From: Eubacterium sp.
GTDB taxonomy: Bacteria > Bacillota > Clostridia > Lachnospirales > Lachnospiraceae
Assembly: GCA_017477505.1 (NCBI GenBank)
Contig: JAFUVQ010000046.1
Coordinates: 1 to 64,000 of the forward strand
Direction: 5' to 3'
DNA length: 64,000 nt
Shown: piece after piece, positions 1 through 64,000 of the stretch
Position numbering within the stretch: the first letter of the stretch is position 1
How the letters are laid out: each line of letters opens with the position of its first letter
The notes under the pieces: generated by a model
Seen by the model: the letters and a program-made list of their open reading frames with translations, nothing else
Database searches by the model: none
Told to the model about the DNA's origin: nothing
Translations under genes and position numbers: made by a program

Positions 1-1472
1 ACCTCAGGCTCTGCCTCAACCTCCGGTTCAGGTTCTACCTCCGGCTCTGCCTCAACTTCCGGTTCAGGCTCTACCTCAGGCTCTGCCTCAACCTCCGGTT
101 CAGGTTCTACCTCCGGCTCTGCCTCAACTTCCGGTTCAGGTTCAACCTCTGGCTCTGCTTCAACTTCCGGTTCAGGTTCAACCTCTGGCTCTGCCTCAAC
201 TTCCGGTTCAGGTTCAACCTCTGGTTCGTTTACAATATCTATGCGGCTTCTCTCTGCTTCATAATGACTCTGCAGCTCATCTATATCATAATTCTGGATG
301 AGGAGCATATCCTCTGCTTCGCTAAGTCCTTCGATTGTATCGGATTCCGGTGCGAAACCATCATCATAATCATATGTGATTATGTCATCGATACTTTTCG
401 GTGTGTAGCTATCTTCAGTTTCGTCATCATCATCAAAGACGAGTTCTTCCTCTTCTTCAGGTTCAGAAACCGCTTCAGTTAATTCTATGTCATTTTCTTC
501 GGAAGCTTCCTGCTCTGAATTCTCAGTAGTCTCTTCAGCAGGTTTTGCCTCTGAATTCTCCGACGTTCCCGAATTCTCACCCTCATCTTCCGAAACCACA
601 TCTGAACCTTCCTCTTCATCATTAAGAAGGTCCTTCTCATTCTTTAATCTTCTAAGTCTGCCGAACAGACCTTTTTTCTCTTTCTTATCCTTCGAAGCTT
701 CCTCTTCCTGATTTTCAGGAATATCGAATTCATCCTCTACCATTGACAGGAACTGCGGTTCCGCAACTTCATCAGGATCAGGATTAAGCCTCTTAAAGTC
801 TGCCTCAAGCTGCTTCTTCTCCATCTCGCGGATTTCGTCATACTCAGGATCCTTATCAAGGACTTCCTCTTTCGCATATATATAGAAATACGTATCTGCA
901 GATTCTCTGCCTGAACGAATGCTTTCAACAACTTCACCCTTATGACTGTCTTTAAATGTAGCGATATAGTCATTGCCGAGATGTTCGGCAACTTCTGTCT
1001 TACCGCATATTTTAGCCAGAAGATAGAGCTCGTAACTCCATTCAGGGTCGATGTTTTCAGCATAATACGGATAAAGCACTTCATAAAGACTTTCAGGGTC
1101 CTTACCCTCTGCCTTATCCACTATATAATTTACATTGGAGATGTTTCGCTGATTATCTGCATCATTCTGTACATACTGTTTCAGGTACTGCTTGGCAAGC
1201 GTCCTGTAACCCATTTTAAGGTAAAATGAAATGATAGCAAATATGATCCTGTTAGACTCAGGCGCCATGATATGGGACCTGATGTAGAACCTTCTGGCAT
1301 CCTTAATCCGGCCGACATGCTCATAAACCTCACCGCAGATACGTATGAACTGCGGATTAAGAGATTTCTCCAATTCCTGGGTATCAAGAATAGGCGCAGC
1401 CATATCATACTGTTCTGCAGCTGCTAACTCTTTTATTTTATTCACACTGGCCATACTGAGTCCTGATGCCAA
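1..1472 (-). CDS. TPR-like protein with acidic Glu/Pro repeat tail (partial, runs off left edge)
   Basis: Open frame of about 490 codons that continues past position 1. I place the start at TTG 1472, because AAGGGGGA lies 8 bases upstream; ATG 1454 in the same frame is the alternative. The first ~200 residues are helical and look like tetratricopeptide repeats (phrases such as GEVYEHVGRIKDARRFY and LAKQYLKQYV). A lysine-rich patch (KDKKEKKGLFGRLRRL) and a long acidic stretch follow. From about position 230 to the edge the protein is a tandem repeat of the 12-residue unit EPEVEPEPEVEA. No signal peptide is visible. It follows the YbjQ-type gene by 19 bases and is probably co-transcribed. The function is unknown; TPR proteins usually bind other proteins. 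Confidence 0.75.
   Translation of the reverse strand, partial: MASGLSMASVNKIKELAAAEQYDMAAPILDTQELEKSLNPQFIRICGEVYEHVGRIKDARRFYIRSHIMAPESNRIIFAIISFYLKMGYRTLAKQYLKQYVQNDADNQRNISNVNYIVDKAEGKDPESLYEVLYPYYAENIDPEWSYELYLLAKICGKTEVAEHLGNDYIATFKDSHKGEVVESIRSGRESADTYFYIYAKEEVLDKDPEYDEIREMEKKQLEADFKRLNPDPDEVAEPQFLSMVEDEFDIPENQEEEASKDKKEKKGLFGRLRRLKNEKDLLNDEEEGSDVVSEDEGENSGTSENSEAKPAEETTENSEQEASEENDIELTEAVSEPEEEEELVFDDDDETEDSYTPKSIDDIITYDYDDGFAPESDTIEGLSEAEDMLLIQNYDIDELQSHYEAERSRIDIVNEPEVEPEPEVEAEPEVEPEPEVEAEPEVEPEPEVEAEPEVEPEPEVEAEPEVEPEPEVEAEPEVEPEPEVEAEPE
2..230 (-). repeat. 36-bp tandem coding repeat (EPEVEPEPEVEA units)
   Basis: About six tandem 36-bp units, continuing beyond the left edge. On the plus strand each reads like CCTCAGGCTCTGCCTCAACC and onward. 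Units at 2-37 and 74-109 are identical and alternate with a variant, giving a 72-bp higher-order period on the left. The repeat stays in frame and encodes Glu-Pro-Glu-Val units in the tail of the adjacent protein. Confidence 0.9.
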
Positions 1473-1491
1473 AACTTTAGTCCCCCTTTAA

Positions 1492-2589
1492 TTAGTGACC
1501 TTCCTCGAATACTTTCTCAACCTTCTCTATAACAGAATCTCTCATGTTACCACGAGTCTTCTCATAGTGAAGTCCTGATTCCATAATCTCAAGAAGTTCC
1601 ATTCTGTATCTATTGTCAATCTGCTGGATGTACTCCATAAGTACTTCCTTAAGCTCGCTGACATATTCCTTTTCCTTCATCCTGTCGATCATCTCTTCAT
1701 AGTTGAAGGAAGTTGAACTCTTAAGTTCTTCCTGCTTACGTCCGCAGACGATACATTCTTCGGAACCTGCTTCATTTACATGACCACAGTTACAGGTCCA
1801 GATCATACCATCTGTTCTATATTTCTCAACAGCATCGATACCTCTTGCCTTCTTGAGGTTTTCGAGTCTGTGTGTACTCATGGTAACATCCCTAGGCGCG
1901 TCATTACATGCAAATACTCCACGGGGAGTAGCATATTTGCTGATGATAACTCTTGTATCCTTAAGCACCAGCATATCTGCATAAGTCAGTTCGCAATGGA
2001 GCGGGATTGATTTAATAAGTGAAACATTGCCTTTATCAAAAGCAACATCGAGATCCTTCATGATAAGTTTTTCTTCATAAAGGTTTGTGAACTCTACATT
2101 TACTCTTACGGACTGAATATCATCCATATTGTAATTGTAGAACCAAAGTGATATATCTATATCCTTCTTTGTTCCGTCAAGAACAACCTTGACAGGTCGC
2201 GGAACAAAACGATCATAGTAATTCTTGACTACCAGTTCCTTGTTAACTTTTTCAACTGCATAATTGCGGTGAATCTTTTCAATCTTTACAGCAGTTCCTG
2301 TCACATTAAGTGCAACACATGAGGATGAAATACTGGTATACTCCAGCCTCACTCCTATAACTGCATTTGCTTCCTTCTCTTTTGCTTTCTTCTGGAGCTG
2401 CTTAACAGCATTCTCCTTAACCTCTTCGATCGCAGCCAGATCCTTTTCGTCCGGTTCATTTGCCACTGACGTAATGCTCTTGATGAAGTTGGATCCGAGA
2501 ATCACCTGAGTGGAAATAATTCCATAATATTTCTTAATCTCGTATCCCTCAAAAGAAGAGCTTGTTGTAACCATAATACGATCAGACAT
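1492..2589 (-). CDS. YbjQ-type (UPF0145) domain protein with C-terminal zinc ribbon
   Basis: 365 residues. ATG 2589 is chosen because GGAGGGAAG sits just upstream; an in-frame upstream ATG at 2634 has no such site. The first ~110 residues match the YbjQ/UPF0145 fold: MVTTSSSFEGYEI, then a YYGIISTQVILGSN-like strand, a Lys/Ala-rich helix and EANAVIGVRLEYTS. The middle part is beta-rich. A four-cysteine zinc ribbon follows (CNCGHVNEAGSEECIVCG), and then a charged helical tail. There is no signal peptide or membrane segment, so it should be cytoplasmic. YbjQ family proteins form oligomers but their role is unclear. The downstream neighbour is the TPR-like repeat protein, suggesting a shared operon. 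Confidence 0.75.
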   Translation of the reverse strand: MSDRIMVTTSSSFEGYEIKKYYGIISTQVILGSNFIKSITSVANEPDEKDLAAIEEVKENAVKQLQKKAKEKEANAVIGVRLEYTSISSSCVALNVTGTAVKIEKIHRNYAVEKVNKELVVKNYYDRFVPRPVKVVLDGTKKDIDISLWFYNYNMDDIQSVRVNVEFTNLYEEKLIMKDLDVAFDKGNVSLIKSIPLHCELTYADMLVLKDTRVIISKYATPRGVFACNDAPRDVTMSTHRLENLKKARGIDAVEKYRTDGMIWTCNCGHVNEAGSEECIVCGRKQEELKSSTSFNYEEMIDRMKEKEYVSELKEVLMEYIQQIDNRYRMELLEIMESGLHYEKTRGNMRDSVIEKVEKVFEEGH

Positions 2590-2661
2590 ATCTTCCCTCC
2601 ATTTTTCATAATCTGCACTAAACCCCATCAGCACAGTTATAGATATTATAGCACAATTTCA

Positions 2662-3171
2662 CTATAAATCAATCTTAAGCGGATTAGAATTTGTATAAGT
2701 CACATACTTATATTCTATGCTGAAACATGTTTCTTCTTCGCTTTCTTCCGTTATGCTCCAGTTATCCATCCTGTCAAGATCAGGGAAATGAGTATCAGCC
2801 TCATACCTGTAATCCACTCTTGTAACATATGCCTTGTCACAGTACGGAATAAGCATATCATAGATACTTCCGCCGCCTACAACATATATCGATTCAGAAT
2901 CATACTTTTTAAGCTCTTCAAAAAGTTCCTCTTTGGAATGAACCACAATTCCTCCCCTTACCGAAAATGAAGGATTATGTGTAAGAATGATATTTGTCCT
3001 GCCCTGAAGCGGAATTCCATTGGGGAAGCCCTCCAGTGTTTTTCTTCCAAGTACTATAACATTACCGATGGTCTTCTGCCTGAACTGCTTCATATCGGCA
3101 GGAATCCTGACGAGAAGACTCCCTCTAAGACCTATACCCCAGTTACTGTCAGCTGATACTATTGCATTCAT
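2662..3171 (-). CDS. folA: Dihydrofolate reductase
   Basis: 169 residues, normal length for bacterial DHFR. It reduces dihydrofolate to tetrahydrofolate with NADPH. Visible motifs: MNAIVSADSNWGIG at the N-terminus, ADMKQFRQKTIGN, the NADPH-binding GRKTLEGFP, and YVVGGGSIYDMLIPYCDKAYVTRVD. The start is ATG 3171 after GGAGGGTAAAA; longer in-frame starts up to 3204 lack a ribosome binding site. It stands alone, transcribed away from the XRE regulator, and is about 6.5 kb from the folate biosynthesis cluster in this window. Confidence 0.95.
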   Translation of the reverse strand: MNAIVSADSNWGIGLRGSLLVRIPADMKQFRQKTIGNVIVLGRKTLEGFPNGIPLQGRTNIILTHNPSFSVRGGIVVHSKEELFEELKKYDSESIYVVGGGSIYDMLIPYCDKAYVTRVDYRYEADTHFPDLDRMDNWSITEESEEETCFSIEYKYVTYTNSNPLKIDL

Positions 3172-3231
3172 TTTTACCCTCCGTAGATTTTTCATCGCCT
3201 GCATCAGACGATCACCGCATGTTTACCCGGT

Positions 3232-3252
3232 TTTAGTAAAAGATTTACTAAA
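3232..3252. promoter_or_regulatory. Perfect inverted repeat, candidate operator
   Basis: TTTAGTAAA and TTTACTAAA form a perfect 9-bp inverted repeat with a 3-bp spacer in the region between folA and the divergent XRE regulator. Nearby, ACCCGGT (3225-3231 and 3262-3268) pairs with ACCGGGT (3283-3289). The dyad is a plausible binding site for the adjacent XRE protein, but this is inference from position only. Confidence 0.4.
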
Positions 3253-3359
3253 AAGTAAAGAACCCGGTACAAAAAAACATGAACCGGGTACATTTACGAC
3301 TCATTTATAAAATAAAATGATATGATGAGCAAAATTCTCTTCCACGGGAGGTACAGTTC

Positions 3360-3716
3360 ATGGTTCCTACAATCTATTGGGGGAACATCCTGAGATCGCT
3401 CCGCAAGAAAAAGGATCTTACCCAGAAGGAGGTTGCCGCCATCCTTCATATCACAAGACAGACATATTCAGGTTATGAAAACGGACGCATACATCCGAGC
3501 CCGGAAAGCATAGCCATACTGTCTGAAGTCTATGACATTGATATTTACAATTACATCTTCGCTCTAATGCCCGACTCCTTTGTGGCGGAAACCGCCGAAT
3601 ACAAAAAGAATATCAAAAGGCGTCTTAACAATTCTTCCACGACTCCGAATGAATTAAGAAAGCGTAGAAAGAAAATGCCTTATATGATAGATATGGATGA
3701 AACCGAATTAGGTTAA
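3360..3716 (+). CDS. XRE-family HTH transcriptional regulator
   Basis: 118 residues, start ATG 3360 after GGGAGGTACAGTTC. Residues ~8-62 form a Cro/C1-type helix-turn-helix: ILRSLRKKKDLTQKEVAAIL, then TRQTYSGYENGRIHPSPES. The tail is basic (KRRLNN, RKRRKK) and has no recognisable ligand domain. It is transcribed away from folA and converges on the receiver-domain gene; the two stop-codon ends overlap by 9 bases. The inverted repeat at 3232-3252 could be its operator. The regulated genes cannot be read from the sequence. Confidence 0.85.
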   Translation: MVPTIYWGNILRSLRKKKDLTQKEVAAILHITRQTYSGYENGRIHPSPESIAILSEVYDIDIYNYIFALMPDSFVAETAEYKKNIKRRLNNSSTTPNELRKRRKKMPYMIDMDETELG

Positions 3717-4670
3717 ATCAGGTTTATCAGCTTCATAAAGTATGGAAGTGTCTATACCAAGCGTATTGTTAAACTTTGTAAAGCAGTTATAGATATAATC
3801 CCACTCTCTTTCAAGTGCCGGATAGTTCTTTGCTGCTATCTCCAGGCTTTCGTCCTTTGCCATATTTACATGGTCATCAAAGAAGTCATAAAGTCTCTCT
3901 GCACCGGCCTTAAGGCTTATATCTCTCATGGTACGTGCATCTTCCATATATTTCATGGTATCACCGTCAAGAAGTTCATCCGGCATCCTGTCTTTGATGT
4001 CCTCAGTAAGCTTACAGAACTTAAGGATATAAGCATAGAGCTTTCTGACATCACCTTTACAGGCATCAAGAGTTTCCTGAAAATCGATACCTGCATCCGA
4101 AAGCATCTGCTCTTTTTCAGCATCCTCCTGTATAGTACGGAGCATGACCTCATTTTCCGGAAGCATATTTGGGGTTGCCTTGGAAATGATAACACTCATC
4201 ACAGTATTTACGCCTATAGGCTTCATAAGTGTTCTCTCAAAGCCATATTCAAGGAACTCTTCAGGATGGCGGGGTTCTCTTCTACGGAGCATAAGAATAA
4301 CTGCCGTATCCCTGTTCTTGTTGTCAGGGCTGTTCATGAGATTTTTCATGAACTGAACGCCGTCCATTCTATGCATATTCTTTGCCACAAGAATAAGATT
4401 GAACTTGTCCTTTCTTGCACACTCAAGTGCTGCAACGCCGCTGTCGGCAGTTGTCACAAGTGCACCTGCGTTTTCAAATACATTCTTCAGCTTTGCCAGG
4501 TCTTCTTCCTGATCATCCACAAGCAGAACATAAAACTTCCCCTGAAGCTTGAATACCTCTTCTTCCTCCTCGACCTCTTCATTATGAGCGAATCTTGAAA
4601 CAAAAGGAAGTCTTGATATTCCCGGTATATCCTGAATCTTATAAATTATATCATCAACATTTACTATCAC
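3708..4670 (-). CDS. Degenerate receiver / HPt-like two-domain protein
   Basis: 320 residues starting with GTG 4670, which overlaps the tyrS stop by 4 bases (GTGA), so translation is probably coupled. Residues ~45-165 are a CheY-like receiver: VLLVDDQ keeps Asp52/Asp53 and TLMKPI keeps the conserved Lys150. The phosphoacceptor position reads [13 protein letters not shown], so Ala96 replaces Asp, and the switch Thr/Ser is also absent. Residues ~185-300 resemble an HPt helical bundle ([20 protein letters not shown], then [11 protein letters not shown]), but the expected phosphorylatable His is missing. Both parts therefore look unable to take a phosphate; a binding or scaffold role is inferred. 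The acidic run [10 protein letters not shown] precedes the receiver. Confidence 0.75.
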
Positions 4671-5887
4671 TTTACCACTACCCTCTTAAAATTCTTCTTG
4701 CCCTTCTTAACTACTATACCTTCTGCAAAATCTTCTTTACTGTATGTAACAGCTATATCCGTAACCTTTTCCCCATCTACGGAAACACCGCCCTGCTGAA
4801 CGGCACGTCTTCCCTCACTACGTGACGGAACAAGTCCTGACTTGCTGAGTACTCCGAGAATATCAATTGTTCCATTCTCAAAGTCATCATCTGTAAGAAC
4901 CGCCTCAGGCATTCCCTCGGAACTTCCCGAACCGAATACGCCCTTTGCAGCAGCCTCTGCAGCCTTGGCCTTTTCTTCACCATGAACCATTGTTGTAAGT
5001 TCCAGTGCAAGAATCTCTTTGGCCTTATTAAGCTCTTCATTTTTCCAGTCTTCCATCTTCTTTATTTCATCAAGTGGGATAAATGTAAGGAGCTTCATGC
5101 ACTTGATAACATCGGCATCATCCACATTTCTCCAGTACTGATAGAACTCATAAGGAGAAGTCTTCTTCTCATCAAGCCATACAGCACCCTTTGCAGTCTT
5201 ACCCATCTTCTTTCCTTCTGAATTAAGGAGAAGAGTTATGGTCATGGCATATGCATCCTTACCGAGCTTCTTTCTGATAAGCTCCGTACCGCCAAGCATG
5301 TTAGACCACTGATCATCGCCGCCGAATTCCATATTGCATCCGTACTTCTGGTACAGCATATAGAAATCGTAACTCTGCATGAGCATATAGTTGAACTCGA
5401 GGAAGTTAAGCCCCCTCTCAAGTCTCTGCTTATAACACTCTGCAGCGAGCATCTTATTTACACTGAACTGTGAACCTATATCACGTATAAACTCGATATA
5501 ATTAAGATTGAGGAGCCAGTCAGCATTATTAACCATAAGAGCTTTATCAGGTCCGAATTCGATGAAACGGCTCATCTGCTGTCTGAAGCACTCACAGTTA
5601 TGCTCTATGGTTTCCTTTGTCATCATCTGTCTCATATCGGTACGTCCCGAAGGATCGCCGATATAACCCGTACCGCCGCCTACAAGTGCAATAGGTCTGT
5701 TACCTGCCATCTGAAGTCTCTTCATAAGGCAGAGTGCCATGAAATGACCTACATGAAGGCTGTCTGCAGTAGGATCGAATCCTATATAGAAAGTTGCTTT
5801 TCCGTTATTGATAAGTTCTCTTATCTCTTCTTCATCAGTTGTCTGGGCTATAAGGCCTCTCTCGACAAGTTCTTCGTAAATCTGCAT
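4667..5887 (-). CDS. tyrS: Tyrosyl-tRNA synthetase
   Basis: 406 residues, full length for the bacterial TyrRS subfamily. It charges tRNA-Tyr with tyrosine in the cytoplasm. The class I signature HVGH follows [12 protein letters not shown], and the second signature appears as KKMGKT (KMSKS variant). The last ~65 residues form an S4 RNA-binding domain ([20 protein letters not shown]). The start is ATG 5887 after GAGGTAGGAA. I looked in the short upstream region for a T-box specifier and terminator and saw none. Confidence 0.97.
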
Positions 5888-6005
5888 TTCCTACCTCGTT
5901 TCTGTATAGATTCACATATCCGGATCATCTGCCGATATGTGTCATTTACATTTTATTGATTCTCTCATTTTGGACTGTCACATTTTATCATATTTTGACA
6001 ATAAC

Positions 6006-7604
6006 TTAAACCTGATTTTTAAGCGAATTCTGTTTTGTTTCCTTGAAAATTCCGAATCCCTCATCACGGTATCTGATATACCCTACTCCTACACCCAGAA
6101 CGGTGAAGAAAATCGGCGTTGTTATAGGCTGGTTAAGGTTTACAAGCCCCTGGAAGAAATATCCAACACCCGCAGCCATCATTGCTGTTACAACAGGATC
6201 AGCCTTATATCTCCTGAGCATAAAAATGAGTGACGATACAAAGAAACCTATATAACTGATCGCTCCGAAAAGCCCTGTAGTAAGAAGGTAATGGATAACT
6301 TCGTTATGAGCATTGTCATATGACTTTCCGGTTACCGAAACCATCTCATCATAGTAAGGCTTCATGATCTCAGCTATGGATTCATTTCCATGTCCGAAAA
6401 GCTTATGGAGAAAACCACTTTCTTTATAAATAGACACCAATCTCCGCCATATATAGCCTCTGTAGGTTCCCCATTTATCATTAAATGTAAAGAGGTCCGT
6501 CTTTCCGGATTTCCTGCCAAGGATGAAAAGGCCGACACCCGCTATTACTATCAGTACCGCAAGCACTATCATAAGAGTCCTGCCCTGGAACTTCCCAAAG
6601 GCTTCCCCGTTCATCTTCTCCAGGAGGAACAGAATCACAAAGACTACCAAACATGCACCGAAAAGTGCACCGGTTATACGCCAGTCTCCTATCAGCTTGG
6701 CAATACCGTTTATATGCTTCTCACTTCCTCCGTATCTGGCCTTGATAAGAGTCATAATAAAAAGTCCTAGGCTGAGCAGAGTAACAGACAGCCAGTACGC
6801 AACCAGCTTTTTATCTTTGATTGAAATGAACAGAAGAAGCAGAAATGCCGTTCCGATTCCCAGATAAACATTATCACTCTTACTTGCCAGCATGGCCATG
6901 GAGGACATGATAACAATGACTCCCGAGATGATACGAATATCAATCTTCTTTGAATAGATCAGCACTGCCGCAAAAAGAGGAGTCGCAACACATATAAATG
7001 ACCCGAAGGTATTGATGTTTCCGAAAGTAGAAATGAAAAGCTGTTTCTGCTTTTGAGTGATATCTCTTATAAGGTCGAAAGGATCCATCCCAAAATGCTG
7101 CAGGTATGAAAGCACATATGCAAACGCAGTAACTCCCGCAAGAATGTATAGATTAATCCTATTTACATATACCTTCCTAGCCAGAATGAGAAATGACAGA
7201 ACAAGACAGATGATCATCAGAAGACCCATACGTCTTCCCTTGCTTCCGTCGTAGGCAGCCGCCTTGTCGGTTGCCATTAAAAATGCACATACATTTGCCA
7301 CAAGGAACAGACATGCCCAGAAATCAGGCATGGCAGGGATTTTACAGTCAAGGGAAAACATCGGTCCCCCACCATAATAATTATTCATGAAAATCTCAAC
7401 AGTAACGGCCAGCGCCGAAAGCACCAGAAGTCCCAGCACCCCGTAAAGAAAAACATAATTTCTGGTAGCCGTAATATTGAAATACTTATTATCCATATAT
7501 ACGAGGAAGAAGCTGGACATATAGAGAACGAACATATACTTTACGATGTCTATATGCCTCCATGCCCTCTTCTGATCATATGATGATTTCTTATTCGATG
7601 CCAT
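6006..7604 (-). CDS. O-antigen ligase / polymerase-like membrane protein
   Basis: 532 residues, start ATG 7604 after GGAGACTATAA. It has about ten to twelve hydrophobic segments and a long external loop at ~residues 360-430 carrying the Wzy_C/O-antigen-ligase hallmark: GHGNESIAEIMKPYYDEM, then SYDNAHNEVIHYLLTTGLFG. Proteins of this type join or polymerise lipid-linked glycans at the outer face of the membrane. In a Gram-positive cell the likely substrate is a capsular or wall polysaccharide, but no other polysaccharide gene is adjacent, so the substrate is unknown. A 118-bp gap separates it from tyrS. Confidence 0.75.
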   Translation of the reverse strand: MASNKKSSYDQKRAWRHIDIVKYMFVLYMSSFFLVYMDNKYFNITATRNYVFLYGVLGLLVLSALAVTVEIFMNNYYGGGPMFSLDCKIPAMPDFWACLFLVANVCAFLMATDKAAAYDGSKGRRMGLLMIICLVLSFLILARKVYVNRINLYILAGVTAFAYVLSYLQHFGMDPFDLIRDITQKQKQLFISTFGNINTFGSFICVATPLFAAVLIYSKKIDIRIISGVIVIMSSMAMLASKSDNVYLGIGTAFLLLLFISIKDKKLVAYWLSVTLLSLGLFIMTLIKARYGGSEKHINGIAKLIGDWRITGALFGACLVVFVILFLLEKMNGEAFGKFQGRTLMIVLAVLIVIAGVGLFILGRKSGKTDLFTFNDKWGTYRGYIWRRLVSIYKESGFLHKLFGHGNESIAEIMKPYYDEMVSVTGKSYDNAHNEVIHYLLTTGLFGAISYIGFFVSSLIFMLRRYKADPVVTAMMAAGVGYFFQGLVNLNQPITTPIFFTVLGVGVGYIRYRDEGFGIFKETKQNSLKNQV

Positions 7605-7801
7605 TTATAGTCTCCATCCCTTGTACAATACACACGTACATCACTTTGTCATTATTCGATGTATGTATACTGCTTTACAATTAAGTTATTTATATATCTA
7701 TAGTTTTACCAACGTACAAGTATATATTATAAATAGATTTTTGCAAGACTTAATCCCTTACCACTTAAAGAAACCGTAGGTTAGATACACCAGTCCTCTC
7801 C

Positions 7802-7989
7802 GCGGGAGAAGGGGATTTGACGTTAAGAAAAAGGTCCGGTGGACCTTTTTTAGTCAAATCGGGAGCAAGCTAAGCTTGCGACCTGACCGACGCCTTGCCT
7901 TGCAAGGCGGAGACCTTGAACCCTAGGGTTCAAGTGGCTCCGGCTTGCAAAAAGAAATAGCAGGTACATCGTACCTGCCATTTCTTTTT
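7802..7989. repeat. Array of five perfect hairpins beside a tRNA 3'-end fragment
   Basis: Non-coding stretch between the ligase gene and tRNA-Leu. Stems in order: AAAGGTCC-ggt-GGACCTTT, enclosed by an outer GATTTGAC/GTCAAATC pair (7814-7860); GCAAGC-taa-GCTTGC (7865-7879); CGCCTTGC-ctt-GCAAGGCG (7891-7909); the 20-bp palindrome CTTGAACCCTAGGGTTCAAG (7915-7934); and GCAGGTAC-atc-GTACCTGC (7949-7989). Positions 7802-7824 resemble the 3' end of the nearby tRNA-Leu with an internal deletion. I see no coding frame. Confidence 0.8.
7949..7989 (-). terminator. Rho-independent terminator of tRNA-Leu
   Basis: Immediately downstream of the tRNA on the minus strand. GGCAGGTAC and GTACCTGC pair around a 3-base loop, extended by AAAAAGAAAT/ATTTCTTTTT, so the transcript ends in a U-rich run. 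Confidence 0.7.
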
Positions 7990-7992
7990 CCA

Positions 7993-8076
7993 TGCGGGAG
8001 AAGGGACTTGAACCCTCACGACGTTGCCATCACTAGATCCTTAGTCTAGCCTGTCTGCCAATTCCAGCACTCCCGC
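7993..8076 (-). tRNA. tRNA-Leu (anticodon AAG)
   Basis: 84-nt class II tRNA. The acceptor stem GCGGGAG/CTCCCGC is perfect and the discriminator is A. CCA is not encoded. The anticodon stem is CTAGA/TCTAG with loop CTAAGGA, giving anticodon AAG at 8040-8042 (reads CUU). A long variable arm follows, then the T-arm with GGTTCAAGTCC. A TTGACA/TACTAT promoter lies 5' and a hairpin terminator 3', so it is its own transcription unit. An A at position 34 is normally deaminated to inosine. Confidence 0.93.
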
Positions 8077-8108
8077 TTATTCACCGCGTCACTCATGACG
8101 CGATGAGT

Positions 8109-8137
8109 ATAGTATCATTTTCATATATATTTGTCAA
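8109..8137 (-). promoter_or_regulatory. Sigma-A type promoter of tRNA-Leu
   Basis: On the minus strand the -35 element is TTGACA (8132-8137), the spacer is 17 bp and the -10 element is TACTAT (8109-8114). The region to the tRNA contains a CGCGTCA/TGACGCG inverted repeat. Confidence 0.75.
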
Positions 8138-8174
8138 CAACAAATTTATATTTTTTTGAATTTTTTTAAATAAC

Positions 8175-8531
8175 TTATGCAATAGCCTTCTTTGCCACTT
8201 CTACAAGCTTTGCAAATCCTTCAGGATCGCTGATAGCGAGCTCTGAAAGCATCTTTCTGTTGATATCTACATTTGCCATCTTAAGTCCGTGCATAAGGTT
8301 GCTGTATGAGATATCATTCTGTCTTGCTGCTGCGTTGATACGAGCGATCCAGAGCTTACGGAAGTCTCTCTTCTTCTCTTTTCTGCCTCTGAATGCATTT
8401 GCATCAGCTCTCATAACTGACTGCTTTGCTACTCTGTACTGCTTTGATCTTGCGCCTACGTATCCCTTTGCTGCCTTAAGTGTCTTATTATGCTTTCTCT
8501 TGGCATTTAAGCCGCCTTTAATTCTTGCCAT
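8175..8531 (-). CDS. rplT: Ribosomal protein L20 (bL20)
   Basis: 118 residues, standard length. It is a 23S rRNA-binding assembly protein of the large subunit. It starts [19 protein letters not shown] and has the basic helical N-terminal half typical of L20. The start is ATG 8531 after AGGAGGATAATAAA. It is the third gene of infC-rpmI-rplT. In this operon family L20 represses its own operon by binding the infC leader; that is family knowledge, and a matching leader with an attenuator hairpin is visible at 9307-9637. Confidence 0.98.
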
Positions 8532-8561
8532 TTTATTATCCTCCTAATCCAACTCTGACTC

Positions 8562-8759
8562 TTACATATAAGGTAAGATCTTGTTCATTACCTTGCTGTT
8601 TGTCTTATCTGTAACAGTAGCTTTTCTGAGATTTCTCTTTCTCTTAGCTGACTTCTTTGTAAGGATATGGCTCTTATATGCTTTATTTCTCTTAAGCAAA
8701 CCTGTTCCTGTTCTCTTGAAACGCTTTGCAGCCACTCTTTTTGTCTTTAACTTTGGCAT
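8562..8759 (-). CDS. rpmI: Ribosomal protein L35 (bL35)
   Basis: 65 residues, normal for bL35. It begins [20 protein letters not shown] and is highly basic, a small large-subunit protein. The start is ATG 8759 after GGAGGATAAAGAC. It sits 30 bp upstream of rplT and 27 bp downstream of infC in the conserved operon. Confidence 0.98.
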
Positions 8760-8786
8760 GTCTTTATCCTCCTAAATGATTTTAAT

Positions 8787-9290
8787 CTACTTCTTTGCAG
8801 CAAGAAACATGATCATGCTTCTTCCCTCAAACTTGGCCGGTTTGTCGATCACTGAGATATCACTGAGTTTCTCAGCAAAGTCGTCCAGCACTTCCTTTCT
8901 TTTATTAACATAAGCAAGCTCACGTCCTCTGAAACGAAGGGTAACCTTAACTCTGTCGCCCTTTGAGAGAAACTTCCTTGCCATATTAATCTTAGTATTA
9001 AGGTCGTTGTCATCGATATTAGGTGATAAACGTATCTCCTTGATATCTATGATCTTCTGCTTCTTCTTTGCTTCCTTCTCCTTACGCATCTGCTCATAAC
9101 GGAACTTACCGTAATCAGCAATTCTGCATACGGGCGGTTTAGCATTCGGAGAAACTCTGATAAGATCAAGTCCTGCTTCGTCAGCAATTCCTCTGGCGTC
9201 GGCAAGGCTCATAACTCCGAGCTGGTTACCTTCAACACCGATAACCCTAACTTCCTTATCTCTGATCTGTTCGTTGATTAAATAGTCGAT
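8787..9290 (-). CDS. infC: Translation initiation factor IF-3, apparent AUC start
   Basis: 167 residues with both IF3 domains: LINEQIRDKEVRVIG ... VSPNAKPPVCRIADYGKFRY at the N-terminus, a Lys-rich linker, then IKEIRLSPNIDDNDL ... GRSMIMFLAAKK. IF-3 checks start-codon pairing on the 30S subunit. There is no ATG, GTG or TTG at the expected place. The codon ATC at 9290 sits 8 bases after a perfect AAGGAGGT (9299-9306), and the next in-frame ATC is too far away. A rare start of the AUU/AUC/AUA class is the usual device by which IF-3 represses itself. A longer open frame extends upstream to 9653 but lies within the leader. Confidence 0.93.
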   Translation of the reverse strand: MDYLINEQIRDKEVRVIGVEGNQLGVMSLADARGIADEAGLDLIRVSPNAKPPVCRIADYGKFRYEQMRKEKEAKKKQKIIDIKEIRLSPNIDDNDLNTKINMARKFLSKGDRVKVTLRFRGRELAYVNKRKEVLDDFAEKLSDISVIDKPAKFEGRSMIMFLAAKK

Positions 9291-9306
9291 GACTTTGTAC
9301 CTCCTT

Positions 9307-9637
9307 ACATAAATAACTTCCCAATACTCTTTGAAGCATCCTGCCTCACGCTTAAGCGCAGTTTCCAGGTATATAAGAAAAGGCGGATAAACAATTATCC
9401 GCCTAAATACACAAAATAACATACCGGGTTCACAGGCCGGAACAAAAGCAGAGCTTATGTACATCGACACGCTGTAAAACTCGCAGTAAAGTATCTGTAT
9501 AAAACCCTGAACGCTGATCCATAATAGGTTCGTAAGTATACACCGACCTTTGTTCACTCGTAGGTGAAATATCGCATCAAGGTGAGGGCGGATAACCCTG
9601 CTTCTTTTAATTGATAGGAAACTCTGTTCCCACACGA
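9307..9637 (-). promoter_or_regulatory. infC-rpmI-rplT leader with attenuator (L20-leader type)
   Basis: About 350 untranslated bases lie between the promoter and infC. Near its 3' part GGCGGATAA and TTATCCGCC (9382-9403) form a hairpin followed by TTTTCTT on the minus strand, which is an attenuator. Firmicute infC operons carry an L20-responsive leader of this layout. I infer that class from position and the hairpin; the rRNA-mimicking pseudoknot was not verified. Confidence 0.65.
9378..9405 (-). terminator. Attenuator terminator in the infC leader
   Basis: Stem GGCGGATAA / TTATCCGCC with a 4-base loop, then a U-rich run on the minus strand, about 75 bases before the infC ribosome binding site. 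Confidence 0.7.
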
Positions 9638-9643
9638 AAATGG

Positions 9644-9672
9644 ATGATAACACATACCCGGCCGCTTGTCAA
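9644..9672 (-). promoter_or_regulatory. Promoter of infC-rpmI-rplT
   Basis: Perfect -35 TTGACA (9667-9672), 17-bp spacer, -10 TATCAT (9644-9649) on the minus strand, just downstream of folBK. Confidence 0.8.
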
Positions 9673-9734
9673 ACACTTTTTTAACTAATGCCTGAAGCTG
9701 CCTGCCATTGATTAACAAACCTTCATATTCCGAT

Positions 9735-10559
9735 TCATTCAGATTCGGCGTGAAGTTCATCTAGAAGTTCTCTCATATTCTTACCAAGAAGAGGATGCAT
9801 GACAAATGGTGCGATTTCCGCCATAGGCTTAAGAACAAAGTCTCTCTTTGTCATCTCCTTATGAGGTATTGTGAGTCTTTCGGTATTGATTACACAGTCA
9901 TCGTATAGAATTATATCTATATCAAGAGTCCTTGGTCCCCAGTGAACTATCCTCTTCCTGCCGGCCTCATGCTCAATATCATTTACCACCGAAAGGAGTT
10001 CATCAGGCGTATAGAGCGTCTCAATCCTGAGAGCACCGTTCAGAAAGTCCGGCTGCTCTACCGGTCCGTAGGGTTCAGTCTCGATAAATTCCGAAACATC
10101 CTTTACGTGAATATACTCGTCTTTTCCCAGCTGCTCTATGGCAAAGTCGAGATAGCCCTGCCTGTCTCCCATATTGGAACCTATGCTCAGATATGCAGTA
10201 TGCTTCTTTCTCTCTATCTCGACAGACATACATTCAAATGTCAGGTCTACCGGTGCATCCGGCTTGTCTATCCTTATCTTTACCTTTTGAAGAATGTCAA
10301 ACTTAAGCAGCAGTGAGGCCGCCACATTTTCTGCCGCTGCTTCAATGAGGTCATACTTTTCTCCGGTCATAACATCATAAATGAGATGTGCCGCTTCATC
10401 ATAATTCAGCGTGTCACGAAGATTATCCGACAGTCCGGCCTTCCTCATATCAAAAAAAAGCTCCGCAGTCACATAGAAAAACTGTCCTTCTCTTTTTTCC
10501 GAATCAAAAACCCCGTGATATGAGAATACTTTCAGATTTTTTATAATTACTTTATCCAT
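9735..10559 (-). CDS. folBK: Dihydroneopterin aldolase / HPPK bifunctional protein
   Basis: 274-residue fusion of two folate enzymes. Residues ~1-115 are FolB (IIKNLKVFSYHGVFDSEKREG; LIEAAAENVAASLL), which cleaves dihydroneopterin. Residues ~118-272 are FolK (AYLSIGSNMGDR; EPYGPVEQPDFLNG; RIVHWGPRTLDIDI), which pyrophosphorylates the 6-hydroxymethyl-pterin. The start is ATG 10559 after AAAGGGGGTTCAC. It ends the cluster folC-HD-folP-trmL-folBK, so two consecutive steps just before FolP are carried on one chain. FolB-FolK fusions are known in Clostridia. Confidence 0.95.
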   Translation of the reverse strand: MDKVIIKNLKVFSYHGVFDSEKREGQFFYVTAELFFDMRKAGLSDNLRDTLNYDEAAHLIYDVMTGEKYDLIEAAAENVAASLLLKFDILQKVKIRIDKPDAPVDLTFECMSVEIERKKHTAYLSIGSNMGDRQGYLDFAIEQLGKDEYIHVKDVSEFIETEPYGPVEQPDFLNGALRIETLYTPDELLSVVNDIEHEAGRKRIVHWGPRTLDIDIILYDDCVINTERLTIPHKEMTKRDFVLKPMAEIAPFVMHPLLGKNMRELLDELHAESE

Positions 10560-10619
10560 GTGAACCCCCTTTGGTAAATTGAAAAACTCACATGTTTCTA
10601 TTATATACTGTTTTATTAT

Positions 10620-11120
10620 TCACTTATAATGATATTCCAGACGATGGAGTTCACCTTCAGTTTCAAGCTTTGGAAAACCCATCTGACGGAGTGCCTCATA
10701 GAGAACGATTGCTACGGAATTGGAAAGATTCAGGGAACGTATATCATGTCCCATAGGAATACGGATGCAGCTTTCAGGATGCTCCGCCAGTATCTCTTCA
10801 GGTATTCCGGCACTCTCCTTTCCGAACATGATGAAGTCACCATCCTTAAACTCCACATCGGTATATCTGTTTTTACCTTTTGTGGTTGCGTAGAAAACAC
10901 GTGCGCCGGGATTCTTAACCAGAAAATCATTATAATCAAGATACTGAGTGAGATTCAGGTTGTCCCAGTAATCCATCCCGGACCTTTTGATCATTTTATC
11001 ACTGAGGATAAACCCGTAAGGTCTTATAAGATGAAGTGCTGTACCTGTTGCAACGCAGGTTCTTCCTATGTTACCGGTGTTGGCCGGCATCTCCGGTTCA
11101 TGTAATACTATATTGAGCAT
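10620..11120 (-). CDS. trmL: tRNA (cytidine/uridine-34 2'-O) methyltransferase, SPOUT family
   Basis: 166 residues, usual TrmL length. It is a SPOUT methyltransferase that methylates the ribose of wobble nucleotide 34 in tRNA-Leu species. Visible motifs: LHEPEMPANTGNIGRTC at the N-terminus, FGKESAGIPEEIL, then the knot region IPM..RSLNLSNSVAIVLYE. The start is ATG 11120; the AAGGAA-type site is about 10 bases upstream. It lies between folP and folBK, a position not explained by function. Confidence 0.93.
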   Translation of the reverse strand: MLNIVLHEPEMPANTGNIGRTCVATGTALHLIRPYGFILSDKMIKRSGMDYWDNLNLTQYLDYNDFLVKNPGARVFYATTKGKNRYTDVEFKDGDFIMFGKESAGIPEEILAEHPESCIRIPMGHDIRSLNLSNSVAIVLYEALRQMGFPKLETEGELHRLEYHYK

Positions 11121-11173
11121 AACTCATCAATTCCTTTTTCAGTTTCATATATTCTATATATGAATCTATATTA

Positions 11174-11986
11174 TTACTTACTCTGCATAACGGCATAAAG
11201 CATATCAAGCGCACGACGGTTCATCTTTACATCATGCACACGGAATATACTGCATCCGTGCAGATAACCATAGCAGTTAAGTGCTATAGTACCCTCTTCC
11301 CTTTCATCGGTAGGAAGTTTCAGTGTTTCACCTATAATACTCTTTCTGGAAACGCCAAGAAGAACAGGAAATCCCATTTCGGTTATCCTCTCGATATTCT
11401 TCTCAATCTCGAGGTTCTGTTCATAGTTTTTTGCAAAACCCACGCCCGGATCAAGGATGATATGGTCATCCGGAATACCTGCCAGTCTCGCTATATCAAT
11501 GGATTCTTTAAGATCAGAAACAACATCATCAAGAAAAACATTATAATCAGTATCAGGTCTGTTATGCATCAGAACCACAGAAGTATCAGTCCTGGCGATC
11601 AGACTGGCCATATGATTTATATCCGATCTGCATTTAAGGGAATCGTATCTGAGTCCCCAGATATCATTTATGATTTCCACACCGGCCTTAATACCGATCT
11701 CGGCCACTTTACATTTATATGTATCAATAGAAATCGGAATATCAAAATTCTTTTTAACCGCCTCTATTACAGGAATGATTCTTTCAATCTCTTCCTCAGG
11801 AGAAATCTCGGCATATCCCGGCCTGGTAGACTCTCCTCCTATATCTATGATATCAGCGCCGTCACATATCATATTGTAGACATGATGAAGAGCCGCATTA
11901 ATATCATAATACTTTCCTCCATCAGAAAATGAATCCGGCGTTACATTCATAATCCCCATTATCTTTGGTTTTTTATATTCAATCAT
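11174..11986 (-). CDS. folP: Dihydropteroate synthase
   Basis: 270 residues, full length. It condenses the FolK product with p-aminobenzoate to make dihydropteroate and is the sulfonamide target. Signatures: GIMNVTPDSFSDGGKY, ADIIDIGGESTRPGY, SIDTYK, ILDPGVGFAKN, and GVSRKS near the end. The start is ATG 11986 after GGGGGATAGGAT. It lies between the HD protein and trmL in the folate operon. Confidence 0.97.
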   Translation of the reverse strand: MIEYKKPKIMGIMNVTPDSFSDGGKYYDINAALHHVYNMICDGADIIDIGGESTRPGYAEISPEEEIERIIPVIEAVKKNFDIPISIDTYKCKVAEIGIKAGVEIINDIWGLRYDSLKCRSDINHMASLIARTDTSVVLMHNRPDTDYNVFLDDVVSDLKESIDIARLAGIPDDHIILDPGVGFAKNYEQNLEIEKNIERITEMGFPVLLGVSRKSIIGETLKLPTDEREEGTIALNCYGYLHGCSIFRVHDVKMNRRALDMLYAVMQSK

Positions 11987-12055
11987 ATCCTATCCCCCGA
12001 TAAATCTTTGACAGCCTTCATCGCTCTGCACAGAGATACAAATGATAATTCACTG

Positions 12056-12538
12056 TCAGTGTATAACAGTCTTGTTCTTGATACTGTCCGGCCAGTAACA
12101 GCTTGGTTCCGCTTCGCATATAAAGCAGTTACGGGAAAGCTTATCCGCACGGTAAAGGAGTGCCGCCAGTGTATTATCATCTTCGGCATAGTTCTTATGC
12201 TTACCTATAGCCTCACACATGAGAACTACTTCGTCCTCGTCAAATCCTGCCCTCTTGAGTATGTCCTTTGCTATTATGGCACCTGCCGCATGATGTGACA
12301 TTCCTTCTTTCTCATACTTCGAATATCTTCCCATATCATGAAGTAAAGCTGTGGCATATATCAATTCTTTATCCATACCCAGGTTTTCTTCAAGGTTAAT
12401 GATATAAGCTATCCTCGCTACCGAAAGCGCATGCCCCAGGCTGTGCCTGCAATATATCCTGTCATATTCCTGTTCTTTTATCATAACTGAAATGCGTCTG
12501 AATTCATCATCCGCAAGTATCTTATCAATTCTGTTCAT
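12056..12538 (-). CDS. HD-domain phosphohydrolase
   Basis: 160 residues. The metal-binding HD pattern is visible: RHSLGHALSVARIA, ALLHDMGRYSKYE, SHHAAGAIIAKDIL, then LLYRADKLSR. A small Cys pair follows (CFICEAEPSCYWP). The start is ATG 12538 after AGGA. Such proteins are frequent next to folP/folC in Clostridia and might remove phosphate from a pterin or nucleotide intermediate, but that link is inference from context. An overlapping frame at 11983-12189 reaching into the folP start is not considered real. Confidence 0.8.
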   Translation of the reverse strand: MNRIDKILADDEFRRISVMIKEQEYDRIYCRHSLGHALSVARIAYIINLEENLGMDKELIYATALLHDMGRYSKYEKEGMSHHAAGAIIAKDILKRAGFDEDEVVLMCEAIGKHKNYAEDDNTLAALLYRADKLSRNCFICEAEPSCYWPDSIKNKTVIH

Positions 12539-12564
12539 TCCATGAAAGTCCTTATTCTATATAT

Positions 12565-13983
12565 TTATGAACACTTTTTAACAATCCTCGTAATATCTCC
12601 TGTAAATGAAAGCGAGCCGCAGGCTATGATTACGGAATCCTCATCAGTCTTTTCAAAAGCCATCTTTACAGCGCTTTCATAATCCGGGGCTGATTCCGCA
12701 GAAACACCTTTCTCTTCAATCAGCTTCGCAAGTATATCACCGGAAAGTGCACGTTTATTATTTATGGTAGTCACTGTTACCGCATAGTCCATATACGGGG
12801 CAAGAATATCAACCATCTGCCGATACTCTTTATCCTTTAGAACTCCTATTATAAAGACTTTCCTCTTATCTGTAAAATACCTTTCGAGATTACCGGCAAG
12901 AGTCAGCCATGCGTCAGTATTATGAGCACCGTCTATATAAACCTGAGGATCGTCATTTATCTTCTCCAGCCTGCCCTTCCATACGGTCTTCGCGAGTCCT
13001 GCCACGATGAACCTTGTCAGTCCGTCCAGGCACATATCCGTCTTTCGGACACAGTCTGAATACCCCTTCCCGAAGCTCCACTCTGAGCCATTAACTTCGG
13101 TTACCCCGGCTCCGGTTTCTGCTTCTTCCACGTACATGATGTCATCATTCATAGAATTTATAAAATGAACAAAGGCATTCACAGTCTCAATCGCAGTTAT
13201 AGCATTATATATCTGATGCCGTCCCAGAAGTCCTATCCCGTACTTCACTCCTTTATATATAAATGAGGAGCCGCTGAGATCCTCCTTCACTATTTCGAGT
13301 TCCGAAGTATCAGCTTCGATAAGCTTTACATTTTCAAAATTCTCATTCAGGTACCCGCGGATAAAATCCATAATCTCTGCATCCTGAGGATAGCTTACCA
13401 CCGTGTCGCCTTCCTTCACTATTCCCAGTTTTTCTTTGGCAATATCAAACACAGTCTCTCCCAGAAACTGCATATGATCCATGCTGATCTTGGCAAGAAC
13501 AACCACCGGTGTGGAAATGAATACATTTGTGGCATCCAGTCTTCCACCCATTCCGCACTCAATGAGATTAACGTCACAGCCGCTGTCCTCATACATCATA
13601 AAGGCGGCCGCTGTCTCAATCTCGAAAGATGTAGGTCCCGGAGGAAGTATACTTTCTGCTTCAGTAACAAAAGGAGCAAGCCTTGTAAAAACATCAGCAA
13701 CATACTCCCTGGAAGGAATATTGCCGTCAATGATCCATCTGTCCCTGTAATCAAAAATAGCAGGAGAAATATACCTGCCAGTCTTAAGTCCGAGAAGCCT
13801 GAGCACAGTCTCAACATAGGCCATGATACTGCCTTTGCCATTTGTACCTGCAATATGAATGGCGGGCAGCCTTTGCTCAGGATTCTGCAGCAGACTGAGA
13901 AGTTTCTCTATATTATCAAGACCGGGAACGATTCCCCGGTCTTCTTTTTCATGTATATATTCTAATACTTCATCGTAATTCAA
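12565..13983 (-). CDS. folC: Bifunctional folylpolyglutamate / dihydrofolate synthase
   Basis: 472 residues. It adds glutamate to dihydropteroate and to reduced folates. The ATP-binding loop is HIAGTNGKGS, followed by GLKTGRYISPA and FEIETAAAFMMYED; the C-terminal ligase domain includes VYIDGAHNTDAW and VFIIGVLKDKEY. The start is TTG 13983, five bases after GAGGAAATGCT; the ATG inside that stretch runs straight into a stop, so TTG is the only sensible start. Residues ~305-335 hold a loop (TEVNGSEWSFGKGYSDC) slightly longer than usual. First folate gene of the cluster. Confidence 0.95.
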   Translation of the reverse strand: MNYDEVLEYIHEKEDRGIVPGLDNIEKLLSLLQNPEQRLPAIHIAGTNGKGSIMAYVETVLRLLGLKTGRYISPAIFDYRDRWIIDGNIPSREYVADVFTRLAPFVTEAESILPPGPTSFEIETAAAFMMYEDSGCDVNLIECGMGGRLDATNVFISTPVVVLAKISMDHMQFLGETVFDIAKEKLGIVKEGDTVVSYPQDAEIMDFIRGYLNENFENVKLIEADTSELEIVKEDLSGSSFIYKGVKYGIGLLGRHQIYNAITAIETVNAFVHFINSMNDDIMYVEEAETGAGVTEVNGSEWSFGKGYSDCVRKTDMCLDGLTRFIVAGLAKTVWKGRLEKINDDPQVYIDGAHNTDAWLTLAGNLERYFTDKRKVFIIGVLKDKEYRQMVDILAPYMDYAVTVTTINNKRALSGDILAKLIEEKGVSAESAPDYESAVKMAFEKTDEDSVIIACGSLSFTGDITRIVKKCS

Positions 13984-14012
13984 AGCATTTCCTCATTTCC
14001 GAACCTTAGCGG

Positions 14013-15038
14013 CTATTCGGCATCAAAGTGATGAATTATAGGTGTATCATCGTCAATGGCAGCTATGGAATATCCTTCAGCTATGAGCGTATCCAGAAGT
14101 CCCGGAAGAGCATCAACCGTACCCTGATGTGTCTCAAGGTCATGAAGAAGGAGTACCGAATCCCCCGGATTGCTTCTGATATATCCGAGAGCTCTGCTGT
14201 TAAGCTCTTCTGCGGAAAGGTAACTTACCTCCGCGTCATCATTCATGGCATTCCAGTCAAAATATACATAGCCCATATCGTCAAGATAATCTATGCATTC
14301 ACTCATAGGAACCTTCGAAACCTGATTGGAACTTCCACCCGGGAATCTGTAGTACTTGGTGTCCACTCCGGTCACATCATATATAAGATCATGAATCTTA
14401 TTTACATCTCTTTCAAATGAATTGAGATCGGCATAAACCTTGCCGTAGTCATGTGTATAGGAATGCATTGCTATCGTATGTCCTTCATCCACTATACGTT
14501 TCATATCATCATAAAAGAATTCATTTGTATTCACCACAAAGAAAGTAGCTTTAACATTTCTCTCTGCGAGAATATCAAGTATTCTTGATGTACATGAGGA
14601 AGGACCGTCATCAAATGTAAGATATACTGTCTTTCCGTTGGTGCCTTCAAGCTTCCCATCGGCATGATAAGGTGCAGCGTAGGTACTGTTTGCAGCCGGT
14701 TTAAAGATACCTATCTCTCCGGGAGCATCAGCATCCGTTTCAGTACCCGATGAACCATCTGCCGTCAGCACATCTCTGTCGGCCGCTGTTACCGAAGCGT
14801 TCTTCTCTTCTCCTTCAACCTGTCCGGCATCCTTCCCGTCAGCTACAGTCCTGTCTTCCGGTTCAACGGTCTCTGCCTTCAGAATATCATCAAAACTGTC
14901 CTGAACCCTAGATGTATGATTCATGACATAAATAGTTATAATCATGGAAATGAGAATTGACGCACCAAAAAGTATGTATATCAGTTCTGCACGGTTTTTC
15001 GCTCTATTATATTTTCTCTTTTTCCTGAAAACTGACAT
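14013..15038 (-). CDS. Membrane-anchored polysaccharide deacetylase (NodB domain)
   Basis: 341 residues. A basic N-terminus (KKRKYNRAKNR) precedes one membrane segment at ~23-42, then a Thr/Asp/Ala-rich linker, then a carbohydrate esterase 4 domain from ~130. Catalytic and metal motifs are present: VYLTFDDGPSSC, AMHSYTHDYG and YYRFPGGSSNQ, with VLLLHD near the end. It should sit outside the membrane and deacetylate GlcNAc or MurNAc of peptidoglycan or another surface glycan. The start overlaps the upstream small membrane gene by 32 bases, with GAGGA 10 bases before ATG. Confidence 0.9.
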   Translation of the reverse strand: MSVFRKKRKYNRAKNRAELIYILFGASILISMIITIYVMNHTSRVQDSFDDILKAETVEPEDRTVADGKDAGQVEGEEKNASVTAADRDVLTADGSSGTETDADAPGEIGIFKPAANSTYAAPYHADGKLEGTNGKTVYLTFDDGPSSCTSRILDILAERNVKATFFVVNTNEFFYDDMKRIVDEGHTIAMHSYTHDYGKVYADLNSFERDVNKIHDLIYDVTGVDTKYYRFPGGSSNQVSKVPMSECIDYLDDMGYVYFDWNAMNDDAEVSYLSAEELNSRALGYIRSNPGDSVLLLHDLETHQGTVDALPGLLDTLIAEGYSIAAIDDDTPIIHHFDAE

Positions 15039-15384
15039 TAGTAAAATATCCTCTGTATTTATTTATCATTCTGTCGTACTGTTCATACATTTTCTGAACA
15101 GAATTCTCAAGCAGGTAATAATGCATGCAATATGGAATAAGAAGTACAAAAAGTAAAATGATGAGCGGCAGAAGTATTATCTGCTCTGCAACAACATAGG
15201 CGAGTATGCACATCACGGTGCAGATGGCAACCAGCACAAAAACGATAAGATGTACCAGTCTTTCGTGTGCAAAGAATGCTATCTGTCTGAGGTGAAGCTC
15301 TGCTTCAAGTTCCCAGTCACGTTCCTCATCCGATGCAAGCATATCATCTATATATTTAAGATAATTCTTAATCCTGTACTTCAT
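15007..15384 (-). CDS. Small two-helix membrane protein
   Basis: 125 residues, function unknown. A charged N-terminal helical part (~1-42) is followed by two adjacent membrane segments (LVHLIVFVLVAICTVMCIL and IILLPLIILLFVLLIPY) and a charged tail. The start is ATG 15384 after GTAGGAC. The end overlaps the polysaccharide deacetylase start by 32 bases and the gene begins 3 bases after glpQ-like, so all three are probably translated from one message. Overlap suggests a partner of the deacetylase. Confidence 0.75.
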   Translation of the reverse strand: MKYRIKNYLKYIDDMLASDEERDWELEAELHLRQIAFFAHERLVHLIVFVLVAICTVMCILAYVVAEQIILLPLIILLFVLLIPYCMHYYLLENSVQKMYEQYDRMINKYRGYFTNVSFQEKEKI

Positions 15385-15387
15385 GTC

Positions 15388-16092
15388 CTACTCTTTCGAA
15401 TTACGCACAAAAAGCCCCGCATCGGGTTTATCCGTTATTATGGCATCAACCCCGCGGTCTATGAATTTCTTAATATCTTTCTTGCTGTTAACAGTCCACA
15501 CATAAACAGGATAATGCTTTTTCTTCATTCTGAAGATAAATGATGGCGAGCAGAGATTCTGATTCGGTGATACAAAATCAGCCTTCGCCGCCGCAAGTCT
15601 TCTCTCAGGAAAATAAGAATTGATCCTGTCCTTAAGACTGCTCTTATCACTTCCTATAAGAAGTCCTGTAGTTATATGCCTGTCCAGCTTCTTTATCTTA
15701 TAAATCACTTTATCATGAAATGATTTAATGGAGTACTCTTCATAATCGCACACATTGCGAAGTTTTGCAACTATTTCCCGTTCAAAACCCGGTTCTTTTA
15801 TCTCGATGTCCATCTTAATCTTGCCATGACAGAACGCTATAACCTCATCAAAAGTAGGGATATCTATCCCCTTTTCATAGGCATCACGCTCAACATTCTC
15901 AAAGGTCTGCCAGCTTATGGGAGTATCCGCAAAATTACGATCATGGTAAACTATCAGTTCTCCATCGTATGTTTTTCTGACATCGAACTCTACCATGTCT
16001 GCTCCGAGTTCAATAGCAAGTTCGAATGCTTCTATGGAATTTTCACTTCTTGCGAGGTACGAAGCCCCTCTGTGGGCTATTATCTTAACCAT
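15388..16092 (-). CDS. Glycerophosphodiester phosphodiesterase
   Basis: 234 residues, cytoplasmic GDPD/UgpQ type without signal peptide. It hydrolyses glycerophosphodiesters to glycerol-3-phosphate and an alcohol. Active-site motifs: IIAHRGASYLARSENS, GADMVEFDVRKTYDGELIVYHD (Glu-Asp and His-Asp pairs) and MDIEIKEPG; the C-terminal strand is VYVWTVNSKKDIKKFI. The ATG 16092 start has only a weak ribosome binding site. First gene of the minus-strand run leading into the folate cluster. Confidence 0.93.
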   Translation of the reverse strand: MVKIIAHRGASYLARSENSIEAFELAIELGADMVEFDVRKTYDGELIVYHDRNFADTPISWQTFENVERDAYEKGIDIPTFDEVIAFCHGKIKMDIEIKEPGFEREIVAKLRNVCDYEEYSIKSFHDKVIYKIKKLDRHITTGLLIGSDKSSLKDRINSYFPERRLAAAKADFVSPNQNLCSPSFIFRMKKKHYPVYVWTVNSKKDIKKFIDRGVDAIITDKPDAGLFVRNSKE

Positions 16093-16218
16093 GCTTTAAT
16101 GCTAAATCAAAGGAGAAAAAATCTCAATCCGCAGATTATACAAAATTACATTTCATTAACAGAATTTTTTCTACAAATCCCTTTATACCACGGAATTATG
16201 TAAAGCAATCAGCATCAT

Positions 16219-16248
16219 AGTGGGCAATTTGCTATTTTTAAGTGGGCA
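16219..16248. repeat. Pair of AGTGGGCA direct repeats upstream of clpX
   Basis: AGTGGGCA occurs at 16219-16226 and 16241-16248, exactly 22 bp apart (two helical turns), between the divergent glycerophosphodiesterase and clpX genes. Two TATAAT sequences follow (about 16255-16271). It could be a regulator site; nothing identifies the protein. No CIRCE or CtsR box is present. Confidence 0.35.
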
Positions 16249-16341
16249 TTTATGTATAATTTTGATATAATTATGGTTCAGGTAATAACAGGATTACATT
16301 TATATTTTATAAATGAGATAAATGATTAGTGAGGAAATGAA

Positions 16342-17697
16342 ATGAGTAACGACGAATTTGAAAAATACTGTTATATGTGCAGACGTCCCGAATCGACAGC
16401 AGGCAAGATGATAGAATTCATGAATGGCATGTATATCTGCCCCGACTGCATACAGAAAACATTTAACACTATAAACAGTGACAACTCTCCATTTATGAAT
16501 TTTGCAAATATGAAGGGTTTCAATAACTTCAATATGTTCACACCTCCCGAGGATATACCCGAGAATCAGAAAGTGAAGAAACGCAAGCCGGAAAATGATA
16601 TGCGTGAGGTTAAGGATGAACCTGTGATGACTATACGTGATATCCCTGCCCCCCATAAGATCAAGGCTATGCTGGATGAGCATGTTGTCGGTCAGGAATA
16701 TGCAAAAAAGGTTATGTCTGTTGCTGTTTACAACCATTACAAGAGAATACTCTCTCCCGCTACTGATGATGACGGAGTCGAAATCGAGAAGTCAAATATG
16801 CTGATGATAGGACCTACAGGTTCAGGTAAGACCTACATGGTCAAGACAATTGCAAATATACTCGATGTACCTCTTGCGATAACAGATGCAACAAGCCTTA
16901 CGGAAGCCGGCTACATAGGTGATGATGTAGAAAGCGTACTTTCAAAGCTTCTGGCCGTTGCAGGAAATGATGTTGATAAAGCCGAACACGGAATTGTTTT
17001 TATAGATGAGATAGACAAGATTGCCAAAAAACAGGAAACCCGCTCCCGTGACGTAAGCGGTGAATCTGTTCAGCAGGGACTTCTTAAGCTTCTCGAAGGC
17101 AGCGAGGTTGAGGTTCCTATCGGAACAGGAAGCAAGAATGCCATGACTCCTACCACCGTAATGAACACGAAGAACATACTCTTCATCTGCGGCGGTGCAT
17201 TTCCTAATCTTGAAGATATCATCACCACACGACTTACGAACCAGTCTTCCATGGGCTTCGGTGCAGAACTTAAAACCGAAATCAAGAAGACAGGAAATGT
17301 TCTTTCAAAGGTAAAGATCGAAGACCTACGTGAATACGGAATGATACCTGAATTCCTCGGCCGTCTCCCTGTACTCTTTGCACTTGATGATCTTGATAAG
17401 GAAATGTATGTAAAGATACTCAGTGAACCTAAAAATGCGATACTTAAACAGTACAAGAAGCTTCTGCTTTTGGATGAAGTGGATCTTCAGTTTGATGATT
17501 CCGCTTTTGAAGCAATCGCTGAAAAAGCCATAGAGAGAAAAACCGGTGCCAGAGCACTCCGCTCCATTATTGAAGAATTCATGCTCGATATCATGTATCA
17601 GATACCAAAGGATGATAATATAGGACGTGTCACCATCACCGGAGATTATATCCGCGGCAAAGGAGCTCCGATCATAGAGATGAGGGGCACCGTATAA
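16342..17697 (+). CDS. clpX: ATP-dependent Clp protease ATP-binding subunit ClpX
   Basis: 451 residues. It is an AAA+ unfoldase that feeds substrates to ClpP. The N-terminal zinc-binding domain has four cysteines (CYMC ... CPDC, residues ~10-35). A low-complexity Asn/Phe/Met/Pro linker follows, then Walker A GPTGSGKT, pore loop GYIGDD, Walker B IVFIDEIDK, the ClpP-docking loop MGFGA, and sensor 2 GARALRS. The start is ATG 16342 after GAGGAAATGAA. No clpP or tig is adjacent; both neighbours point away or converge, so this copy is solo and may be a second clpX. Confidence 0.9.
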   Translation: MSNDEFEKYCYMCRRPESTAGKMIEFMNGMYICPDCIQKTFNTINSDNSPFMNFANMKGFNNFNMFTPPEDIPENQKVKKRKPENDMREVKDEPVMTIRDIPAPHKIKAMLDEHVVGQEYAKKVMSVAVYNHYKRILSPATDDDGVEIEKSNMLMIGPTGSGKTYMVKTIANILDVPLAITDATSLTEAGYIGDDVESVLSKLLAVAGNDVDKAEHGIVFIDEIDKIAKKQETRSRDVSGESVQQGLLKLLEGSEVEVPIGTGSKNAMTPTTVMNTKNILFICGGAFPNLEDIITTRLTNQSSMGFGAELKTEIKKTGNVLSKVKIEDLREYGMIPEFLGRLPVLFALDDLDKEMYVKILSEPKNAILKQYKKLLLLDEVDLQFDDSAFEAIAEKAIERKTGARALRSIIEEFMLDIMYQIPKDDNIGRVTITGDYIRGKGAPIIEMRGTV

Positions 17698-17735
17698 AAA
17701 AGGACAGGCTGAAATGCCTGTCCTTCTTTTCTTTA
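17696..17735. terminator. Intrinsic terminator after clpX
   Basis: AGGACAGGC and GCCTGTCCT (17701-17709, 17716-17724) pair around TGAAAT and are followed by TCTTTTCTTT on the plus strand. A-rich sequence on the other side lets it also serve the convergent gene at 17751. Confidence 0.85.
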
Positions 17736-17750
17736 TATCCTAGCAGTTAC

Positions 17751-18155
17751 TTAGAAAGCGATCTCGCCGTTAACGCCATCAGCTGTGTAGTAAACCTTAC
17801 CATTCTCTGGCTGATAGTAAATGTTAAGTTCCTTAGCTGCCTTAGCAACTTCCTGAACCTTAGCTACGATAGCATCTGTTGTAACATTGTTTCCTGCATA
17901 CTGAATCTCAACAACAACCTTAGCTGCAGCTGCTGCCTTCTTTGCAGGAGCTTTCTTTGCTGGAGCCTTCTTAGCTGGCTCTGCCTTCTTAGCTTCTTCC
18001 TTCTTTGCTGGCTCTGCCTTCTTTGCCGGAGCCTTCTTTGCAGGTGCCTTCTTAGCAGGCTCTGCCTTCTTTACATCTTCTACCTTAACTTCTTCAGCCT
18101 TAACTGCTGCAGCCTTTGCTGCAAGTTCCTTAACACCTGTCTTCTTTACTGCCAT
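17751..18155 (-). CDS. Lysine/alanine-rich protein with DUF6465-like C-terminal domain
   Basis: 134 residues. Start ATG 18155, 8 bases after GGAGG; an upstream TTG in frame overlaps that site. Residues ~10-80 are Lys/Ala/Pro/Glu repeats of the histone H1 kind (PAKKAPAKKAPAKKAEPAKK). The last ~50 residues form a small alpha/beta domain (VVVEIQYAGNNVTTDAIV ... YYTADGVNGEIAF), which I recognise as the DUF6465 family of Lachnospiraceae. The basic tail suggests nucleic-acid binding, but no function is established. It has its own promoter (TTGCAA-17-TATCAT) and faces clpX tail to tail. Confidence 0.85.
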   Translation of the reverse strand: MAVKKTGVKELAAKAAAVKAEEVKVEDVKKAEPAKKAPAKKAPAKKAEPAKKEEAKKAEPAKKAPAKKAPAKKAAAAAKVVVEIQYAGNNVTTDAIVAKVQEVAKAAKELNIYYQPENGKVYYTADGVNGEIAF

Positions 18156-18233
18156 CTTGAATTCCTCCAAAATTTTAAAAAATGATTACAATAAATTACT
18201 AAAATGTTAACTAATTTCCGTTTACAATGAGTG

Positions 18234-18262
18234 ATGATACGACTTATTCACAAAAATTGCAA
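18234..18262 (-). promoter_or_regulatory. Promoter of the lysine-rich DUF6465-like gene
   Basis: Minus-strand -35 TTGCAA (18257-18262), 17-bp spacer, -10 TATCAT (18234-18239), about 80 bp before the start codon. Confidence 0.65.
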
Positions 18263-18335
18263 TGCTTTTTATGCAATTTCTACGTATTTACCACTTAATG
18301 CCTATCATGATACTAGTGTTTTGTGTACTTTACAT

Positions 18336-18371
18336 AACAAAACGAGGCGGTTCATATTATAAAAACCGCCC
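18336..18371 (-). terminator. Terminator of murF
   Basis: GGCGGTT and AACCGCC pair across an 11-base A/T loop and are followed on the minus strand by TCGTTTTGTT, directly after the murF stop. Confidence 0.75.
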
Positions 18372-18385
18372 CGTCATTATATTTA

Positions 18386-19774
18386 TTATTTTTTCAATGC
18401 TGCAACTATATCCTTAAATTTCATTCCGTTAGAAGCCTTAAAGAGAACCGTATCACCCTCTTTGAAAAAGTTCTTCAGAAAACCTATAGCCTCATCATTT
18501 GTTTCAAAATGAACAGCACCGATATCATTTGCATTTGATGCCTTAACAACATCACTGATGTTTTTGGAAAGCTTTCCGACCGTTACAAGATAATCAACGT
18601 CAGATGCAAGAACCGCACGTCCTACCTCGGCATGAAGAAGTTCCTCTTCTTCTCCGAGTTCAAGCATATCTCCCAGAACTGCAATCTTTCTGCCTTCACA
18701 ATCCACTTCTGAAAGCACATTCAGTTCTGCCTTCATAGAATCCGGACTTGCATTATATACATCATCGATAAATGTGACTCCTCCCGGAATCTCATATACC
18801 AGCTGCCTCTGTCCCTGGAATTCCTGAAGCTTTTTTGCCGCCTTATCAAGGTCATAACCCAGATACTCCGTAACTGCCATGGCTGCAACCGCATTCAGAA
18901 TCATATGGCTTCCGAGCATCTTGAGTTCCATCGGTTTTCTGATATCGCCATGAACATAAGTGAAACAGCTTTTGCCATCTTCAAAACGAATATCTTCAGC
19001 ATGATAATCAAGTCTTTCATCAAGCCCATAGAAGAAAGTCTTAACCTTAAGATTATCCTTCATGGCATAGAGTCTTTTGTCCATTCCATTCAGGAAAGCA
19101 ACTCCATTTTCATCCATCCTTGCCGTGATCTTAAGTTTCTCATCGCGGATGGTCTCTCGGGTCTTGAACTTTTCAAGATGGCAGGTTCCTATATTTGTAA
19201 CTACTGCAATATCAGGCTGTGACATTTCTGTTATCTCATCCATCTCACCGACTCTGTCGATACCATGTTCCAATACAGCAACTTCTGAAGGCTGATCCTC
19301 AAGCATTGAAAGCGTGATCGGTGTTCCGATCGCCGAATTATAGTTCTTCGGAGTTGCAAAGACAGGTACAGTTCCCGAGAGAGCCGCTGTTATCATTTCC
19401 CTTGTGGTAGTCTTACCGACACTTCCCGTTACTCCGACTACTTTCTTATCATAATGATTCCTGATATAAATACCCAGTTCCTGCAGCGCGCGTAATGTAC
19501 CCGGAACCAGTATAAGTGCGCATCTCTCCTTATATTCATCCTCAATATCCGCAAGAACGCTGTCCCTGTCAGTAAAGGAAGCTGAGGCATATTTCATTAC
19601 ATCGGGAATATACTTGTGGGGATCGACATTTTCTCCTTTGATAGGAACAAAAAGCATCCCCTCATTTGCCTCTCTGGAATCTATGGAAACCTTATCTACC
19701 ATGATTCCCGTATTTCCTGTAAGAAGCTTACCGCCTGTTATATTTAAAATCTCGCCTACGCTTAAAGCTTTCAT
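18386..19774 (-). CDS. murF: UDP-N-acetylmuramoyl-tripeptide--D-Ala-D-Ala ligase
   Basis: 462 residues. Last cytoplasmic amide ligase in making the UDP-MurNAc pentapeptide. It begins MKALSVGEILNITGGKLL; the Mur-type ATP loop is GVTGSVGKTTTREMI, then GTPITLS, VLEHGIDRVGEMDEI, TNIGTCHLEKF, and the C-terminal domain has FIDDVYNASPDSMKA and VLGDMLELGEEE. ATG 19774 is chosen because GAGGAGAACAG precedes it; the frame extends upstream without a ribosome binding site. The gene is isolated from other mur genes except murB 12 kb away. Confidence 0.96.
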   Translation of the reverse strand: MKALSVGEILNITGGKLLTGNTGIMVDKVSIDSREANEGMLFVPIKGENVDPHKYIPDVMKYASASFTDRDSVLADIEDEYKERCALILVPGTLRALQELGIYIRNHYDKKVVGVTGSVGKTTTREMITAALSGTVPVFATPKNYNSAIGTPITLSMLEDQPSEVAVLEHGIDRVGEMDEITEMSQPDIAVVTNIGTCHLEKFKTRETIRDEKLKITARMDENGVAFLNGMDKRLYAMKDNLKVKTFFYGLDERLDYHAEDIRFEDGKSCFTYVHGDIRKPMELKMLGSHMILNAVAAMAVTEYLGYDLDKAAKKLQEFQGQRQLVYEIPGGVTFIDDVYNASPDSMKAELNVLSEVDCEGRKIAVLGDMLELGEEEELLHAEVGRAVLASDVDYLVTVGKLSKNISDVVKASNANDIGAVHFETNDEAIGFLKNFFKEGDTVLFKASNGMKFKDIVAALKK

Positions 19775-19856
19775 CTGTTCTCCTCTCGCAGGGCAGCTTT
19801 GAACTATCACTCTGCTGTCCATGCATCATATCTTATTCGAATATACCGATTTTATA

Positions 19857-20408
19857 CTACCATCCTCGGTAAACTACTCCTGCAGCAACCTTATCCGCAG
19901 TTTCCTTATCCTTAAGTATCTCGATTATTGTCAGTGCGAAATCAACGCTTGTTGCAAGGCTGCGGCTGGTAATGAAATTGCCGTCAACTGCAACCGTAAC
20001 ATCGGGACCTGTCCACTCTGCACCAACAAGTCCTTCCTCAAGTCCAGGATAGCAGGTAGCTTTTTTGCCCTTGAGAAGTCCTATCTCACCATATACAGTA
20101 GGTGCTGCGCAGATTGCCGCAAGCCATCCGCCCTTTTCATTCTGGCGTGTGATCACTTCCTTAACGGCTGCGCTTGCCTTAAGATTATTTGTTCCTTTAA
20201 GACCACCCGGCAGTACTATCATCTCTGCATCCTCAGGCATATCCTTAAGAAGCATATCAGTCTTTATAGGTACGCTGTGTGAGCTGGTTACCATTATGTC
20301 ATCCGAGATTGAAACCATCTTTATGTCTATACGTGCGCGGCGCAGTAAGTCAACCACCATGATACCTTCAATTTCTTCAAATCCGTCTGCCATTAAAATA
20401 TAAACCAT
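19857..20408 (-). CDS. DJ-1/PfpI family protein
   Basis: 183 residues, start ATG 20408 after GGAGGAAATACAT. Class I glutamine-amidotransferase-like fold: YILMADGFEEIEGIMVVDLL, then IVLPGGLKGTNNL, and the nucleophile elbow AAICAAPTVYGE with the conserved Cys; SRSLATSVDFALTIIEIL closes the domain. Members act as protein or dicarbonyl deglycases, chaperones or redox sensors; which applies here is not visible. It is divergent from the CYTH gene. Confidence 0.9.
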   Translation of the reverse strand: MVYILMADGFEEIEGIMVVDLLRRARIDIKMVSISDDIMVTSSHSVPIKTDMLLKDMPEDAEMIVLPGGLKGTNNLKASAAVKEVITRQNEKGGWLAAICAAPTVYGEIGLLKGKKATCYPGLEEGLVGAEWTGPDVTVAVDGNFITSRSLATSVDFALTIIEILKDKETADKVAAGVVYRGW

Positions 20409-20442
20409 ATGTATTTCCTCCGTTATCATCAGTTATGACCAA

Positions 20443-20471
20443 TTGATATAAAACCTCAATAAGTATATAAT
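20443..20471 (+). promoter_or_regulatory. Promoter of the CYTH gene
   Basis: Plus-strand -35 TTGATA (20443-20448), 17-bp spacer, -10 TATAAT (20466-20471), about 57 bp before the CYTH start codon. Confidence 0.7.
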
Positions 20472-20527
20472 ATATACTGTTTTTATTCAATAATAACTAT
20501 ATTACGGAGATACGAGGTTTTAGCTGT

Positions 20528-21001
20528 ATGGAGATTGAAAGAAAGTTTCTTGTAAATGAGATTCCCGGGGACCTGAACAGATTTGAATATCATGAGCTGT
20601 CCCAGGGATATATTTCTACTTTTCCGGTTATAAGGATAAGACAGTGGGATGATGAGTATATCCTTACTGTAAAGAGTGGGGGACTCCTGGCAAGGGAGGA
20701 ATATGAGATTAATCTCAGCCGTGAGGAATTTGAGAACCTTCAGGGAAAAGTCAGCGGAAATATAATAAAAAAGACCCGGTATATCATCCCTATAGAGGAT
20801 ACCGGGCTTAAGGTCGAACTTGATATTTTCCATGGTGCATTTGAAGGTCTTGTTTACGCAGAGATTGAATTCCCGGACGTTGAAACTGCCGAAGCATTCA
20901 CTCCTCTTCCATATTTCGGACGCGAGGTTACCATGGAAGGCGGATATTCAAATGCTGCTCTTTCAGAAGCCGAAGACCCGGCCATATACCTGAAAAAATG
21001 A
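20528..21001 (+). CDS. CYTH-domain triphosphate tunnel metalloenzyme
   Basis: 157 residues. The defining MEIERKFLV sits at the very N-terminus, and charged pairs that line the tunnel are visible (VIRIRQWDDEYILTVKSGG, EEYEINLS, KKTRYIIP, KVELDIFHG, YAEIEFPD). Enzymes of this family hydrolyse inorganic triphosphate or thiamine triphosphate or make cAMP. The short size and absence of other domains favour a triphosphatase, but this cannot be settled by sequence. Own promoter; converges on the DUF1189-like gene, with the two stops 4 bp apart. Confidence 0.88.
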   Translation: MEIERKFLVNEIPGDLNRFEYHELSQGYISTFPVIRIRQWDDEYILTVKSGGLLAREEYEINLSREEFENLQGKVSGNIIKKTRYIIPIEDTGLKVELDIFHGAFEGLVYAEIEFPDVETAEAFTPLPYFGREVTMEGGYSNAALSEAEDPAIYLKK

Positions 21002-21005
21002 AACG

Positions 21006-21785
21006 CTACCTTTCTTCATTTTTTTCAGATCTGAAAGAAGCAAATATATATCTGTTAAATACCAAAAATCCTATAATGGTCATTATGAGCGACGGGATGA
21101 TATATCCTGTCGCTGTATTTATGCCTAAAAGAAGTATGGAAAGTGTATCGGCATAATAACACAGAAATACCACATCAAAGAATTTATAATCATATCCTGC
21201 AAGCCGTGTAAGCGGCCTTATGAGCAGCGAGAGCAAAAGGCATACCAGAAGATCATTTGCTCCGTTCACAGCAACACTGAGGGCAAACTGTATCGCCAGC
21301 GTTATATAGATCACCGGTATCAGCGTCACAAGCTGATCATTATCAAAACCTTCCGGGAGAATATCAGCTATCTTGAAACTGTATATCTTACGGGCAGTAT
21401 TATTCTGCACAAGTACCGAGCTGTAGACTTCACTTCCGAAGGTAAAATAGAGTTCATTTGTCCCCGAAAGCTCCTCGTCCGGTATATCTGCTTCTTCAGT
21501 ATCCACATAGAAATGAACTCCGCCTATGGCCAGGTCGAAATTATCCGATGCATTCAGTTTACCATCCTCGACCACAAATGACGGGATGCGTTCAGTGAAT
21601 AAACTCCTGAAACCTCCGAAGGCTGTTATAGCCGCAACGTTCGGCAGAAGTGTCGTCATTATGGATACTATTACCGATATGGTTATGATATAAATTATCT
21701 TTTTTGCGACCGAAGTCTTTGCCATCATCTCATGATACTTTGACGGTCTGGTCAGACTTATGGTCAGCTGTTCTAAAATACTCAA
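21006..21785 (-). CDS. DUF1189-like integral membrane protein
   Basis: 259 residues, start TTG 21785 seven bases after GGAGTAGT. One N-terminal membrane segment (~30-50) is followed by an external domain of ~110 residues (FVVEDGKLN ... FTFGSEVYSS) and four closely spaced membrane segments. This layout and the N-terminal phrase around SLTRPSKY resemble DUF1189/YesL-type proteins; function unknown. It lies 16 bp downstream of the HAD phosphatase and is probably the last gene of the riboflavin transcription unit. Confidence 0.65.
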   Translation of the reverse strand: MSILEQLTISLTRPSKYHEMMAKTSVAKKIIYIITISVIVSIMTTLLPNVAAITAFGGFRSLFTERIPSFVVEDGKLNASDNFDLAIGGVHFYVDTEEADIPDEELSGTNELYFTFGSEVYSSVLVQNNTARKIYSFKIADILPEGFDNDQLVTLIPVIYITLAIQFALSVAVNGANDLLVCLLLSLLIRPLTRLAGYDYKFFDVVFLCYYADTLSILLLGINTATGYIIPSLIMTIIGFLVFNRYIFASFRSEKNEER

Positions 21786-21801
21786 AATACTACTCCGTTC
21801 A

Positions 21802-22581
21802 TCAGATGAGCTTAAGCTTTATCAGTGCATTTCTTATCCCATCATGATTAATGTCATCCGTTACAAATGAAGCTATGCTCTTTAATTCATCCGTAGCATT
21901 ACCCATGGCGATTCCCGTTCCGGCCTTTTTCAGCATTTCAATATCATTGTTGCTGTCACCGAAGGCGATAACGTCCTCCACTCCGCAGCCGAAATAATCC
22001 ATCAGGAACTGCATACCTGATGCCTTGGAGAAACCGCGAGGCTCCATCTCATAGAAATCCCCTTCACGGTCTATAAGGGTAAAATGTTCCTTTGTGCCTT
22101 CCCTGAATGCAAGAACATCGCTCCTATTATTATACCATACGGTGAATTTGTCAAAGACAAAGTCGGGATCCTCTAAATCGGTTATGAGTTTTCTGCCGCT
22201 CCTCCTGAAATATTCTACAAGCGGGTTGTCATTATTTCCGGGAAGTTCCGCATCATAACAGGTATGATTCTTATGCTCAAAAAGGGCATACATATTACAT
22301 TTCCTGCAGAGAAGAGCTATATCGTGGCAGAGTTCTCGGGGAAGCGTTCTGTAAAGAAGTTCATTTCCCTCATAAATGATATGAGTCCCGCAGCCACATA
22401 CTATACCGCTGAAAACATCCGTAAAGATATAATCCTCAACATTGCTTCTGACGCGGCCTGTATTTATGAAAAGCTTATGCCCCTTTTCCTTTGTTTTTCT
22501 GAGGGCATCCTCTACTCCCGGAGGATATGCACCACCGGACGGAATAAGTGTTTCATCAATGTCAAAAAATAAAAGCTTCAT
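21802..22581 (-). CDS. HAD-superfamily hydrolase, Cof type
   Basis: 259 residues. Motif I LLFFDIDETLIP, motif II FINTGR, a C2-type cap, and the acidic motif IV VIAFGDSNNDIEMLKKAG followed by GIAMGNATDELK mark a Cof/YbiV-type sugar-phosphate or nucleotide phosphatase. ATG 22581 follows the ribH stop (TGATATG) with no separate strong ribosome binding site, suggesting coupled translation. Riboflavin synthesis needs a HAD phosphatase for the pyrimidine-phosphate step, so this gene behind ribH is a reasonable candidate; that assignment is inference. Confidence 0.88.
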   Translation of the reverse strand: MKLLFFDIDETLIPSGGAYPPGVEDALRKTKEKGHKLFINTGRVRSNVEDYIFTDVFSGIVCGCGTHIIYEGNELLYRTLPRELCHDIALLCRKCNMYALFEHKNHTCYDAELPGNNDNPLVEYFRRSGRKLITDLEDPDFVFDKFTVWYNNRSDVLAFREGTKEHFTLIDREGDFYEMEPRGFSKASGMQFLMDYFGCGVEDVIAFGDSNNDIEMLKKAGTGIAMGNATDELKSIASFVTDDINHDGIRNALIKLKLI

Positions 22582-22582
22582 A

Positions 22583-23047
22583 TCAGTCAAAATTCTTCAT
22601 AAGATTAACCATCTCGATTGCACCGAGTGCGCAGTCATAGCCCTTGTTGCCCGCCTTTGTACCTGCTCTTTCAACTGCCTGCTCGATATTATCAGTTGTA
22701 AGGATACCGAACATTACAGGAATCTCAGCCTCAAGTGATACAGCGGCAATACCCTTTGATACCTCGCTGCATACATAATCATAATGACTGGTTGCGCCTC
22801 TTATAACTGCTCCAAGGCAGATAACCGCGTCATACTTTCCTGACTTAGCCATCTTCTTTGCAATAAGTGGAATTTCAAATGCACCCGGTACCCAGGCTAT
22901 GTCGATATCATCTTCATTTACATCATGTCTTACCAGTCCGTCAACTGCTCCGCTCACGAGCTTTGAAACGATGAACTCGTTAAAACGCGCTGCAACTATG
23001 CCTACCTTGATTCCTTCTGAAACCACCTTACCTTCAATCTTGTTCAT
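22583..23047 (-). CDS. ribH: 6,7-dimethyl-8-ribityllumazine synthase
   Basis: 154 residues, standard length. It condenses the ribitylamino-pyrimidine with the butanone phosphate made by RibB. Motifs: [54 protein letters not shown] and GNKGYDCA. The start is ATG 23047 after GGAGGATTAAC. It lies 45 bp after ribBA in the ribD-ribE-ribBA-ribH order. Confidence 0.97.
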
Positions 23048-23092
23048 GTTAATCCTCCTAAAAAACTATTATCCGTTGTTATAATATAATCA

Positions 23093-24298
23093 TTACAGGT
23101 TACGCAGCATGTGTCCCATCTTTTCCTTCTTGGTCTGAAGATAGAAACGGTCATATACCGACGGTGCTATCTCCAGCGGAACACGCTCTACTATTTCAAG
23201 TCTATATCCCTTAAGTCCGTAAATCTTGTCAGGATTGTTCGTGAGAAGCCTCATCTTGCGGACTCCCATATCAACCAGAATCTGGGTTCCTATAGTATAA
23301 TCACGTGCATCCTCCGGGAAGCCCAGAGCCACATTTGCTTCTACTGTATCCATGCCTTTATCCTGAAGTGCATAGGCACGTATCTTGTTGATGAGACCGA
23401 TGCCCCTTCCTTCCTGACGCATGTAAAGAAGCACTCCTCTTCCTTCCTTGGCTATCATCTTCATGGCACTGTCAAGCTGCTCGCCGCAGTCGCAACGTGC
23501 CGATCCGAATGCATCGCCGGTAAGACACTCCGAATGCACTCTTACAAGTACAGGTTCGCCGTCAGATACATCACCCATGGTAAGCGCCACGTGATGCTCT
23601 CCATTTAACTTATTGATATAACCATGTATGGTGAACTCTCCGTATCTGGTTGGCAGCTTTGCCTGCTCCACATGCTCAACAAATACTTCATGCTCTTTTC
23701 TGTATCTTACAAGCTTTTCAACCGTTGAGATCAGAAGTCCATGCTCATGCGCGAATTCGATAAGATCGTCACGCCTTGCCATGGTTCCGTCGTCCTTCAT
23801 AATCTCGCAGCAGAGTCCGCACGGTCTGAGACCTGCCGCCTTCATGAGGTCAACAGTCGCTTCGGTATGTCCTCTTCTTTCGATGACTCCGCCACGTTTT
23901 GCTTCCAGCGGGAACATATGTCCCGGCCTTCTGAAATCCTCAGGCCTCGCATTCGGATCAACAAACATCCTTGCTGTAAAACCTCTTTCCTCGGCGCTTA
24001 TACCCGTGGTAGTCTTTACATGATCCACCGAAACACTGAAAGCCGTTGCATGATTATCCGTATTTACTATGCACATCTGCGGAAGATTCAGCCTGTCTGA
24101 ATATAAAGGATCCATAGGCATGCAGATAAGTCCTCTGGCATATTTAGCCATGAAGTTGACATTTTCTGTAGTAGCAAACTCAGCTGCAACTATAACGTCT
24201 CCCTCATTTTCTCTGGACTCGTCATCCATAATGACAACCGGCTTACCTTTACGGAGTTCCTCCAAAATTTCTTCAATTTCATTTAATACTATTTCCAT
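23093..24298 (-). CDS. ribBA: 3,4-dihydroxy-2-butanone-4-phosphate synthase / GTP cyclohydrolase II
   Basis: 401-residue fusion. Residues ~1-200 are RibB ([32 protein letters not shown]), and ~205-401 are RibA with the zinc-binding cysteines in [20 protein letters not shown] and the catalytic RQEGRGIGL. It supplies both pathway branches, from ribulose-5-phosphate and from GTP. ATG 24298 follows AGGACAGGAAA. It starts 17 bp after the ribE stop. Confidence 0.97.
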
Positions 24299-24314
24299 TT
24301 TCCTGTCCTTTTTG

Positions 24315-24977
24315 TTATATAAAACCATTTTCAAAAAGCTTAGACTTCGTAAGTGATGAACTGCCGTTTCCCGTCTTCATTCCGTCACCGGAAAGTCCCA
24401 TCAGCTTCTCAACATACTTGCCTATTATATCATTTTCAAGATTCACCTTATCCCCGACCTTCTTCGAAGTAAGGTTAGTCTCGCTTGATGTATGCGGTAT
24501 GATGGAAACCTTGAAGCATTTTGAGTCGATATAAGCTACTGTGAGACTGATCCCGTCTATAGCTATACTTCCTTTTTCCACTATCAGATTCAGGATTGAT
24601 GGCGGAGCTTCAACAGTAACCCAGATTGCATTTCCCTCATTTACAAATGATGTGATGGTTCCTGTTCCGTCGATATGACCTGAAACTATGTGGCCGCCGA
24701 ACCTTCCGCCTGCCGCCATAGCCCGTTCAAGGTTGACCTCGCTTCCGGGCTTAAGGCTTCCAAGATTAGAACGCCTCAGAGTTTCTTCCATTACATCAGC
24801 TGTAAATGTATCGCCTTTAATCTCAGCCGCGGTAAGACATACGCCGTTCACCGCAATACTGTCACCGAGCTTCACATCATCCATGATGCCCTTTGCATTT
24901 ATCGTAAGCCTGCTTCCCTTGGCACCCTTTGCAACACTTACGATACTCCCTTTTGTTTCAATAATTCCCGTAAACAT
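24315..24977 (-). CDS. ribE: Riboflavin synthase alpha chain
   Basis: 220 residues made of two lumazine-binding barrels. The first starts [14 protein letters not shown] and has GVCLTAAEI; the second starts around [13 protein letters not shown] and has [10 protein letters not shown] and [10 protein letters not shown]. It dismutates two lumazines to riboflavin. The last ~20 residues ([19 protein letters not shown]) are a Ser/Gly-rich tail beyond the usual end. The start is ATG 24977 after GGAGGAACTT, 18 bp behind ribD. Confidence 0.96.
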
Positions 24978-24995
24978 AAGTTCCTCCGGAATTCA

Positions 24996-26105
24996 TTATT
25001 CATTAACGGGAATATATCTTATATAAATATCATTCCCGATTTTTTCTATACTGTCCGCATAAAGCTTTGGCGAATCCTCCACAAGGCTTATGCCGTTTCC
25101 TCCTATAGGACCGGGAGCCGTAGCTCCTCCGAAAATCTTGGGGGCGATAAATGTGCGGACCTCATTTACAAAGCCGTCTCTCAGAATAGACCAGTTAAGT
25201 GTGCTTCCACCCTCAAGCAGGATACTGTCAATCTTAAGCTGCCCCAGTTCCTTCATCAGTACAGGAACCGAAAGCTCTCCGTCTGCCGCTTCGGGGATAT
25301 AGAGAATAGTTACACCGGCGCTGTGAAGTGCATTTATCTTGCCTTTTTCACTTTGTTTAGAGCTTTCAAGTGTTGCGATAACTGTCTTATACTTGTTGGC
25401 GGTAACAACTATATTTGACTCAAGAGGAATCCTGAGATTAGAATCACAGATTATCCTTACCGGATCCCTGCCCCCGTCCATACGGCAGTTAAGCATTGGA
25501 TTATCAGCCAGTACCGTACCGATACCACACATGATACCTGTAAATTCATTTCTCCATGAATGAACCATCTGCCTGCTCTCTTCACAGGAAATCCACTTAC
25601 TGTTTCCGTCTACGGTTGCAATCCTTCCATCGGCAGTCATGGCATATTTCATGACCGTATAAGGGAGACCCGTCGTAATATAATAGAAGAAGACACTGTT
25701 AATGGCGTCACACTCTTCTTTCATGAAATGAGGCATGACCTCTATTCCATGCTTCCTGAGTTCAAACATACCCTTTCCTGCAACCAGCGGATTGGGATCA
25801 TCCGAACCTATATAAACCCTCTTTATCTTATGCTCGATAATCGCTTCGACACACGGCGGCTGTTTACCGGTATGGCAGCAGGGTTCCAATGTCACATACA
25901 TTTCCGCTCCTTCCGCATCCTCGGTAAGATTTGCAAATGCATCCCTCTCCGCATGAAGGTCACCATACTTATGGTGATATCCCTCACCGATAATCCTGTC
26001 ATCCTTAACGATAACCGCACCTACAAGGGGATTCGGATTTACAGCACCGAGTCCCTTCTTTGCAAGTTCCAAAGCCCTTTCCATATATTTTCTGTCAAAT
26101 GCCAT
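24996..26105 (-). CDS. ribD: Bifunctional riboflavin deaminase / reductase RibD
   Basis: 369 residues. Residues ~1-145 are the zinc-dependent pyrimidine deaminase (YGDLHAERDAF and EPCCHTGKQPPC provide His/Glu and the two Cys). Residues ~148-367 are the NADPH-dependent reductase (VMKYAMTADGRIAT, GIGTVLADNPMLNCR, ILLEGGSTLNW). The start is ATG 26105 after AGAGGTTTAAT. It is the first gene behind the FMN riboswitch, so expression should fall when FMN is abundant. Confidence 0.97.
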   Translation of the reverse strand: MAFDRKYMERALELAKKGLGAVNPNPLVGAVIVKDDRIIGEGYHHKYGDLHAERDAFANLTEDAEGAEMYVTLEPCCHTGKQPPCVEAIIEHKIKRVYIGSDDPNPLVAGKGMFELRKHGIEVMPHFMKEECDAINSVFFYYITTGLPYTVMKYAMTADGRIATVDGNSKWISCEESRQMVHSWRNEFTGIMCGIGTVLADNPMLNCRMDGGRDPVRIICDSNLRIPLESNIVVTANKYKTVIATLESSKQSEKGKINALHSAGVTILYIPEAADGELSVPVLMKELGQLKIDSILLEGGSTLNWSILRDGFVNEVRTFIAPKIFGGATAPGPIGGNGISLVEDSPKLYADSIEKIGNDIYIRYIPVNE

Positions 26106-26180
26106 ATTAAACCTCTATTGTTCATAGTTTTTTAGTTAACAGATTTCTCATGTGTGTAGCAGCACGGAGAAATCGTCACT

Positions 26181-26210
26181 AAAATAGCCCCAGGACACCC
26201 CAGGGCTTAA
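26181..26210 (-). terminator. Expression-platform terminator of the FMN riboswitch
   Basis: On the minus strand AGCCC pairs with GGGCT, with an inner GG/CC pair, and is followed by ATTTTAG. It sits between the aptamer and ribD, the expected place for ligand-controlled termination. Confidence 0.6.
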
Positions 26211-26235
26211 ATATACATAGCGCCAGAAAAAATCT

Positions 26236-26343
26236 GTCGTTCTTCTCTCATCCAGACTTTACTGTCGGTTATGGAATCACACCATATCTGCCCGAAGGCT
26301 CGCGGACTTTACCGCCGGTCGGGAATCTCACCCTGCCCTGAAG
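26236..26343 (-). promoter_or_regulatory. FMN riboswitch (RFN element)
   Basis: The minus strand carries the classic RFN sequence blocks: AGGGCAGGGTGAGATTCCCG, ACCGGCGGTAAAGTCCGCGA, GCCTTCGGGCAGA, TGGTGTGATTCCA, and ACCGACAGTAAAGTCTGGAT followed by GAGAGAAG. The aptamer controls ribD-ribE-ribBA-ribH. Its 5' edge begins only about 22 bp after the stop codon of the Sel1-repeat gene. Confidence 0.96.
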
Positions 26344-26365
26344 AAATATCAAATTAGTAAAATCT

Positions 26366-29074
26366 TTACTTGTTGTCAGATTTACCGATTGAGAGGAATC
26401 CACCTTCATTTGCTTTAAGAAGAACTGAAAGACCGATATTCTTTCTTGATTCTTCGGTTGCAACGTAAATCTCACCTGTCTCAACCAGCGACTTTGCAAT
26501 CTCGGTAACCTCTTCCTTGAACTGTATCATCTGACGTCTGTCCTTAGATGAAAGCTTGAAGAGATACTGGTTCTTGGAGCTTATAAGAAGGATACTGAAC
26601 GAATGAACATTTTCCTTCTGCTCCCTCATACCCGAACCTATCATACGGCTGTTTGCAATGATGATCTCAGCATTGTCGTCCGGCAGATATTCAGAAAGTA
26701 TGAGCTTATAAATCTTAAGATAATCATCCTCAGAATTAACAGAGATAGGAAGCTCAGCAACAGCAAATTCAATAACTGAATCAGCCAGCTTGATAGTACC
26801 TCCGTCGTCATCGATCGTAGCACTGCATGACTTCGGAACGATAACTCTGAAGAACTTATTCTCGATAACCTTCTGATCGGATTTCGGCTCCTTGATAACA
26901 AGTTCAGGATAAGCCTTTTCAAGCTTATTCATGGAAATGATAGCTGTTTCCTCGCCTGTCTCTGCAGTCTCCATAAGAGTCTTATAAAGATCTGCGATTG
27001 CAGGAGTCTGATATTTAACCATCTCTACAACCTTGTCAACGGCAGGAACATAAGCCATCACCGCATTCTCGATATAGAGCTTGATCATCTCTTCCTTGGA
27101 AGCACCCTTCTTCTCCTTATAACGGATAACCTTGAAGAGATCCTTCTTATCGAAGCCATCGTATTTCTGATCGTAAGCCTTCTCGAAGAATTTAATACTC
27201 TTTCTCTCATCTTCAGGAGTCTGAGCCTCGAATTCCTCTCTCTCATATATCTTGGCAAGCTCGTAAGAAGCCTGAACTGCTCCGAGTCCGAGAGCCTCCT
27301 GGAATGCCTTTTCAATCTCATAATTATTAGCTATGTAGAATATCTGCTGCTGCTTCATAAGAGCAACCTTAAGGGCAGTAGCACCGGAACCTGCCTGTAT
27401 AGCACGCTCCCATTTCTCGATAGCCTGCTGAAGATCCTCACCATGAAGTTCTTCAATATCCTTGATATAAGCATCAGCCTCAGGAATACCATTTGCAGAA
27501 GCCTTCTTAAAATATGAAAGAGCCTTGATACCCTCTCTCTTCTGATGAACGAGTCCATAGTAATAGAAACGTCCGAGATAGAAAGGAACTCTCTTATGGC
27601 CGAGTCTTTCGGCAGTCTCATACCAGTTAAGAGCCTTCATGTAATCCTTAAGCTGCTGATCGTATATATTACCGATCAGGAATGCAAGTTCAGGATCCTT
27701 TGTAGCTTCAAAAAGCTGCTTGGCGTAGCTTATAGTCTTCTCAATATCACGATATGGTGAATCCGCATCGTAGTAAAGATCGATAAGAAGGTAGCTGGCC
27801 TTGATACTTCCAAGCTTAAGAGCCTGCTTGGCACTGGTCATGGCACCTTCATAATCCTCAAGGTAATAGCAGTACAGTGCTTCACTGTAATACTGATTGT
27901 CTTTTCTGTTAAGACTCGCATCACTTACACGTGTCGGATTGACAAATGCAAATGAATTGGCTGTTTCAAATATGATCTCTTCGTACTGCTCTATGATCTC
28001 CATAGTAGCACATACGAATCTCATACATGCAAGACGACGTCCCTGATAGAATGCAAATGTAACAATACCCTTATTCATCTCTTTATGATAGAAGGTTGTT
28101 ACGATACCGTCCGCATACTCTGTTATGTATGGCTTAAGCTGAAGCTCTTCGTCGAAAGCTTCATTGCAGTAACGGAGGTAATTCTCAAGAGTCTTCTTGG
28201 AATCCTTCGGAATACTGTCATAAGTAACATACATTTCAAAATCTTTATACGTCATGCTCGGAGCATAATACTCTTCGCCTGTTTCCTCATTGATAGTCTT
28301 GATCCAGTCCTTAGGAAGCTTATGGATAAAACCGTCAACCTGATTATGAACATATGTATATTGATACTGGAGACTGGCAGGATCGATAACCTTGAAATGA
28401 GGTTCCTTGCCCTTCTCTTTTCTCTTCTCGGAAATCTCTGAATAAATCTTGTCCTTTTCCTCGAACTCAAGACTGTCTGTATGCTTGGACGCATAATCAA
28501 CACGGTCATAAGCTGTCATCGCGGTCTGGTCACCCATATCCGCAAGCTTCTTGTACCATGACATAGCCTTCTCATAATCTACCGGAATAACTACATCACT
28601 CTTATTACCGAACTGATCGACTCTTGAAAGACCATTCTCATATATAGATCCGAGATTCATATACGCCGATCTGACTCCTGATTTGGCAGCCTTCTCGAAG
28701 AAAGCAACTGCCTTGGAGAAGTTCTGATCTTCTAAGAGAAGTTTTGCGACCTTATAGATAGTCTCACCATCATTGGTCTGGTTAGCATACTTCTCATAAT
28801 ACTTGGCTGCTTTATTGATGTTCTTATCAGTTACGGCATTCTTATACTTACCTGTCTCATAGAACTCACCAAGTATCTTAAGCGCATCAGTTCCCAAATC
28901 TTTATATGTAACGTCCATAAGTCCGATATCAGCTACACCTTCGAGAATCTCAACGGCCTCATCACCGTTTGCATTCTCCATAAGATTCATAGCCTTATCG
29001 AACTGAAGTTCTACATTACTTTTGTTGGATTTCTTTTTTGTGAAAATGTTTTTAAGATTGTCGAAAAAACCCAT
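26366..29074 (-). CDS. Large cytoplasmic Sel1/TPR-repeat protein
   Basis: 902 residues, start ATG 29074 after GGAGGAAACAGAC. The N-terminus (MGFFDNLKNIFTKKK) is not a signal peptide. Sel1-like repeats with AxYxLGxxYExG character occur at ~40-200 (SAYMNLGSIYENG; KAMSWYKKLADMGD) and ~390-690 (ALNWYETAERLGHKRVPFYL; SYFKKASANGIPEADAYI). Two similar beta-rich inserts of ~140 residues, at ~220-375 and ~740-885 (VIVPKSCSATIDDDGG; FSILLISSKNQYLFKLSS), look like a duplicated PsbP/DcrB-like domain. Function unknown; a scaffold is likely. A weak extended -10 promoter (TGTGATAAT, 29127-29132) precedes it. Confidence 0.8.
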   Translation of the reverse strand: MGFFDNLKNIFTKKKSNKSNVELQFDKAMNLMENANGDEAVEILEGVADIGLMDVTYKDLGTDALKILGEFYETGKYKNAVTDKNINKAAKYYEKYANQTNDGETIYKVAKLLLEDQNFSKAVAFFEKAAKSGVRSAYMNLGSIYENGLSRVDQFGNKSDVVIPVDYEKAMSWYKKLADMGDQTAMTAYDRVDYASKHTDSLEFEEKDKIYSEISEKRKEKGKEPHFKVIDPASLQYQYTYVHNQVDGFIHKLPKDWIKTINEETGEEYYAPSMTYKDFEMYVTYDSIPKDSKKTLENYLRYCNEAFDEELQLKPYITEYADGIVTTFYHKEMNKGIVTFAFYQGRRLACMRFVCATMEIIEQYEEIIFETANSFAFVNPTRVSDASLNRKDNQYYSEALYCYYLEDYEGAMTSAKQALKLGSIKASYLLIDLYYDADSPYRDIEKTISYAKQLFEATKDPELAFLIGNIYDQQLKDYMKALNWYETAERLGHKRVPFYLGRFYYYGLVHQKREGIKALSYFKKASANGIPEADAYIKDIEELHGEDLQQAIEKWERAIQAGSGATALKVALMKQQQIFYIANNYEIEKAFQEALGLGAVQASYELAKIYEREEFEAQTPEDERKSIKFFEKAYDQKYDGFDKKDLFKVIRYKEKKGASKEEMIKLYIENAVMAYVPAVDKVVEMVKYQTPAIADLYKTLMETAETGEETAIISMNKLEKAYPELVIKEPKSDQKVIENKFFRVIVPKSCSATIDDDGGTIKLADSVIEFAVAELPISVNSEDDYLKIYKLILSEYLPDDNAEIIIANSRMIGSGMREQKENVHSFSILLISSKNQYLFKLSSKDRRQMIQFKEEVTEIAKSLVETGEIYVATEESRKNIGLSVLLKANEGGFLSIGKSDNK

Positions 29075-29187
29075 GTCTGTTTCCTCCGGCCATTATCCTG
29101 AAAATCAGATAATCATACTCATATATATTATCACATATAAAAAATCTATGCAATGCAAAATGAGTCTAAACGCCCAACAAAAATACA

Positions 29188-29445
29188 CTAGTTAATAGAT
29201 GTCATGTAGCTGATAATCTCATCAGCTGCTGCCATTTCATCATCACCGTCAGCTTCAACAGTTATCTCTTCATCATTACAGATTCCGAGACTCATCATAC
29301 CCATTATACTTTTTGCATTTACCTTTCTTGTTCCTGACATAAGATAAATGTGGCTGTCGTACTTGCTTGCTATCTGAACAACAACAGCAACAGGTCTGGC
29401 CTCAGCATAATTCGGGAAGTTAACTGTAAAACTCTTTGTAACCAT
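29188..29445 (-). CDS. HPr-family protein lacking the active-site histidine (Crh-like)
   Basis: 85 residues, the usual HPr length, start ATG 29445 after GGAGCAATCGAT. The family pattern GxHARP reads YAEARP, so residue 15 is Glu rather than the histidine phosphorylated by enzyme I. The regulatory serine is kept at residue 46 in VNAKSIMG. In Bacillus subtilis the paralogue Crh likewise lacks His15, is phosphorylated only on Ser46 by HPr kinase and works with CcpA. Here the gene follows rapZ-whiA, as crh does in B. subtilis, and hprK is about 4 kb upstream on the same strand. A regulatory role is therefore likely; sugar transport is not. Confidence 0.88.
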   Translation of the reverse strand: MVTKSFTVNFPNYAEARPVAVVVQIASKYDSHIYLMSGTRKVNAKSIMGMMSLGICNDEEITVEADGDDEMAAADEIISYMTSIN

Positions 29446-29467
29446 ATCGATTGCTCCTTAATTATAA

Positions 29468-30382
29468 TTATAAATTAACCCTAAGCTTTTCAGCTGTTTC
29501 TCTTATTCTCCTGATCCTGTGATTGACACCGGATTTACCCAGTGGCGGATTCATCATATCCCCCAATTCTTTAAGAGAAAGGTATGGGTATAAAAGTCTT
29601 GTCTCGGCGAGCTCTCTGAGGCTGTCCGGAAGTATCCCGAGCCCCGCAGTCTGCTCTATAAACTCTATATCCTCAATATCCTTGGCGGCAGCATTTGCCA
29701 CCTTATTCATATTTGCCGTATCACAGTTTACTTCTCTGTTAACCGAATTACGGATTTCCTTGAGGATACGTACATTTTCATATTCCATAAGCCCGTTTGA
29801 CGCACCAAGAATCCCCAGTGCATCTCTTATGGCTTCGCTATCCTTTATATAAACGATATAATTATCGCGTCTTGTAACCTTCTTGGCAGAAATCCCGAGA
29901 TTCGAAAGAATATCAAGAATGTAATCCGCACGAAGCATATCTCTTGCCACAAACTCAAGATGATAACCTTTGTTCGGATCGGTAATGGAGCCGGAAGATA
30001 TGAAGCATCCCTTTATAAATGCTCTTTTGCAGCAGCTTTTCTGAAGCACTATCCTGTCTATGGTAAGGTCCCCTCCTTCGGTCCGTCTCAACTTGAGCCT
30101 TTCCGAAAAATCCTTGACCAACTCAGGTTTATTTATATAAAGCCTGCCTTTTTTCATGCAATAATCATCTGATGTTTCCGAAATATCCACATCAAACAAA
30201 TGTCTTATAAGCTTTGCCGCAAGTGTACGGAGATTCTCTTCCTGAAGCTTTATCTTAAGCTCTCCATCCTCCGTAAAGGATCCCTGCAACAGTACGATCC
30301 CGGCCAGACAGGCAATCCTGCAATGCACGGCATGCTCCACATTTGCGCACACTTCAAGATTTATACTGTTTGAATATGACAT
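29468..30382 (-). CDS. whiA: Sporulation/division regulator WhiA
   Basis: 304 residues. An N-terminal LAGLIDADG-like part (CRIACLAGIVLLQGSF; RAFIKGCFISSGSITDPNKGYHLEF, broken here into two copies of the fold) is followed by a C-terminal HTH (LSLKELGDMMNPPLGKSGVN). WhiA is a DNA-binding protein linked to division and chromosome segregation. The ATG 30382 directly abuts the rapZ stop; GGAGAACTG lies within the end of rapZ. Confidence 0.95.
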   Translation of the reverse strand: MSYSNSINLEVCANVEHAVHCRIACLAGIVLLQGSFTEDGELKIKLQEENLRTLAAKLIRHLFDVDISETSDDYCMKKGRLYINKPELVKDFSERLKLRRTEGGDLTIDRIVLQKSCCKRAFIKGCFISSGSITDPNKGYHLEFVARDMLRADYILDILSNLGISAKKVTRRDNYIVYIKDSEAIRDALGILGASNGLMEYENVRILKEIRNSVNREVNCDTANMNKVANAAAKDIEDIEFIEQTAGLGILPDSLRELAETRLLYPYLSLKELGDMMNPPLGKSGVNHRIRRIRETAEKLRVNL

Positions 30383-31264
30383 TTACAGTTCTCCCTTTAT
30401 GTATTTGTCATAGCTTATATCCCTGTGGTATTTCTTGACGGAATAAGGAAGCTGTGACAGCCTGTCAAAGAGAATATTCGTAACTGCAACTGAACGGTGT
30501 CTTCCGCCGGTACAGCCTATAGCTATGGTAAGATGATGCTTACCCTCTTTATCTATATATTCGGGAATGAGGAACTGCAGCATATCGTAAAGCTTATCCA
30601 CAAAGATATGCGACTCCTCACTGTTCATGACATATTCCTTGATATTGTCATCATTTCCGGTAAACGGACGGAGCTTTTCGTCATAATATGGATTCGGCAT
30701 GAATCTCACGTCAAATACTATATCCGCATCAACCGGTATTCCGAATTTATATCCAAATGAAACGATGGAAATTATTATATTTGAATAGGAATCCGTCCCC
30801 TCGAATATCTTTCTTATCTCCTTCTTCAGCTCTCTGGTGAGAAGGCCTGTTGTATCTATGATATAGTCAGCTGAATCCTTAAGGAAACCTACGCTGTCTC
30901 TCTCCTTACGTATAGCATCCTCAATACTGGTTTCTCCGGCAAGCGGGTGCTCACGTCTTGTCTCCTTGAATCTTCTGATAAGATTCTCGGTGCTGGCATC
31001 CAGAAACAGAATCTCATAATCAAGTCCGACAGATTTAAGACCTGCAAGTACGGTGCTGAGGTTACCCAGTTCTTTTCCGTTTCTTATATCAATACCTATG
31101 GCAACTTTATCATAAGTAAAGCTGCTGTCACGGATCATAGTCGCAAGCTTCTCTATAAGAAGTACAGGGAGATTATCCACGCAGAAATATCCCAAGTCTT
31201 CCATGTTACGGAGTGCCGTTGACTTTCCGGCACCACTCATACCTGTAACGATTACTATTCTCAT
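30383..31264 (-). CDS. rapZ: RNase adapter / nucleotide-binding protein RapZ (YvcJ)
   Basis: 293 residues. The P-loop IVTGMSGAGKSTALRNMED opens the protein and the C-terminal domain has IAIGCTGGRHRSVAVTN. In Gram-negatives RapZ tunes GlmS via small RNAs; in Firmicutes the homologue YvcJ binds and hydrolyses GTP, and its role is less clear. The start is ATG 31264 after GGGGGTAT. Order is murB-rapZ-whiA-HPr; yvcK (glmR), usually between rapZ and whiA in B. subtilis, is absent here. Confidence 0.95.
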   Translation of the reverse strand: MRIVIVTGMSGAGKSTALRNMEDLGYFCVDNLPVLLIEKLATMIRDSSFTYDKVAIGIDIRNGKELGNLSTVLAGLKSVGLDYEILFLDASTENLIRRFKETRREHPLAGETSIEDAIRKERDSVGFLKDSADYIIDTTGLLTRELKKEIRKIFEGTDSYSNIIISIVSFGYKFGIPVDADIVFDVRFMPNPYYDEKLRPFTGNDDNIKEYVMNSEESHIFVDKLYDMLQFLIPEYIDKEGKHHLTIAIGCTGGRHRSVAVTNILFDRLSQLPYSVKKYHRDISYDKYIKGEL

Positions 31265-31300
31265 ACATACCCCCGAAATGCACCGCAGGAAAGATCAGTC

Positions 31301-32164
31301 TCAGAATTCTCCGAGCATTCTTACTTCCATCTCAAGCTTTACACCGAATTTATCTTCTACTTCCTTCTGTACATGGCGGATAAGCTTATATATATCATCT
31401 GCCGTAGCTTCGCCTTTATTGATAATGAAGCCTGCATGTTTCTCCGAAACCTGCGCACCGCCTATGCTGAAACCCTTAAGTCCCGCATCCATTATGAGCT
31501 TTCCGGCAAAATAGCCCTCCGGTCTTTTAAATGTAGAGCCCGCTGACGGGAATTCCACCGGCTGCTTTTCATTTCTCTTATCACGAAGTTCCTTCATATG
31601 AGCTGTTATGGCATCCTTGCTGCCATGACTGAAGATGAGTTTGGCTCCGAGAACGATGAGATCATCTTCCATCACACGGCTGTGTCTGTAAGAAAAATCC
31701 ATATCCGAACCCGGTATACGGGCCTTCCTTCCGTTACGGAGTACGTCAACATACTCCACAACACCTTTCATTTCCCCGCCATAAGCGCCGGCATTCATGG
31801 TTACTGCTCCGCCGAGAGTTCCCGGAATCCCGGATGCAAACTCGAAACCTGTAAATGAATTGTCTCTTGCGGTCGTGGCTATAGCCGAAAGCAGTGCACC
31901 CGCCTCGGCATAGAGACCGTCGGCCTCGACCTTTATATTATTCATATTATTTGATATTTCTATAATAGTACCCTTGAATCCTTTATCGGACACAAGAAGA
32001 TTGCTGCCGTTTCCGATGATATAGTAATCTGTATCATTTTCCTCGCAGGCATCTATGATCCTGACGATTTCATCCGCCGATTCTACAAGATATAAATCCT
32101 CGGCAGGGCCTCCCACGCGAAAGGTTGTATGAAGTTTCATCGGTTCATTTGAAAGATGTTTCAT
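31301..32164 (-). CDS. murB: UDP-N-acetylenolpyruvoylglucosamine reductase
   Basis: 287 residues. It is an FAD enzyme that completes UDP-MurNAc. Motifs: FRVGGPAEDLYLVES, IIGNGSNLLVSDKGF, GIPGTLGGAVTMNAGAYGGE, FSYRHSRV, FPSAGSTFKRPEG with the catalytic Ser, and GFSIGGAQVSEKHAGFIIN. ATG 32164 (MKHLSNEP) is preferred; the frame reaches 32218 but that part looks untranslated. About 230 bp separate it from glcK, with a terminator in between, so it probably has its own promoter. Confidence 0.96.
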   Translation of the reverse strand: MKHLSNEPMKLHTTFRVGGPAEDLYLVESADEIVRIIDACEENDTDYYIIGNGSNLLVSDKGFKGTIIEISNNMNNIKVEADGLYAEAGALLSAIATTARDNSFTGFEFASGIPGTLGGAVTMNAGAYGGEMKGVVEYVDVLRNGRKARIPGSDMDFSYRHSRVMEDDLIVLGAKLIFSHGSKDAITAHMKELRDKRNEKQPVEFPSAGSTFKRPEGYFAGKLIMDAGLKGFSIGGAQVSEKHAGFIINKGEATADDIYKLIRHVQKEVEDKFGVKLEMEVRMLGEF

Positions 32165-32228
32165 AATCCTTATACCCCATATAGAAAGTAGAATAAAGCA
32201 ATGTAACAGAAAACGCATTTTTCTGTCA

Positions 32229-32267
32229 CAAAAAAATCCACCGCATAATATCTTACACGATGGATTC
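32229..32267 (-). terminator. Terminator after glcK
   Basis: AATCCATCG and CGGTGGATT pair (with one G-U) around a 14-base loop and run into TTTTTTG on the minus strand, about 130 bp past the glcK stop. Confidence 0.6.
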
Positions 32268-32395
32268 TTTTAAATCAATATAACAAAGTCACAAGCTATT
32301 TTGGCTTTTTGCTCTTTTTTTAGTAGTTTTTACAGAGCTTCAAAGTAGTCCTATGACGACTCTGCACCGACAATACATCGGATTACAGTATGCTG

Positions 32396-33334
32396 CTAGT
32401 TCAGAACACTGCAGGCTCCGCCGTACATTCCGGCATCATTTCCCAGTGTAGCGAGCTTGAAAAGTGTATCGCGGCATGCATGGAATGCATACTGCTTGAA
32501 GTACTTAGCCGTAACATCAAGGATGATGTCTCCTGCTCTGGATACTCCGCCGCCTATAACGAATACTTCAGGATCAACAACACATGCAACCTGTGCAAGT
32601 GCATAACCGAGCCACTTGCCGAAGTCTTCAACTACCGATACAGCAAGAGCATCTCCAGCCTTGGCAGCATCAAATACGTCCTTGGCAGTAACCACGTCGA
32701 GGTCACGGAGACTTGATGCATCGTCCTTTTCTGCAAGTGCCTTTTTGGCAAGTCTTACAACACCTGTTGCAGAAGCATACTGCTCAAGACATCCTTTCTT
32801 TCCGCAGCCGCAGGTAGCTTCCTCTGCAGGATTAACTGTAATATGACCTATCTCACCGCCGGCACCGTTAGTTCCCGCGATCATCTTTCCGTTCACGATG
32901 ATTCCGCCGCCTACACCGGTTCCAAGAGTAACCATAACCTGATTAAGGTAGCCCTTACCGCCACCCATCCAGGTCTCACCGAGGGCAGCCATATTCGCAT
33001 CATTTCCAACCTTTACAGGAACTCCCGTAAGTCCTGAAAGCTCGTCAGCAGCATTGAATATACCCCAGCCAAGGTTAGCACACTTAACAACTGTACCATC
33101 TTCTCTGACAGGTCCCGGAACACCCATTCCGATACCTTTAACATCTTTTGTTGTAAGACCTTTCTCATTCATTCTTACCTTTATTGAACCGGCTATGTCA
33201 CTCAGAATGTGTCTTCCGCCTTCACTTGTCCTGGTCTCAATCTCCCATTTCTCAAGAAGCTTTCCGGTAGTATCAAAAAAACCAATCTTAACAGTTGTTC
33301 CGCCTACGTCTACGCCAAATAAATAATCGCTCAT
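32396..33334 (-). CDS. glcK: ROK-family glucokinase
   Basis: 312 residues. It phosphorylates glucose with ATP. The N-terminal phosphate loop is FGVDVGGTTVKIGFFD, followed by VKVGNDANMAALGE (catalytic Asp), TLGTGVGGGIIVNGK, GEIGHITV and the zinc-binding ROK signature CGCGKKGCLEQYAS. No N-terminal HTH is present, so it is a kinase and not a ROK repressor. The start is ATG 33334 after AGGAGATACACATA, 33 bp behind hprK, consistent with one message. Linkage with hprK and a Crh-like protein fits a role in carbon sensing. Confidence 0.95.
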   Translation of the reverse strand: MSDYLFGVDVGGTTVKIGFFDTTGKLLEKWEIETRTSEGGRHILSDIAGSIKVRMNEKGLTTKDVKGIGMGVPGPVREDGTVVKCANLGWGIFNAADELSGLTGVPVKVGNDANMAALGETWMGGGKGYLNQVMVTLGTGVGGGIIVNGKMIAGTNGAGGEIGHITVNPAEEATCGCGKKGCLEQYASATGVVRLAKKALAEKDDASSLRDLDVVTAKDVFDAAKAGDALAVSVVEDFGKWLGYALAQVACVVDPEVFVIGGGVSRAGDIILDVTAKYFKQYAFHACRDTLFKLATLGNDAGMYGGACSVLN

Positions 33335-33367
33335 TATGTGTATCTCCTTTACTTATATTACGCTGAG

Positions 33368-34306
33368 TTATTTCTTGTTTATCATATTTTGTGTCACTCT
33401 GTTGTATAATTCCTGTGCGGCGTTGTAGCCCATCTTCTTCTGTCTGTGGTTGACCGCTGCAGACTCTACGATTATGGCCATATTCCTGCCCGGACGGATA
33501 GGAATATTATGACTCGTGACCTTATTGCCGAGGAATTCAACATATGTATCTTCAAGACCGAGTCTGTCATAATTCGCATCCTTGTCCCACTCCTCAAGCT
33601 TGAGTACAAGGTCGATCTGCTGACTGATCTTAACACATTCAACACCGTACATAGTCTTTACATCTATTATTCCTATACCACGAAGCTCAATGAAGTGTCT
33701 CGTGATGGCGGGCGATGTACCGATAAGCTGCTCATCCGAAATCTTCTTTATCTCAACAACGTCATCAGCCACAAGTCTGTGACCTCTCTTGATAAGTTCT
33801 AGAGCCGCCTCACTCTTACCGATTCCGCTGTCGCCCATTATGAGCACGCCCTCACCGAAAACATCCAGCAGAACTGCATGTACCGAAATCCTCGGGGCCA
33901 GCTCCTCATGAAGAAATCTAACCGTTTCATGTACAAATGAACTTGTTGTGGACTTGCTTGAAAGTACCGGAATGCCATGCTTAAGTCCGGCCTCAATGAT
34001 AAAATCATACGGTTCTATGTCTCTGCAGAATACAAGACATGGAATAGGAAAACTGAAAAGCTTATCAAAGATTTCGATATTCTCTTCCCTGGTATGCATA
34101 TCAGCAAGATAGGCATTTTCTACATTTCCGCATATCTGCACTCTGGCAGTATCAAAGTGCTCGAAGAATCCGGCAAGCTGAAGGGCCGGTCTGTTGATAT
34201 CCGGATCTGTTATAAAGATTTTGTCCGTATCAATCTCCGGTGTGTGATTCTTAAGATCCAGCTTCTTGATGAAATCCGAAAGCACTACACTGTATTCATC
34301 AGTCAA
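33368..34306 (-). CDS. hprK: HPr kinase/phosphorylase
   Basis: 312 residues, full length. It phosphorylates and dephosphorylates Ser46 of HPr/Crh according to fructose-bisphosphate, ATP and phosphate levels. The P-loop is LIMGDSGIGKSEAALELI, preceded by the conserved His in SVHAVLLDVFGEG; RGHRLVADDVVEIK and the HprK signature LRGIGIIDVKTMYG follow; the C-terminal loop carries IPIRPGRNMAIIVE. The start is TTG 34306 after a perfect AGGAGGTGA. The promoter at 34336-34364 drives hprK-glcK. Confidence 0.97.
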   Translation of the reverse strand: MTDEYSVVLSDFIKKLDLKNHTPEIDTDKIFITDPDINRPALQLAGFFEHFDTARVQICGNVENAYLADMHTREENIEIFDKLFSFPIPCLVFCRDIEPYDFIIEAGLKHGIPVLSSKSTTSSFVHETVRFLHEELAPRISVHAVLLDVFGEGVLIMGDSGIGKSEAALELIKRGHRLVADDVVEIKKISDEQLIGTSPAITRHFIELRGIGIIDVKTMYGVECVKISQQIDLVLKLEEWDKDANYDRLGLEDTYVEFLGNKVTSHNIPIRPGRNMAIIVESAAVNHRQKKMGYNAAQELYNRVTQNMINKK

Positions 34307-34335
34307 AGTATCACCTCCTAGGTCATATATGGTCG

Positions 34336-34364
34336 ATTATATATCATGGAAATTCTATTTACAA
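34336..34364 (-). promoter_or_regulatory. Promoter of hprK-glcK
   Basis: Minus-strand -35 TTGTAA (34359-34364), 17-bp spacer, -10 TATAAT (34336-34341). It lies in the 67-bp gap after the SLH protein gene; the leader to the hprK TTG start is only about 25 bases. Confidence 0.75.
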
Positions 34365-34373
34365 GAAAAACGC

Positions 34374-36425
34374 CTACTTTAAAAAGCCTTTTGTTCTGTA
34401 TATAAATGTCACGCATTGTCCCCTGCTGCAGGTTTTGTCTACACCAAAGCTTCCATTTGGATATCCGGTTATGATTCCATTCTCCGATCCCCACTGAATA
34501 GCATCGAATAATGCATAATTCGTAGGAACATCCGAGAATGTCTGAGTCTTCTTCGCCGGCTCAGGTTTTCCGAAGAATCTCCAGATAAAAGTAGCTATCT
34601 GGGCTCTGGTACAGGAATCGTTGATCCCGAACTGCCCTGCCTTCTTTCCGGTGTAGCCGCTTACAATTCCATTTTCCGCTGCCCACTGAACAGCCTTGTA
34701 GAAACCATGGTTAACAGGGACATCTGTAAATGACTGCCCGGTGGTTTTGGGCTCCGGAGTTCCGGCATAGCGCCACAGGAACATAACCACCTGTCCTCTT
34801 GAGATAGTATCATTTACACCGAAAGTTCCGGCTTTGCTGCCGGTGTAACCAGATGCTATATTATTGTCAGTTGCCCAGTAAACGGAATCATAGAATGAAT
34901 GTCCTTCAGGTACATCCTTGTAGAGAATCCTGAAGCTTCTCTCTGCTCCGCCTGAATAATTACCGATACATTCTATAGTCACCTTAGCCATACCCGGCAT
35001 AGTATTATTCTCGAAGTAAAGCTGATAATCCTTACCTTTGGTAAGTATCTTTGCTCCATGTTTTATGGTTATCGAAGGTGTAATAGCTTTTCCTGTGTAT
35101 GTTTGAGCCTTAATATCCGGTATAGTCAGCTTATCGATACTGATACCGATAACATCATCACTTCCGGGGCTGTCCGAATTATCCTGTATAACAAAATCAT
35201 GTATATCGAATACAACCCTTTCCCTCGTTGAACCAGACGCCGGCATATAAGTCATATTCAGTAAACGCTTTGAACCGAGCTGAAGAAGGCTGACTCTGAG
35301 TATAGTCGCATCCGCCATCTTACAGTCGGGCTCGAATTCATAACCTTCCTTTGCCGTTATCTCGGCAAGACATCTATATTTGGAATTCTTCTTAAATGAA
35401 GTCTCTCCAAGTGACTTTACATTTTTCCATCCTTTGTCAGTATACTTGTACCAGTTGATATCAAAATCAGCAATTTCCGTCTGCTTTACTACAGGAAATA
35501 TCTTTGCTGTAGGAATCATATCCCCTTCTTCAGGATCTTCTTTATAATTATCAATGATCTGAACAGCTGCCTGCAAGGCACCTATCTCTTTCTTTTCCAC
35601 TGTTGACTGAGAAGCATCATTTACAGTAATGACAAATGTTTCGCATGCTCCGCCATAGTATGAATCATACCCTCTGCCATATTTAAGTGCAGAATCCAGT
35701 GAGACCAGATAGCATCCTGCTTTCTCGGGTTTAAATGTAAGAGAAGTACCCTCCACGGTTTCATTTACGGAAAAATCACTGTTACAGTAAGAAACAGAAT
35801 TTACAAAATACGGATCACTTTCACGGAACCAGTATGGAAGAGAATTAATATCCGGTTCGGTAAATGAAAATGTTTTTGATTCTCCGACATTCATCGTAAG
35901 ATTTGTAACTCTTGTTCCCGAAACAGCCGGACTTACATTTCTGAGATAAGTGATCTGATTTTCCTCCTGCTTCCATCTTTCCATCAGTTCCTCAAGGGAT
36001 CCGATATTCATACTGAATTCTTCGGAATAATGTTTCTTGCCATTGGTATCCGTTATCTCACAGTAAAACCTTAATGCACCCCAGTCAGTAGGGTCACCGC
36101 CTTTAGGGAATTTAACCGTATTAAACTTAAGTTCAGCGGTTTTAGTATCATAAAACCAGTCCTCCGGAGCGTCCACATCCAGTTCAGCAGTGTAGTCTTT
36201 CATCACGCCCTCAAGTTTGGTATACCACTGATAGCTTTTTGCTGTAAATCCCACAGGTTCTACACCGAAATTATAGATTCCGCCGCAATAAACAAAATGA
36301 TCGGCTTTGACAGTTTTTACGTCATTACTCTTCGCCAGAATCTTCGTGGTTCCGAGTGAGACCGCTGTCACTGTCAGAACCATCATCACGAGTATCAGAG
36401 CTATCCTTTTACCTTTCTCTTTCAT
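34374..36425 (-). CDS. Secreted SLH-domain surface protein
   Basis: 683 residues from ATG 36425 (MKEKGKRIALILVMM), preferred over an upstream ATG at 36458 that has no ribosome binding site. A signal peptide covers ~1-32. The middle ~450 residues are beta-rich, Ig- or bacterial-surface-like segments (PDIKAQTYTGKAITPSITIK resembles a repeat often seen in surface proteins). Three C-terminal SLH domains are clear: FYDSVYWATDNNIASGYTG...ISRGQVVMFLWR, FYKAVQWAAENGIVSGYTG...CTRAQIATFIWR, and LFDAIQWGSENGIITGYPNG...CSRGQCVTFIYR. It should be attached non-covalently to wall polymers. It is separated from the kinase operon by a terminator. Confidence 0.88.
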   Translation of the reverse strand: MKEKGKRIALILVMMVLTVTAVSLGTTKILAKSNDVKTVKADHFVYCGGIYNFGVEPVGFTAKSYQWYTKLEGVMKDYTAELDVDAPEDWFYDTKTAELKFNTVKFPKGGDPTDWGALRFYCEITDTNGKKHYSEEFSMNIGSLEELMERWKQEENQITYLRNVSPAVSGTRVTNLTMNVGESKTFSFTEPDINSLPYWFRESDPYFVNSVSYCNSDFSVNETVEGTSLTFKPEKAGCYLVSLDSALKYGRGYDSYYGGACETFVITVNDASQSTVEKKEIGALQAAVQIIDNYKEDPEEGDMIPTAKIFPVVKQTEIADFDINWYKYTDKGWKNVKSLGETSFKKNSKYRCLAEITAKEGYEFEPDCKMADATILRVSLLQLGSKRLLNMTYMPASGSTRERVVFDIHDFVIQDNSDSPGSDDVIGISIDKLTIPDIKAQTYTGKAITPSITIKHGAKILTKGKDYQLYFENNTMPGMAKVTIECIGNYSGGAERSFRILYKDVPEGHSFYDSVYWATDNNIASGYTGSKAGTFGVNDTISRGQVVMFLWRYAGTPEPKTTGQSFTDVPVNHGFYKAVQWAAENGIVSGYTGKKAGQFGINDSCTRAQIATFIWRFFGKPEPAKKTQTFSDVPTNYALFDAIQWGSENGIITGYPNGSFGVDKTCSRGQCVTFIYRTKGFLK

Positions 36426-36540
36426 CCTTTTTGCCCCCCCCTTAATACCGATTTTCATAACATTACAGAAATCAGAATAACTAACGTCGCCGAATTACGG
36501 CGTTAATCGTTATAATTATAACACTCATCGGGCATAAAGA

Positions 36541-36572
36541 AAACAAAAAGGGGCAGGGAATCCCTGCCCTGC
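36541..36572 (-). terminator. Terminator of the kinase/FHA/ABC operon
   Basis: GGGCAGG and CCTGCCC pair around GATTC and continue into CTTTTTGTTTTC on the minus strand, downstream of the SLH fragment. A second A/T-rich hairpin (CCTAAAAAA/TTTTTTAGG, 36629-36654) lies between. Confidence 0.8.
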
Positions 36573-36676
36573 GCTTTGTTTCAGATTATCAAATTATCAA
36601 TCGCCCATAAATCGGTGTCACCTCAATCCCTAAAAAAGTACGGGTGTTTTTTAGGCATATATCTAGGGAGTAACCA

Positions 36677-36979
36677 TTAAGCACGATTAATAATACTATC
36701 AGGAGAAAAACGATCTTTACTTGTGCCTGAAGTTATACTATTAGCATCAGCCCAAAGGACAGCATTATAGTAAGATTTTTTATAATTAACATCATAGAAT
36801 CTATTTTCTATTCCTTTCACGTCTGGTTCGCCGGCAAGTCTATACAAAAATGAAACGAACTGACCTCTTGTACAAGGGGCGAATGATTCAAAAGTATTTT
36901 TTGTTTTTCCGAAAGTGATTCCGTTCTCATATGCCCATAAAACAGGTTTATAAAAAAACTGTTCCGGCAACTGGTTACT
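36677..36979 (-). pseudogene. Truncated SLH-domain fragment, in frame behind the ABC permease stop
   Basis: About 100 codons, lacking any start or signal peptide. One SLH domain is nearly complete (FYKPVLWAYENGITFGKTKN ... CTRGQFVSFLYRLAGEPDV), and a second (YYNAVLWADANSITSG ... SPDSIINRA) stops exactly where the conserved Gln of the RAQ motif should follow. The reading frame is continuous with the permease gene across its TAG stop at 36980-36982. It is best read as a remnant of a larger surface protein gene joined here by deletion; read-through of the amber codon would make a fusion but is unlikely to be functional. Confidence 0.75.
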
Positions 36980-37813
36980 CTACCGTTTATCCTTATCAAC
37001 CTGTTTAAGGAAAATGCAGCCCGTAGCACTATATAGCAGACTGTATCCCACAAGAACTCCCCAGCAGGTCATTATATGCTCTACCGTTCCGGCATATTCC
37101 ACATCATTATCAATCTCATCGTCCAATAAAGTCGCCACCTCCATTGTAGGGAGTTCATTAATTTCAGCCGAACTGCAGATTGCACTTACTCCCCATTTGC
37201 TAACAGTAAAATGCCTTATAAAAGACGCTCCGTCAGGAATTGCAAACATCGCACCTGATAAAACAAGCTGAATGATAAGCACAAAGGGCATAACCGTCAT
37301 AGCAGTATTTTCATTTTTTACAATACAGGAAACCATAAGTCCCAATGCATCAGCAGCAAATATGGTCAATGTAAATGAAATCAGGAACTCAGCCCACGAC
37401 CAGCCCAGTATTACACCTTTTTCGGGGAATTTAACAAATACCGAGAAAACAATATCCATGATTACTGCTTGTGCAAAGCACTGAATGAATTCAAAGATCA
37501 GATGTGCTGCTATATATGACGATATATGCAGTCCGGTTCTGTGTTCTCTTTTGATTATAGCTCTTTCACGACATATCGACTGGATGGAATTAAAAAGCCC
37601 CGTCCATATGCAACCGCATATAAGAGCAAAAACGCCCTGTTTTGTTGATTCGAAAAGAACAAACACATTATCACCGATTATCCACGATAGGATAATCGAT
37701 ATGATAAGTGTACTGATAAGTGATTTCCACCCTTTTTCATTTTTAAATGTTCTGAAACATTTTCCCAGATATATTTTTATCTGTTGTATTCTTCCTGCTC
37801 CGTTTTCGTTCAT
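36980..37813 (-). CDS. ABC-2 type transporter permease
   Basis: 277 residues. ATG 37813 (MNENGAGRI) follows AAAGGATTGAAAGCT; the frame extends slightly upstream. About six membrane segments are visible (STLIISIILSWIIG, GVFALICGCIWTGLFNSI, EFIQCFAQAVIMDIVFSVFV, FLISFTLTIFAADALGLMV, VMPFVLIIQLVLSGAMF, and ILVGYSLLYSATGCIFL near the C-terminus), typical of ABC-2/ABCG-like exporters. The gene starts 27 bp after the double-FHA ATPase, which must be its partner. Substrate unknown. It ends with TAG followed in the same frame by an SLH remnant. Confidence 0.85.
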   Translation of the reverse strand: MNENGAGRIQQIKIYLGKCFRTFKNEKGWKSLISTLIISIILSWIIGDNVFVLFESTKQGVFALICGCIWTGLFNSIQSICRERAIIKREHRTGLHISSYIAAHLIFEFIQCFAQAVIMDIVFSVFVKFPEKGVILGWSWAEFLISFTLTIFAADALGLMVSCIVKNENTAMTVMPFVLIIQLVLSGAMFAIPDGASFIRHFTVSKWGVSAICSSAEINELPTMEVATLLDDEIDNDVEYAGTVEHIMTCWGVLVGYSLLYSATGCIFLKQVDKDKR

Positions 37814-37840
37814 AGCTTTCAATCCTTTGATTAACAATTA

Positions 37841-39448
37841 TTATCCTTTATAATCTCTATACTTTTCAATATAGTAGTCAGACAGACCTTCACCGTTTTC
37901 ATCCGGTCTGTTGATCTTTTTGACTATATCCCTGAACCTTTCTGCTTCAAAGAATCTGAAGGCCTCATCGACCGATCCGTAGAATGCAAGGTGGCCACTA
38001 TTATCCACAGTGCTTTTTGCAAGTACTATCACCTTATCAAAAAGATCTATAGCTCTTTCAGGACTATGTGTGATAATCATAACAATCTTACCGTCATCTG
38101 CTATTCCACGTAATGTCTCCATAAGCCCACGGCCCATAATATCATCCAGACCTGAATCAGGTTCATCAAGGAAAAACAAAGAGGGATCTGAAATCAATTC
38201 AACAGCAATGCTGAGTCGCTTCTTCTGTCCCCCGGACAACTTGCTTACAAGCGAATTTTTCTCTCGGCTTAGTCCCATTTGATCAAGAACCTTATCAAGC
38301 TTTGCATGTCTTATATCTTTAGACATACTTCTGGGCAGACGCATCTCAGCGGCATTATCCAGTGTATCATATACCGTATCTTTTTCACGGATCAGATCCT
38401 GCTGCGGCACAAAACCGATTTCGTATTTCATTCTCTCATATTCCTGATAAATATCAGTATTTTTATAAAGAATGCGCCCATCAGCTTTTTCATATCCCAT
38501 TACGGCATTCATGAAAGTTGTCTTTCCTGCCCCTGAACCGCCCAGTATAAGAACCATCTCTCCACTGTTTACAGAAAGATTGATGTTCTGAAGAAGTGTC
38601 ATCTGCTTAAAACGCTGCACGACATTTCTTGCTACTATGTTGATTACAAGATCTGCAGATGTGTGCTGTTCATATTCAGCATTCCGGTTGTTCACGGCCT
38701 GATGTCCATACCTGTCATTCTGATTGTTTCCGGCATAACCGTGCAGTCCGGATTGGAAAGTTTTTTCTGCAGATATATCTGTATAGTAAAGCTCCTCACC
38801 CATAAATACGAAAAACATATCTGCAATCCGTACCACGTCAAACGGCTCAATGTACTTTGGAACACTCATCCTCTTCCCATTGATATATACACCATTTGTA
38901 CTTCCGTGATCTATGACGGCCCATCCGTTCTGCGTATTGAAAAATGATGCATGCTTTTCGGAAATCATAGGATTCTGAACACGAATTCCATTCTGTACGC
39001 TCCTTCCGACACATATCTCAGCGACAGAATCATCAAGCTGCTGTTTTTTCCAGCTATCCGCACTGACTGTGGTTGAAAAAAGCATCATAACCATATCTGA
39101 ATGATGTTTGTTTTCTTTCCAGATATCAATGATAATCCTGTCACCGTTATTCAGTAATGAATACATTTTACAGTTTTTTGAATTCTTTCCGATATATTCA
39201 CTATTGATATAAGTACCATTTGTGCTCTCTTTATCAACATATGCAAAACCACCGTCCTTAGGAGCTATCTGACCATGCATTCTGGAAACTATAGGTGAAT
39301 CTATCTGAATATCTGCTGTACTGCCGCCCATTTTACGGCCTATCAAAGTATTTATCCCCAGTTTGTACGATCCGGCAAATCCATTTCTGTCAAATACACT
39401 GACTATCGAATCCACCAAATTCTCATTATATAAAACTGTCTCTGCCAT
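37841..39448 (-). CDS. Double-FHA ABC transporter ATPase
   Basis: 535 residues, start ATG 39448 after GGGAGAAAATGTG. FHA1 (~30-110) has LIGRK, SRMHGQ and STNGTYIN; FHA2 (~140-215) has VGRS, SEKHASF and STNGVYING. These are the residues that bind phosphothreonine. After a ~50-residue Asn/Gln-rich linker comes an ABC domain of the White/ABCG type: Walker A GGSGAGKT (303-310), Q-loop FVPQQD, signature LSGGQ (404-408), Walker B FFLDEP and THSPERA. FHA domains on an ABC ATPase predict control by the adjacent Ser/Thr kinase. In Mycobacterium, Rv1747 has two FHA domains, ATPase and permease in one chain and is phosphorylated by PknF; here the permease is a separate gene. Confidence 0.93.
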   Translation of the reverse strand: MAETVLYNENLVDSIVSVFDRNGFAGSYKLGINTLIGRKMGGSTADIQIDSPIVSRMHGQIAPKDGGFAYVDKESTNGTYINSEYIGKNSKNCKMYSLLNNGDRIIIDIWKENKHHSDMVMMLFSTTVSADSWKKQQLDDSVAEICVGRSVQNGIRVQNPMISEKHASFFNTQNGWAVIDHGSTNGVYINGKRMSVPKYIEPFDVVRIADMFFVFMGEELYYTDISAEKTFQSGLHGYAGNNQNDRYGHQAVNNRNAEYEQHTSADLVINIVARNVVQRFKQMTLLQNINLSVNSGEMVLILGGSGAGKTTFMNAVMGYEKADGRILYKNTDIYQEYERMKYEIGFVPQQDLIREKDTVYDTLDNAAEMRLPRSMSKDIRHAKLDKVLDQMGLSREKNSLVSKLSGGQKKRLSIAVELISDPSLFFLDEPDSGLDDIMGRGLMETLRGIADDGKIVMIITHSPERAIDLFDKVIVLAKSTVDNSGHLAFYGSVDEAFRFFEAERFRDIVKKINRPDENGEGLSDYYIEKYRDYKG

Positions 39449-39496
39449 ATCACATTTTCTCCCTATCAGGTTCTATTCTTCTTCCGTGAATGCGTC

Positions 39497-42481
39497 TTAA
39501 TCGGTTGAAGCTCCGGAATCCTCTGCTTCATCCTCTGCTTCATCTTCATCGTAGAAAATAAAGTTCTGATACTCCCTCAGCATGGCTTTCTCAGAATTAT
39601 TTGCTCCAACTACGATTATCTTAACATTTTCGTCCTCGCTGAATTTTTTCCAATCAATCTCATCATCATATGAAATAGCCAAAGTGAATTTCATATTTGA
39701 AAACGCTGATGCTTCCTTAATACTCAGGTTTTTCAGATGATCGGTTATAGGATTCCCATACAGTGAAGCATATCTTAGTGTCGGGTGGTCATTCATAGGG
39801 GAATAATTCGATATTTCATTATTATGAAATGTCACCTTGTTAATGTTTTTCATTCTTTTTATAACAGATATATCCTTTATATTATTATTTGCTGCGATCA
39901 GAGTGTTGCACAAGCAATTTTCTAAAACAGAGATATCTTCTATTTCATTATCACGGATATCTATTATATACGGATTCTTCTCAATATTGGGAAGATACTT
40001 AATAACGCTGATATCCTTGATTTTGTTAGATGTTATCGCAATTACCTCCAGATCCGGCATGTTTTTTAAAACAGATATATCTACAATCTTATTATTCTTC
40101 AAATATAAGCGCTGCATAAAAATGCATCTTTCGAGGCATGAAATATCCTCCACCTCATTATTTGATATCGTCAGATATTTCATCGCATAGCTATTAGCAA
40201 GAGGAGAAATGTCTGTTATCCGGTTGTCATTCAGGTATACAGAATTAAGATCACTGCAAACAGATAATCCTGATATATCATTTAATTTATTATAGCTTAT
40301 ATCCAGCATATTCAGACTTGTTGCACAGGTCAGCTCAGGTATCCTTTCAATTTCATTTTCGGATATCGTCAGATCCACTATCGCGTCACTTGCAACCAAA
40401 GAACTCATATCTGTTATTTTATTTTCATCAAGCACGACAATTTTTAGCATCGTACAGGAATTAAAACAACTTATATCTGTGATATCATTATCTCTGAGGT
40501 AGATATTAGTCAGCTGAGTAGTATTTTTAAGCATTGAAATATCGGAAATGCTGTTGTGCGAAGCATCTATATTGCGTAGGCCTTTTATACACGGACTTAA
40601 AAAATCCAGACTTTTAAGATTGCTGCCTTCGCAATTAATGTATTCTAAAGTTTCAGGCAACCTGATCGTAGCCTCGTCAAGATTGGTATTATTATTAAAA
40701 TCTAAACTACTAAGTCCACTGATCTTCTCGAGAAAGCTGAAATCAGATACCTTTGTTTCGTTAACATACAATCTGTCAATAGAATTAATTTCCGATAGCG
40801 GAGTAAAATCAGTAACATTTGTCCCCGATAAATGGAGAGAGTTTATATCATCAAATTTGCTAAGAGCTGATATATCCGAAACCGGCGTATAGTCTAAATA
40901 AATATATTTTAAGTTTTTTAATTCCGACAATCGGGAAATATCAGAAACACCTGTTTCATTAAGGCTGATAGACGACAGATTATTCATTGATAATAAAGAT
41001 GATATATCTGTAATATCAGGATTCCTATCAACATTCAGATCACTCAGCTGATGAAGATCGGATATAATTTTAAGACTATCATTATTCAAATTGCATTTTC
41101 TGAGCGACAGTTTTTCAAGATTCTTCATTTTTGATAAAGATTTCAGCTCTTTAATGCTGATTTCCTTTGAGTACATACTTATTTCAGTATCATTGCGATC
41201 TACTGTCTCGCCGCCTATTGTTATCGGTCCGCCGGAAAACATCACAGCAAACAGCAAAATTACAGCTATAACAACTGCTGCACTAACAGCTGTTATAACC
41301 GTTATTTTCTTTTTCTTATCTGATTTTGGTATTTGTTGTTTATAATTGTCACTTGATTGGTAGGATTGGCGAGGCTTGGTATCTGCCTGATGTCGGGAGC
41401 TACTGTCTGACTGACGATTGGATTTGTTATCCGCCATATGTCGGGATTTATTGTCCGATTGATGCTTCGGACAGGCATTCGGATAATCCGGGATTTCATT
41501 TTTTTTATCTGCCGAAGTAACACTGCTCATATCATCCTGTGGGATATAAACAGTATTGATTTCTAAAGTTTTTTGGTCATCTGAACTATCATAACCTGCC
41601 ATTGCCGCTTCGCAGGCTGATATCATTTCCGACATGCTTTGGAATCTGCTATCTTTATAGACAGCCATCCCCTTCATTATAACAGCATTTTCAGTATCAT
41701 TTGTATCGGGATTAAGCTTGGTAATAGGTTCAACATCATCCTTAAATAGACGATTCATTGAGTCATCCGGTGTCTCCCCGGTAATCATTTTATACATAGT
41801 AGCGGAAAGAGCATAAATATCGGTCCATGGACCCTGTTCTCCCTTTGTTCGGTACTGCTCTTCGGGTGCGAATCCCGGTTTAAGTACTATAGACAGGCTC
41901 TTCTCCCCCTCTTTGCTTATCTCTCTGGTTGCGCCAAAATCAAGCAGTACCAGACTGCCATCATTCAGGAGCATTATATTTGAAGGACTGATATCCCTAT
42001 GGATCAGACCCTTTTCATGGATTTTGTCAAGAGCTTTCATAATGGGCTTCAGCATATTATATGTGTCAGCAAATGACATTCTTCCGTTTTTCTCAAGATA
42101 CTCTTTCAAGTTAATTCCTTCAAGATAATCCATGACAATATAAGCAGTATTGTTCATCTCAAAAAAGTCTCTTACGGTAACAATGCTATGTTCCATTGAG
42201 AATTTTGCAAGAATTCTTGCTTCTTTCAGAAAACGATCTTTTCCTTTCTGAAACAAGTCGCCACTCGCATTTGAGAAAATACTCACATCATCCGATTCTG
42301 TATTTATTCTGTTGACCATTCCGGCCGGATAATACTCTTTGATAGCAACCTTCATGTCCAGAGTATTGTCCCGTCCTTCATAAGTAATACCAAAACCGCC
42401 TTTACCGATAACACCTCCAACAACATATTTATTGTTGAGAATAGTACCCGGCTTTAAACAATCTGCAAAATTGTTTTTCAT
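39497..42481 (-). CDS. Transmembrane Ser/Thr protein kinase with extracellular leucine-rich repeats
   Basis: 994 residues, start ATG 42481 after GGACGGATAAGAAA. Kinase domain ~15-295: glycine loop GKGGFG (26-31), VAIKEY with Lys48, catalytic HRDISPSN (161-168), DFGATR (181-186) and APEEQ. All catalytic residues are present; the usual Lys of HRDxK is Ser. A hydrophilic Ser/Asp/His/Gln linker (~300-390) leads to one membrane segment (393-415, TVITAVSAAVVIAVILLFAV). Outside lie ~20 internalin-like leucine-rich repeats of ~22 residues (440-930) with the recurring N..I.DIS.L pattern, and an acidic tail (DEDEAEDEAED). The LRR part is the likely sensor. Gene order: subtilase, kinase, FHA-ABC ATPase, permease. 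Confidence 0.93.
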   Translation of the reverse strand: MKNNFADCLKPGTILNNKYVVGGVIGKGGFGITYEGRDNTLDMKVAIKEYYPAGMVNRINTESDDVSIFSNASGDLFQKGKDRFLKEARILAKFSMEHSIVTVRDFFEMNNTAYIVMDYLEGINLKEYLEKNGRMSFADTYNMLKPIMKALDKIHEKGLIHRDISPSNIMLLNDGSLVLLDFGATREISKEGEKSLSIVLKPGFAPEEQYRTKGEQGPWTDIYALSATMYKMITGETPDDSMNRLFKDDVEPITKLNPDTNDTENAVIMKGMAVYKDSRFQSMSEMISACEAAMAGYDSSDDQKTLEINTVYIPQDDMSSVTSADKKNEIPDYPNACPKHQSDNKSRHMADNKSNRQSDSSSRHQADTKPRQSYQSSDNYKQQIPKSDKKKKITVITAVSAAVVIAVILLFAVMFSGGPITIGGETVDRNDTEISMYSKEISIKELKSLSKMKNLEKLSLRKCNLNNDSLKIISDLHQLSDLNVDRNPDITDISSLLSMNNLSSISLNETGVSDISRLSELKNLKYIYLDYTPVSDISALSKFDDINSLHLSGTNVTDFTPLSEINSIDRLYVNETKVSDFSFLEKISGLSSLDFNNNTNLDEATIRLPETLEYINCEGSNLKSLDFLSPCIKGLRNIDASHNSISDISMLKNTTQLTNIYLRDNDITDISCFNSCTMLKIVVLDENKITDMSSLVASDAIVDLTISENEIERIPELTCATSLNMLDISYNKLNDISGLSVCSDLNSVYLNDNRITDISPLANSYAMKYLTISNNEVEDISCLERCIFMQRLYLKNNKIVDISVLKNMPDLEVIAITSNKIKDISVIKYLPNIEKNPYIIDIRDNEIEDISVLENCLCNTLIAANNNIKDISVIKRMKNINKVTFHNNEISNYSPMNDHPTLRYASLYGNPITDHLKNLSIKEASAFSNMKFTLAISYDDEIDWKKFSEDENVKIIVVGANNSEKAMLREYQNFIFYDEDEAEDEAEDSGASTD

Positions 42482-42503
42482 TTTCTTATCCGTCCTTTTT
42501 TAA

Positions 42504-44621
42504 TTATTCCGTAAATCCTTCATCTATCCCCGCAGTCGTAACCGGATACACTGTCGGATTGATCACCTGCCCTGTAAGGATACTGTTTAATTCTGCCTGA
42601 TATTCACTTTCCGTGATATCATGATATTCATCTACAAAAAATCCGGCATTGACATATCTTGATACCAGACCGGAACCGTCATTCAATAATGAGTATGATA
42701 GATATTTACTCTCATCTATACCAATTATATTTCTTATTTCATCAATAAACGGAAAAACATTTATGGAATTGTAACCATTATAGTTATCTTTCCAATAAAC
42801 TACGCCATTATTATAAAGTGTGATATCCGGAGAATTAAGATCTCCCCTTCCATCCATAAAACAGTTATTCTTCTCTATAACCTGCCCGTCCATGTTCTCA
42901 TACATTCTAAGAAGCCCCATATCATTCACTGAATATGTACCTGCTGAATAAAATGTTGTCCGGAGGAGAAGCTCATTTGCCCCATCGTTATCAAAATCCG
43001 CCAGGCAATACTGCATCCATGTGGTACCACCATTTGTATTTATCTGTCCGTTACCGTCCCTGTCATAGAATACCGCCAGTCCATCTATATAATCATCAGC
43101 ATCATCATAACCCTGCTGAAGGAAATTTCTAAATGCTAAATCATCAGGAGAATAATCACCTGTCGATGCACTGCAGTTAAATGCTGCATCAGCTGCATTC
43201 CCAGCATTAATAAGCGGATAAACGCCTGTTGCTACGGGCGCATCTTCATTTGGGCAAACCATGGTAACACCTGACTCACAAATGATTCTTTTTACATCAG
43301 CCGCATGAAGCTGAGGATTAATTCCCCAGATGACAGCAGCAGTACCGGACACATAGGGTGCAGAAAAAGAGGTCCCATTCATGTATTCACATCCACCGCC
43401 GGCTTTAAGGCAAAGAATATCCGTCCCGGGCGCACAAACATCAACATTGCTTCCAAAGTTGGAATAGTAATCCATATAGTATTCCATACCTGACAAAGCG
43501 ACGGCACCTACTACAATCACATGATTTCTGATTTCTTCATAGCTGTATAAGTCCATATAACAATTAGCGGGTGTGATACTCGCAAAAAGCCCGTTATACA
43601 CTGAGTCTACACCATAATGATCATTCGCACCGTTTCCCGCACTTTGAACTATAAGAAAATCATAACCTTGACTCAAAAGTGTCGAAATCTGTAAAGATGC
43701 AACCATGCCTTCCCTGTACATGTCAGCGCCACTATGGCAATCATTAAGATTTCCACTTTGACCAAAAGAAAGATTTACGATCCTGTTCCCATCCTTTATC
43801 GCCTGAACCACATAAGCTATCAGCGTACTGCTTGGTACGGAATCGGAGCTAACCGAATAACCGTTTATATGGGCATTGGGCGCTACACCGGAAATACCAT
43901 CACCATTATTAAAAACTGCACCGATAACTCCCGAAACAGCAGTTCCGTGACCCGGTGCAACCGAAGGTGATCCGGATGATGATATTGCATCAAGCCGCCC
44001 GGCAAGGTCCCGGTGATTCACATCAAAGCCACTATCTACAACTCCTACATTTATCTGACTCATCATGTCCTTATAACCCCATGCATTTGGCGCACCTATC
44101 GCTTCAAGTCCCCAATTATCACCTGCCGGGTATTCTCCCCACGCATCTGAATATCCATCCGCAGGGAAATAAGGTTCAACATCAGAATCATAAACCTCAT
44201 CGATATCCGCTATAACAACATTTTCATTTGCTTCAACCTGTGTACAAAGGTTCATAAGATCATAATGACTCCTTGCACTGATCTTAATCTGAAGCTGATT
44301 CAGCGTATCAATCCTACCGACAATTACACCGTTCACTTCATCAACAACAGCATTTTTGTCAGCTTCAGATACGCCGGACTTAAAATATACAATAAGAATA
44401 TTGCTTACATATCTGATGCCGTTGTCTTCTTCTATAACCCCTTCCTTAGACGGATCATATGCGTAGTCATTTCCTGCAGATGTCACTTCAGATTCAGTTG
44501 TCGCCTCTGTCAAGGAACCTGTAGTAACTGACACATTGCTATCTGATGTATCGTCAAAGCAACCGCATAATACGCACATTACCAATATAAGGGCTAATAC
44601 AATACCGCTTTTTTTCTTCAT
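42504..44621 (-). CDS. Secreted subtilisin-like (S8) protease, lipoprotein
   Basis: 705 residues, start ATG 44621 after GGAGGAAATTG. A lipoprotein signal peptide ends in VLCGC (Cys21). Residues ~70-145 resemble an I9-type propeptide. The catalytic triad is complete: Asp196 in GVVDSGFD, His225 in GHGTAVSG and Ser418 in NGTSFSAPYVSG; oxyanion Asn330 is in QSAGN. After the protease domain, ~500-705 contains calcium-loop-like DRDGNGQIN and DFDNDGANELLL and a domain of unknown role. It would be anchored on the outer face of the membrane. It is the first gene of the operon with the LRR kinase and the FHA-ABC exporter, so it may process an exported product or the sensor. Confidence 0.92.
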   Translation of the reverse strand: MKKKSGIVLALILVMCVLCGCFDDTSDSNVSVTTGSLTEATTESEVTSAGNDYAYDPSKEGVIEEDNGIRYVSNILIVYFKSGVSEADKNAVVDEVNGVIVGRIDTLNQLQIKISARSHYDLMNLCTQVEANENVVIADIDEVYDSDVEPYFPADGYSDAWGEYPAGDNWGLEAIGAPNAWGYKDMMSQINVGVVDSGFDVNHRDLAGRLDAISSSGSPSVAPGHGTAVSGVIGAVFNNGDGISGVAPNAHINGYSVSSDSVPSSTLIAYVVQAIKDGNRIVNLSFGQSGNLNDCHSGADMYREGMVASLQISTLLSQGYDFLIVQSAGNGANDHYGVDSVYNGLFASITPANCYMDLYSYEEIRNHVIVVGAVALSGMEYYMDYYSNFGSNVDVCAPGTDILCLKAGGGCEYMNGTSFSAPYVSGTAAVIWGINPQLHAADVKRIICESGVTMVCPNEDAPVATGVYPLINAGNAADAAFNCSASTGDYSPDDLAFRNFLQQGYDDADDYIDGLAVFYDRDGNGQINTNGGTTWMQYCLADFDNDGANELLLRTTFYSAGTYSVNDMGLLRMYENMDGQVIEKNNCFMDGRGDLNSPDITLYNNGVVYWKDNYNGYNSINVFPFIDEIRNIIGIDESKYLSYSLLNDGSGLVSRYVNAGFFVDEYHDITESEYQAELNSILTGQVINPTVYPVTTAGIDEGFTE

Positions 44622-44805
44622 CTTTTCAATTTCCTCCTGACGCCTCTCCCTTTATCTCCTCGGATAAAGCCGGAACATAAGAATTCCATCGCTGCTTCCT
44701 CTGCATTTAATACCTTTTCTTAGAATCAAGGTAAATATTATTTATATTATCTTAGCATAAGTTATTTGAAGTTATAAATCAATTTACAGAAGCCGGACAG
44801 CGTGA

Positions 44806-45771
44806 TCAGTCCTCCAATTCATCTATCAGCTGCCCTTCATAATAAGTACTTACAGGCTTGATATCATTGACCGTAAGCTTCTCAACATCATTTTCGTCAC
44901 CTAATCCTAACTTTGTTATGAACCCACCAAAGAACCATCTTCCCTCAGTCGCAAATTCAATCACATATATCGTTATTCCTGATGTACTTTGTCCACCATT
45001 GTACAGATTATGGACATAGCATGGTTCCAGATATACTTCCTGTACATCTATATTGATATTGTAAGTTCTCTTTAAGTAGTCCTTATATATCTTCTTATCC
45101 CATTCAGTAAACTTTTTTCCGGCAACCATGAATTCATCTGTAGTGAAATGATAATCGGCAAGGTTAAAGCCTCTTTTAATATCGCTTTTGACCATATCAA
45201 GATAGATCTCATTCCTGTTCCATACCGGGAAAATGTTTCCTATATCTTCTATAGTTCCATATTCAAGGTAAAAATCAAGCTGCTGGATTATATATTCCGT
45301 AGTCTGTACTCCGCCAATTCCCATGGTTTCATACATGGTCTTTACCCTTTTTGTCCTTCCCTCGGTAGAGTTATATTCTATGCGTGCCTGTTCCTTTTCA
45401 TATTCTTCGGAGGCAGTATCTATATATGAGTACATATCTTCCAATGACTCATCATAATTTCTATTAAGGAAATTCTTTGCATCTTCAAATCTTCCGTCCT
45501 TGCAAAGGCCCTCTATACCGGTCTTCTTCATCTGGTTTATATAATGGTCCGACTGTTTATAAAATCTCATCTTCTTAAAAGTAGATATTCCTTCTTCACA
45601 TACATAGATGTTATAAGAGTCCTTTTCGTAACCGGAAACAATGTACTCATATGTGCTTTCCAGAAGTACTGCCGCTACTATGATAGCTACTACGAACAGA
45701 GAAGCATAAATGATGATCTTTACCTTATGTTTTTTAACAAATTCCGTAATCTTTTCTTTGAACGATGCCAT
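44806..45771 (-). CDS. Single-pass membrane protein of unknown function
   Basis: 321 residues, not recognised. Short cytoplasmic N-terminus (KEKITEFVKKHKVK), one membrane segment at ~18-37 (IIIYASLFVVAIIVAAVLL), then ~280 extracellular residues. The first half of the outer part is helical with possible TPR-like pairs (STFKKMRFYKQSDHYINQMK; FEDAKNFLNRNYDESLEDMY); the second half is beta-rich (VYLEPCYVHNLYNGGQST; ITIYVIEFATEGRWFFGGF). The start is ATG 45771 after AAAGGAGAGGGC. It lies upstream of, and on the same strand as, the subtilase-kinase operon, 184 bp away. Confidence 0.7.
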   Translation of the reverse strand: MASFKEKITEFVKKHKVKIIIYASLFVVAIIVAAVLLESTYEYIVSGYEKDSYNIYVCEEGISTFKKMRFYKQSDHYINQMKKTGIEGLCKDGRFEDAKNFLNRNYDESLEDMYSYIDTASEEYEKEQARIEYNSTEGRTKRVKTMYETMGIGGVQTTEYIIQQLDFYLEYGTIEDIGNIFPVWNRNEIYLDMVKSDIKRGFNLADYHFTTDEFMVAGKKFTEWDKKIYKDYLKRTYNINIDVQEVYLEPCYVHNLYNGGQSTSGITIYVIEFATEGRWFFGGFITKLGLGDENDVEKLTVNDIKPVSTYYEGQLIDELED

Positions 45772-45840
45772 GATAAGCCCTCTCCTTTGATGTTAAGTCA
45801 TTCGTCTATATACTGTCTATTACTGCCACACTTAGTTACT

Positions 45841-46236
45841 CTATAGATCAAAGTACATCTGCCCTTCGTACTCTTCTTCGGAATCCCTGTACCCGTCCAT
45901 CTCCCTTTCTATCCATGCCATGATAACATCCACGATATACCTCTGTTCTTCCTCCGTCATTTCCCTTCCGGGAGTAATATGGTGCCATTTACAAAGGCAG
46001 TTTCTGCAGCAGCTTGCTGTTGCGTGCTGGGCTATGAATACAGGATGTCCTTTGGTGGGCGTCTGCTTACCATCATTGGATATTACCGCGGGAGCAAGCC
46101 GCTCTTTGATAATATCCCTGGCATGTACCCTGATAGTATTCAGGGATTTAGCCTGTACATACTTCTTATCCTTATCAGAAAGGTGAAAATGGGATCTAAA
46201 CTTGGATTTAGCAAGGCGGTTAAGTAACTCGTCCAT
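45841..46236 (-). CDS. DUF4186 family protein
   Basis: 131 residues, start ATG 46236 after AGAAAGG. The family's conserved features are visible: RSHFHLSDKDKKYV, IRVHARDIIKERLAPAVI, NDGKQTPTKGHPVFIAQHAT, then CCRNCLCKWHHI and EEEQRYIVDVIMAWIERE. The Cys-Cys/Cys-Cys-His-His group suggests a bound metal. The biochemical role of DUF4186 is not known. It is followed by the membrane protein gene 70 bp downstream and preceded by a DUF3784-like gene. Confidence 0.88.
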   Translation of the reverse strand: MDELLNRLAKSKFRSHFHLSDKDKKYVQAKSLNTIRVHARDIIKERLAPAVISNDGKQTPTKGHPVFIAQHATASCCRNCLCKWHHITPGREMTEEEQRYIVDVIMAWIEREMDGYRDSEEEYEGQMYFDL

Positions 46237-46258
46237 AGTAAGTACCTTTCTAAATAAT

Positions 46259-46573
46259 CTATTTGTTATACTTTATCCCTGCAACGATAAGCATGATAAG
46301 TCCGATGATGAAACAAAGGCAAAAACATAGGAAACTAAACCGGGAATTTGTGAGGCCAAGTATTATGGCTGAAATAATCAGGCCGATGCCTATCACGATA
46401 AGGCCAATACCTGATAGTTTACAAAAAGCAGCCTTATCCTCTTCTGATACCTTATCAATATGATAACTATGCATCAGAGATATCATTTCTTTTTTCCATA
46501 TTAACAAGCCAAAGATGGCAATGATGATTCCTACCCCTCCGGTTATCAGGAGCCCTATTATTTTGCCGATCAT
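46259..46573 (-). CDS. Small DUF3784-like membrane protein
   Basis: 104 residues with three membrane segments: IIGLLITGGVGIIIAIFGLL, a cytoplasmic stretch with HIDKVSEEDKAAFCKLSG, then GLIVIGIGLIISAIIL and CFCLCFIIGLIMLIVAG. The motif between helices 1 and 2 matches DUF3784 proteins, frequent in Lachnospiraceae and without known function. ATG 46573 follows GGAGTATG. It precedes the DUF4186 gene by 22 bp. Confidence 0.75.
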   Translation of the reverse strand: MIGKIIGLLITGGVGIIIAIFGLLIWKKEMISLMHSYHIDKVSEEDKAAFCKLSGIGLIVIGIGLIISAIILGLTNSRFSFLCFCLCFIIGLIMLIVAGIKYNK

Positions 46574-46737
46574 ATTGAATACATACTCCGTTTAACTCTC
46601 TATATTACAATATCAGGAACTATGTACTTATCCCTTAAGGTACAATGGTTAGCTATTAGGACTTTCTTTTTGAACATAGCAGTTTTCTCCCTTTCATGCT
46701 AATAATTGTACTTACCAATTTATTTATAGCCTTTTCA

Positions 46738-46935
46738 CTAGGTTTCATTCGCTATCTGACTGATTGTCTTGCCTTTATAAGTAAAATACCTAGGCCCCTG
46801 TGTAGTGCCTCCCTTTATAGAGTCTGCTACGGCTGATAGAGAGGTAATCTCATCCTTATAAAGTACCTTCCTCTCTCTCACTACCGTGACTACCACGAAG
46901 GGATGTATTAATGTGTGTTTTCCTTTGTATGCTTC
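46738..46935 (-). pseudogene. C-terminal fragment of a small domain protein (DUF4357-like)
   Basis: An open frame of 65 codons without a credible start, ending at TAG 46738-46740. It encodes a recognisable protein-like sequence: KVLYKDEITSLSAVADSI followed by GGTTQGPRYFTYKGKTISQI. The SLSA..A...GG...GP.Y..Y.G pattern resembles the small C-terminal DUF4357-type domain that follows nuclease or unknown domains. It overlaps the end of the next gene in another frame. I read it as the remnant of a decayed gene; the rest of the 334-bp gap (46574-46907) shows nothing else. Confidence 0.45.
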
Positions 46936-47141
46936 TCAATATTTCCCCTAAGTATAGCACAATAAGGATTTTCTTTATCAGATATCTCTTTCTGTTCCGG
47001 TATTAATTTTTCGGGGTAATCACTGAAGACGTTAAATAGAGTTTTCTTGTCAAAAGAAAAGTACATTCTACCTTTAATGTCAATATCTTTAGTCCACCAG
47101 ATTTTGTCACTAGGTTTCCTCTTATAAAAATCAACCAGCAT
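46908..47141 (-). CDS. Small hypothetical protein
   Basis: 77 residues, start ATG 47141 after GGAGAGGATAAAAACTC. The sequence MLVDFYKRKPSDKIWW ... GRMYFSFDKKTLFNVFSDYP ... EKLIPEQKEISDKENPY is soluble, rich in Lys/Asp/Tyr, with no signal peptide. I have seen similar short proteins in related genomes (DUF7675-like), but the assignment is uncertain. The first ~60 residues look complete; the end overlaps the decayed frame at 46738-46935. Confidence 0.55.
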   Translation of the reverse strand: MLVDFYKRKPSDKIWWTKDIDIKGRMYFSFDKKTLFNVFSDYPEKLIPEQKEISDKENPYCAILRGNIEKHTKENTH

Positions 47142-47164
47142 GAGTTTTTATCCTCTCCGGTTTA

Positions 47165-47578
47165 TCAAGATACCCACAATAGCTTCTTTCCCTCCAGCCT
47201 GATTACATCCTCAATCACAACCTCGTAACGAAACCCTCGACCATAACGAGGCCCCACAAAGAGGGAAATGTACCCGACATTATTAGTTTCTTTATCTATT
47301 CCTATTGAGGCACGCCCTTCTGGGAAGTACATACCGCTAGCCGGCTCAGTCTTATTCCTTGAGCCTACCTCAACACTTTCCAAACTTCCACATTCATACC
47401 TGTAGGTTTCCTCAGGTTCGATTATGTAGCCCCCGACTTCCTTCTTATTACCCATCTTAAAATCTATGTACAGTACCTTTGGTGGTGTACCATAGAATTC
47501 ATCAGGCTCGACTGACGATATCTCTTCAAACATATGGATACACTCTTCCAATAAAAGTTTCTTGATTTCTTCCTCCAT
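47165..47578 (-). CDS. Hypothetical soluble protein
   Basis: 137 residues from ATG 47578 (MEEEIKKLL), chosen because AGGAAGGGAAGCTT precedes it; an in-frame start at 47623 is weaker. The protein is acidic and beta-rich: VLYIDFKMGNKKEVGGYI, RYECGSLESVEVGSRN, SGMYFPEGRASIGID, YISLFVGPRYGRGFRYEV. No known motif or membrane segment. It sits between two other hypothetical genes on the same strand with short gaps. Confidence 0.55.
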   Translation of the reverse strand: MEEEIKKLLLEECIHMFEEISSVEPDEFYGTPPKVLYIDFKMGNKKEVGGYIIEPEETYRYECGSLESVEVGSRNKTEPASGMYFPEGRASIGIDKETNNVGYISLFVGPRYGRGFRYEVVIEDVIRLEGKKLLWVS

Positions 47579-47674
47579 AAGCTTCCCTTCCTGTATAATA
47601 TATATATCCTCTGTTTGAGACATTGACGGCGTACAGAATAGCCTCTTTATATGTCATATGCTCGCTCCATTAAA

Positions 47675-48421
47675 CTACAGTCTGTGCGCAACCGCATACT
47701 CATTTATACGACGATTCCTCTTCTCCAGGAAATCAAATTCTTTTTCAACAAAACTAAGATAATCCTCCAATGTTATAGGAAGCCCATCACCCGTGAGACT
47801 CCCGTCACCTTCCCAGATATTTACTGAAGAATAGTCATCAGACACAGCATCCTGAAGCAGAAAAAAATCTACATAACCCCTAAAATCAACAAATAGGTCA
47901 AAAAAGTCTTTATCTCCGCATATTACCCTGTATAAAGGACTGTCCTCACCATTGTAATACCTTCTGATACATTCTAACGTCAGATCCCATCTGTCGGATA
48001 TTATCTTGTTACAGCCTCGTCTTTGATTCATACTGGAACGATGTACAGGGAATATGATGGCACCGCCTATCGTATATGCTTTCCTGAACAAATTCTCCCA
48101 ATATACTCTGTAATCATCCTGCATATCATTTACCTGCTTGATGATATGCTTATTTCTGACATATCTGAAGCCAACGATCAATGTATCGCTGCCAAAGCAG
48201 AAATCTTTCCACGTCAAATAATATGGTGCTTTACGTGAAATGAGATTCATAGTCTCTCCGTTTGGGAGCTTCTTACTCCACAGTAGGCGATGATATTCCT
48301 TTAGTGTGGAACTTGCTACATCAGGATCAGAACCTCCTACTCCGGCAAGTGGATCCCTGTCTAAAAAACCATCCCAGTACCCTTTTGAATCTGATGTAAA
48401 ATCAAAGCTGACATCAATCAT
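47675..48421 (-). CDS. DUF6994-like protein
   Basis: 248 residues, start ATG 48421; its first 8 bases overlap the end of the upstream gene (ATGATTGA), so the two are probably co-translated. Notable stretches: FDFTSDSKGYWDGFLDRD, GSDPDVASSTLKEYHRLLWS, PNGETMNLISRK, AYTIGGAIIFPVHRSSMNQR, RWDLTLECIRRYYNGE. I recognise the pattern as that of DUF6994 proteins, which have no known function. Soluble, no signal peptide. Confidence 0.65.
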   Translation of the reverse strand: MIDVSFDFTSDSKGYWDGFLDRDPLAGVGGSDPDVASSTLKEYHRLLWSKKLPNGETMNLISRKAPYYLTWKDFCFGSDTLIVGFRYVRNKHIIKQVNDMQDDYRVYWENLFRKAYTIGGAIIFPVHRSSMNQRRGCNKIISDRWDLTLECIRRYYNGEDSPLYRVICGDKDFFDLFVDFRGYVDFFLLQDAVSDDYSSVNIWEGDGSLTGDGLPITLEDYLSFVEKEFDFLEKRNRRINEYAVAHRL

Positions 48422-49673
48422 TTATCGTCCTTTCCTCTGGTACCTGATTGTCGGCAATTTCTAAATATATAATTCCTTCGTTACAAATAATGTTTACCCG
48501 TTCACAATAGAATCTCCTCATTTCACCAATCATATTGCTAAACGGCTCTATCATTTCGTCTTCCCCTATTTCAATTATATTTGTTACGGAATTACTTGCC
48601 CTAGATTTTGCTTTATCTTTCATGTTATTTGACCACATCTCAAGTGTGTCATCATTTACTATTGCTAGAGGATTAAGTGTCAGTATATTAACAGCTTTTC
48701 CCAATCCTGTTTTTGACTTATCAAGTGTCCAGGAAAGTCCTCTGTCTACCCTATTTAAAAATTTTTTATTGTGATACTCGTAAAGATGTTCTTGCAGGAT
48801 GTTATACTTTTCCAAGTATTGTTCCATTTCTTTTTCAAGTATTCCTTCAAGAATATCAAGTATCTCAAGATTCATATCTTTCGACAGTAATTCGATAAGG
48901 AGCTTAGTTAGTATATTCAATCTCATACAAGCATTATAAAATTTCCAATCATATTTTAAATCATCTATTAATGCTTTATCGTTCTTACGCTTATGTTTGC
49001 TGGTGTATTTATTAATTTTCTTATCAAGTCTATTACCGAAGAATCTTACATTTTTTTCTGCCTTCCTTTCTATGATTCCCAATTGATTAAGACGCATTTG
49101 TAATTCCTTCGGGTTTGAAATAATATCCTGATACCCAATGGCTATCTCATTTACTCTTTTTAAGTCACTTTCAATTTCAGCCTGTTTATCTTCTTCTAAG
49201 AAAGACTTTATCTCTTCAACCGATGATTGTAAGCTTTCCAGTTTCTGATCAATATTCTTTAAGTAATGCTTCTGAAAAACGTAGGAACCCAAAGCCCATA
49301 CCATGCCAGCAACATTTGTCGCCACAGGGACTTCTTCACCCATTGGTTTTAAGTCAACAGTTTTCCCAAACCCATTTGAGACGGTTTTGAGATTAATCAT
49401 ATATGCGCCATTATTCTTCTGCATCAATTGTTCAGGAAGAACTGCCAGACCGTTCATAGTCACAGACCACGAATTGCTGAGAGTATCTATGTTGTATGCA
49501 CTTTGAACCAGTGTACGAATGGTTTCAATTTCTGATTCGATATTTGATTCTCCAATGTTTATATGAATCAAATCATCTTTTTTGTCATCAGAGATGAAAG
49601 TCTGCTCATTTAACTGTATTCCATAGTCATTTTTTAGCTCAAATCTGATTATTTCATTGTTTTTGCCGCTCAT
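48414..49673 (-). CDS. Hypothetical helical protein with hydrophobic centre
   Basis: 419 residues, not recognised. Start ATG 49673 after AGGGGGTTAATC. The N-terminal ~110 residues are mixed alpha/beta. At ~115-135 there is one weakly hydrophobic stretch (ATNVAGMVWALGSYVFQK), followed by long charged helices (IDQKLESLQSSVEEIKSFLEEDKQAEIES; then LDIL and EGILEKEMEQYLEKYN regions) with coiled-coil character. Another hydrophobic patch is near 325 (GKAVNILTLNPLAIV). It might associate with membranes. It overlaps the DUF6994-like gene by 8 bp and starts 15 bp after the HTH regulator, so the three form one unit. Confidence 0.6.
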   Translation of the reverse strand: MSGKNNEIIRFELKNDYGIQLNEQTFISDDKKDDLIHINIGESNIESEIETIRTLVQSAYNIDTLSNSWSVTMNGLAVLPEQLMQKNNGAYMINLKTVSNGFGKTVDLKPMGEEVPVATNVAGMVWALGSYVFQKHYLKNIDQKLESLQSSVEEIKSFLEEDKQAEIESDLKRVNEIAIGYQDIISNPKELQMRLNQLGIIERKAEKNVRFFGNRLDKKINKYTSKHKRKNDKALIDDLKYDWKFYNACMRLNILTKLLIELLSKDMNLEILDILEGILEKEMEQYLEKYNILQEHLYEYHNKKFLNRVDRGLSWTLDKSKTGLGKAVNILTLNPLAIVNDDTLEMWSNNMKDKAKSRASNSVTNIIEIGEDEMIEPFSNMIGEMRRFYCERVNIICNEGIIYLEIADNQVPEERTIND

Positions 49674-49687
49674 GATTAACCCCCTGA

Positions 49688-50545
49688 CTATTTCCCATCC
49701 TTATCCTCATTAATGTACCTGTAATAGGTGGTCTGTCCTATATCCAGTTCCTTACATATCTCTTCTCTTGTAAGACCTTTTTTCTTAAGCCTTATTGCCT
49801 TCTTCCTTTTTACTTCCGCCATAGGATCTTTCTTACGACCCGCACCGCGGGCATTATGCGTGGAAAAACGGAGTACATTCTCAGGCAGGGGAACTGTTCG
49901 CTCCTTTAACATCTGTTCGTACATTTTAAGCTTTATTATCGAATCTTCTATCGTTTTATTCTGTTCCGCCAGCTGTCTTTCCACCCTTTCCTTTGCGTAC
50001 AGAGCCTCATCCCGTTCCTTTATAAGAGCCCAGTAAAGCTCCGACTCTCGGAAACATACATTCTCTTCTTCTTTTCTTGAATGTATCTTTCTCACAGTAT
50101 TGTTGTATAGTTCAAAGGACTGTTCATAGATTCGTTCTATTTCTTTCTGTTGAGATGTGCTGCCCTTACCTTTGATGGAATGTACTTTAAGCTTCTGCTT
50201 CTTTACTGCTTCCAGCTCCTCTTCCAATATGCGTATCCTCTCTTCTGCCGATATAAGATTTTGTCCGGGAAGGTTACGGTACTTAAAGTGAAATACTTCC
50301 CCGTCTCTTTCCCATACATCAATGAATTCAGGTACCCTGTTAGCACCGGTCATACTGTAATGATTAACCAGTACCCTTCCTGTCTCATTACCATCAAAAT
50401 CCATTTCAGGACAAAGACTTATTATGTACATATAGTCAGTTCTATATGTACAATGGCCTATCTTATGGAATTCATCCTTAAAGCTCTTTGAATAAGTACT
50501 AAGGATGTACTCAGCTTCTTTTGGTTTTATAAAGGCTTTGGACAT
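49688..50545 (-). CDS. Coiled-coil protein with C-terminal Hin-type HTH
   Basis: 285 residues, start ATG 50545 after AAGAGGTACATAAC. The N-terminal ~95 residues are a compact domain (IGHCTYRTDYMYIISLCPEM; GRVLVNHYSMTGANRVPEFI). Residues ~98-215 are strongly charged helices likely to form coiled coils (EERIRILEEELEAVKKQK; ERVERQLAEQNKTIEDSI). The C-terminal ~50 residues (AGRKKDPMAEVKRKKAIRLK then GLTREEICKELDIGQTTYYR) are a helix-turn-helix of the kind found at the end of serine resolvases, but no resolvase catalytic domain is present. It starts beside a 24-bp near-palindrome at 50563-50586, so autoregulation is plausible. Confidence 0.7.
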   Translation of the reverse strand: MSKAFIKPKEAEYILSTYSKSFKDEFHKIGHCTYRTDYMYIISLCPEMDFDGNETGRVLVNHYSMTGANRVPEFIDVWERDGEVFHFKYRNLPGQNLISAEERIRILEEELEAVKKQKLKVHSIKGKGSTSQQKEIERIYEQSFELYNNTVRKIHSRKEEENVCFRESELYWALIKERDEALYAKERVERQLAEQNKTIEDSIIKLKMYEQMLKERTVPLPENVLRFSTHNARGAGRKKDPMAEVKRKKAIRLKKKGLTREEICKELDIGQTTYYRYINEDKDGK

Positions 50546-50562
50546 GTTATGTACCTCTTACA

Positions 50563-50586
50563 TTTCCACAAATTAATTTATGGAAA
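50563..50586. promoter_or_regulatory. 24-bp near-perfect palindrome, candidate operator
   Basis: TTTCCACAAATT facing AATTTATGGAAA has a single mismatched pair. It lies 18 bp upstream of the start of the HTH gene. Further upstream, ATATACATATA occurs twice in a row (about 50599-50624). Confidence 0.5.
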
Positions 50587-50650
50587 TATTGTATCACATA
50601 TACATATAATTGTATATACATATAGTTCATATCCCCGCATGTTTCTAAAC

Positions 50651-50697
50651 AAAAGTAGGCTCAATGGAACCCCCTCCAATGAGCCTACTTTTTTTAT
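50651..50697 (-). terminator. Terminator of the 1199-residue SLH gene
   Basis: AGTAGGCTCA and TGAGCCTACT form a long stem extended by TGGA/TCCA around a C-rich loop. T-runs flank it on both strands; on the minus strand it follows the SLH gene stop at 50769. Confidence 0.75.
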
Positions 50698-50768
50698 TTT
50701 AGTTATTCAAAGATTTTTAGTGTCTGATTTTTAAGGGACAAGCTTTGGCAAGCCCTAAAGAACTTTGG

Positions 50769-53700
50769 TTATCCCATAAATCTATAGAATCTCATGACGA
50801 ACATTGCACACTGATCTCTTAATGCGTAACTGTCAGGTCTTATATAGAGACCGTCCTTCTTGGTTACGCCTGAAAGGATTCCATTTGCAAATGCCCATGA
50901 CATCGCATCGCCGAAGCCGTTACCTACCTTACCGTAATCAGCTGCATTTGCAACTGCAGCATCTCTTCCGCTTACATCTCCGCCGTACTTCTTTGCGAAA
51001 TTCATAAGCATGAGTGCCATCTGCTGTCTTACGATATTGTTGTTTGGTTTAAATATAGTCTGTCCGTCCTTTGTGTAACCGTTGATGATTCCATTTGCAG
51101 AAGCCCAGCTTATTGCCTCATATCCTGATGCACCCTCAGGAACATCTGCAAAATTCTTAACATCTGCAGGATTTACACTGACATCAAGTCCCATACTCTT
51201 TGCTGTAAGGTAAAGCATAATCGCAAACTGAGCACGGGTAACATTCTTCTTAGCCTTGAAATTGGTTATACCAGCTTCATTGTAGCCATAACCATTTGCA
51301 ATACCCTTAAGATAAGCATCGTAGATATCTTCATAACCTGAATCACCTACCTGTACATCACCGAAAGGCCATCTCTGAATATTAATATCAAATTCAACAT
51401 ATGATTCGTTATCAATACCGATAACATAGATACCTATCTTCCTATGCTGACCGGTTTCATTCTTGAATTCAAATCTTTCGCCTGATTCAGGTGTTAAGAT
51501 TCCTTTTACCTCACCTTCATCGAAAAGTGCTACAGCAAAGAAATCATCTTCTCCTTCTACCTTGCCCGGGATTGCATTAATCACAACTGTCTCGTCAGCA
51601 TTGATTTCATAGCTAAAGAGTGTTCCTTCACCTATTCTTTCATATCCTTCGGATTCATCATCCTTTTCATAAGCCACTGTCTCGTACATCTTGTTATGAA
51701 GAAGTGTTCTTCCAAGTTCAAGAGCTCTGTCCTCGCCTCTTTCTATCATGGCATCAATTGTAAGATCTGCCATATCCACCGCTTCAATTGAAAGCGTGAA
51801 GCCTGTAAGAGCATTATCCAGATGAGGCCAGAAATATAGAACCATCTTATTATCTTCAGCCGGAGTAAGATCAACACAATCTATAGTGGTAGCGCCGCCT
51901 TCCCAAACAAAACCACATGGGCGATCATCCAGATTATTGAATATAGGCATTGATATCCATTCTTCTCCTTCAGGATCGGTTGCTCTGATGATGAGCACCT
52001 TATTCTCATAATCTTCAAGTACAAGTCGGAAAAGTTGACCAGTTTCTCCATTATAATGGATACCTTCTTCATCACCGAAAGGAACCAGTGCGGTTATAGG
52101 ATCATCAATTCTTACTTTCTGATTACCAAGCTTAAGATTGACTGCATCGCCGGCATAGTTGATAAGTTTATTATCATCAGTATTTACTGTAGTAAGTGTA
52201 ATAACAGGATTATCTGCTTCAAAGTTCCATGGCTGAAGAACTACCAGATAATGCGTTTCAGTCCCTTCCTCTGAATTATTGGTAATGAGCCTTGCTGAAT
52301 TTCCGTTCCAGAAATCAGCTTCCTCAAAATCATTATATTCATGGAAGAACATATACCCTGTAAACTCATCATTCATGTTTGATGAAACTTCCACAGTCTG
52401 TCCTGCAGGAATCTCTATGCTATAGATCATTCCCGTGTAATTTTCATACCAGAAGCTTGTTCCCTCAGGGCTTTCTTCAAAATGCTTAACATAGAAGTCC
52501 TTCGCATCTTCAAAATCTGTATGATTTTCACCTTCAACAAGCGGTATTGCTGTGTCAAAGAATTTATCTACAGTTGCATCTTCCGGATCAGAAAACTTTA
52601 CATTTATTTTCAGAGATTGAGGTTCCGGAGTTCTGTCATTACCCCATGCAGCGATAGCAAGATAAAACTCTCCATCTTCGTCAAAGCTGTTTGCACATGA
52701 AAACTTCTCGACTGAACTTACTTCTCTTTTTTCTACATGATCCATATCAAGCAATACGAATTCTATATTTGCGTTATCATTTTCATCTTTTAAATCTGTC
52801 ACAAAATCCGCAGCCTTATCTTTTGGAATAGTAAGTTTCACAAGATATGCCGTACGTAATGCCTGCATGTCTTCTCCGGTTTCCCAATCATAGTAGGTAT
52901 CAATAAAATCGATTTTAGCGCTGCTGCCAACGGTATTATCACCTTCATTAAGTACCTGTGCACGTTCAAATGCCTTTCTGATATCAAGGTCTTCTTCACT
53001 TGTAAATGTGACAGTAACTCCAACTACCTCCTCAGCATCTTCAGGCCGCCATGTATATACCCAGAGATAAATATCATCAGCCACCTCACCGTCATTAAAG
53101 AAGGTTCCCTTGTTTTCTCTGTCATCATTATTATTAATATTTCCTATGTCCGTATCTGCTGAGATATCACTTCCATAGATTCTCATTTCTGTTTCAACAA
53201 CATCCGCCTCAATGGTCACACCGGTTCTTGCCGGAATAGTTATTTTCAGAAGTAAACCCGTCTGCATTTCATTAGTACTAATGTGCTCATTCTTTTCAGG
53301 ATCATATCTAAGGAAAGGAACAAGGGCACTGTATAATCCTTCATAAGCAACCTCATTTTTACCTTCTGAAAGTACAACTGCATCTTCCTTATGATTAGCG
53401 AGTGCTACATCCTCTCCGGAAAAAGCCTCCGTCTTTATGGTATAATTCTGAATCTCATCATCATGCGGCTGAACAGCTACATAAACTGTAAGTGTTTCAT
53501 CGCTTGAATTAAAATATTCGGCAGTACGTCCCGGACGAAGATCCATACCATCTCCATTGGAAACTACGCAGTTACAATGTCCTCTGTCTTCACCAAAACC
53601 GGAAAGCGATAAACGAACGCCGGCATTTGGAGCCAGTGAATACTTAAAAAGCCTGCCACCGTCAACATTGCATCTGACGATATCCTTCTCACCGTCCCAC

Positions 53701-54368
53701 TCGTACCATCTGTTAAGGTAAATTATCTCATCGCCTCTGGAGTATTCCTGCTCACCCTCAGTAAGAACAGTTGCCTTATCATCAAAAGCATTAATATAGT
53801 ACTTATCGACATCCTCAATACTTATATTGATTTTTACCGACGGATTCTCTTCATTTTCATCAAATACCCAGAGCATATATGCTTTTTTAGTGTCGCCGCT
53901 GAGATTTCCGTAAAGAGTCTCGCCTGTTTCATGTATTTCCGGATATTCAGAATTACGGGCAATATCATCAAAAATGATGAACCTGCTGAATCTCAGTCCT
54001 GTTTCAGCAGTGATCTTCGCTACCTTGCCATCCGGTACAGTAAAAGAGAAAAGCTTTCCATAGCCCACCTCAGTATCTGCCACCTGGCTTTCATAATCAT
54101 AAGTATGAAATCTTATGTTAGTTGCTCCGTCACCACCAATTTCATAATTTGTTGCAACCAGCTCATTTACCTCGGCATCCTCGATAGCCTTAACACTTGC
54201 CTGAAGAACCGTTTCGTCCTCCTGCTCCGGTAATTCTGCTGCATCTGTCACTGTCGCATCTGCCGCAGCCTTTACCACACTACTGTTACCAAGAGGTGCT
54301 CCCGCCAAAAGTGAAACTATCATCACTCCCGAGAGCAGCATGCTTATTCTTTGTTTAAACCTCCTCAT
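50769..54368 (-). CDS. Large S-layer-type secreted protein with C-terminal SLH domains
   Basis: 1199 residues, start ATG 54368 after AGGAGGGTAATGT. The signal peptide spans ~1-35 (ISMLLSGVMIVSLLAGAP). Residues ~60-990 are six to eight beta-rich modules of about 120 residues that repeat a theme: an acidic phrase like VLTEGEQEY or LNEGDNTVG, then LFKYSL/LVKLTIP-type strands and VEIPAGQTVEVSS-type turns. This matches a pre-peptidase or carbohydrate-binding beta-sandwich repeated in tandem. Three SLH domains close the protein (YEDIYDAYLKGIANGYG..VTRAQFAIML; YEAISWASANGIINGYT; FGDAMSWAFANGILSGV). The composition is very acidic. A candidate major surface-layer or adhesion protein. Confidence 0.88.
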   Translation of the reverse strand: MRRFKQRISMLLSGVMIVSLLAGAPLGNSSVVKAAADATVTDAAELPEQEDETVLQASVKAIEDAEVNELVATNYEIGGDGATNIRFHTYDYESQVADTEVGYGKLFSFTVPDGKVAKITAETGLRFSRFIIFDDIARNSEYPEIHETGETLYGNLSGDTKKAYMLWVFDENEENPSVKINISIEDVDKYYINAFDDKATVLTEGEQEYSRGDEIIYLNRWYEWDGEKDIVRCNVDGGRLFKYSLAPNAGVRLSLSGFGEDRGHCNCVVSNGDGMDLRPGRTAEYFNSSDETLTVYVAVQPHDDEIQNYTIKTEAFSGEDVALANHKEDAVVLSEGKNEVAYEGLYSALVPFLRYDPEKNEHISTNEMQTGLLLKITIPARTGVTIEADVVETEMRIYGSDISADTDIGNINNNDDRENKGTFFNDGEVADDIYLWVYTWRPEDAEEVVGVTVTFTSEEDLDIRKAFERAQVLNEGDNTVGSSAKIDFIDTYYDWETGEDMQALRTAYLVKLTIPKDKAADFVTDLKDENDNANIEFVLLDMDHVEKREVSSVEKFSCANSFDEDGEFYLAIAAWGNDRTPEPQSLKINVKFSDPEDATVDKFFDTAIPLVEGENHTDFEDAKDFYVKHFEESPEGTSFWYENYTGMIYSIEIPAGQTVEVSSNMNDEFTGYMFFHEYNDFEEADFWNGNSARLITNNSEEGTETHYLVVLQPWNFEADNPVITLTTVNTDDNKLINYAGDAVNLKLGNQKVRIDDPITALVPFGDEEGIHYNGETGQLFRLVLEDYENKVLIIRATDPEGEEWISMPIFNNLDDRPCGFVWEGGATTIDCVDLTPAEDNKMVLYFWPHLDNALTGFTLSIEAVDMADLTIDAMIERGEDRALELGRTLLHNKMYETVAYEKDDESEGYERIGEGTLFSYEINADETVVINAIPGKVEGEDDFFAVALFDEGEVKGILTPESGERFEFKNETGQHRKIGIYVIGIDNESYVEFDINIQRWPFGDVQVGDSGYEDIYDAYLKGIANGYGYNEAGITNFKAKKNVTRAQFAIMLYLTAKSMGLDVSVNPADVKNFADVPEGASGYEAISWASANGIINGYTKDGQTIFKPNNNIVRQQMALMLMNFAKKYGGDVSGRDAAVANAADYGKVGNGFGDAMSWAFANGILSGVTKKDGLYIRPDSYALRDQCAMFVMRFYRFMG

Positions 54369-54528
54369 ACATTACCCTCCTTTGTTACTTAATACCCCTG
54401 GAAAATCGTCCTGCTTCACGATGCAGGAGCGAATATCCGTACTACGTTTTCATTATAATATATATCCCGTGATTATAATAGTACTTAATAAGAAAAAGGT
54501 ACAGGATGAACCTCAGAAAAAGATAACT

Positions 54529-54606
54529 AATAAAAAATACGGTCACTGACCGGTAACCGATACAGGATGCATTCCTGTAACATATACCGGCCAGTGACCG
54601 TATTCT
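54529..54606 (-). terminator. Long stem-loop terminator of the VanY-like gene
   Basis: AATACGGTCACTG and CAGTGACCGTATT are the base of a ~69-base hairpin, continued by CCGGTA/TACCGG and an inner ACAGGA/TCCTGT stem. On the minus strand it is followed by TTTTTTATTAG just after the VanY-like stop codon. Confidence 0.8.
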
Positions 54607-54621
54607 ATTAATAAAACATGT

Positions 54622-55635
54622 TTAATATCCCTTGTCAATTATCTCCCAGCCATCCTCTTCTGTCTTGGCAAGCCACCACTCATAGTTATCATAATCCGTA
54701 TTATTTTCAAATGTGGATACTGTAGGGGTATATACATGAAAATCTCCGACAAACTTGGCAACATCTATATATTTCTTACCATCAGCATTTTCATTTGCCA
54801 ATTTAAGCTGTTCTTCTCTGTCCTCAAGATCTCCTGCATAGCTGAGTCTCTTGAATTCGCAGTCTTCCCAACCGGCAAAATCACATTTAATGCAGATTGC
54901 CATCTCCTTAAGCTCCTCCTCGCTGAATAACTCTGACTTACCCAGGTCAAGGCTAAGCTTATCCTCATTTACCGCACCAAGATACTCCTCAAAGGTCTTA
55001 CCGCTTGCCATGATCTCTTTCGCTGCATTTACATCATTTATATAACGAATATGCCATGGCTCGTAACCGTAACCTGTGATATGTTCCTTGTCCTCCAGAT
55101 AACGGAGTATGAAACCATAATCAGCAAGTTTGGAATGAATAGTTGCCCAGATATCTGTGTACTGAATCATATCCTCATTTTCAACAACATCCTTACCGTC
55201 AATGATAAGGTAAAGGTCAAGAGCAAGTCCTGTGTGGTGCTCCGAATAGCCCGGCTTCGCAACTGTCTTCGCCGCATAATCTGCACCATAATCTTTGGTG
55301 AACTGATCCATGATCTCCTGCTGTCTTGCAACGCTTCTTCTTGCGGAATCAAGGTCAACCTTTATTCCTTCTTTCTCAAGATCGGCCTTCAGCTGAAGGT
55401 AGGCATCATAAGCAGCCGTTTCAACCTCGACATCATCGCCGACAGAATTTGTCATATGAACAGTAACGATATTCTCCTCCCAATTTGCCGGAAGAGGATT
55501 CTGCTTGTTGACAAGCGCTTTGAAATCAATCTTCGACTCCGGCTTCTCCACCTTGTTCGGTCCGACGCATGCTGTAACAGCAAGTGACATTGCCAGAACA
55601 AGAATAAGTGAAATAATCTTTTTTGCTTTCTTCAT
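54622..55635 (-). CDS. VanY-type D-alanyl-D-alanine carboxypeptidase, lipoprotein
   Basis: 337 residues from ATG 55635 (MKKAKKII), after AGAAAGGAAACAGT; longer in-frame starts lack a site and have no signal peptide. The lipobox is AVTAC (Cys23). The M15B peptidase motifs are SEHHTGLALDL (zinc His and Asp) and YEPWHIRYI (second zinc His), with DSARRSVARQQEIMDQF before them. It should trim D-Ala from peptidoglycan stem peptides at the outer membrane face. The last ~110 residues are an extra acidic domain (ELFSEEELKEMAICIKCDF ... EWWLAKTEEDGWEIIDKGY) beyond the core peptidase. Confidence 0.9.
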   Translation of the reverse strand: MKKAKKIISLILVLAMSLAVTACVGPNKVEKPESKIDFKALVNKQNPLPANWEENIVTVHMTNSVGDDVEVETAAYDAYLQLKADLEKEGIKVDLDSARRSVARQQEIMDQFTKDYGADYAAKTVAKPGYSEHHTGLALDLYLIIDGKDVVENEDMIQYTDIWATIHSKLADYGFILRYLEDKEHITGYGYEPWHIRYINDVNAAKEIMASGKTFEEYLGAVNEDKLSLDLGKSELFSEEELKEMAICIKCDFAGWEDCEFKRLSYAGDLEDREEQLKLANENADGKKYIDVAKFVGDFHVYTPTVSTFENNTDYDNYEWWLAKTEEDGWEIIDKGY

Positions 55636-55690
55636 ACTGTTTCCTTTCTGATTAAATATATTTACTATAATCCGACATGCCTGCATTATA

Positions 55691-56230
55691 TCACATATAT
55701 ACAGTCCGCTCCCCACCGATATATTTGAGGCGGCTCTTACCGGCAATTATTATAGCCTCGCCTATGTGGTTATGCTCTATCTTCATTGGAACTACAACCG
55801 GACGGATATGCATTCCCACCATCACTCCTCCTATATCGATACCGAGGTCGGCCGCCGCCTTTATATCCTCAACCACAACCGGGTCACTCAGAGTTTTATA
55901 ATGCTTTGTGGCAAATGCACCGCCGGCTTTCTTCTGTGGCACTGCATTTACAATAGTAAACCCGTACTTCTCTGCCACCGCTCTCTCAACCACCAGCGCC
56001 CTGTTAAGGTGCTCGCAGCATTGAACCGCAACATTAAATCCATCTCCAAATACATCCATCACACCACGATAGAGTTCCCCTGCCACATCTTCGTCAGAGT
56101 TGGTCCCGGGCTTATCCCCCAGCACAGTACTCGTGGAGCATCCTATAACAACCAGAGCCCCCTGCCTCAGAGCAGCAGCTTCTCTTATCTCCTTCATAAC
56201 CATTAAGGTCTCATCATAAATACCAGTCAT
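55691..56230 (-). CDS. TIGR01440/UPF0340 family protein
   Basis: 179 residues. Conserved family stretches are visible: LVVIGCSTSTVLGDKPGTNS, VAVQCCEHLNRALVVER, NAVPQKKAGGAFATKHY and GIDIGGVMVGMHIRPVVVP. The family (YwlG type) is widespread in Firmicutes and uncharacterised; Cys and His residues could bind metal. The start ATG 56230 has a weak ribosome binding site. It lies between surface-protein genes but shows no signal peptide, so it is cytoplasmic. Confidence 0.9.
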   Translation of the reverse strand: MTGIYDETLMVMKEIREAAALRQGALVVIGCSTSTVLGDKPGTNSDEDVAGELYRGVMDVFGDGFNVAVQCCEHLNRALVVERAVAEKYGFTIVNAVPQKKAGGAFATKHYKTLSDPVVVEDIKAAADLGIDIGGVMVGMHIRPVVVPMKIEHNHIGEAIIIAGKSRLKYIGGERTVYM

Positions 56231-56268
56231 TACTTTAGTTTAATATTTTCCTTTCATTTTTGTCCTTT

Positions 56269-57960
56269 TTAGTCCATCACGACATATCTGATTCCATTAA
56301 AATCTACCGCTGCCGGCTTGTCACTGAGGCTTGAACCATTTCTTGCCACTACTGCTTTTACGAGACAGCTGCCTCTGTTAGGATTATCATTTACAATGAA
56401 ATACTTATAATTTCCCACTACGAAATATGGGGTAAACATTGCAAATGTTGAATCAAAATCTGTATCTACCGTGAAGCTGCCCTCTGCAGGAATGAACATT
56501 TCCGGATCATTTCCATTTCCCTTGCTGTCCTGATCGATTGTCGCAAGACTCTTGTTGAAGAAAGAGTAACCGAAATCATTTTTATCACCGATCACATTGC
56601 TATACATCGCAAATTCTCTGTTACTCCATTTGCCGGTATCATCACTGGTGCAGCAGGTGCAGTACCATTCGCCATAGATATTTACCACGCACCATGCGTG
56701 GCTGTTACTATGCATGAAAAATGTATCGATGCCGTTTGCATTCATCAGCATCATCATAGTCTTTGCATATCCGGCACATACGGTTTTACCCTGACACACA
56801 AGGCTATATGGTGACTGGTCGAGATTGCTGAAGCCATACTCTGTATTTTCACAGATAATATCATGAGCTTTCTTCTCTTTATTCCAGGGTCCCTTTTCTT
56901 TTGACACTATATCAGTCCAGCTTTTTATTCTTGAAACAAAATCTGATATGGCTGTCATCCTGGTTGAATAATCATTAAAGTCGTATAAAAATTCAGGAGC
57001 AACTGAATACGTCGATTTGTAAGATGAATAACCGGAATTCATGTTAGCAGTATTAATGCAGAAAAACTGAGGATTGCCTTCATAGAAAGTCTGCAAAAAA
57101 GTACTTGCCTCTGTTTGAGACATTCCGGAATTCGGGAAATCAAACTGGGTAAATTCACTCACATCGTCACTGTACATATAATCTATCAGTTTTTTCTGAA
57201 GCTCATCCCAGATTATCCGCTGATTTTCCGGAAGTGAGTTATAGATATAATCACTCTGAAAAGATCTCCAGAATTCATATTTATTATCATAAGACGGAAG
57301 TACCGACGGAGCTTTCTGATCCATCTGGTAACTTCTGTGAAGGAACATTACTGTCTGGCCCCTTATTACCTCGTCATTAGGTGCGAAATGAGTCGCATTC
57401 TTTCCGGAAGTAATACTGTTTTCTTTAGCCCAAAGAACTGCATTTTTATAAAATGCATCGTCGGAAACATCTTCGAAAGGATTCATGGAGTCTTCCGGCA
57501 TCGGAGTGTCATAAAGTCTCCACAGAAATGTAACGAACTGCGCTCTTGTGCAGTTGGTATTCGGCCCGAAATGATTCTTATTGATTCCTGCAGTAATTCC
57601 CATTTCCATAGCCCACATAACAGGCTTATAGTAAAACGCGCTCGTGTCAACATCCACAAACGGATTGTCCTTAAGCTTTGGTTCGGGCATTCCGTTCATT
57701 CTCCACATAAATGAAACTATCTGCGCTCTGGTACATGTATTATACGGCTTAAACTTTGTTGCCGATATTCCGCTTACAACCTGTGGTTTTGAACTGTATG
57801 CCCACATAACGGCATCGTAGAAAACCTGGTCGGTGGAAACATCCGTAAATGGATTATATACTGCTGCATCCGCCTTAACCCCCGGACATATAACAATGAT
57901 AAGCATAGCCTGAATGAGCAGTAAAGAAATCATTCCTCTTAAGCGTTTTTTACCCAACAT
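56269..57960 (-). CDS. SLH-anchored transglutaminase-like protein
   Basis: 563 residues, start ATG 57960 after GGAGGGTATTT. Signal peptide ~1-32. Three N-terminal SLH domains (~36-90, 98-152, 160-212) contain FYDAVMWAY, FYYKPVMWAMEMGITAG and FYKNAVLWAKENSITSG, each ending in TRAQ or a variant. A transglutaminase-like domain lies at ~355-445: Cys395 in GKTVCAGYAKTMMMLM and His421 in NSHAWCVVNIYGEWY. The third catalytic position, normally Asp in WYxxDxTWDD, reads WYCTCCTSDD, so Cys436 stands there. A C-terminal beta-rich part follows. Likely wall-bound; it may act as a cysteine protease, cross-linker or inactive binder. Confidence 0.87.
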   Translation of the reverse strand: MLGKKRLRGMISLLLIQAMLIIVICPGVKADAAVYNPFTDVSTDQVFYDAVMWAYSSKPQVVSGISATKFKPYNTCTRAQIVSFMWRMNGMPEPKLKDNPFVDVDTSAFYYKPVMWAMEMGITAGINKNHFGPNTNCTRAQFVTFLWRLYDTPMPEDSMNPFEDVSDDAFYKNAVLWAKENSITSGKNATHFAPNDEVIRGQTVMFLHRSYQMDQKAPSVLPSYDNKYEFWRSFQSDYIYNSLPENQRIIWDELQKKLIDYMYSDDVSEFTQFDFPNSGMSQTEASTFLQTFYEGNPQFFCINTANMNSGYSSYKSTYSVAPEFLYDFNDYSTRMTAISDFVSRIKSWTDIVSKEKGPWNKEKKAHDIICENTEYGFSNLDQSPYSLVCQGKTVCAGYAKTMMMLMNANGIDTFFMHSNSHAWCVVNIYGEWYCTCCTSDDTGKWSNREFAMYSNVIGDKNDFGYSFFNKSLATIDQDSKGNGNDPEMFIPAEGSFTVDTDFDSTFAMFTPYFVVGNYKYFIVNDNPNRGSCLVKAVVARNGSSLSDKPAAVDFNGIRYVVMD

Positions 57961-58004
57961 AAATACCCTCCACCTCCATTTTACATTTGCTTTAACACCG
58001 CCTG

Positions 58005-58910
58005 CTATTTATTCATTTTAACCGGCTTCAAGGTATAAAAATCATATATGGCAACCTTTTGCGAATGGAAGCCGCCGCTTTCCTCACCTTCATTATTTAC
58101 ACTCGTATAATATTTAAATGAAGTGACTTCAATTATCCTGTCCGTGTCCGAATCAGCCACCTTTTCAGGCTTAATCGATCTGACCCATATATGATAATAA
58201 TCCTTCTGCCGGTCATCCTTTTCAGGCCCATAATGAATTGTGATTTTATTTATATAAGGATGAGATTGAATGTAACTGAAATCAATACTTTTATAATCAA
58301 TCGCCGTATCTGTGATAAAAGAAATCTCCGATCCGTTATACTCCTGAAAATTCTTAAAAAGAAATTCCAGGTAATCAAAAGTCTCCTCTTCCTTCATACC
58401 ATACAGAAAACACGGAGCATAAGTTGTGAGTTCACTCTTATCCATATCGTCAATCGAAGAACCCGTAATCTGCTTGCTTGAATCCACATATTCCATACAG
58501 TTAACGGGTAGCAAAAGATCACATGAAAGCAACGTCAAATTGACGCCTGACAGCAGGCCGTCGCCATACATTTCGGCCGTCTTGGCCTTGGCTGCCTCAA
58601 TCATCTCACCCGTATACATTTTGCCATCCGACAAAACATACACATAATCATAAGAGTTTCCGTTAACACTATACTCCCCCCACAGATTGTCGGAAATACC
58701 GTAATTATCAGAAAAAGTCGAAACCTTCGCATCCCCTACCGACGCAGTAGGAATAAACTCCTCAAACCATTTATCAACCGCCGCCTGCCCTTTATACTGC
58801 ATATCCGACACCTCAGCATCATTAAAATGCTTCGGAATACATCCCGAAAGACATAAAACCATAAGCAGCGCCAGAACCGACGAAAACCTTTTACGAACAT
58901 CAAACTTCAT
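58005..58910 (-). CDS. Hypothetical lipoprotein
   Basis: 301 residues from ATG 58910; the ribosome binding site is weak (GGGTATGTGG). The signal peptide FSSVLALLMVLCLSGC has a lipobox LSGC, so it should be anchored outside the membrane. The rest is soluble and mixed alpha/beta, with AAVDKWFEEFIPTASVG, GKMYTGEMIEAAKAKTAEMYG and KDYYHIWVRSIKPEKV; not assigned to a family. It lies between the SLH-transglutaminase gene and the repeat copies at 58927 and 58991. Confidence 0.7.
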   Translation of the reverse strand: MKFDVRKRFSSVLALLMVLCLSGCIPKHFNDAEVSDMQYKGQAAVDKWFEEFIPTASVGDAKVSTFSDNYGISDNLWGEYSVNGNSYDYVYVLSDGKMYTGEMIEAAKAKTAEMYGDGLLSGVNLTLLSCDLLLPVNCMEYVDSSKQITGSSIDDMDKSELTTYAPCFLYGMKEEETFDYLEFLFKNFQEYNGSEISFITDTAIDYKSIDFSYIQSHPYINKITIHYGPEKDDRQKDYYHIWVRSIKPEKVADSDTDRIIEVTSFKYYTSVNNEGEESGGFHSQKVAIYDFYTLKPVKMNK

Positions 58911-58926
58911 ATCCACATACCCAAAC

Positions 58927-59018
58927 TATGAACAAACTATTAAGTGCCTGTCACCATTACGGCAAATACCGCCTGACAGCAGGCACTTTTTATGAACAAA
59001 CTGTTAAGTGCCTGTCAC
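58927..59018. repeat. Two copies of a 28-bp repeat (REP-like) with an intervening hairpin
   Basis: TATGAACAAACT[A/G]TTAAGTGCCTGTCAC occurs at 58927-58954 and 58991-59018. Between them CAGGCAC (about 58978-58984) pairs with GTGCCTG of the first copy to make a hairpin. The second copy contains the rtcB stop codon. A third copy is at 60721-60748. Confidence 0.85.
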
Positions 59019-60164
59019 CTCTCCTGCCTTATAATTATAAACGGGTTTGATTATCTTATCAATCCTAACTGTGTCTTTTATCACTGTAACGATATCATCG
59101 ATTCCCCGGTAGGCGAAGGGGCTCTCATCAAGTGTGTTCTTGTTGATGCAAATGGAATGTATGCCCTCCATAACCTTCTTGAATTCTGAAACCGTGTGGT
59201 GCTCGGCCACTTCTGAACGACGGTATATTCTTCCTGCTCCATGGGGCGCCGAATTATTCCATTCGGGATTGCCGAGGCCTGTTCCGAGTATGATTCCGTC
59301 ACGCATATTGATCGGTATGATCACTCTCTCGCCCTCTCTGGCACTTATGGCGCCTTTTCTCAGTATCATTTTTGCATCTATGCCAATTCCGTCATCCAGA
59401 AAATCTATGTAATTATGTATGCATGTAAATGAATCTTCTATCTTCCATTTCATTCCATTTACTATTGAATCGATTATCGCCTCTCTGTTCAGCCTTGCAA
59501 ACTCCTGTATGATTTTTACATCGTGAATGTAATCTTCCATCAGCTGACCACTGAGGCAGGTCATCTCGTAGGAAGCATATCCCTGCTTCTTCATCTGCAA
59601 TTCTTTCTGACCTGTTCTGAGGTAATAGTCGGCGACCTCCATGCCGAGGTGACGACTGCCGGAATGAACGACCAGATATACATTTCCTTCATCATCTTTA
59701 TCGAGTTCAATGAAATGATTTCCGCCGCCGAGCGTTCCTATACTGAGGTTTGCCTTTCCTGCATCGATGCTCTTATAGCATCTAAGTTCCGAAAGATCTA
59801 TCCTATCTGCGTATTTATGTTCCTTTATTCTGATCCTCGGTCCCACCGGAACATTTTCACGGATTACAGTATCAAGCTGCTGAAACTGCAATCCTTTAGT
59901 CTTAAGCTTTGCCAATGTCATTCCGCAGCCAATATCAACTCCCACAAGGCTCGGAAGTATCGAATCCCCGACCGTCATGGTAAGGCCGATGGTACCCACC
60001 TTTCCGGGATGTACATCAGGCATGACTCTGACCGTGCAACCCTCAGCGCTCGGATGATTGCAGATCATCTGCAGCTGCTTCCTGGCGTAGTCCTCGAGAG
60101 CATAAATCTCATTTTCCACCGTATAAACTACGGCATTTGTATATTTTCCGTATATTGTAACCAT
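59004..60164 (-). CDS. rtcB: RNA-splicing ligase RtcB
   Basis: 386 residues from ATG 60164 (MVTIYGKY) after AGAAGG. GTP/Mn-dependent ligase joining 2',3'-cyclic phosphate (or 3'-phosphate) and 5'-OH RNA ends. Metal and catalytic motifs: RVMPDVHPGKVGTIGLTM, VGVDIGCGM with the conserved Cys, GTLGGGNHFIE, VVHSGSRHLG, and NSAPHGAGR with the guanylylated His. The C-terminal end (KAGEVTGT) is encoded inside the 28-bp repeat, so the repeat has replaced or set the natural stop. Upstream by 16 bp is a small Cys-rich gene in the same direction. Confidence 0.96.
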   Translation of the reverse strand: MVTIYGKYTNAVVYTVENEIYALEDYARKQLQMICNHPSAEGCTVRVMPDVHPGKVGTIGLTMTVGDSILPSLVGVDIGCGMTLAKLKTKGLQFQQLDTVIRENVPVGPRIRIKEHKYADRIDLSELRCYKSIDAGKANLSIGTLGGGNHFIELDKDDEGNVYLVVHSGSRHLGMEVADYYLRTGQKELQMKKQGYASYEMTCLSGQLMEDYIHDVKIIQEFARLNREAIIDSIVNGMKWKIEDSFTCIHNYIDFLDDGIGIDAKMILRKGAISAREGERVIIPINMRDGIILGTGLGNPEWNNSAPHGAGRIYRRSEVAEHHTVSEFKKVMEGIHSICINKNTLDESPFAYRGIDDIVTVIKDTVRIDKIIKPVYNYKAGEVTGT

Positions 60165-60180
60165 ATATAAAACCTTCTTT

Positions 60181-60372
60181 CTATCTCCAATCGTCGTGCC
60201 TGTCCTTATCCTTCTGCCTCTTTGCACGTACCGACTCAGATTTCTTCGGATTCTTCCTGGCCCGGTACTTCGGACAGTTTTTGCACTTCTTCATATCTAC
60301 ATTTACATATCCTTTTTTACAATCAGCGCCTTTGCAAATGTAATAAATGCACGGCTGTGTTCTATCTTTCAT
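60181..60372 (-). CDS. Small Cys-rich protein linked to rtcB
   Basis: 63 residues from ATG 60372 (MKDRTQPC), with AAAGGGA five bases upstream. Cysteines in CIYYICKGADCKKG and KKCKNCPKYRAR could hold one zinc ion; the C-terminal third is basic (KNPKKSESVRAKRQ), suggesting RNA binding. No family name can be given. It ends 16 bp before the rtcB start and is very likely co-transcribed, so it may help RtcB act on RNA. Confidence 0.65.
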   Translation of the reverse strand: MKDRTQPCIYYICKGADCKKGYVNVDMKKCKNCPKYRARKNPKKSESVRAKRQKDKDRHDDWR

Positions 60373-60420
60373 ATCATTCCCTTTCATGACACATGTCCTA
60401 ATGCTAATATCGGAGCATAC

Positions 60421-60463
60421 AAAAAACACCTCCGATGCTGAAAAACAGCATCAAAGAGGTGTT
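60421..60463 (-). terminator. Strong terminator of the short transcript
   Basis: AACACCTC/GAGGTGTT closes a hairpin whose inner stem is GATGCTG/CAGCATC around AAAAA. On the minus strand it ends in GGTGTTTTTTGT, a canonical terminator, 49 bp before the start of the Cys-rich gene. Confidence 0.85.
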
Positions 60464-60533
60464 GTCATCCCGGGAATTATGAGATTAAATTACGGCAAAT
60501 ACGCCGCACATGAGGTTTCATAAAAGAGTAACC

Positions 60534-60608
60534 TTACCGCAAAGACACTCCAAGGACAACTACTGCCTCGAAATTAGTTATTCTGTTGTTAAAACTGATA
60601 TATCGCAT
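60534..60608 (-). CDS. Short ORF encoding a 24-residue peptide
   Basis: ATG 60608 is preceded by AAAAGGAGGACTAA, an ideal ribosome binding site. The peptide starts MRYISFNN and ends VVLGVSLR, 24 residues with a hydrophobic centre (AVVVLG) and four Arg/Asn-rich N-terminal positions. It lies inside a ~260-nt transcript bounded by a TTGACA-17-TATACT promoter and a strong terminator. It may be a leader peptide controlling the downstream Cys-rich gene and rtcB, or a free small protein. No known family recognised. Confidence 0.6.
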   Translation of the reverse strand: MRYISFNNRITNFEAVVVLGVSLR

Positions 60609-60685
60609 TTAGTCCTCCTTTTCGTCTCGGGTTAACAGTTACATGATGCCTCGCATCACAGAGATTCGTGCTTCTCCAAGTCGGT

Positions 60686-60714
60686 AGTATATTCTTTTGA
60701 GAAAAACTTGTCAA
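60686..60714 (-). promoter_or_regulatory. Strong promoter of the short transcript upstream of rtcB
   Basis: Consensus -35 TTGACA (60709-60714), 17-bp spacer, -10 TATACT (60686-60691) on the minus strand. Transcription should start near 60679 and reach the terminator at 60421. Confidence 0.8.
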
Positions 60715-60720
60715 CTTAAT

Positions 60721-60748
60721 TATGAACAAACTGTTAAGTGCCTGTCAC
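60721..60748. repeat. Third copy of the 28-bp REP-like repeat
   Basis: TATGAACAAACTGTTAAGTG followed by CCTGTCAC, identical to the copy at 58991-59018. The patatin gene stop (TGA) lies in its CAC end, just as the rtcB stop lies in the second copy. Confidence 0.85.
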
Positions 60749-61665
60749 TTTTGCGTCACTTTTGCGGAAATACCTAAGTATTCCCTCAATTCTTCCAATC
60801 TCGCGGTCATATCATTATACCCCAGCCAATACAGGTCTCCAAGTTTGTCCATATCCCCCTCAAATCGTGTTACTTCAACAGGCTTTGAAGGTGCCATGAC
60901 AAATACCTTCTTCTCTTCCTGCAGATCCCATAATCTGTCGCACATTTCATTAAACTGCTTATTAGCATTATTAAATGCTTCTACAAATTTAGGATATTTA
61001 TGATACATCATCGAAACAAGCCTGTCCGGTTCCTCCTTACGTCTAAAGGCCCATTCTCTGGTTTTTACGACAACGATTTTCTTCTCTCCTCTTCTTTCAG
61101 CCCAGGAAAATGGTATTTTCTCTGAACAGCCTCCATCCAGATACGGAGTACCTTTTATGACCACCGGACGGGATACAAAGGGAACCGTAGCTGAAGCTCT
61201 GACTGCTGCAGACATATTGCATTTGCCCTTTTCAAAATATTCGATTTCTCCTGTCAGCATATTTGTAAGACCTACAGCAAACTCGCGTTCCGGATTATTG
61301 AATCTTTTTTTGTCAAGCGGAAGAGCAGATGCTATTTCATTATAAAGATAAGAAAAACCCGTTACGCCTTTGTCACGCTTAACAGCTCCTAACCCACAAT
61401 AATTCCTGTCATGTCTATAAGTCAGATCCACTCTTGCTCCCCATCCGATCTGCCCTGAAAGATATCCCACACCGGAGAGTCCTCCCGCCGAAATACCAAC
61501 AGTAGATCTCAAATTGATATCCTGCTCCATCAGGCAGTCAAGTACCCCCAGAGTATATAACCCTTTCCAGCCGCCGCCTTCCAGAACCATACACCCTTCA
61601 GTAATCTTCTCACTTGCCCTTCCGGTCGGAAGAAGGTCAATCCCGCTATAAACATTTACACTCAT
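60745..61665 (-). CDS. Patatin-like phospholipase
   Basis: 306 residues from ATG 61665 (MSVNVYSG), nine bases behind AGAAGGG; two ATGs directly after that site are too close. The oxyanion loop LEGGGWKGLYTLGVL, the nucleophile elbow GISAGGLSG (Ser59) and the dyad DGG in PYLDGGCSEKIP are all present, so it should be an active lipid acyl hydrolase. No signal peptide: cytoplasmic. The upstream region is interrupted at ~61750 by the TnpB element, which may have moved it away from its original promoter. Its stop lies in the 28-bp repeat. Confidence 0.93.
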   Translation of the reverse strand: MSVNVYSGIDLLPTGRASEKITEGCMVLEGGGWKGLYTLGVLDCLMEQDINLRSTVGISAGGLSGVGYLSGQIGWGARVDLTYRHDRNYCGLGAVKRDKGVTGFSYLYNEIASALPLDKKRFNNPEREFAVGLTNMLTGEIEYFEKGKCNMSAAVRASATVPFVSRPVVIKGTPYLDGGCSEKIPFSWAERRGEKKIVVVKTREWAFRRKEEPDRLVSMMYHKYPKFVEAFNNANKQFNEMCDRLWDLQEEKKVFVMAPSKPVEVTRFEGDMDKLGDLYWLGYNDMTARLEELREYLGISAKVTQK

Positions 61666-61870
61666 TGCCATCATCCCTTCTATGTACTGTAAACTACTCT
61701 GACTTAATACTTCGTATTTGAAGCCGGATATTCCTGCTTCAACTAAATTTAGTGAGGAATCCCCCACTTCTATAAGTGGTGGGAGGAATCGCTGTTTTAC
61801 TAATAATCATATCGTGTTTCTCTAAAAAATATGATATAATATCATTAGTGAAATACAGGCGGTGTTACGA

Positions 61871-63001
61871 ATGGAATTAACAAAAACAGCTAAATTGCAA
61901 ATTTATCCATCAGATAGCGACAAAACTCTCTTAGCTGATAGCATGAGGGCTTATTCTGATGCCTGCAATTATATCTCTCATTACGTTTACACTACCAAGG
62001 ATTTATCACAGGTGTCTGTTCAGAAACATACTTATGATACTGTCCGTACAGAATATAATCTTCCGTCACAAATGGCTTGTAATGCCGTAAGAACGGTTAT
62101 CGGTTCTTACAAAACAAATAAGTCTAACGGATTTGACTGGACAGAATGCAAATATAATACACCTCAGATGACTTTATCGTGGAATAGGGATTACTCTCTT
62201 AACCAAGATAAATTTTCTGTAGGCACTTTACACGGTCGAATCAAAGCAGATTATGCCAAATCTGGTATGGAACAGTATTTTGATAAATCCATCTATCGTT
62301 TCGGAACTGCTAAAGTTGTTTACAAACACGGTAAATTTTTCCTACACATATCAGTTAGTTTTGATTCCGATGAAGTAAAGGATGCCGATATCTGCAATGT
62401 CGTAGGTCACGACAGAGGAATACGGTTTATTACATCTTCTTATGGAAGTAACGGCAAGACAACATTCTTCAGCGGCAATCAGATTAAACAGAAACGTGCC
62501 CATTATAAAAATTTACGCAAACAACTTCAGCAGGTACGTACTCCGTCATCAAGGCGTAGACTGAAAGCTATCGGACAACGAGAAAACCGTTGGATGCAGG
62601 ATGTAAATCATTGCATTAGTAAGGCACTCGTTGAATCCAATCCAAAAGGTACACTTCATGTCCTTGAAGACCTGGGTGGAATACGTTCTGCAACTGAGCG
62701 TGTCCGTGTTAACGATAGATATGTTTCTGTTTCATGGTCTTATTATGACTTAGAACAAAAACTTATTTACAAGGCTAATGAGCATGGACAAAAAGTCATT
62801 AAAGTAAATCCACGCTATACAAGTCAGACATGCCCTAAATGCGGCCATATCGACAAAGCAAACAGAGATAAGCAAAGACATATCTTCTGTTGTAAGAATT
62901 GTGGTTACACATCCAACGATGACCGTATAGGGGCAATGAATCTCTACCGAATGGGAATTGAGTACCTTGTAGAGTTACAGACCAGTATATCTGGTTTGTA
63001 A
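61871..63001 (+). CDS. tnpB: TnpB RNA-guided nuclease of an IS200/IS605 element
   Basis: 376 residues, start ATG 61871 eight bases behind AGGCGG. RuvC acidic residues are all visible: VVGHDRGIRFI, HVLEDLGGI and TSNDDRIGAMNL. The zinc finger CPKCG ... CKNCG lies between the last two. The N-terminal ~180 residues form the WED/REC-like part. TnpB cleaves DNA under guidance of an RNA made from the element's right end. The protein looks intact, with no frameshift. Confidence 0.95.
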   Translation: MELTKTAKLQIYPSDSDKTLLADSMRAYSDACNYISHYVYTTKDLSQVSVQKHTYDTVRTEYNLPSQMACNAVRTVIGSYKTNKSNGFDWTECKYNTPQMTLSWNRDYSLNQDKFSVGTLHGRIKADYAKSGMEQYFDKSIYRFGTAKVVYKHGKFFLHISVSFDSDEVKDADICNVVGHDRGIRFITSSYGSNGKTTFFSGNQIKQKRAHYKNLRKQLQQVRTPSSRRRLKAIGQRENRWMQDVNHCISKALVESNPKGTLHVLEDLGGIRSATERVRVNDRYVSVSWSYYDLEQKLIYKANEHGQKVIKVNPRYTSQTCPKCGHIDKANRDKQRHIFCCKNCGYTSNDDRIGAMNLYRMGIEYLVELQTSISGL

Positions 63002-63128
63002 GGGATATTGTCAGCTATCCCATGATGTAACACCAGCTTGATTAATCAGGTAATAAATGTGGAAGATTGCTAACAATCGTTATACCACAGGGTAGTTACA
63101 AGCTCCGACTTCTATAAGTCGGAGTAGT
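62900..63128 (+). ncRNA. Candidate omega (reRNA) guide scaffold
   Basis: In TnpB elements the guide RNA scaffold overlaps the tnpB 3' end and runs to the right end. Here 63002-63128 is non-coding, has hairpin-forming stretches (GGGATA/TATCCC; CCACAGGGTAGTTACAAGC) and ends in the right-end hairpin and AGTAGTTGAC. The guide would be the host sequence starting near 63129. Boundaries are inferred. Confidence 0.5.
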
Positions 63129-63212
63129 TGACTCACTCTGCATTATATCAAAATCTTAAGTTCATATCCATATTAGAAGGAAATGCCTAAATCGCGTCAC
63201 AACTTTTCAGCA

Positions 63213-63244
63213 CATGCAAAACAGCACCCCGAGAGGTGCTGTTT
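63213..63244 (-). terminator. Terminator of the ATP-grasp gene
   Basis: AACAGCACC and GGTGCTGTT form a hairpin with loop CTCTCGG; the minus strand continues GTTTTGC. It lies just beyond the stop at 63256. Confidence 0.7.
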
Positions 63245-63255
63245 AGATACTATTT

Positions 63256-64000
63256 TCATCCGCTGATTCTTTTTAGTATATCCATGATTTCCCGGTTATA
63301 GGAGTTAGCGTTTATCAGCTTTTCCGGGACAATCTGATTTATGTTTGATCCTTTTCTATAGCATGAAATGATATCATTGATCAGAGTTTCCGTGTCACCG
63401 TGCAGAATATCCAGTATTTCGGGTGAAAGATTTGAATCGTCTTCCGGAGGGAGAAAAAGAGGAGAATCCGAGTGCAATAATTCCGGATATTTTTCTTCTA
63501 TGAGCATTAGGATTTCAAATTCTTTTTTTGTACTTTCTGAGTCATCATGAATCAAATATACACAGCCGGTTTCCGTCTCAAGATCGATCGTCTCTTTGAT
63601 TTTATCTGTTAAACCCGCATTATTCACCCATCCGGAATAGAAAGATTTCATATTAATAAGTATCGGGACAATTCCGGAAGAAGAGATGTCTTTGTCCTTT
63701 TTAGAGTAGAAGTCTTTGATATAACCTTTTCTTATGGGATGATAAGGTTTTTGCTGAAAAGCTCTATGGAAATCCGGATCAAGCATAGAGTCCAGTACCA
63801 CAGATGTTTCATGATATCCGAGCATTTTATCAAGAAATCCACTCGGAACGCTTCCGCCCATTACCCGGCAATTTGCTTCAATCAGGACGGGACCATACTT
63901 ATCGATCATATACTCGCCGTGAACGGGTCCGTCCGTTATTCCAAGAGCTCTGACCGTATTAAAAGCATATTCGATAAGCTCCTTCTCTTTATTCCCGATC
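63256..64000 (-). CDS. ATP-grasp domain protein (partial, runs off right edge)
   Basis: The last ~247 residues of a larger protein; the frame is open to 64000. ATP-grasp motifs are visible: LGITDGPVHGEYMIDKYGPV, then LIEANCRVMGGSVPSGF, which matches the metal/ATP-binding ending of carboxylate-amine ligases. A C-terminal extension of ~180 residues follows, including LINMKSFYSGWVNN and CVYLIHDDSESTKKEFEI. Such enzymes join an amino acid or peptide to a carboxylate. Substrate cannot be told without the N-terminal part. A terminator follows. Confidence 0.8.
   Translation of the reverse strand, partial: IGNKEKELIEYAFNTVRALGITDGPVHGEYMIDKYGPVLIEANCRVMGGSVPSGFLDKMLGYHETSVVLDSMLDPDFHRAFQQKPYHPIRKGYIKDFYSKKDKDISSSGIVPILINMKSFYSGWVNNAGLTDKIKETIDLETETGCVYLIHDDSESTKKEFEILMLIEEKYPELLHSDSPLFLPPEDDSNLSPEILDILHGDTETLINDIISCYRKGSNINQIVPEKLINANSYNREIMDILKRISG

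Follow-up and report, generated by a model that had tools for sequence, protein, structure and literature searches.

In our literature searches, FHA-linked kinase control of export was worked out for Rv1747 and for the type VI secretion pathway. The passages cited here describe Mycobacterium tuberculosis PknF and Rv1747 as a two-gene operon, place Rv1747 in the ABCG subfamily, and report that Rv1747 is an in vitro substrate of PknF and that the two-hybrid interaction between these proteins needs both Rv1747 FHA domains (PMC3908365). A second report, in the portion cited here, describes binding of a phosphorylated universal stress protein by FHA I of Rv1747 (PMC5549992). In type VI secretion, as described in the sections cited, Fha binds a TssL phosphothreonine and thereby activates secretion, and the PpkA pathway operates via this FHA partner (PMC3953482).

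The locus considered here lies in a genome of Eubacterium sp. (Lachnospiraceae). The window, by which we mean the whole 64,000-nucleotide stretch that was analyzed, carries four ORFs on the minus strand between positions 36980 and 44621. They encode a subtilase lipoprotein, a Ser/Thr kinase with leucine-rich repeats (LRRs), an FHA-FHA-ABC ATPase and an ABCG-type permease. As in the PknF-Rv1747 pair as described in the cited passages, a Ser/Thr kinase gene is located upstream of the gene or genes for a double-FHA exporter with ABCG-type nucleotide-binding (NBD) and transmembrane (TMD) parts, and the gene for this membrane kinase is on the same strand as the ATPase gene at a distance of 48 bp. 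In Rv1747, FHA, NBD and TMD form one polypeptide, whereas in the window they are divided between two genes, and, unlike the mycobacterial pair, the operon specifies an LRR-solenoid ectodomain and an added subtilase. Overall, the operon resembles the PknF-Rv1747 pair in a variant form whose sensor can apparently be exchanged. In our main reading (probability roughly 0.6), the LRR receptor kinase would gate the ABCG-type exporter via phosphothreonine-FHA docking, with the protease as a putative accessory.

Two further systems are useful for comparison. The locus shares with the type VI PpkA/PppA/Fha pathway a kinase whose nearest PDB match is PpkA, an FHA reader for control of a secretion machine, and PP2C genes beside many of its relatives; unlike that pathway, the machine is an ABC transporter. 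In ten proteins scanned around this operon, Pfam named no type VI component, and membership in such a system was rejected because structural genes were absent from these ten. The same bacterial family also has a split ABC pair that lacks FHA domains, in which a homologous NBD and permease are encoded by adjacent genes and the ATPase in most cases has a hydrophobic, TM-rich N-terminus where the window's protein has FHA-FHA.

Genes and predicted proteins of the operon

Table 1. Features of the operon and its borders, with positions in the window
Feature	Position	Strand	Evidence or remark
Possible 23-codon ORF with ribosome-binding-like site	44618..44689	-	Stop overlaps subtilase start
Subtilase (S8) lipoprotein, 705 aa	42504..44621	-	Pfam PF00082, 3.1e-37
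Membrane Ser/Thr kinase with LRR ectodomain, 994 aa	39497..42481	-	PF00069, 2.4e-33; LRR_4, 3e-42
FHA-FHA-ABC ATPase, 535 aa	37841..39448	-	FHA, 1.5e-28 (two stretches); ABC_tran, 8.8e-29
ABC-2/ABCG-type permease	36980..37813 (ATG; TTG at 37837 possible)	-	PF01061, 1.5e-19 (ORF 36980-37837)
S-layer-homology (SLH) protein remnant, decayed, 97 codons	36677..36970	-	Starts 9 bp past permease stop
Terminator-like hairpin	36551..36569	-	3' of SLH remnant

The ORFs and their Pfam matches (Table 1) agree with a first-pass annotation, made from the sequence, as to the four minus-strand genes, their places and their gaps. Subtilase and kinase are separated by 22 bp, and ATPase and permease by 27 bp if the permease starts at ATG or by 3 bp if it starts at TTG. 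We prefer the ATG because the permease at a related locus (L039) aligns from residue 9. From the spacing alone, we infer that the four genes are co-transcribed. The annotation also placed a terminator at the operon end; a hairpin does exist, but it is located 410 bp beyond the permease, with the SLH fragment in between. This fragment matches the C-terminal end of the gene that follows (34374-36458) at 34% and is probably outside the system.

The kinase domain (residues about 12-295) is followed by a flexible linker (297-391), a helix of TM length (392-415) and an LRR solenoid (about 433-958). In an AlphaFold model based on a five-row alignment, the linker is of low confidence, residues 392-415 form the one TM-length helix, and the solenoid comprises 24 strands, with pLDDT values that are mostly high and are 53-77 in the last part. 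The model thus bears out the proposal of about 20 external LRRs. The LRR part has internalin A as its best PDB match, and the repeats are internalin-like, with 22 residues. PpkA (5hnv, 4.6e-50) is the best match for the kinase domain.

The kinase motifs are readable in the translation, and K48, E87, D163, N168 and D181 are invariant in all five LRR kinases identified (see below). The catalytic loop reads HRDISP in each of the five. Most Ser/Thr kinases have Lys at the place of this Ser, and on account of the substitution we treat LRR-kinase activity as predicted. A conserved phosphothreonine motif was sought in the linkers of the five kinases and none was seen, as the linkers do not align; no docking site can therefore be named.

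Plant LRR receptor kinases with peptide ligands processed by subtilases consist of an LRR ectodomain, one TM helix and a cytoplasmic Ser/Thr kinase. The window presents these three parts and a subtilase in the operon, a likeness of layout only: unlike the plant systems, it has internalin-like 22-residue LRRs and a bacterial kinase. Assignment as a PASTA (Stk1/PknB) kinase was rejected in view of the LRR ectodomain, the absence of a Pfam match to PASTA in the protein, and a score for NF033483 of 179.6 bits against a cut-off of 450. A defense system was also considered: matches to PADLOC models of known anti-phage kinase systems (PD-T4-6, MADS), for which no curated cut-off is listed, fall mainly on shared domains, namely the kinase (some extending into linker and TM helix), ABC or S8 domains; NF047741 (MAD6) scored 126.1 bits against a cut-off of 460.

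Both FHA domains of the ATPase are intact, as first annotated, with the GR, S, H and N residues present at G37, R38, S55, H58 and N77 in FHA1 and at G148, R149, S163, H166 and N185 in FHA2. The ABC motifs can be read in the translation as Walker A (303-310), signature (404-408) and Walker B (424-430). Among 55 proteins compared, FHA1 has the Arg in 50 and the His in 50, FHA2 has them in 50 and 51, respectively, and the Lys of Walker A and the Asp of Walker B occur in all 55. The predicted phosphothreonine-binding residues are thus mostly retained. Intact FHA residues were found in 30 of 35 proteins with a nearby kinase and in 14 of 20 without, a difference that is not significant (p = 0.18). 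The best NCBIfam model for the NBD is TIGR00955, at a score under its whole-protein cut-off, and the best PDB match is ABCA3, followed by other ABCA and by ABCG-type chains. A profile (A1) of the permease and 19 related proteins matches the transmembrane parts of ABCG2, ABCG1, ABCG25 and ABCG5 over nearly its whole length, which together with the Pfam match supports the annotation of a separate permease gene.

Conservation in related genomes

Gene neighborhoods were tabulated for 54 FHA-ABC loci and 34 loci of the FHA-less paralogue, by using E-value limits of 1e-15 and 1e-20 in searches. Gene calling kept the longest ORF, so an opposite-strand gene can be hidden (as the PP2C gene at L097 was). 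Six fetched permease loci were outside the main table. L165 and L169, two loci that ORF calling had missed, are of the FHA-ABC type and have a kinase, and their addition gives 56; L183 and L202 are FHA-less, with no kinase seen, and give 36. L189 has a kinase but its ATPase is off the contig, and it was placed in neither group, and L198 repeats L097. L097 was itself counted as FHA-less although its ATPase is off the contig, as was L110 despite the adjoining FHA and kinase genes.

A kinase is encoded within five genes of FHA-ABC at 35 of the 54 tabulated loci (37/56 with the additions), versus 3 of 34 FHA-less loci (3/36). The corresponding Fisher test (p = 1.5e-7) overstates independence, because the FHA-less control loci belong mostly to one clade. 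PP2C neighbors are present at 18/54 FHA-ABC loci and at 0/34 FHA-less loci. By gene neighborhood, then, the kinase/FHA-ABC/permease module is conserved, and neighboring kinase and PP2C genes are enriched. The first-pass annotation had proposed co-occurrence in relatives as a check; it was found for these three components but, as a rule, not for the subtilase. The comparison with PknF-Rv1747 made in that annotation is apt. Its statement that a split transporter sets the system apart is true with respect to Rv1747; among relatives, however, the split form and the fused form each occur commonly: 37 of the 54 tabulated FHA-ABC loci encode a fused ATPase-permease, and these fused clostridial proteins are nearer to Rv1747 in architecture than is the window's split pair. 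In a tree, the fused rows are apart from the split and FHA-less rows, with the exception of L110.

An LRR kinase is encoded directly upstream of a split ATPase/permease pair in five genomes (the window, L039, L041, L157 and L163), and the other four kinases are 29-41% identical to that of the window. A search of 397 genomes of the family with an LRR-kinase profile found kinase and LRRs joined in one match or gene in three genomes, all at these FHA-ABC loci, and one further match (G612) to the LRRs only; because two candidates were scored per genome, the search may have overlooked LRR kinases encoded elsewhere than at FHA-ABC loci. Kinase ectodomains vary between FHA-ABC loci, and sensors of other kinds occur outside the five LRR loci.

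Association of the subtilase with the exporter

The subtilase has a lipobox, a Fervidolysin-like propeptide, an S8 domain and a C-terminal tail common to one relative (L142). The lipobox L-C-G-C and the Asp, His and Ser motifs of a subtilase are readable in the translation and, with the Pfam match, bear out its annotation as a lipoprotein subtilase. The best NCBIfam model is that of the T7SS mycosin (TIGR03921), an identity that was rejected since the score of 101.2 bits is under the cut-off of 278.75.

Its membership in the system is another matter. The subtilase gene adjoins FHA-ABC in the window alone among the 54 tabulated loci, and subtilase genes occur within five genes at two: the window and L096. 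The latter count derives from L143, a reading used because the gene is cut by the edge of the fetched L096 stretch; it encodes an FHA-TM-subtilase fusion located four genes downstream of the fused L096 exporter. The subtilase was not found at the other four LRR-kinase loci. On the adjacency and five-gene counts, we rejected a fixed fourth gene, and the earlier view of the subtilase as a component of a four-gene system is not supported in that form. These data would suit a unit of kinase and FHA-ABC exporter in which an unrelated secreted protease lies upstream in the transcription unit by chance. L142, the closest full-length relative (45%), agrees with this to the extent that its contig has no FHA-ABC upstream of it; the contig stops about 200 bp downstream, leaving unseen the side where the window has kinase and exporter. 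Likewise, 23 of 30 sampled subtilase loci lack kinase or FHA genes within five genes, although many of these contigs are short. We nonetheless consider a chance neighbor possible but rather unlikely. The gap to the kinase is only 22 bp, and the other seven sampled loci have kinase or FHA neighbors or a fused FHA domain (7/29 without L225, which has no S8 match by model). Moreover, L206 encodes a second subtilase-FHA fusion in addition to L143, and trypsin-FHA fusions occur in the exporter clusters L094-L096 and L184 as well as next to the L097 permease. These fusions indirectly back a protease role in the system, and the membrane fusions suggest a way for intracellular phosphorylation to determine where extracellular proteases are placed. 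In the best reading, the subtilase is a weak member of the operon and probably an accessory.

Proposed mechanism and other readings

We propose that the LRR ectodomain would meet something extracellular and that the cytoplasmic kinase would phosphorylate its own threonines, those of its linker or those of the ATPase, by analogy with PknF and Rv1747. The ATPase FHA domains, in which the relevant residues are present, would dock on these phosphothreonines, and docking might cluster or activate the ATPase and its separate ABCG-type permease. The candidate cargo may be a lipid or glycolipid, a peptide, or another molecule of the envelope. A PP2C, genes for which are present elsewhere in the genome, could reset the system. 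In the weakest step, the subtilase, which would be held on the external side of the membrane close to the exporter, may cut the cargo or the LRR ectodomain. The sensor appears to be exchangeable, as in relatives the same core of kinase and FHA-ABC is coupled to different ectodomains.

The exporter could have a different kinase as its partner, because the genome has 13 kinase matches besides the LRR kinase (14 in all, one of them below cut-off). The FHA domains might read phosphothreonines made by such kinases, for example that of a PASTA-kinase/FHA/VWA/PP2C cluster on contig C60, so that the exporter would serve as one output of a broader network, with the LRR kinase acting on other substrates. 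The 19 FHA matches in the genome, the stress-protein binding described for Rv1747 in the passage cited above, and the 19 of 56 FHA-ABC loci that lack a kinase in the five-gene neighborhood (short contigs in some cases) are in keeping with this. Against it, the order of LRR kinase, FHA-FHA-ABC and permease is kept in five genomes despite the divergence of the kinases, and joined kinase-LRR proteins were found at FHA-ABC loci only (397 genomes, two candidates each). We therefore regard a wider network as unlikely and prefer gating by the LRR kinase.

In lantibiotic systems, an outside subtilase, an exporter and a sensor kinase are together in one operon. Their presence in the window's operon raises the idea of a peptide signal or bacteriocin loop, in which the pump exports a peptide, the subtilase removes its leader and the LRR kinase senses the product as feedback. 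The basic 23-codon ORF at the subtilase start could be cited in support, although this ORF may be due to chance, and no precursor gene was recognized. When small ORFs (18-75 codons) that lie outside larger ones and have a ribosome-binding-like site were listed, L039 and L163 had none, and the ones at L041 and L157 are by eye unlike the window's; no small peptide gene conserved among the five LRR-kinase loci was seen. The ABCG-type permease, which is not a peptidase-containing peptide exporter, and the failure to find a subtilase at the other four LRR loci also make such a loop quite improbable. A more speculative version, which we consider a long shot, is an autocrine or paracrine counterpart of plant peptide-receptor signaling: the pump would export a ligand precursor, the subtilase would mature it, and the LRR kinase would sense it and control the pump via phosphothreonine-FHA docking. 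More broadly, FHA domains in Clostridia would place outside subtilases and trypsins at kinase-controlled exporters. That the ABC protein is instead a signaling or envelope-tension scaffold, in which ATP hydrolysis drives conformational signaling to or from the kinase, is very unlikely given intact NBD motifs and the near full-length ABCG match of the permease, although kinase, FHA and PP2C genes recur in these neighborhoods and no recurring cargo gene was recognized by eye.

The clostridial family offers many natural versions, with sensors exchanged and pumps split or fused, in which a rule of sensor plus FHA-gated pump is testable by comparison. A bacterial LRR receptor kinase whose gene order links it to a single downstream target would also be a clean model of ligand sensing by bacterial LRR kinases.

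The split FHA form was present in 1 of 61 genomes of the genus that were searched. Such a patchy distribution would be in keeping with a putative acquisition of the operon as one block, as would the presence of the SLH remnant at its junction.

Operon layout and boundaries

The window belongs to contig C8 of a 3.2-Mb genome assembled in 76 contigs. As the first-pass annotation had proposed, four ORFs run along the minus strand from 44621 to 36980, with intergenic gaps of 22, 48 and 27 bp, the last (ATPase to permease) counted to the permease ATG at 37813. Pfam and PDB comparisons identify the products as an S8 subtilase, a Hanks-type kinase with internalin-like leucine-rich repeats (LRRs), an FHA-FHA-ABC ATPase and an ABC-2 permease. 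The subtilase is presumably a lipoprotein, judging from a signal motif in its sequence. The three ATPase relatives that carry names are from metagenome-assembled Clostridia (titles: sheep colon, water buffalo cecum and uncultured Lachnospiraceae).

The small ORF upstream of the subtilase may be a leader ORF, encode a peptide or be a chance occurrence. The terminator previously placed at the end of the operon is correct only loosely, because a terminator-like hairpin is present, but an SLH-domain fragment separates it from the permease stop. A search of the 60 other genus genomes with the gene that this fragment resembles gave no match at 1e-40.

Features in the window and at related loci
Feature	Position	Strand	Remarks
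Basic ORF, 23 codons	44618-44689	minus	Ribosome-binding-like site; stop overlaps subtilase start codon
Subtilase	42504-44621	minus
LRR kinase	39497-42481	minus
FHA-FHA-ABC ATPase	37841-39448	minus
Permease	36980-37813	minus
Decayed SLH-domain fragment, 97 codons	36677-36970		Starts 9 bp past permease stop; resembles C-terminus of the next gene, 34374-36458
FHA-TM-subtilase, locus L143	6008-9097		Found with window-subtilase searches
Subtilase-VWA-TM-FHA, locus L206	6166-9384
Divergent kinase, locus L142	3590-6214		Weak RyR-domain match

Conservation of the kinase and FHA-ABC genes

Overlapping samples of 61 genus, 392 order, 397 family and 391 class genomes were screened with the permease or its profile, and 13 (own genome included), 25, 41 and 17 of them, respectively, gave a match. 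Match neighbourhoods were fetched and annotated by using models built from the window proteins, with PP2C and trypsin models built from relatives. The tabulated loci comprise 17 with FHA-ABC and a separate permease (window counted), 37 with a fused FHA-ABC-permease, and 34 whose ATPase lacks FHA domains, the last being mostly pairs with a TM-rich ATPase N-terminus. In these three groups a kinase is found no more than five genes away at 12/17, 23/37 and 3/34 loci, and a PP2C at 5/17, 13/37 and 0/34. With four loci missed by the ORF caller added, the kinase counts become 37/56 for FHA-ABC versus 3/36 for FHA-less loci. Since most of the FHA-less loci fall in a single clade of the tree, this comparison is less independent than its Fisher p value (1.5e-7).

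L083-L092, L099-L109, L172, L174, L176-L179, L181 and L182 are related split ABC pairs, in most of which a TM-rich N-terminal region replaces the two FHA domains of the ATPase; that of L083 has no Pfam match.

The FHA domains of the window ATPase are intact, as first annotated, with all ten checked residues present. Phosphothreonine-binding residues are mostly retained across 55 FHA-ABC proteins (FHA1: Arg in 50, His in 50; FHA2: Arg in 50, His in 51), and the Walker A lysine is present in all 55. FHA residue intactness had no significant link to kinase presence.

LRR kinases and putative exchangeable sensors

The order LRR kinase, FHA-FHA-ABC, permease recurs at L039, L041, L157 and L163, whose kinases are 39%, 31%, 41% and 29% identical to that of the window. 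These loci were found via the ATPase or permease, so the upstream kinase was unselected. In the converse search, a profile built from the five LRR kinases matched 79 of 397 family genomes (at or below 1e-60), almost always in the kinase part. With two candidates scored per genome, kinase and LRR parts were joined in three genomes, each time at one of the five FHA-ABC LRR-kinase loci; the match in one genome, G612, covers the LRR part only. In an AlphaFold model of the window kinase (five-row alignment), a kinase domain at moderate confidence and a low-confidence linker are followed by a single TM-length helix and a 24-strand LRR solenoid whose confidence is mostly high. Its catalytic loop, HRDISP (residues 161-166), is invariant in the five LRR kinases; Lys is usual at the position of the Ser.

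In the transporter tree, the window groups with L039, L157, L040 and L185 (support 99) within a nine-row clade of split forms (support 97). Four clade members lack an LRR kinase. The kinases at L158 and L185 show no LRR match, and PP2Cs are present there too; L040 has PP2Cs and a kinase start at the contig end; and L188 sits on a 5.8-kb contig. From domain annotation, the putative sensor is exchangeable around a constant kinase/FHA-ABC core, because kinases at other loci carry different extra domains: SBP_bac_8 (L093; weak in L185), NPCBM (L113, L118), MORN (L114), TPR (L110, L118, L152, L159), SH3_3 (L171), DUF6273 (L153), NHL (weak, L193), DUF5050 (L187) and Sel1 (L168, no TM called). Among the scanned kinases near FHA-ABC genes, five (L112, L117, L121, L150 and L151) have no further named domain; the L097 kinase has none either.

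Proposed mechanism and associated proteases

Most likely, a ligand would meet the LRR ectodomain and stimulate the kinase, which would place phosphothreonine on the linker or the ATPase; the FHA domains would then dock there and promote export. The genes present, their intact domains and their conservation are observed directly; every step that links them is drawn by analogy to PknF-Rv1747 (PMC3908365) and PpkA-Fha (PMC3953482). The FHA I domain of Rv1747 additionally recognises a stress protein (PMC5549992), and therefore other kinases may feed into the exporter; the genome has 14 kinase matches. A cluster in the first 40 kb of its contig C60 (L122-L123) has seven kinase matches, two with PASTA domains, together with several FHA proteins, two PP2Cs, a VWA-FHA and an FHA-trypsin. 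Comparable clusters, found in three genus relatives (L094-L096), include a fused FHA-FHA-ABC-permease; none was seen in the C60 cluster.

Searches of open-licence literature yielded papers on Rv1747, T6SS, plant LRR kinases and unrelated subjects and, judged by title and abstract, no description of an LRR kinase/FHA-ABC operon or of FHA-subtilase fusions. A word search of the main text of a bacterial Hanks kinase review (PMC6213207) found neither "leucine-rich" nor "LRR".

The subtilase, earlier counted as part of the system, is not a fixed member. Among tabulated loci it adjoins FHA-ABC only in the window, and it lies within five genes in 2/54 FHA-ABC loci, because L143 overlaps L096, whose fused FHA-FHA-ABC-permease exporter is four genes from the FHA-TM-subtilase; the genes in between encode an FHA protein, a kinase and an FHA-trypsin. 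Neighbours of the L206 fusion include FHA genes and two kinases, one of which has a weak PASTA match; no FHA-ABC was seen at that locus. In both fusions a TM segment connects the subtilase and the FHA domain, and the domain order of one is the reverse of the other. Trypsin-FHA fusions occur in exporter clusters L094-L096 and L184, beside the L097 permease, and, by the trypsin and FHA models, in the window's own genome (L123, L124 and L125, the last below the Pfam cut-off). A kinase or FHA domain is within five genes or fused in 7/30 subtilase loci, window included. Together these observations lend real, though indirect, support to the idea that a protease works with FHA/kinase systems of this sort, short of proof for the window subtilase. 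At L142, the window subtilase's closest relative is encoded three genes after the divergent kinase.
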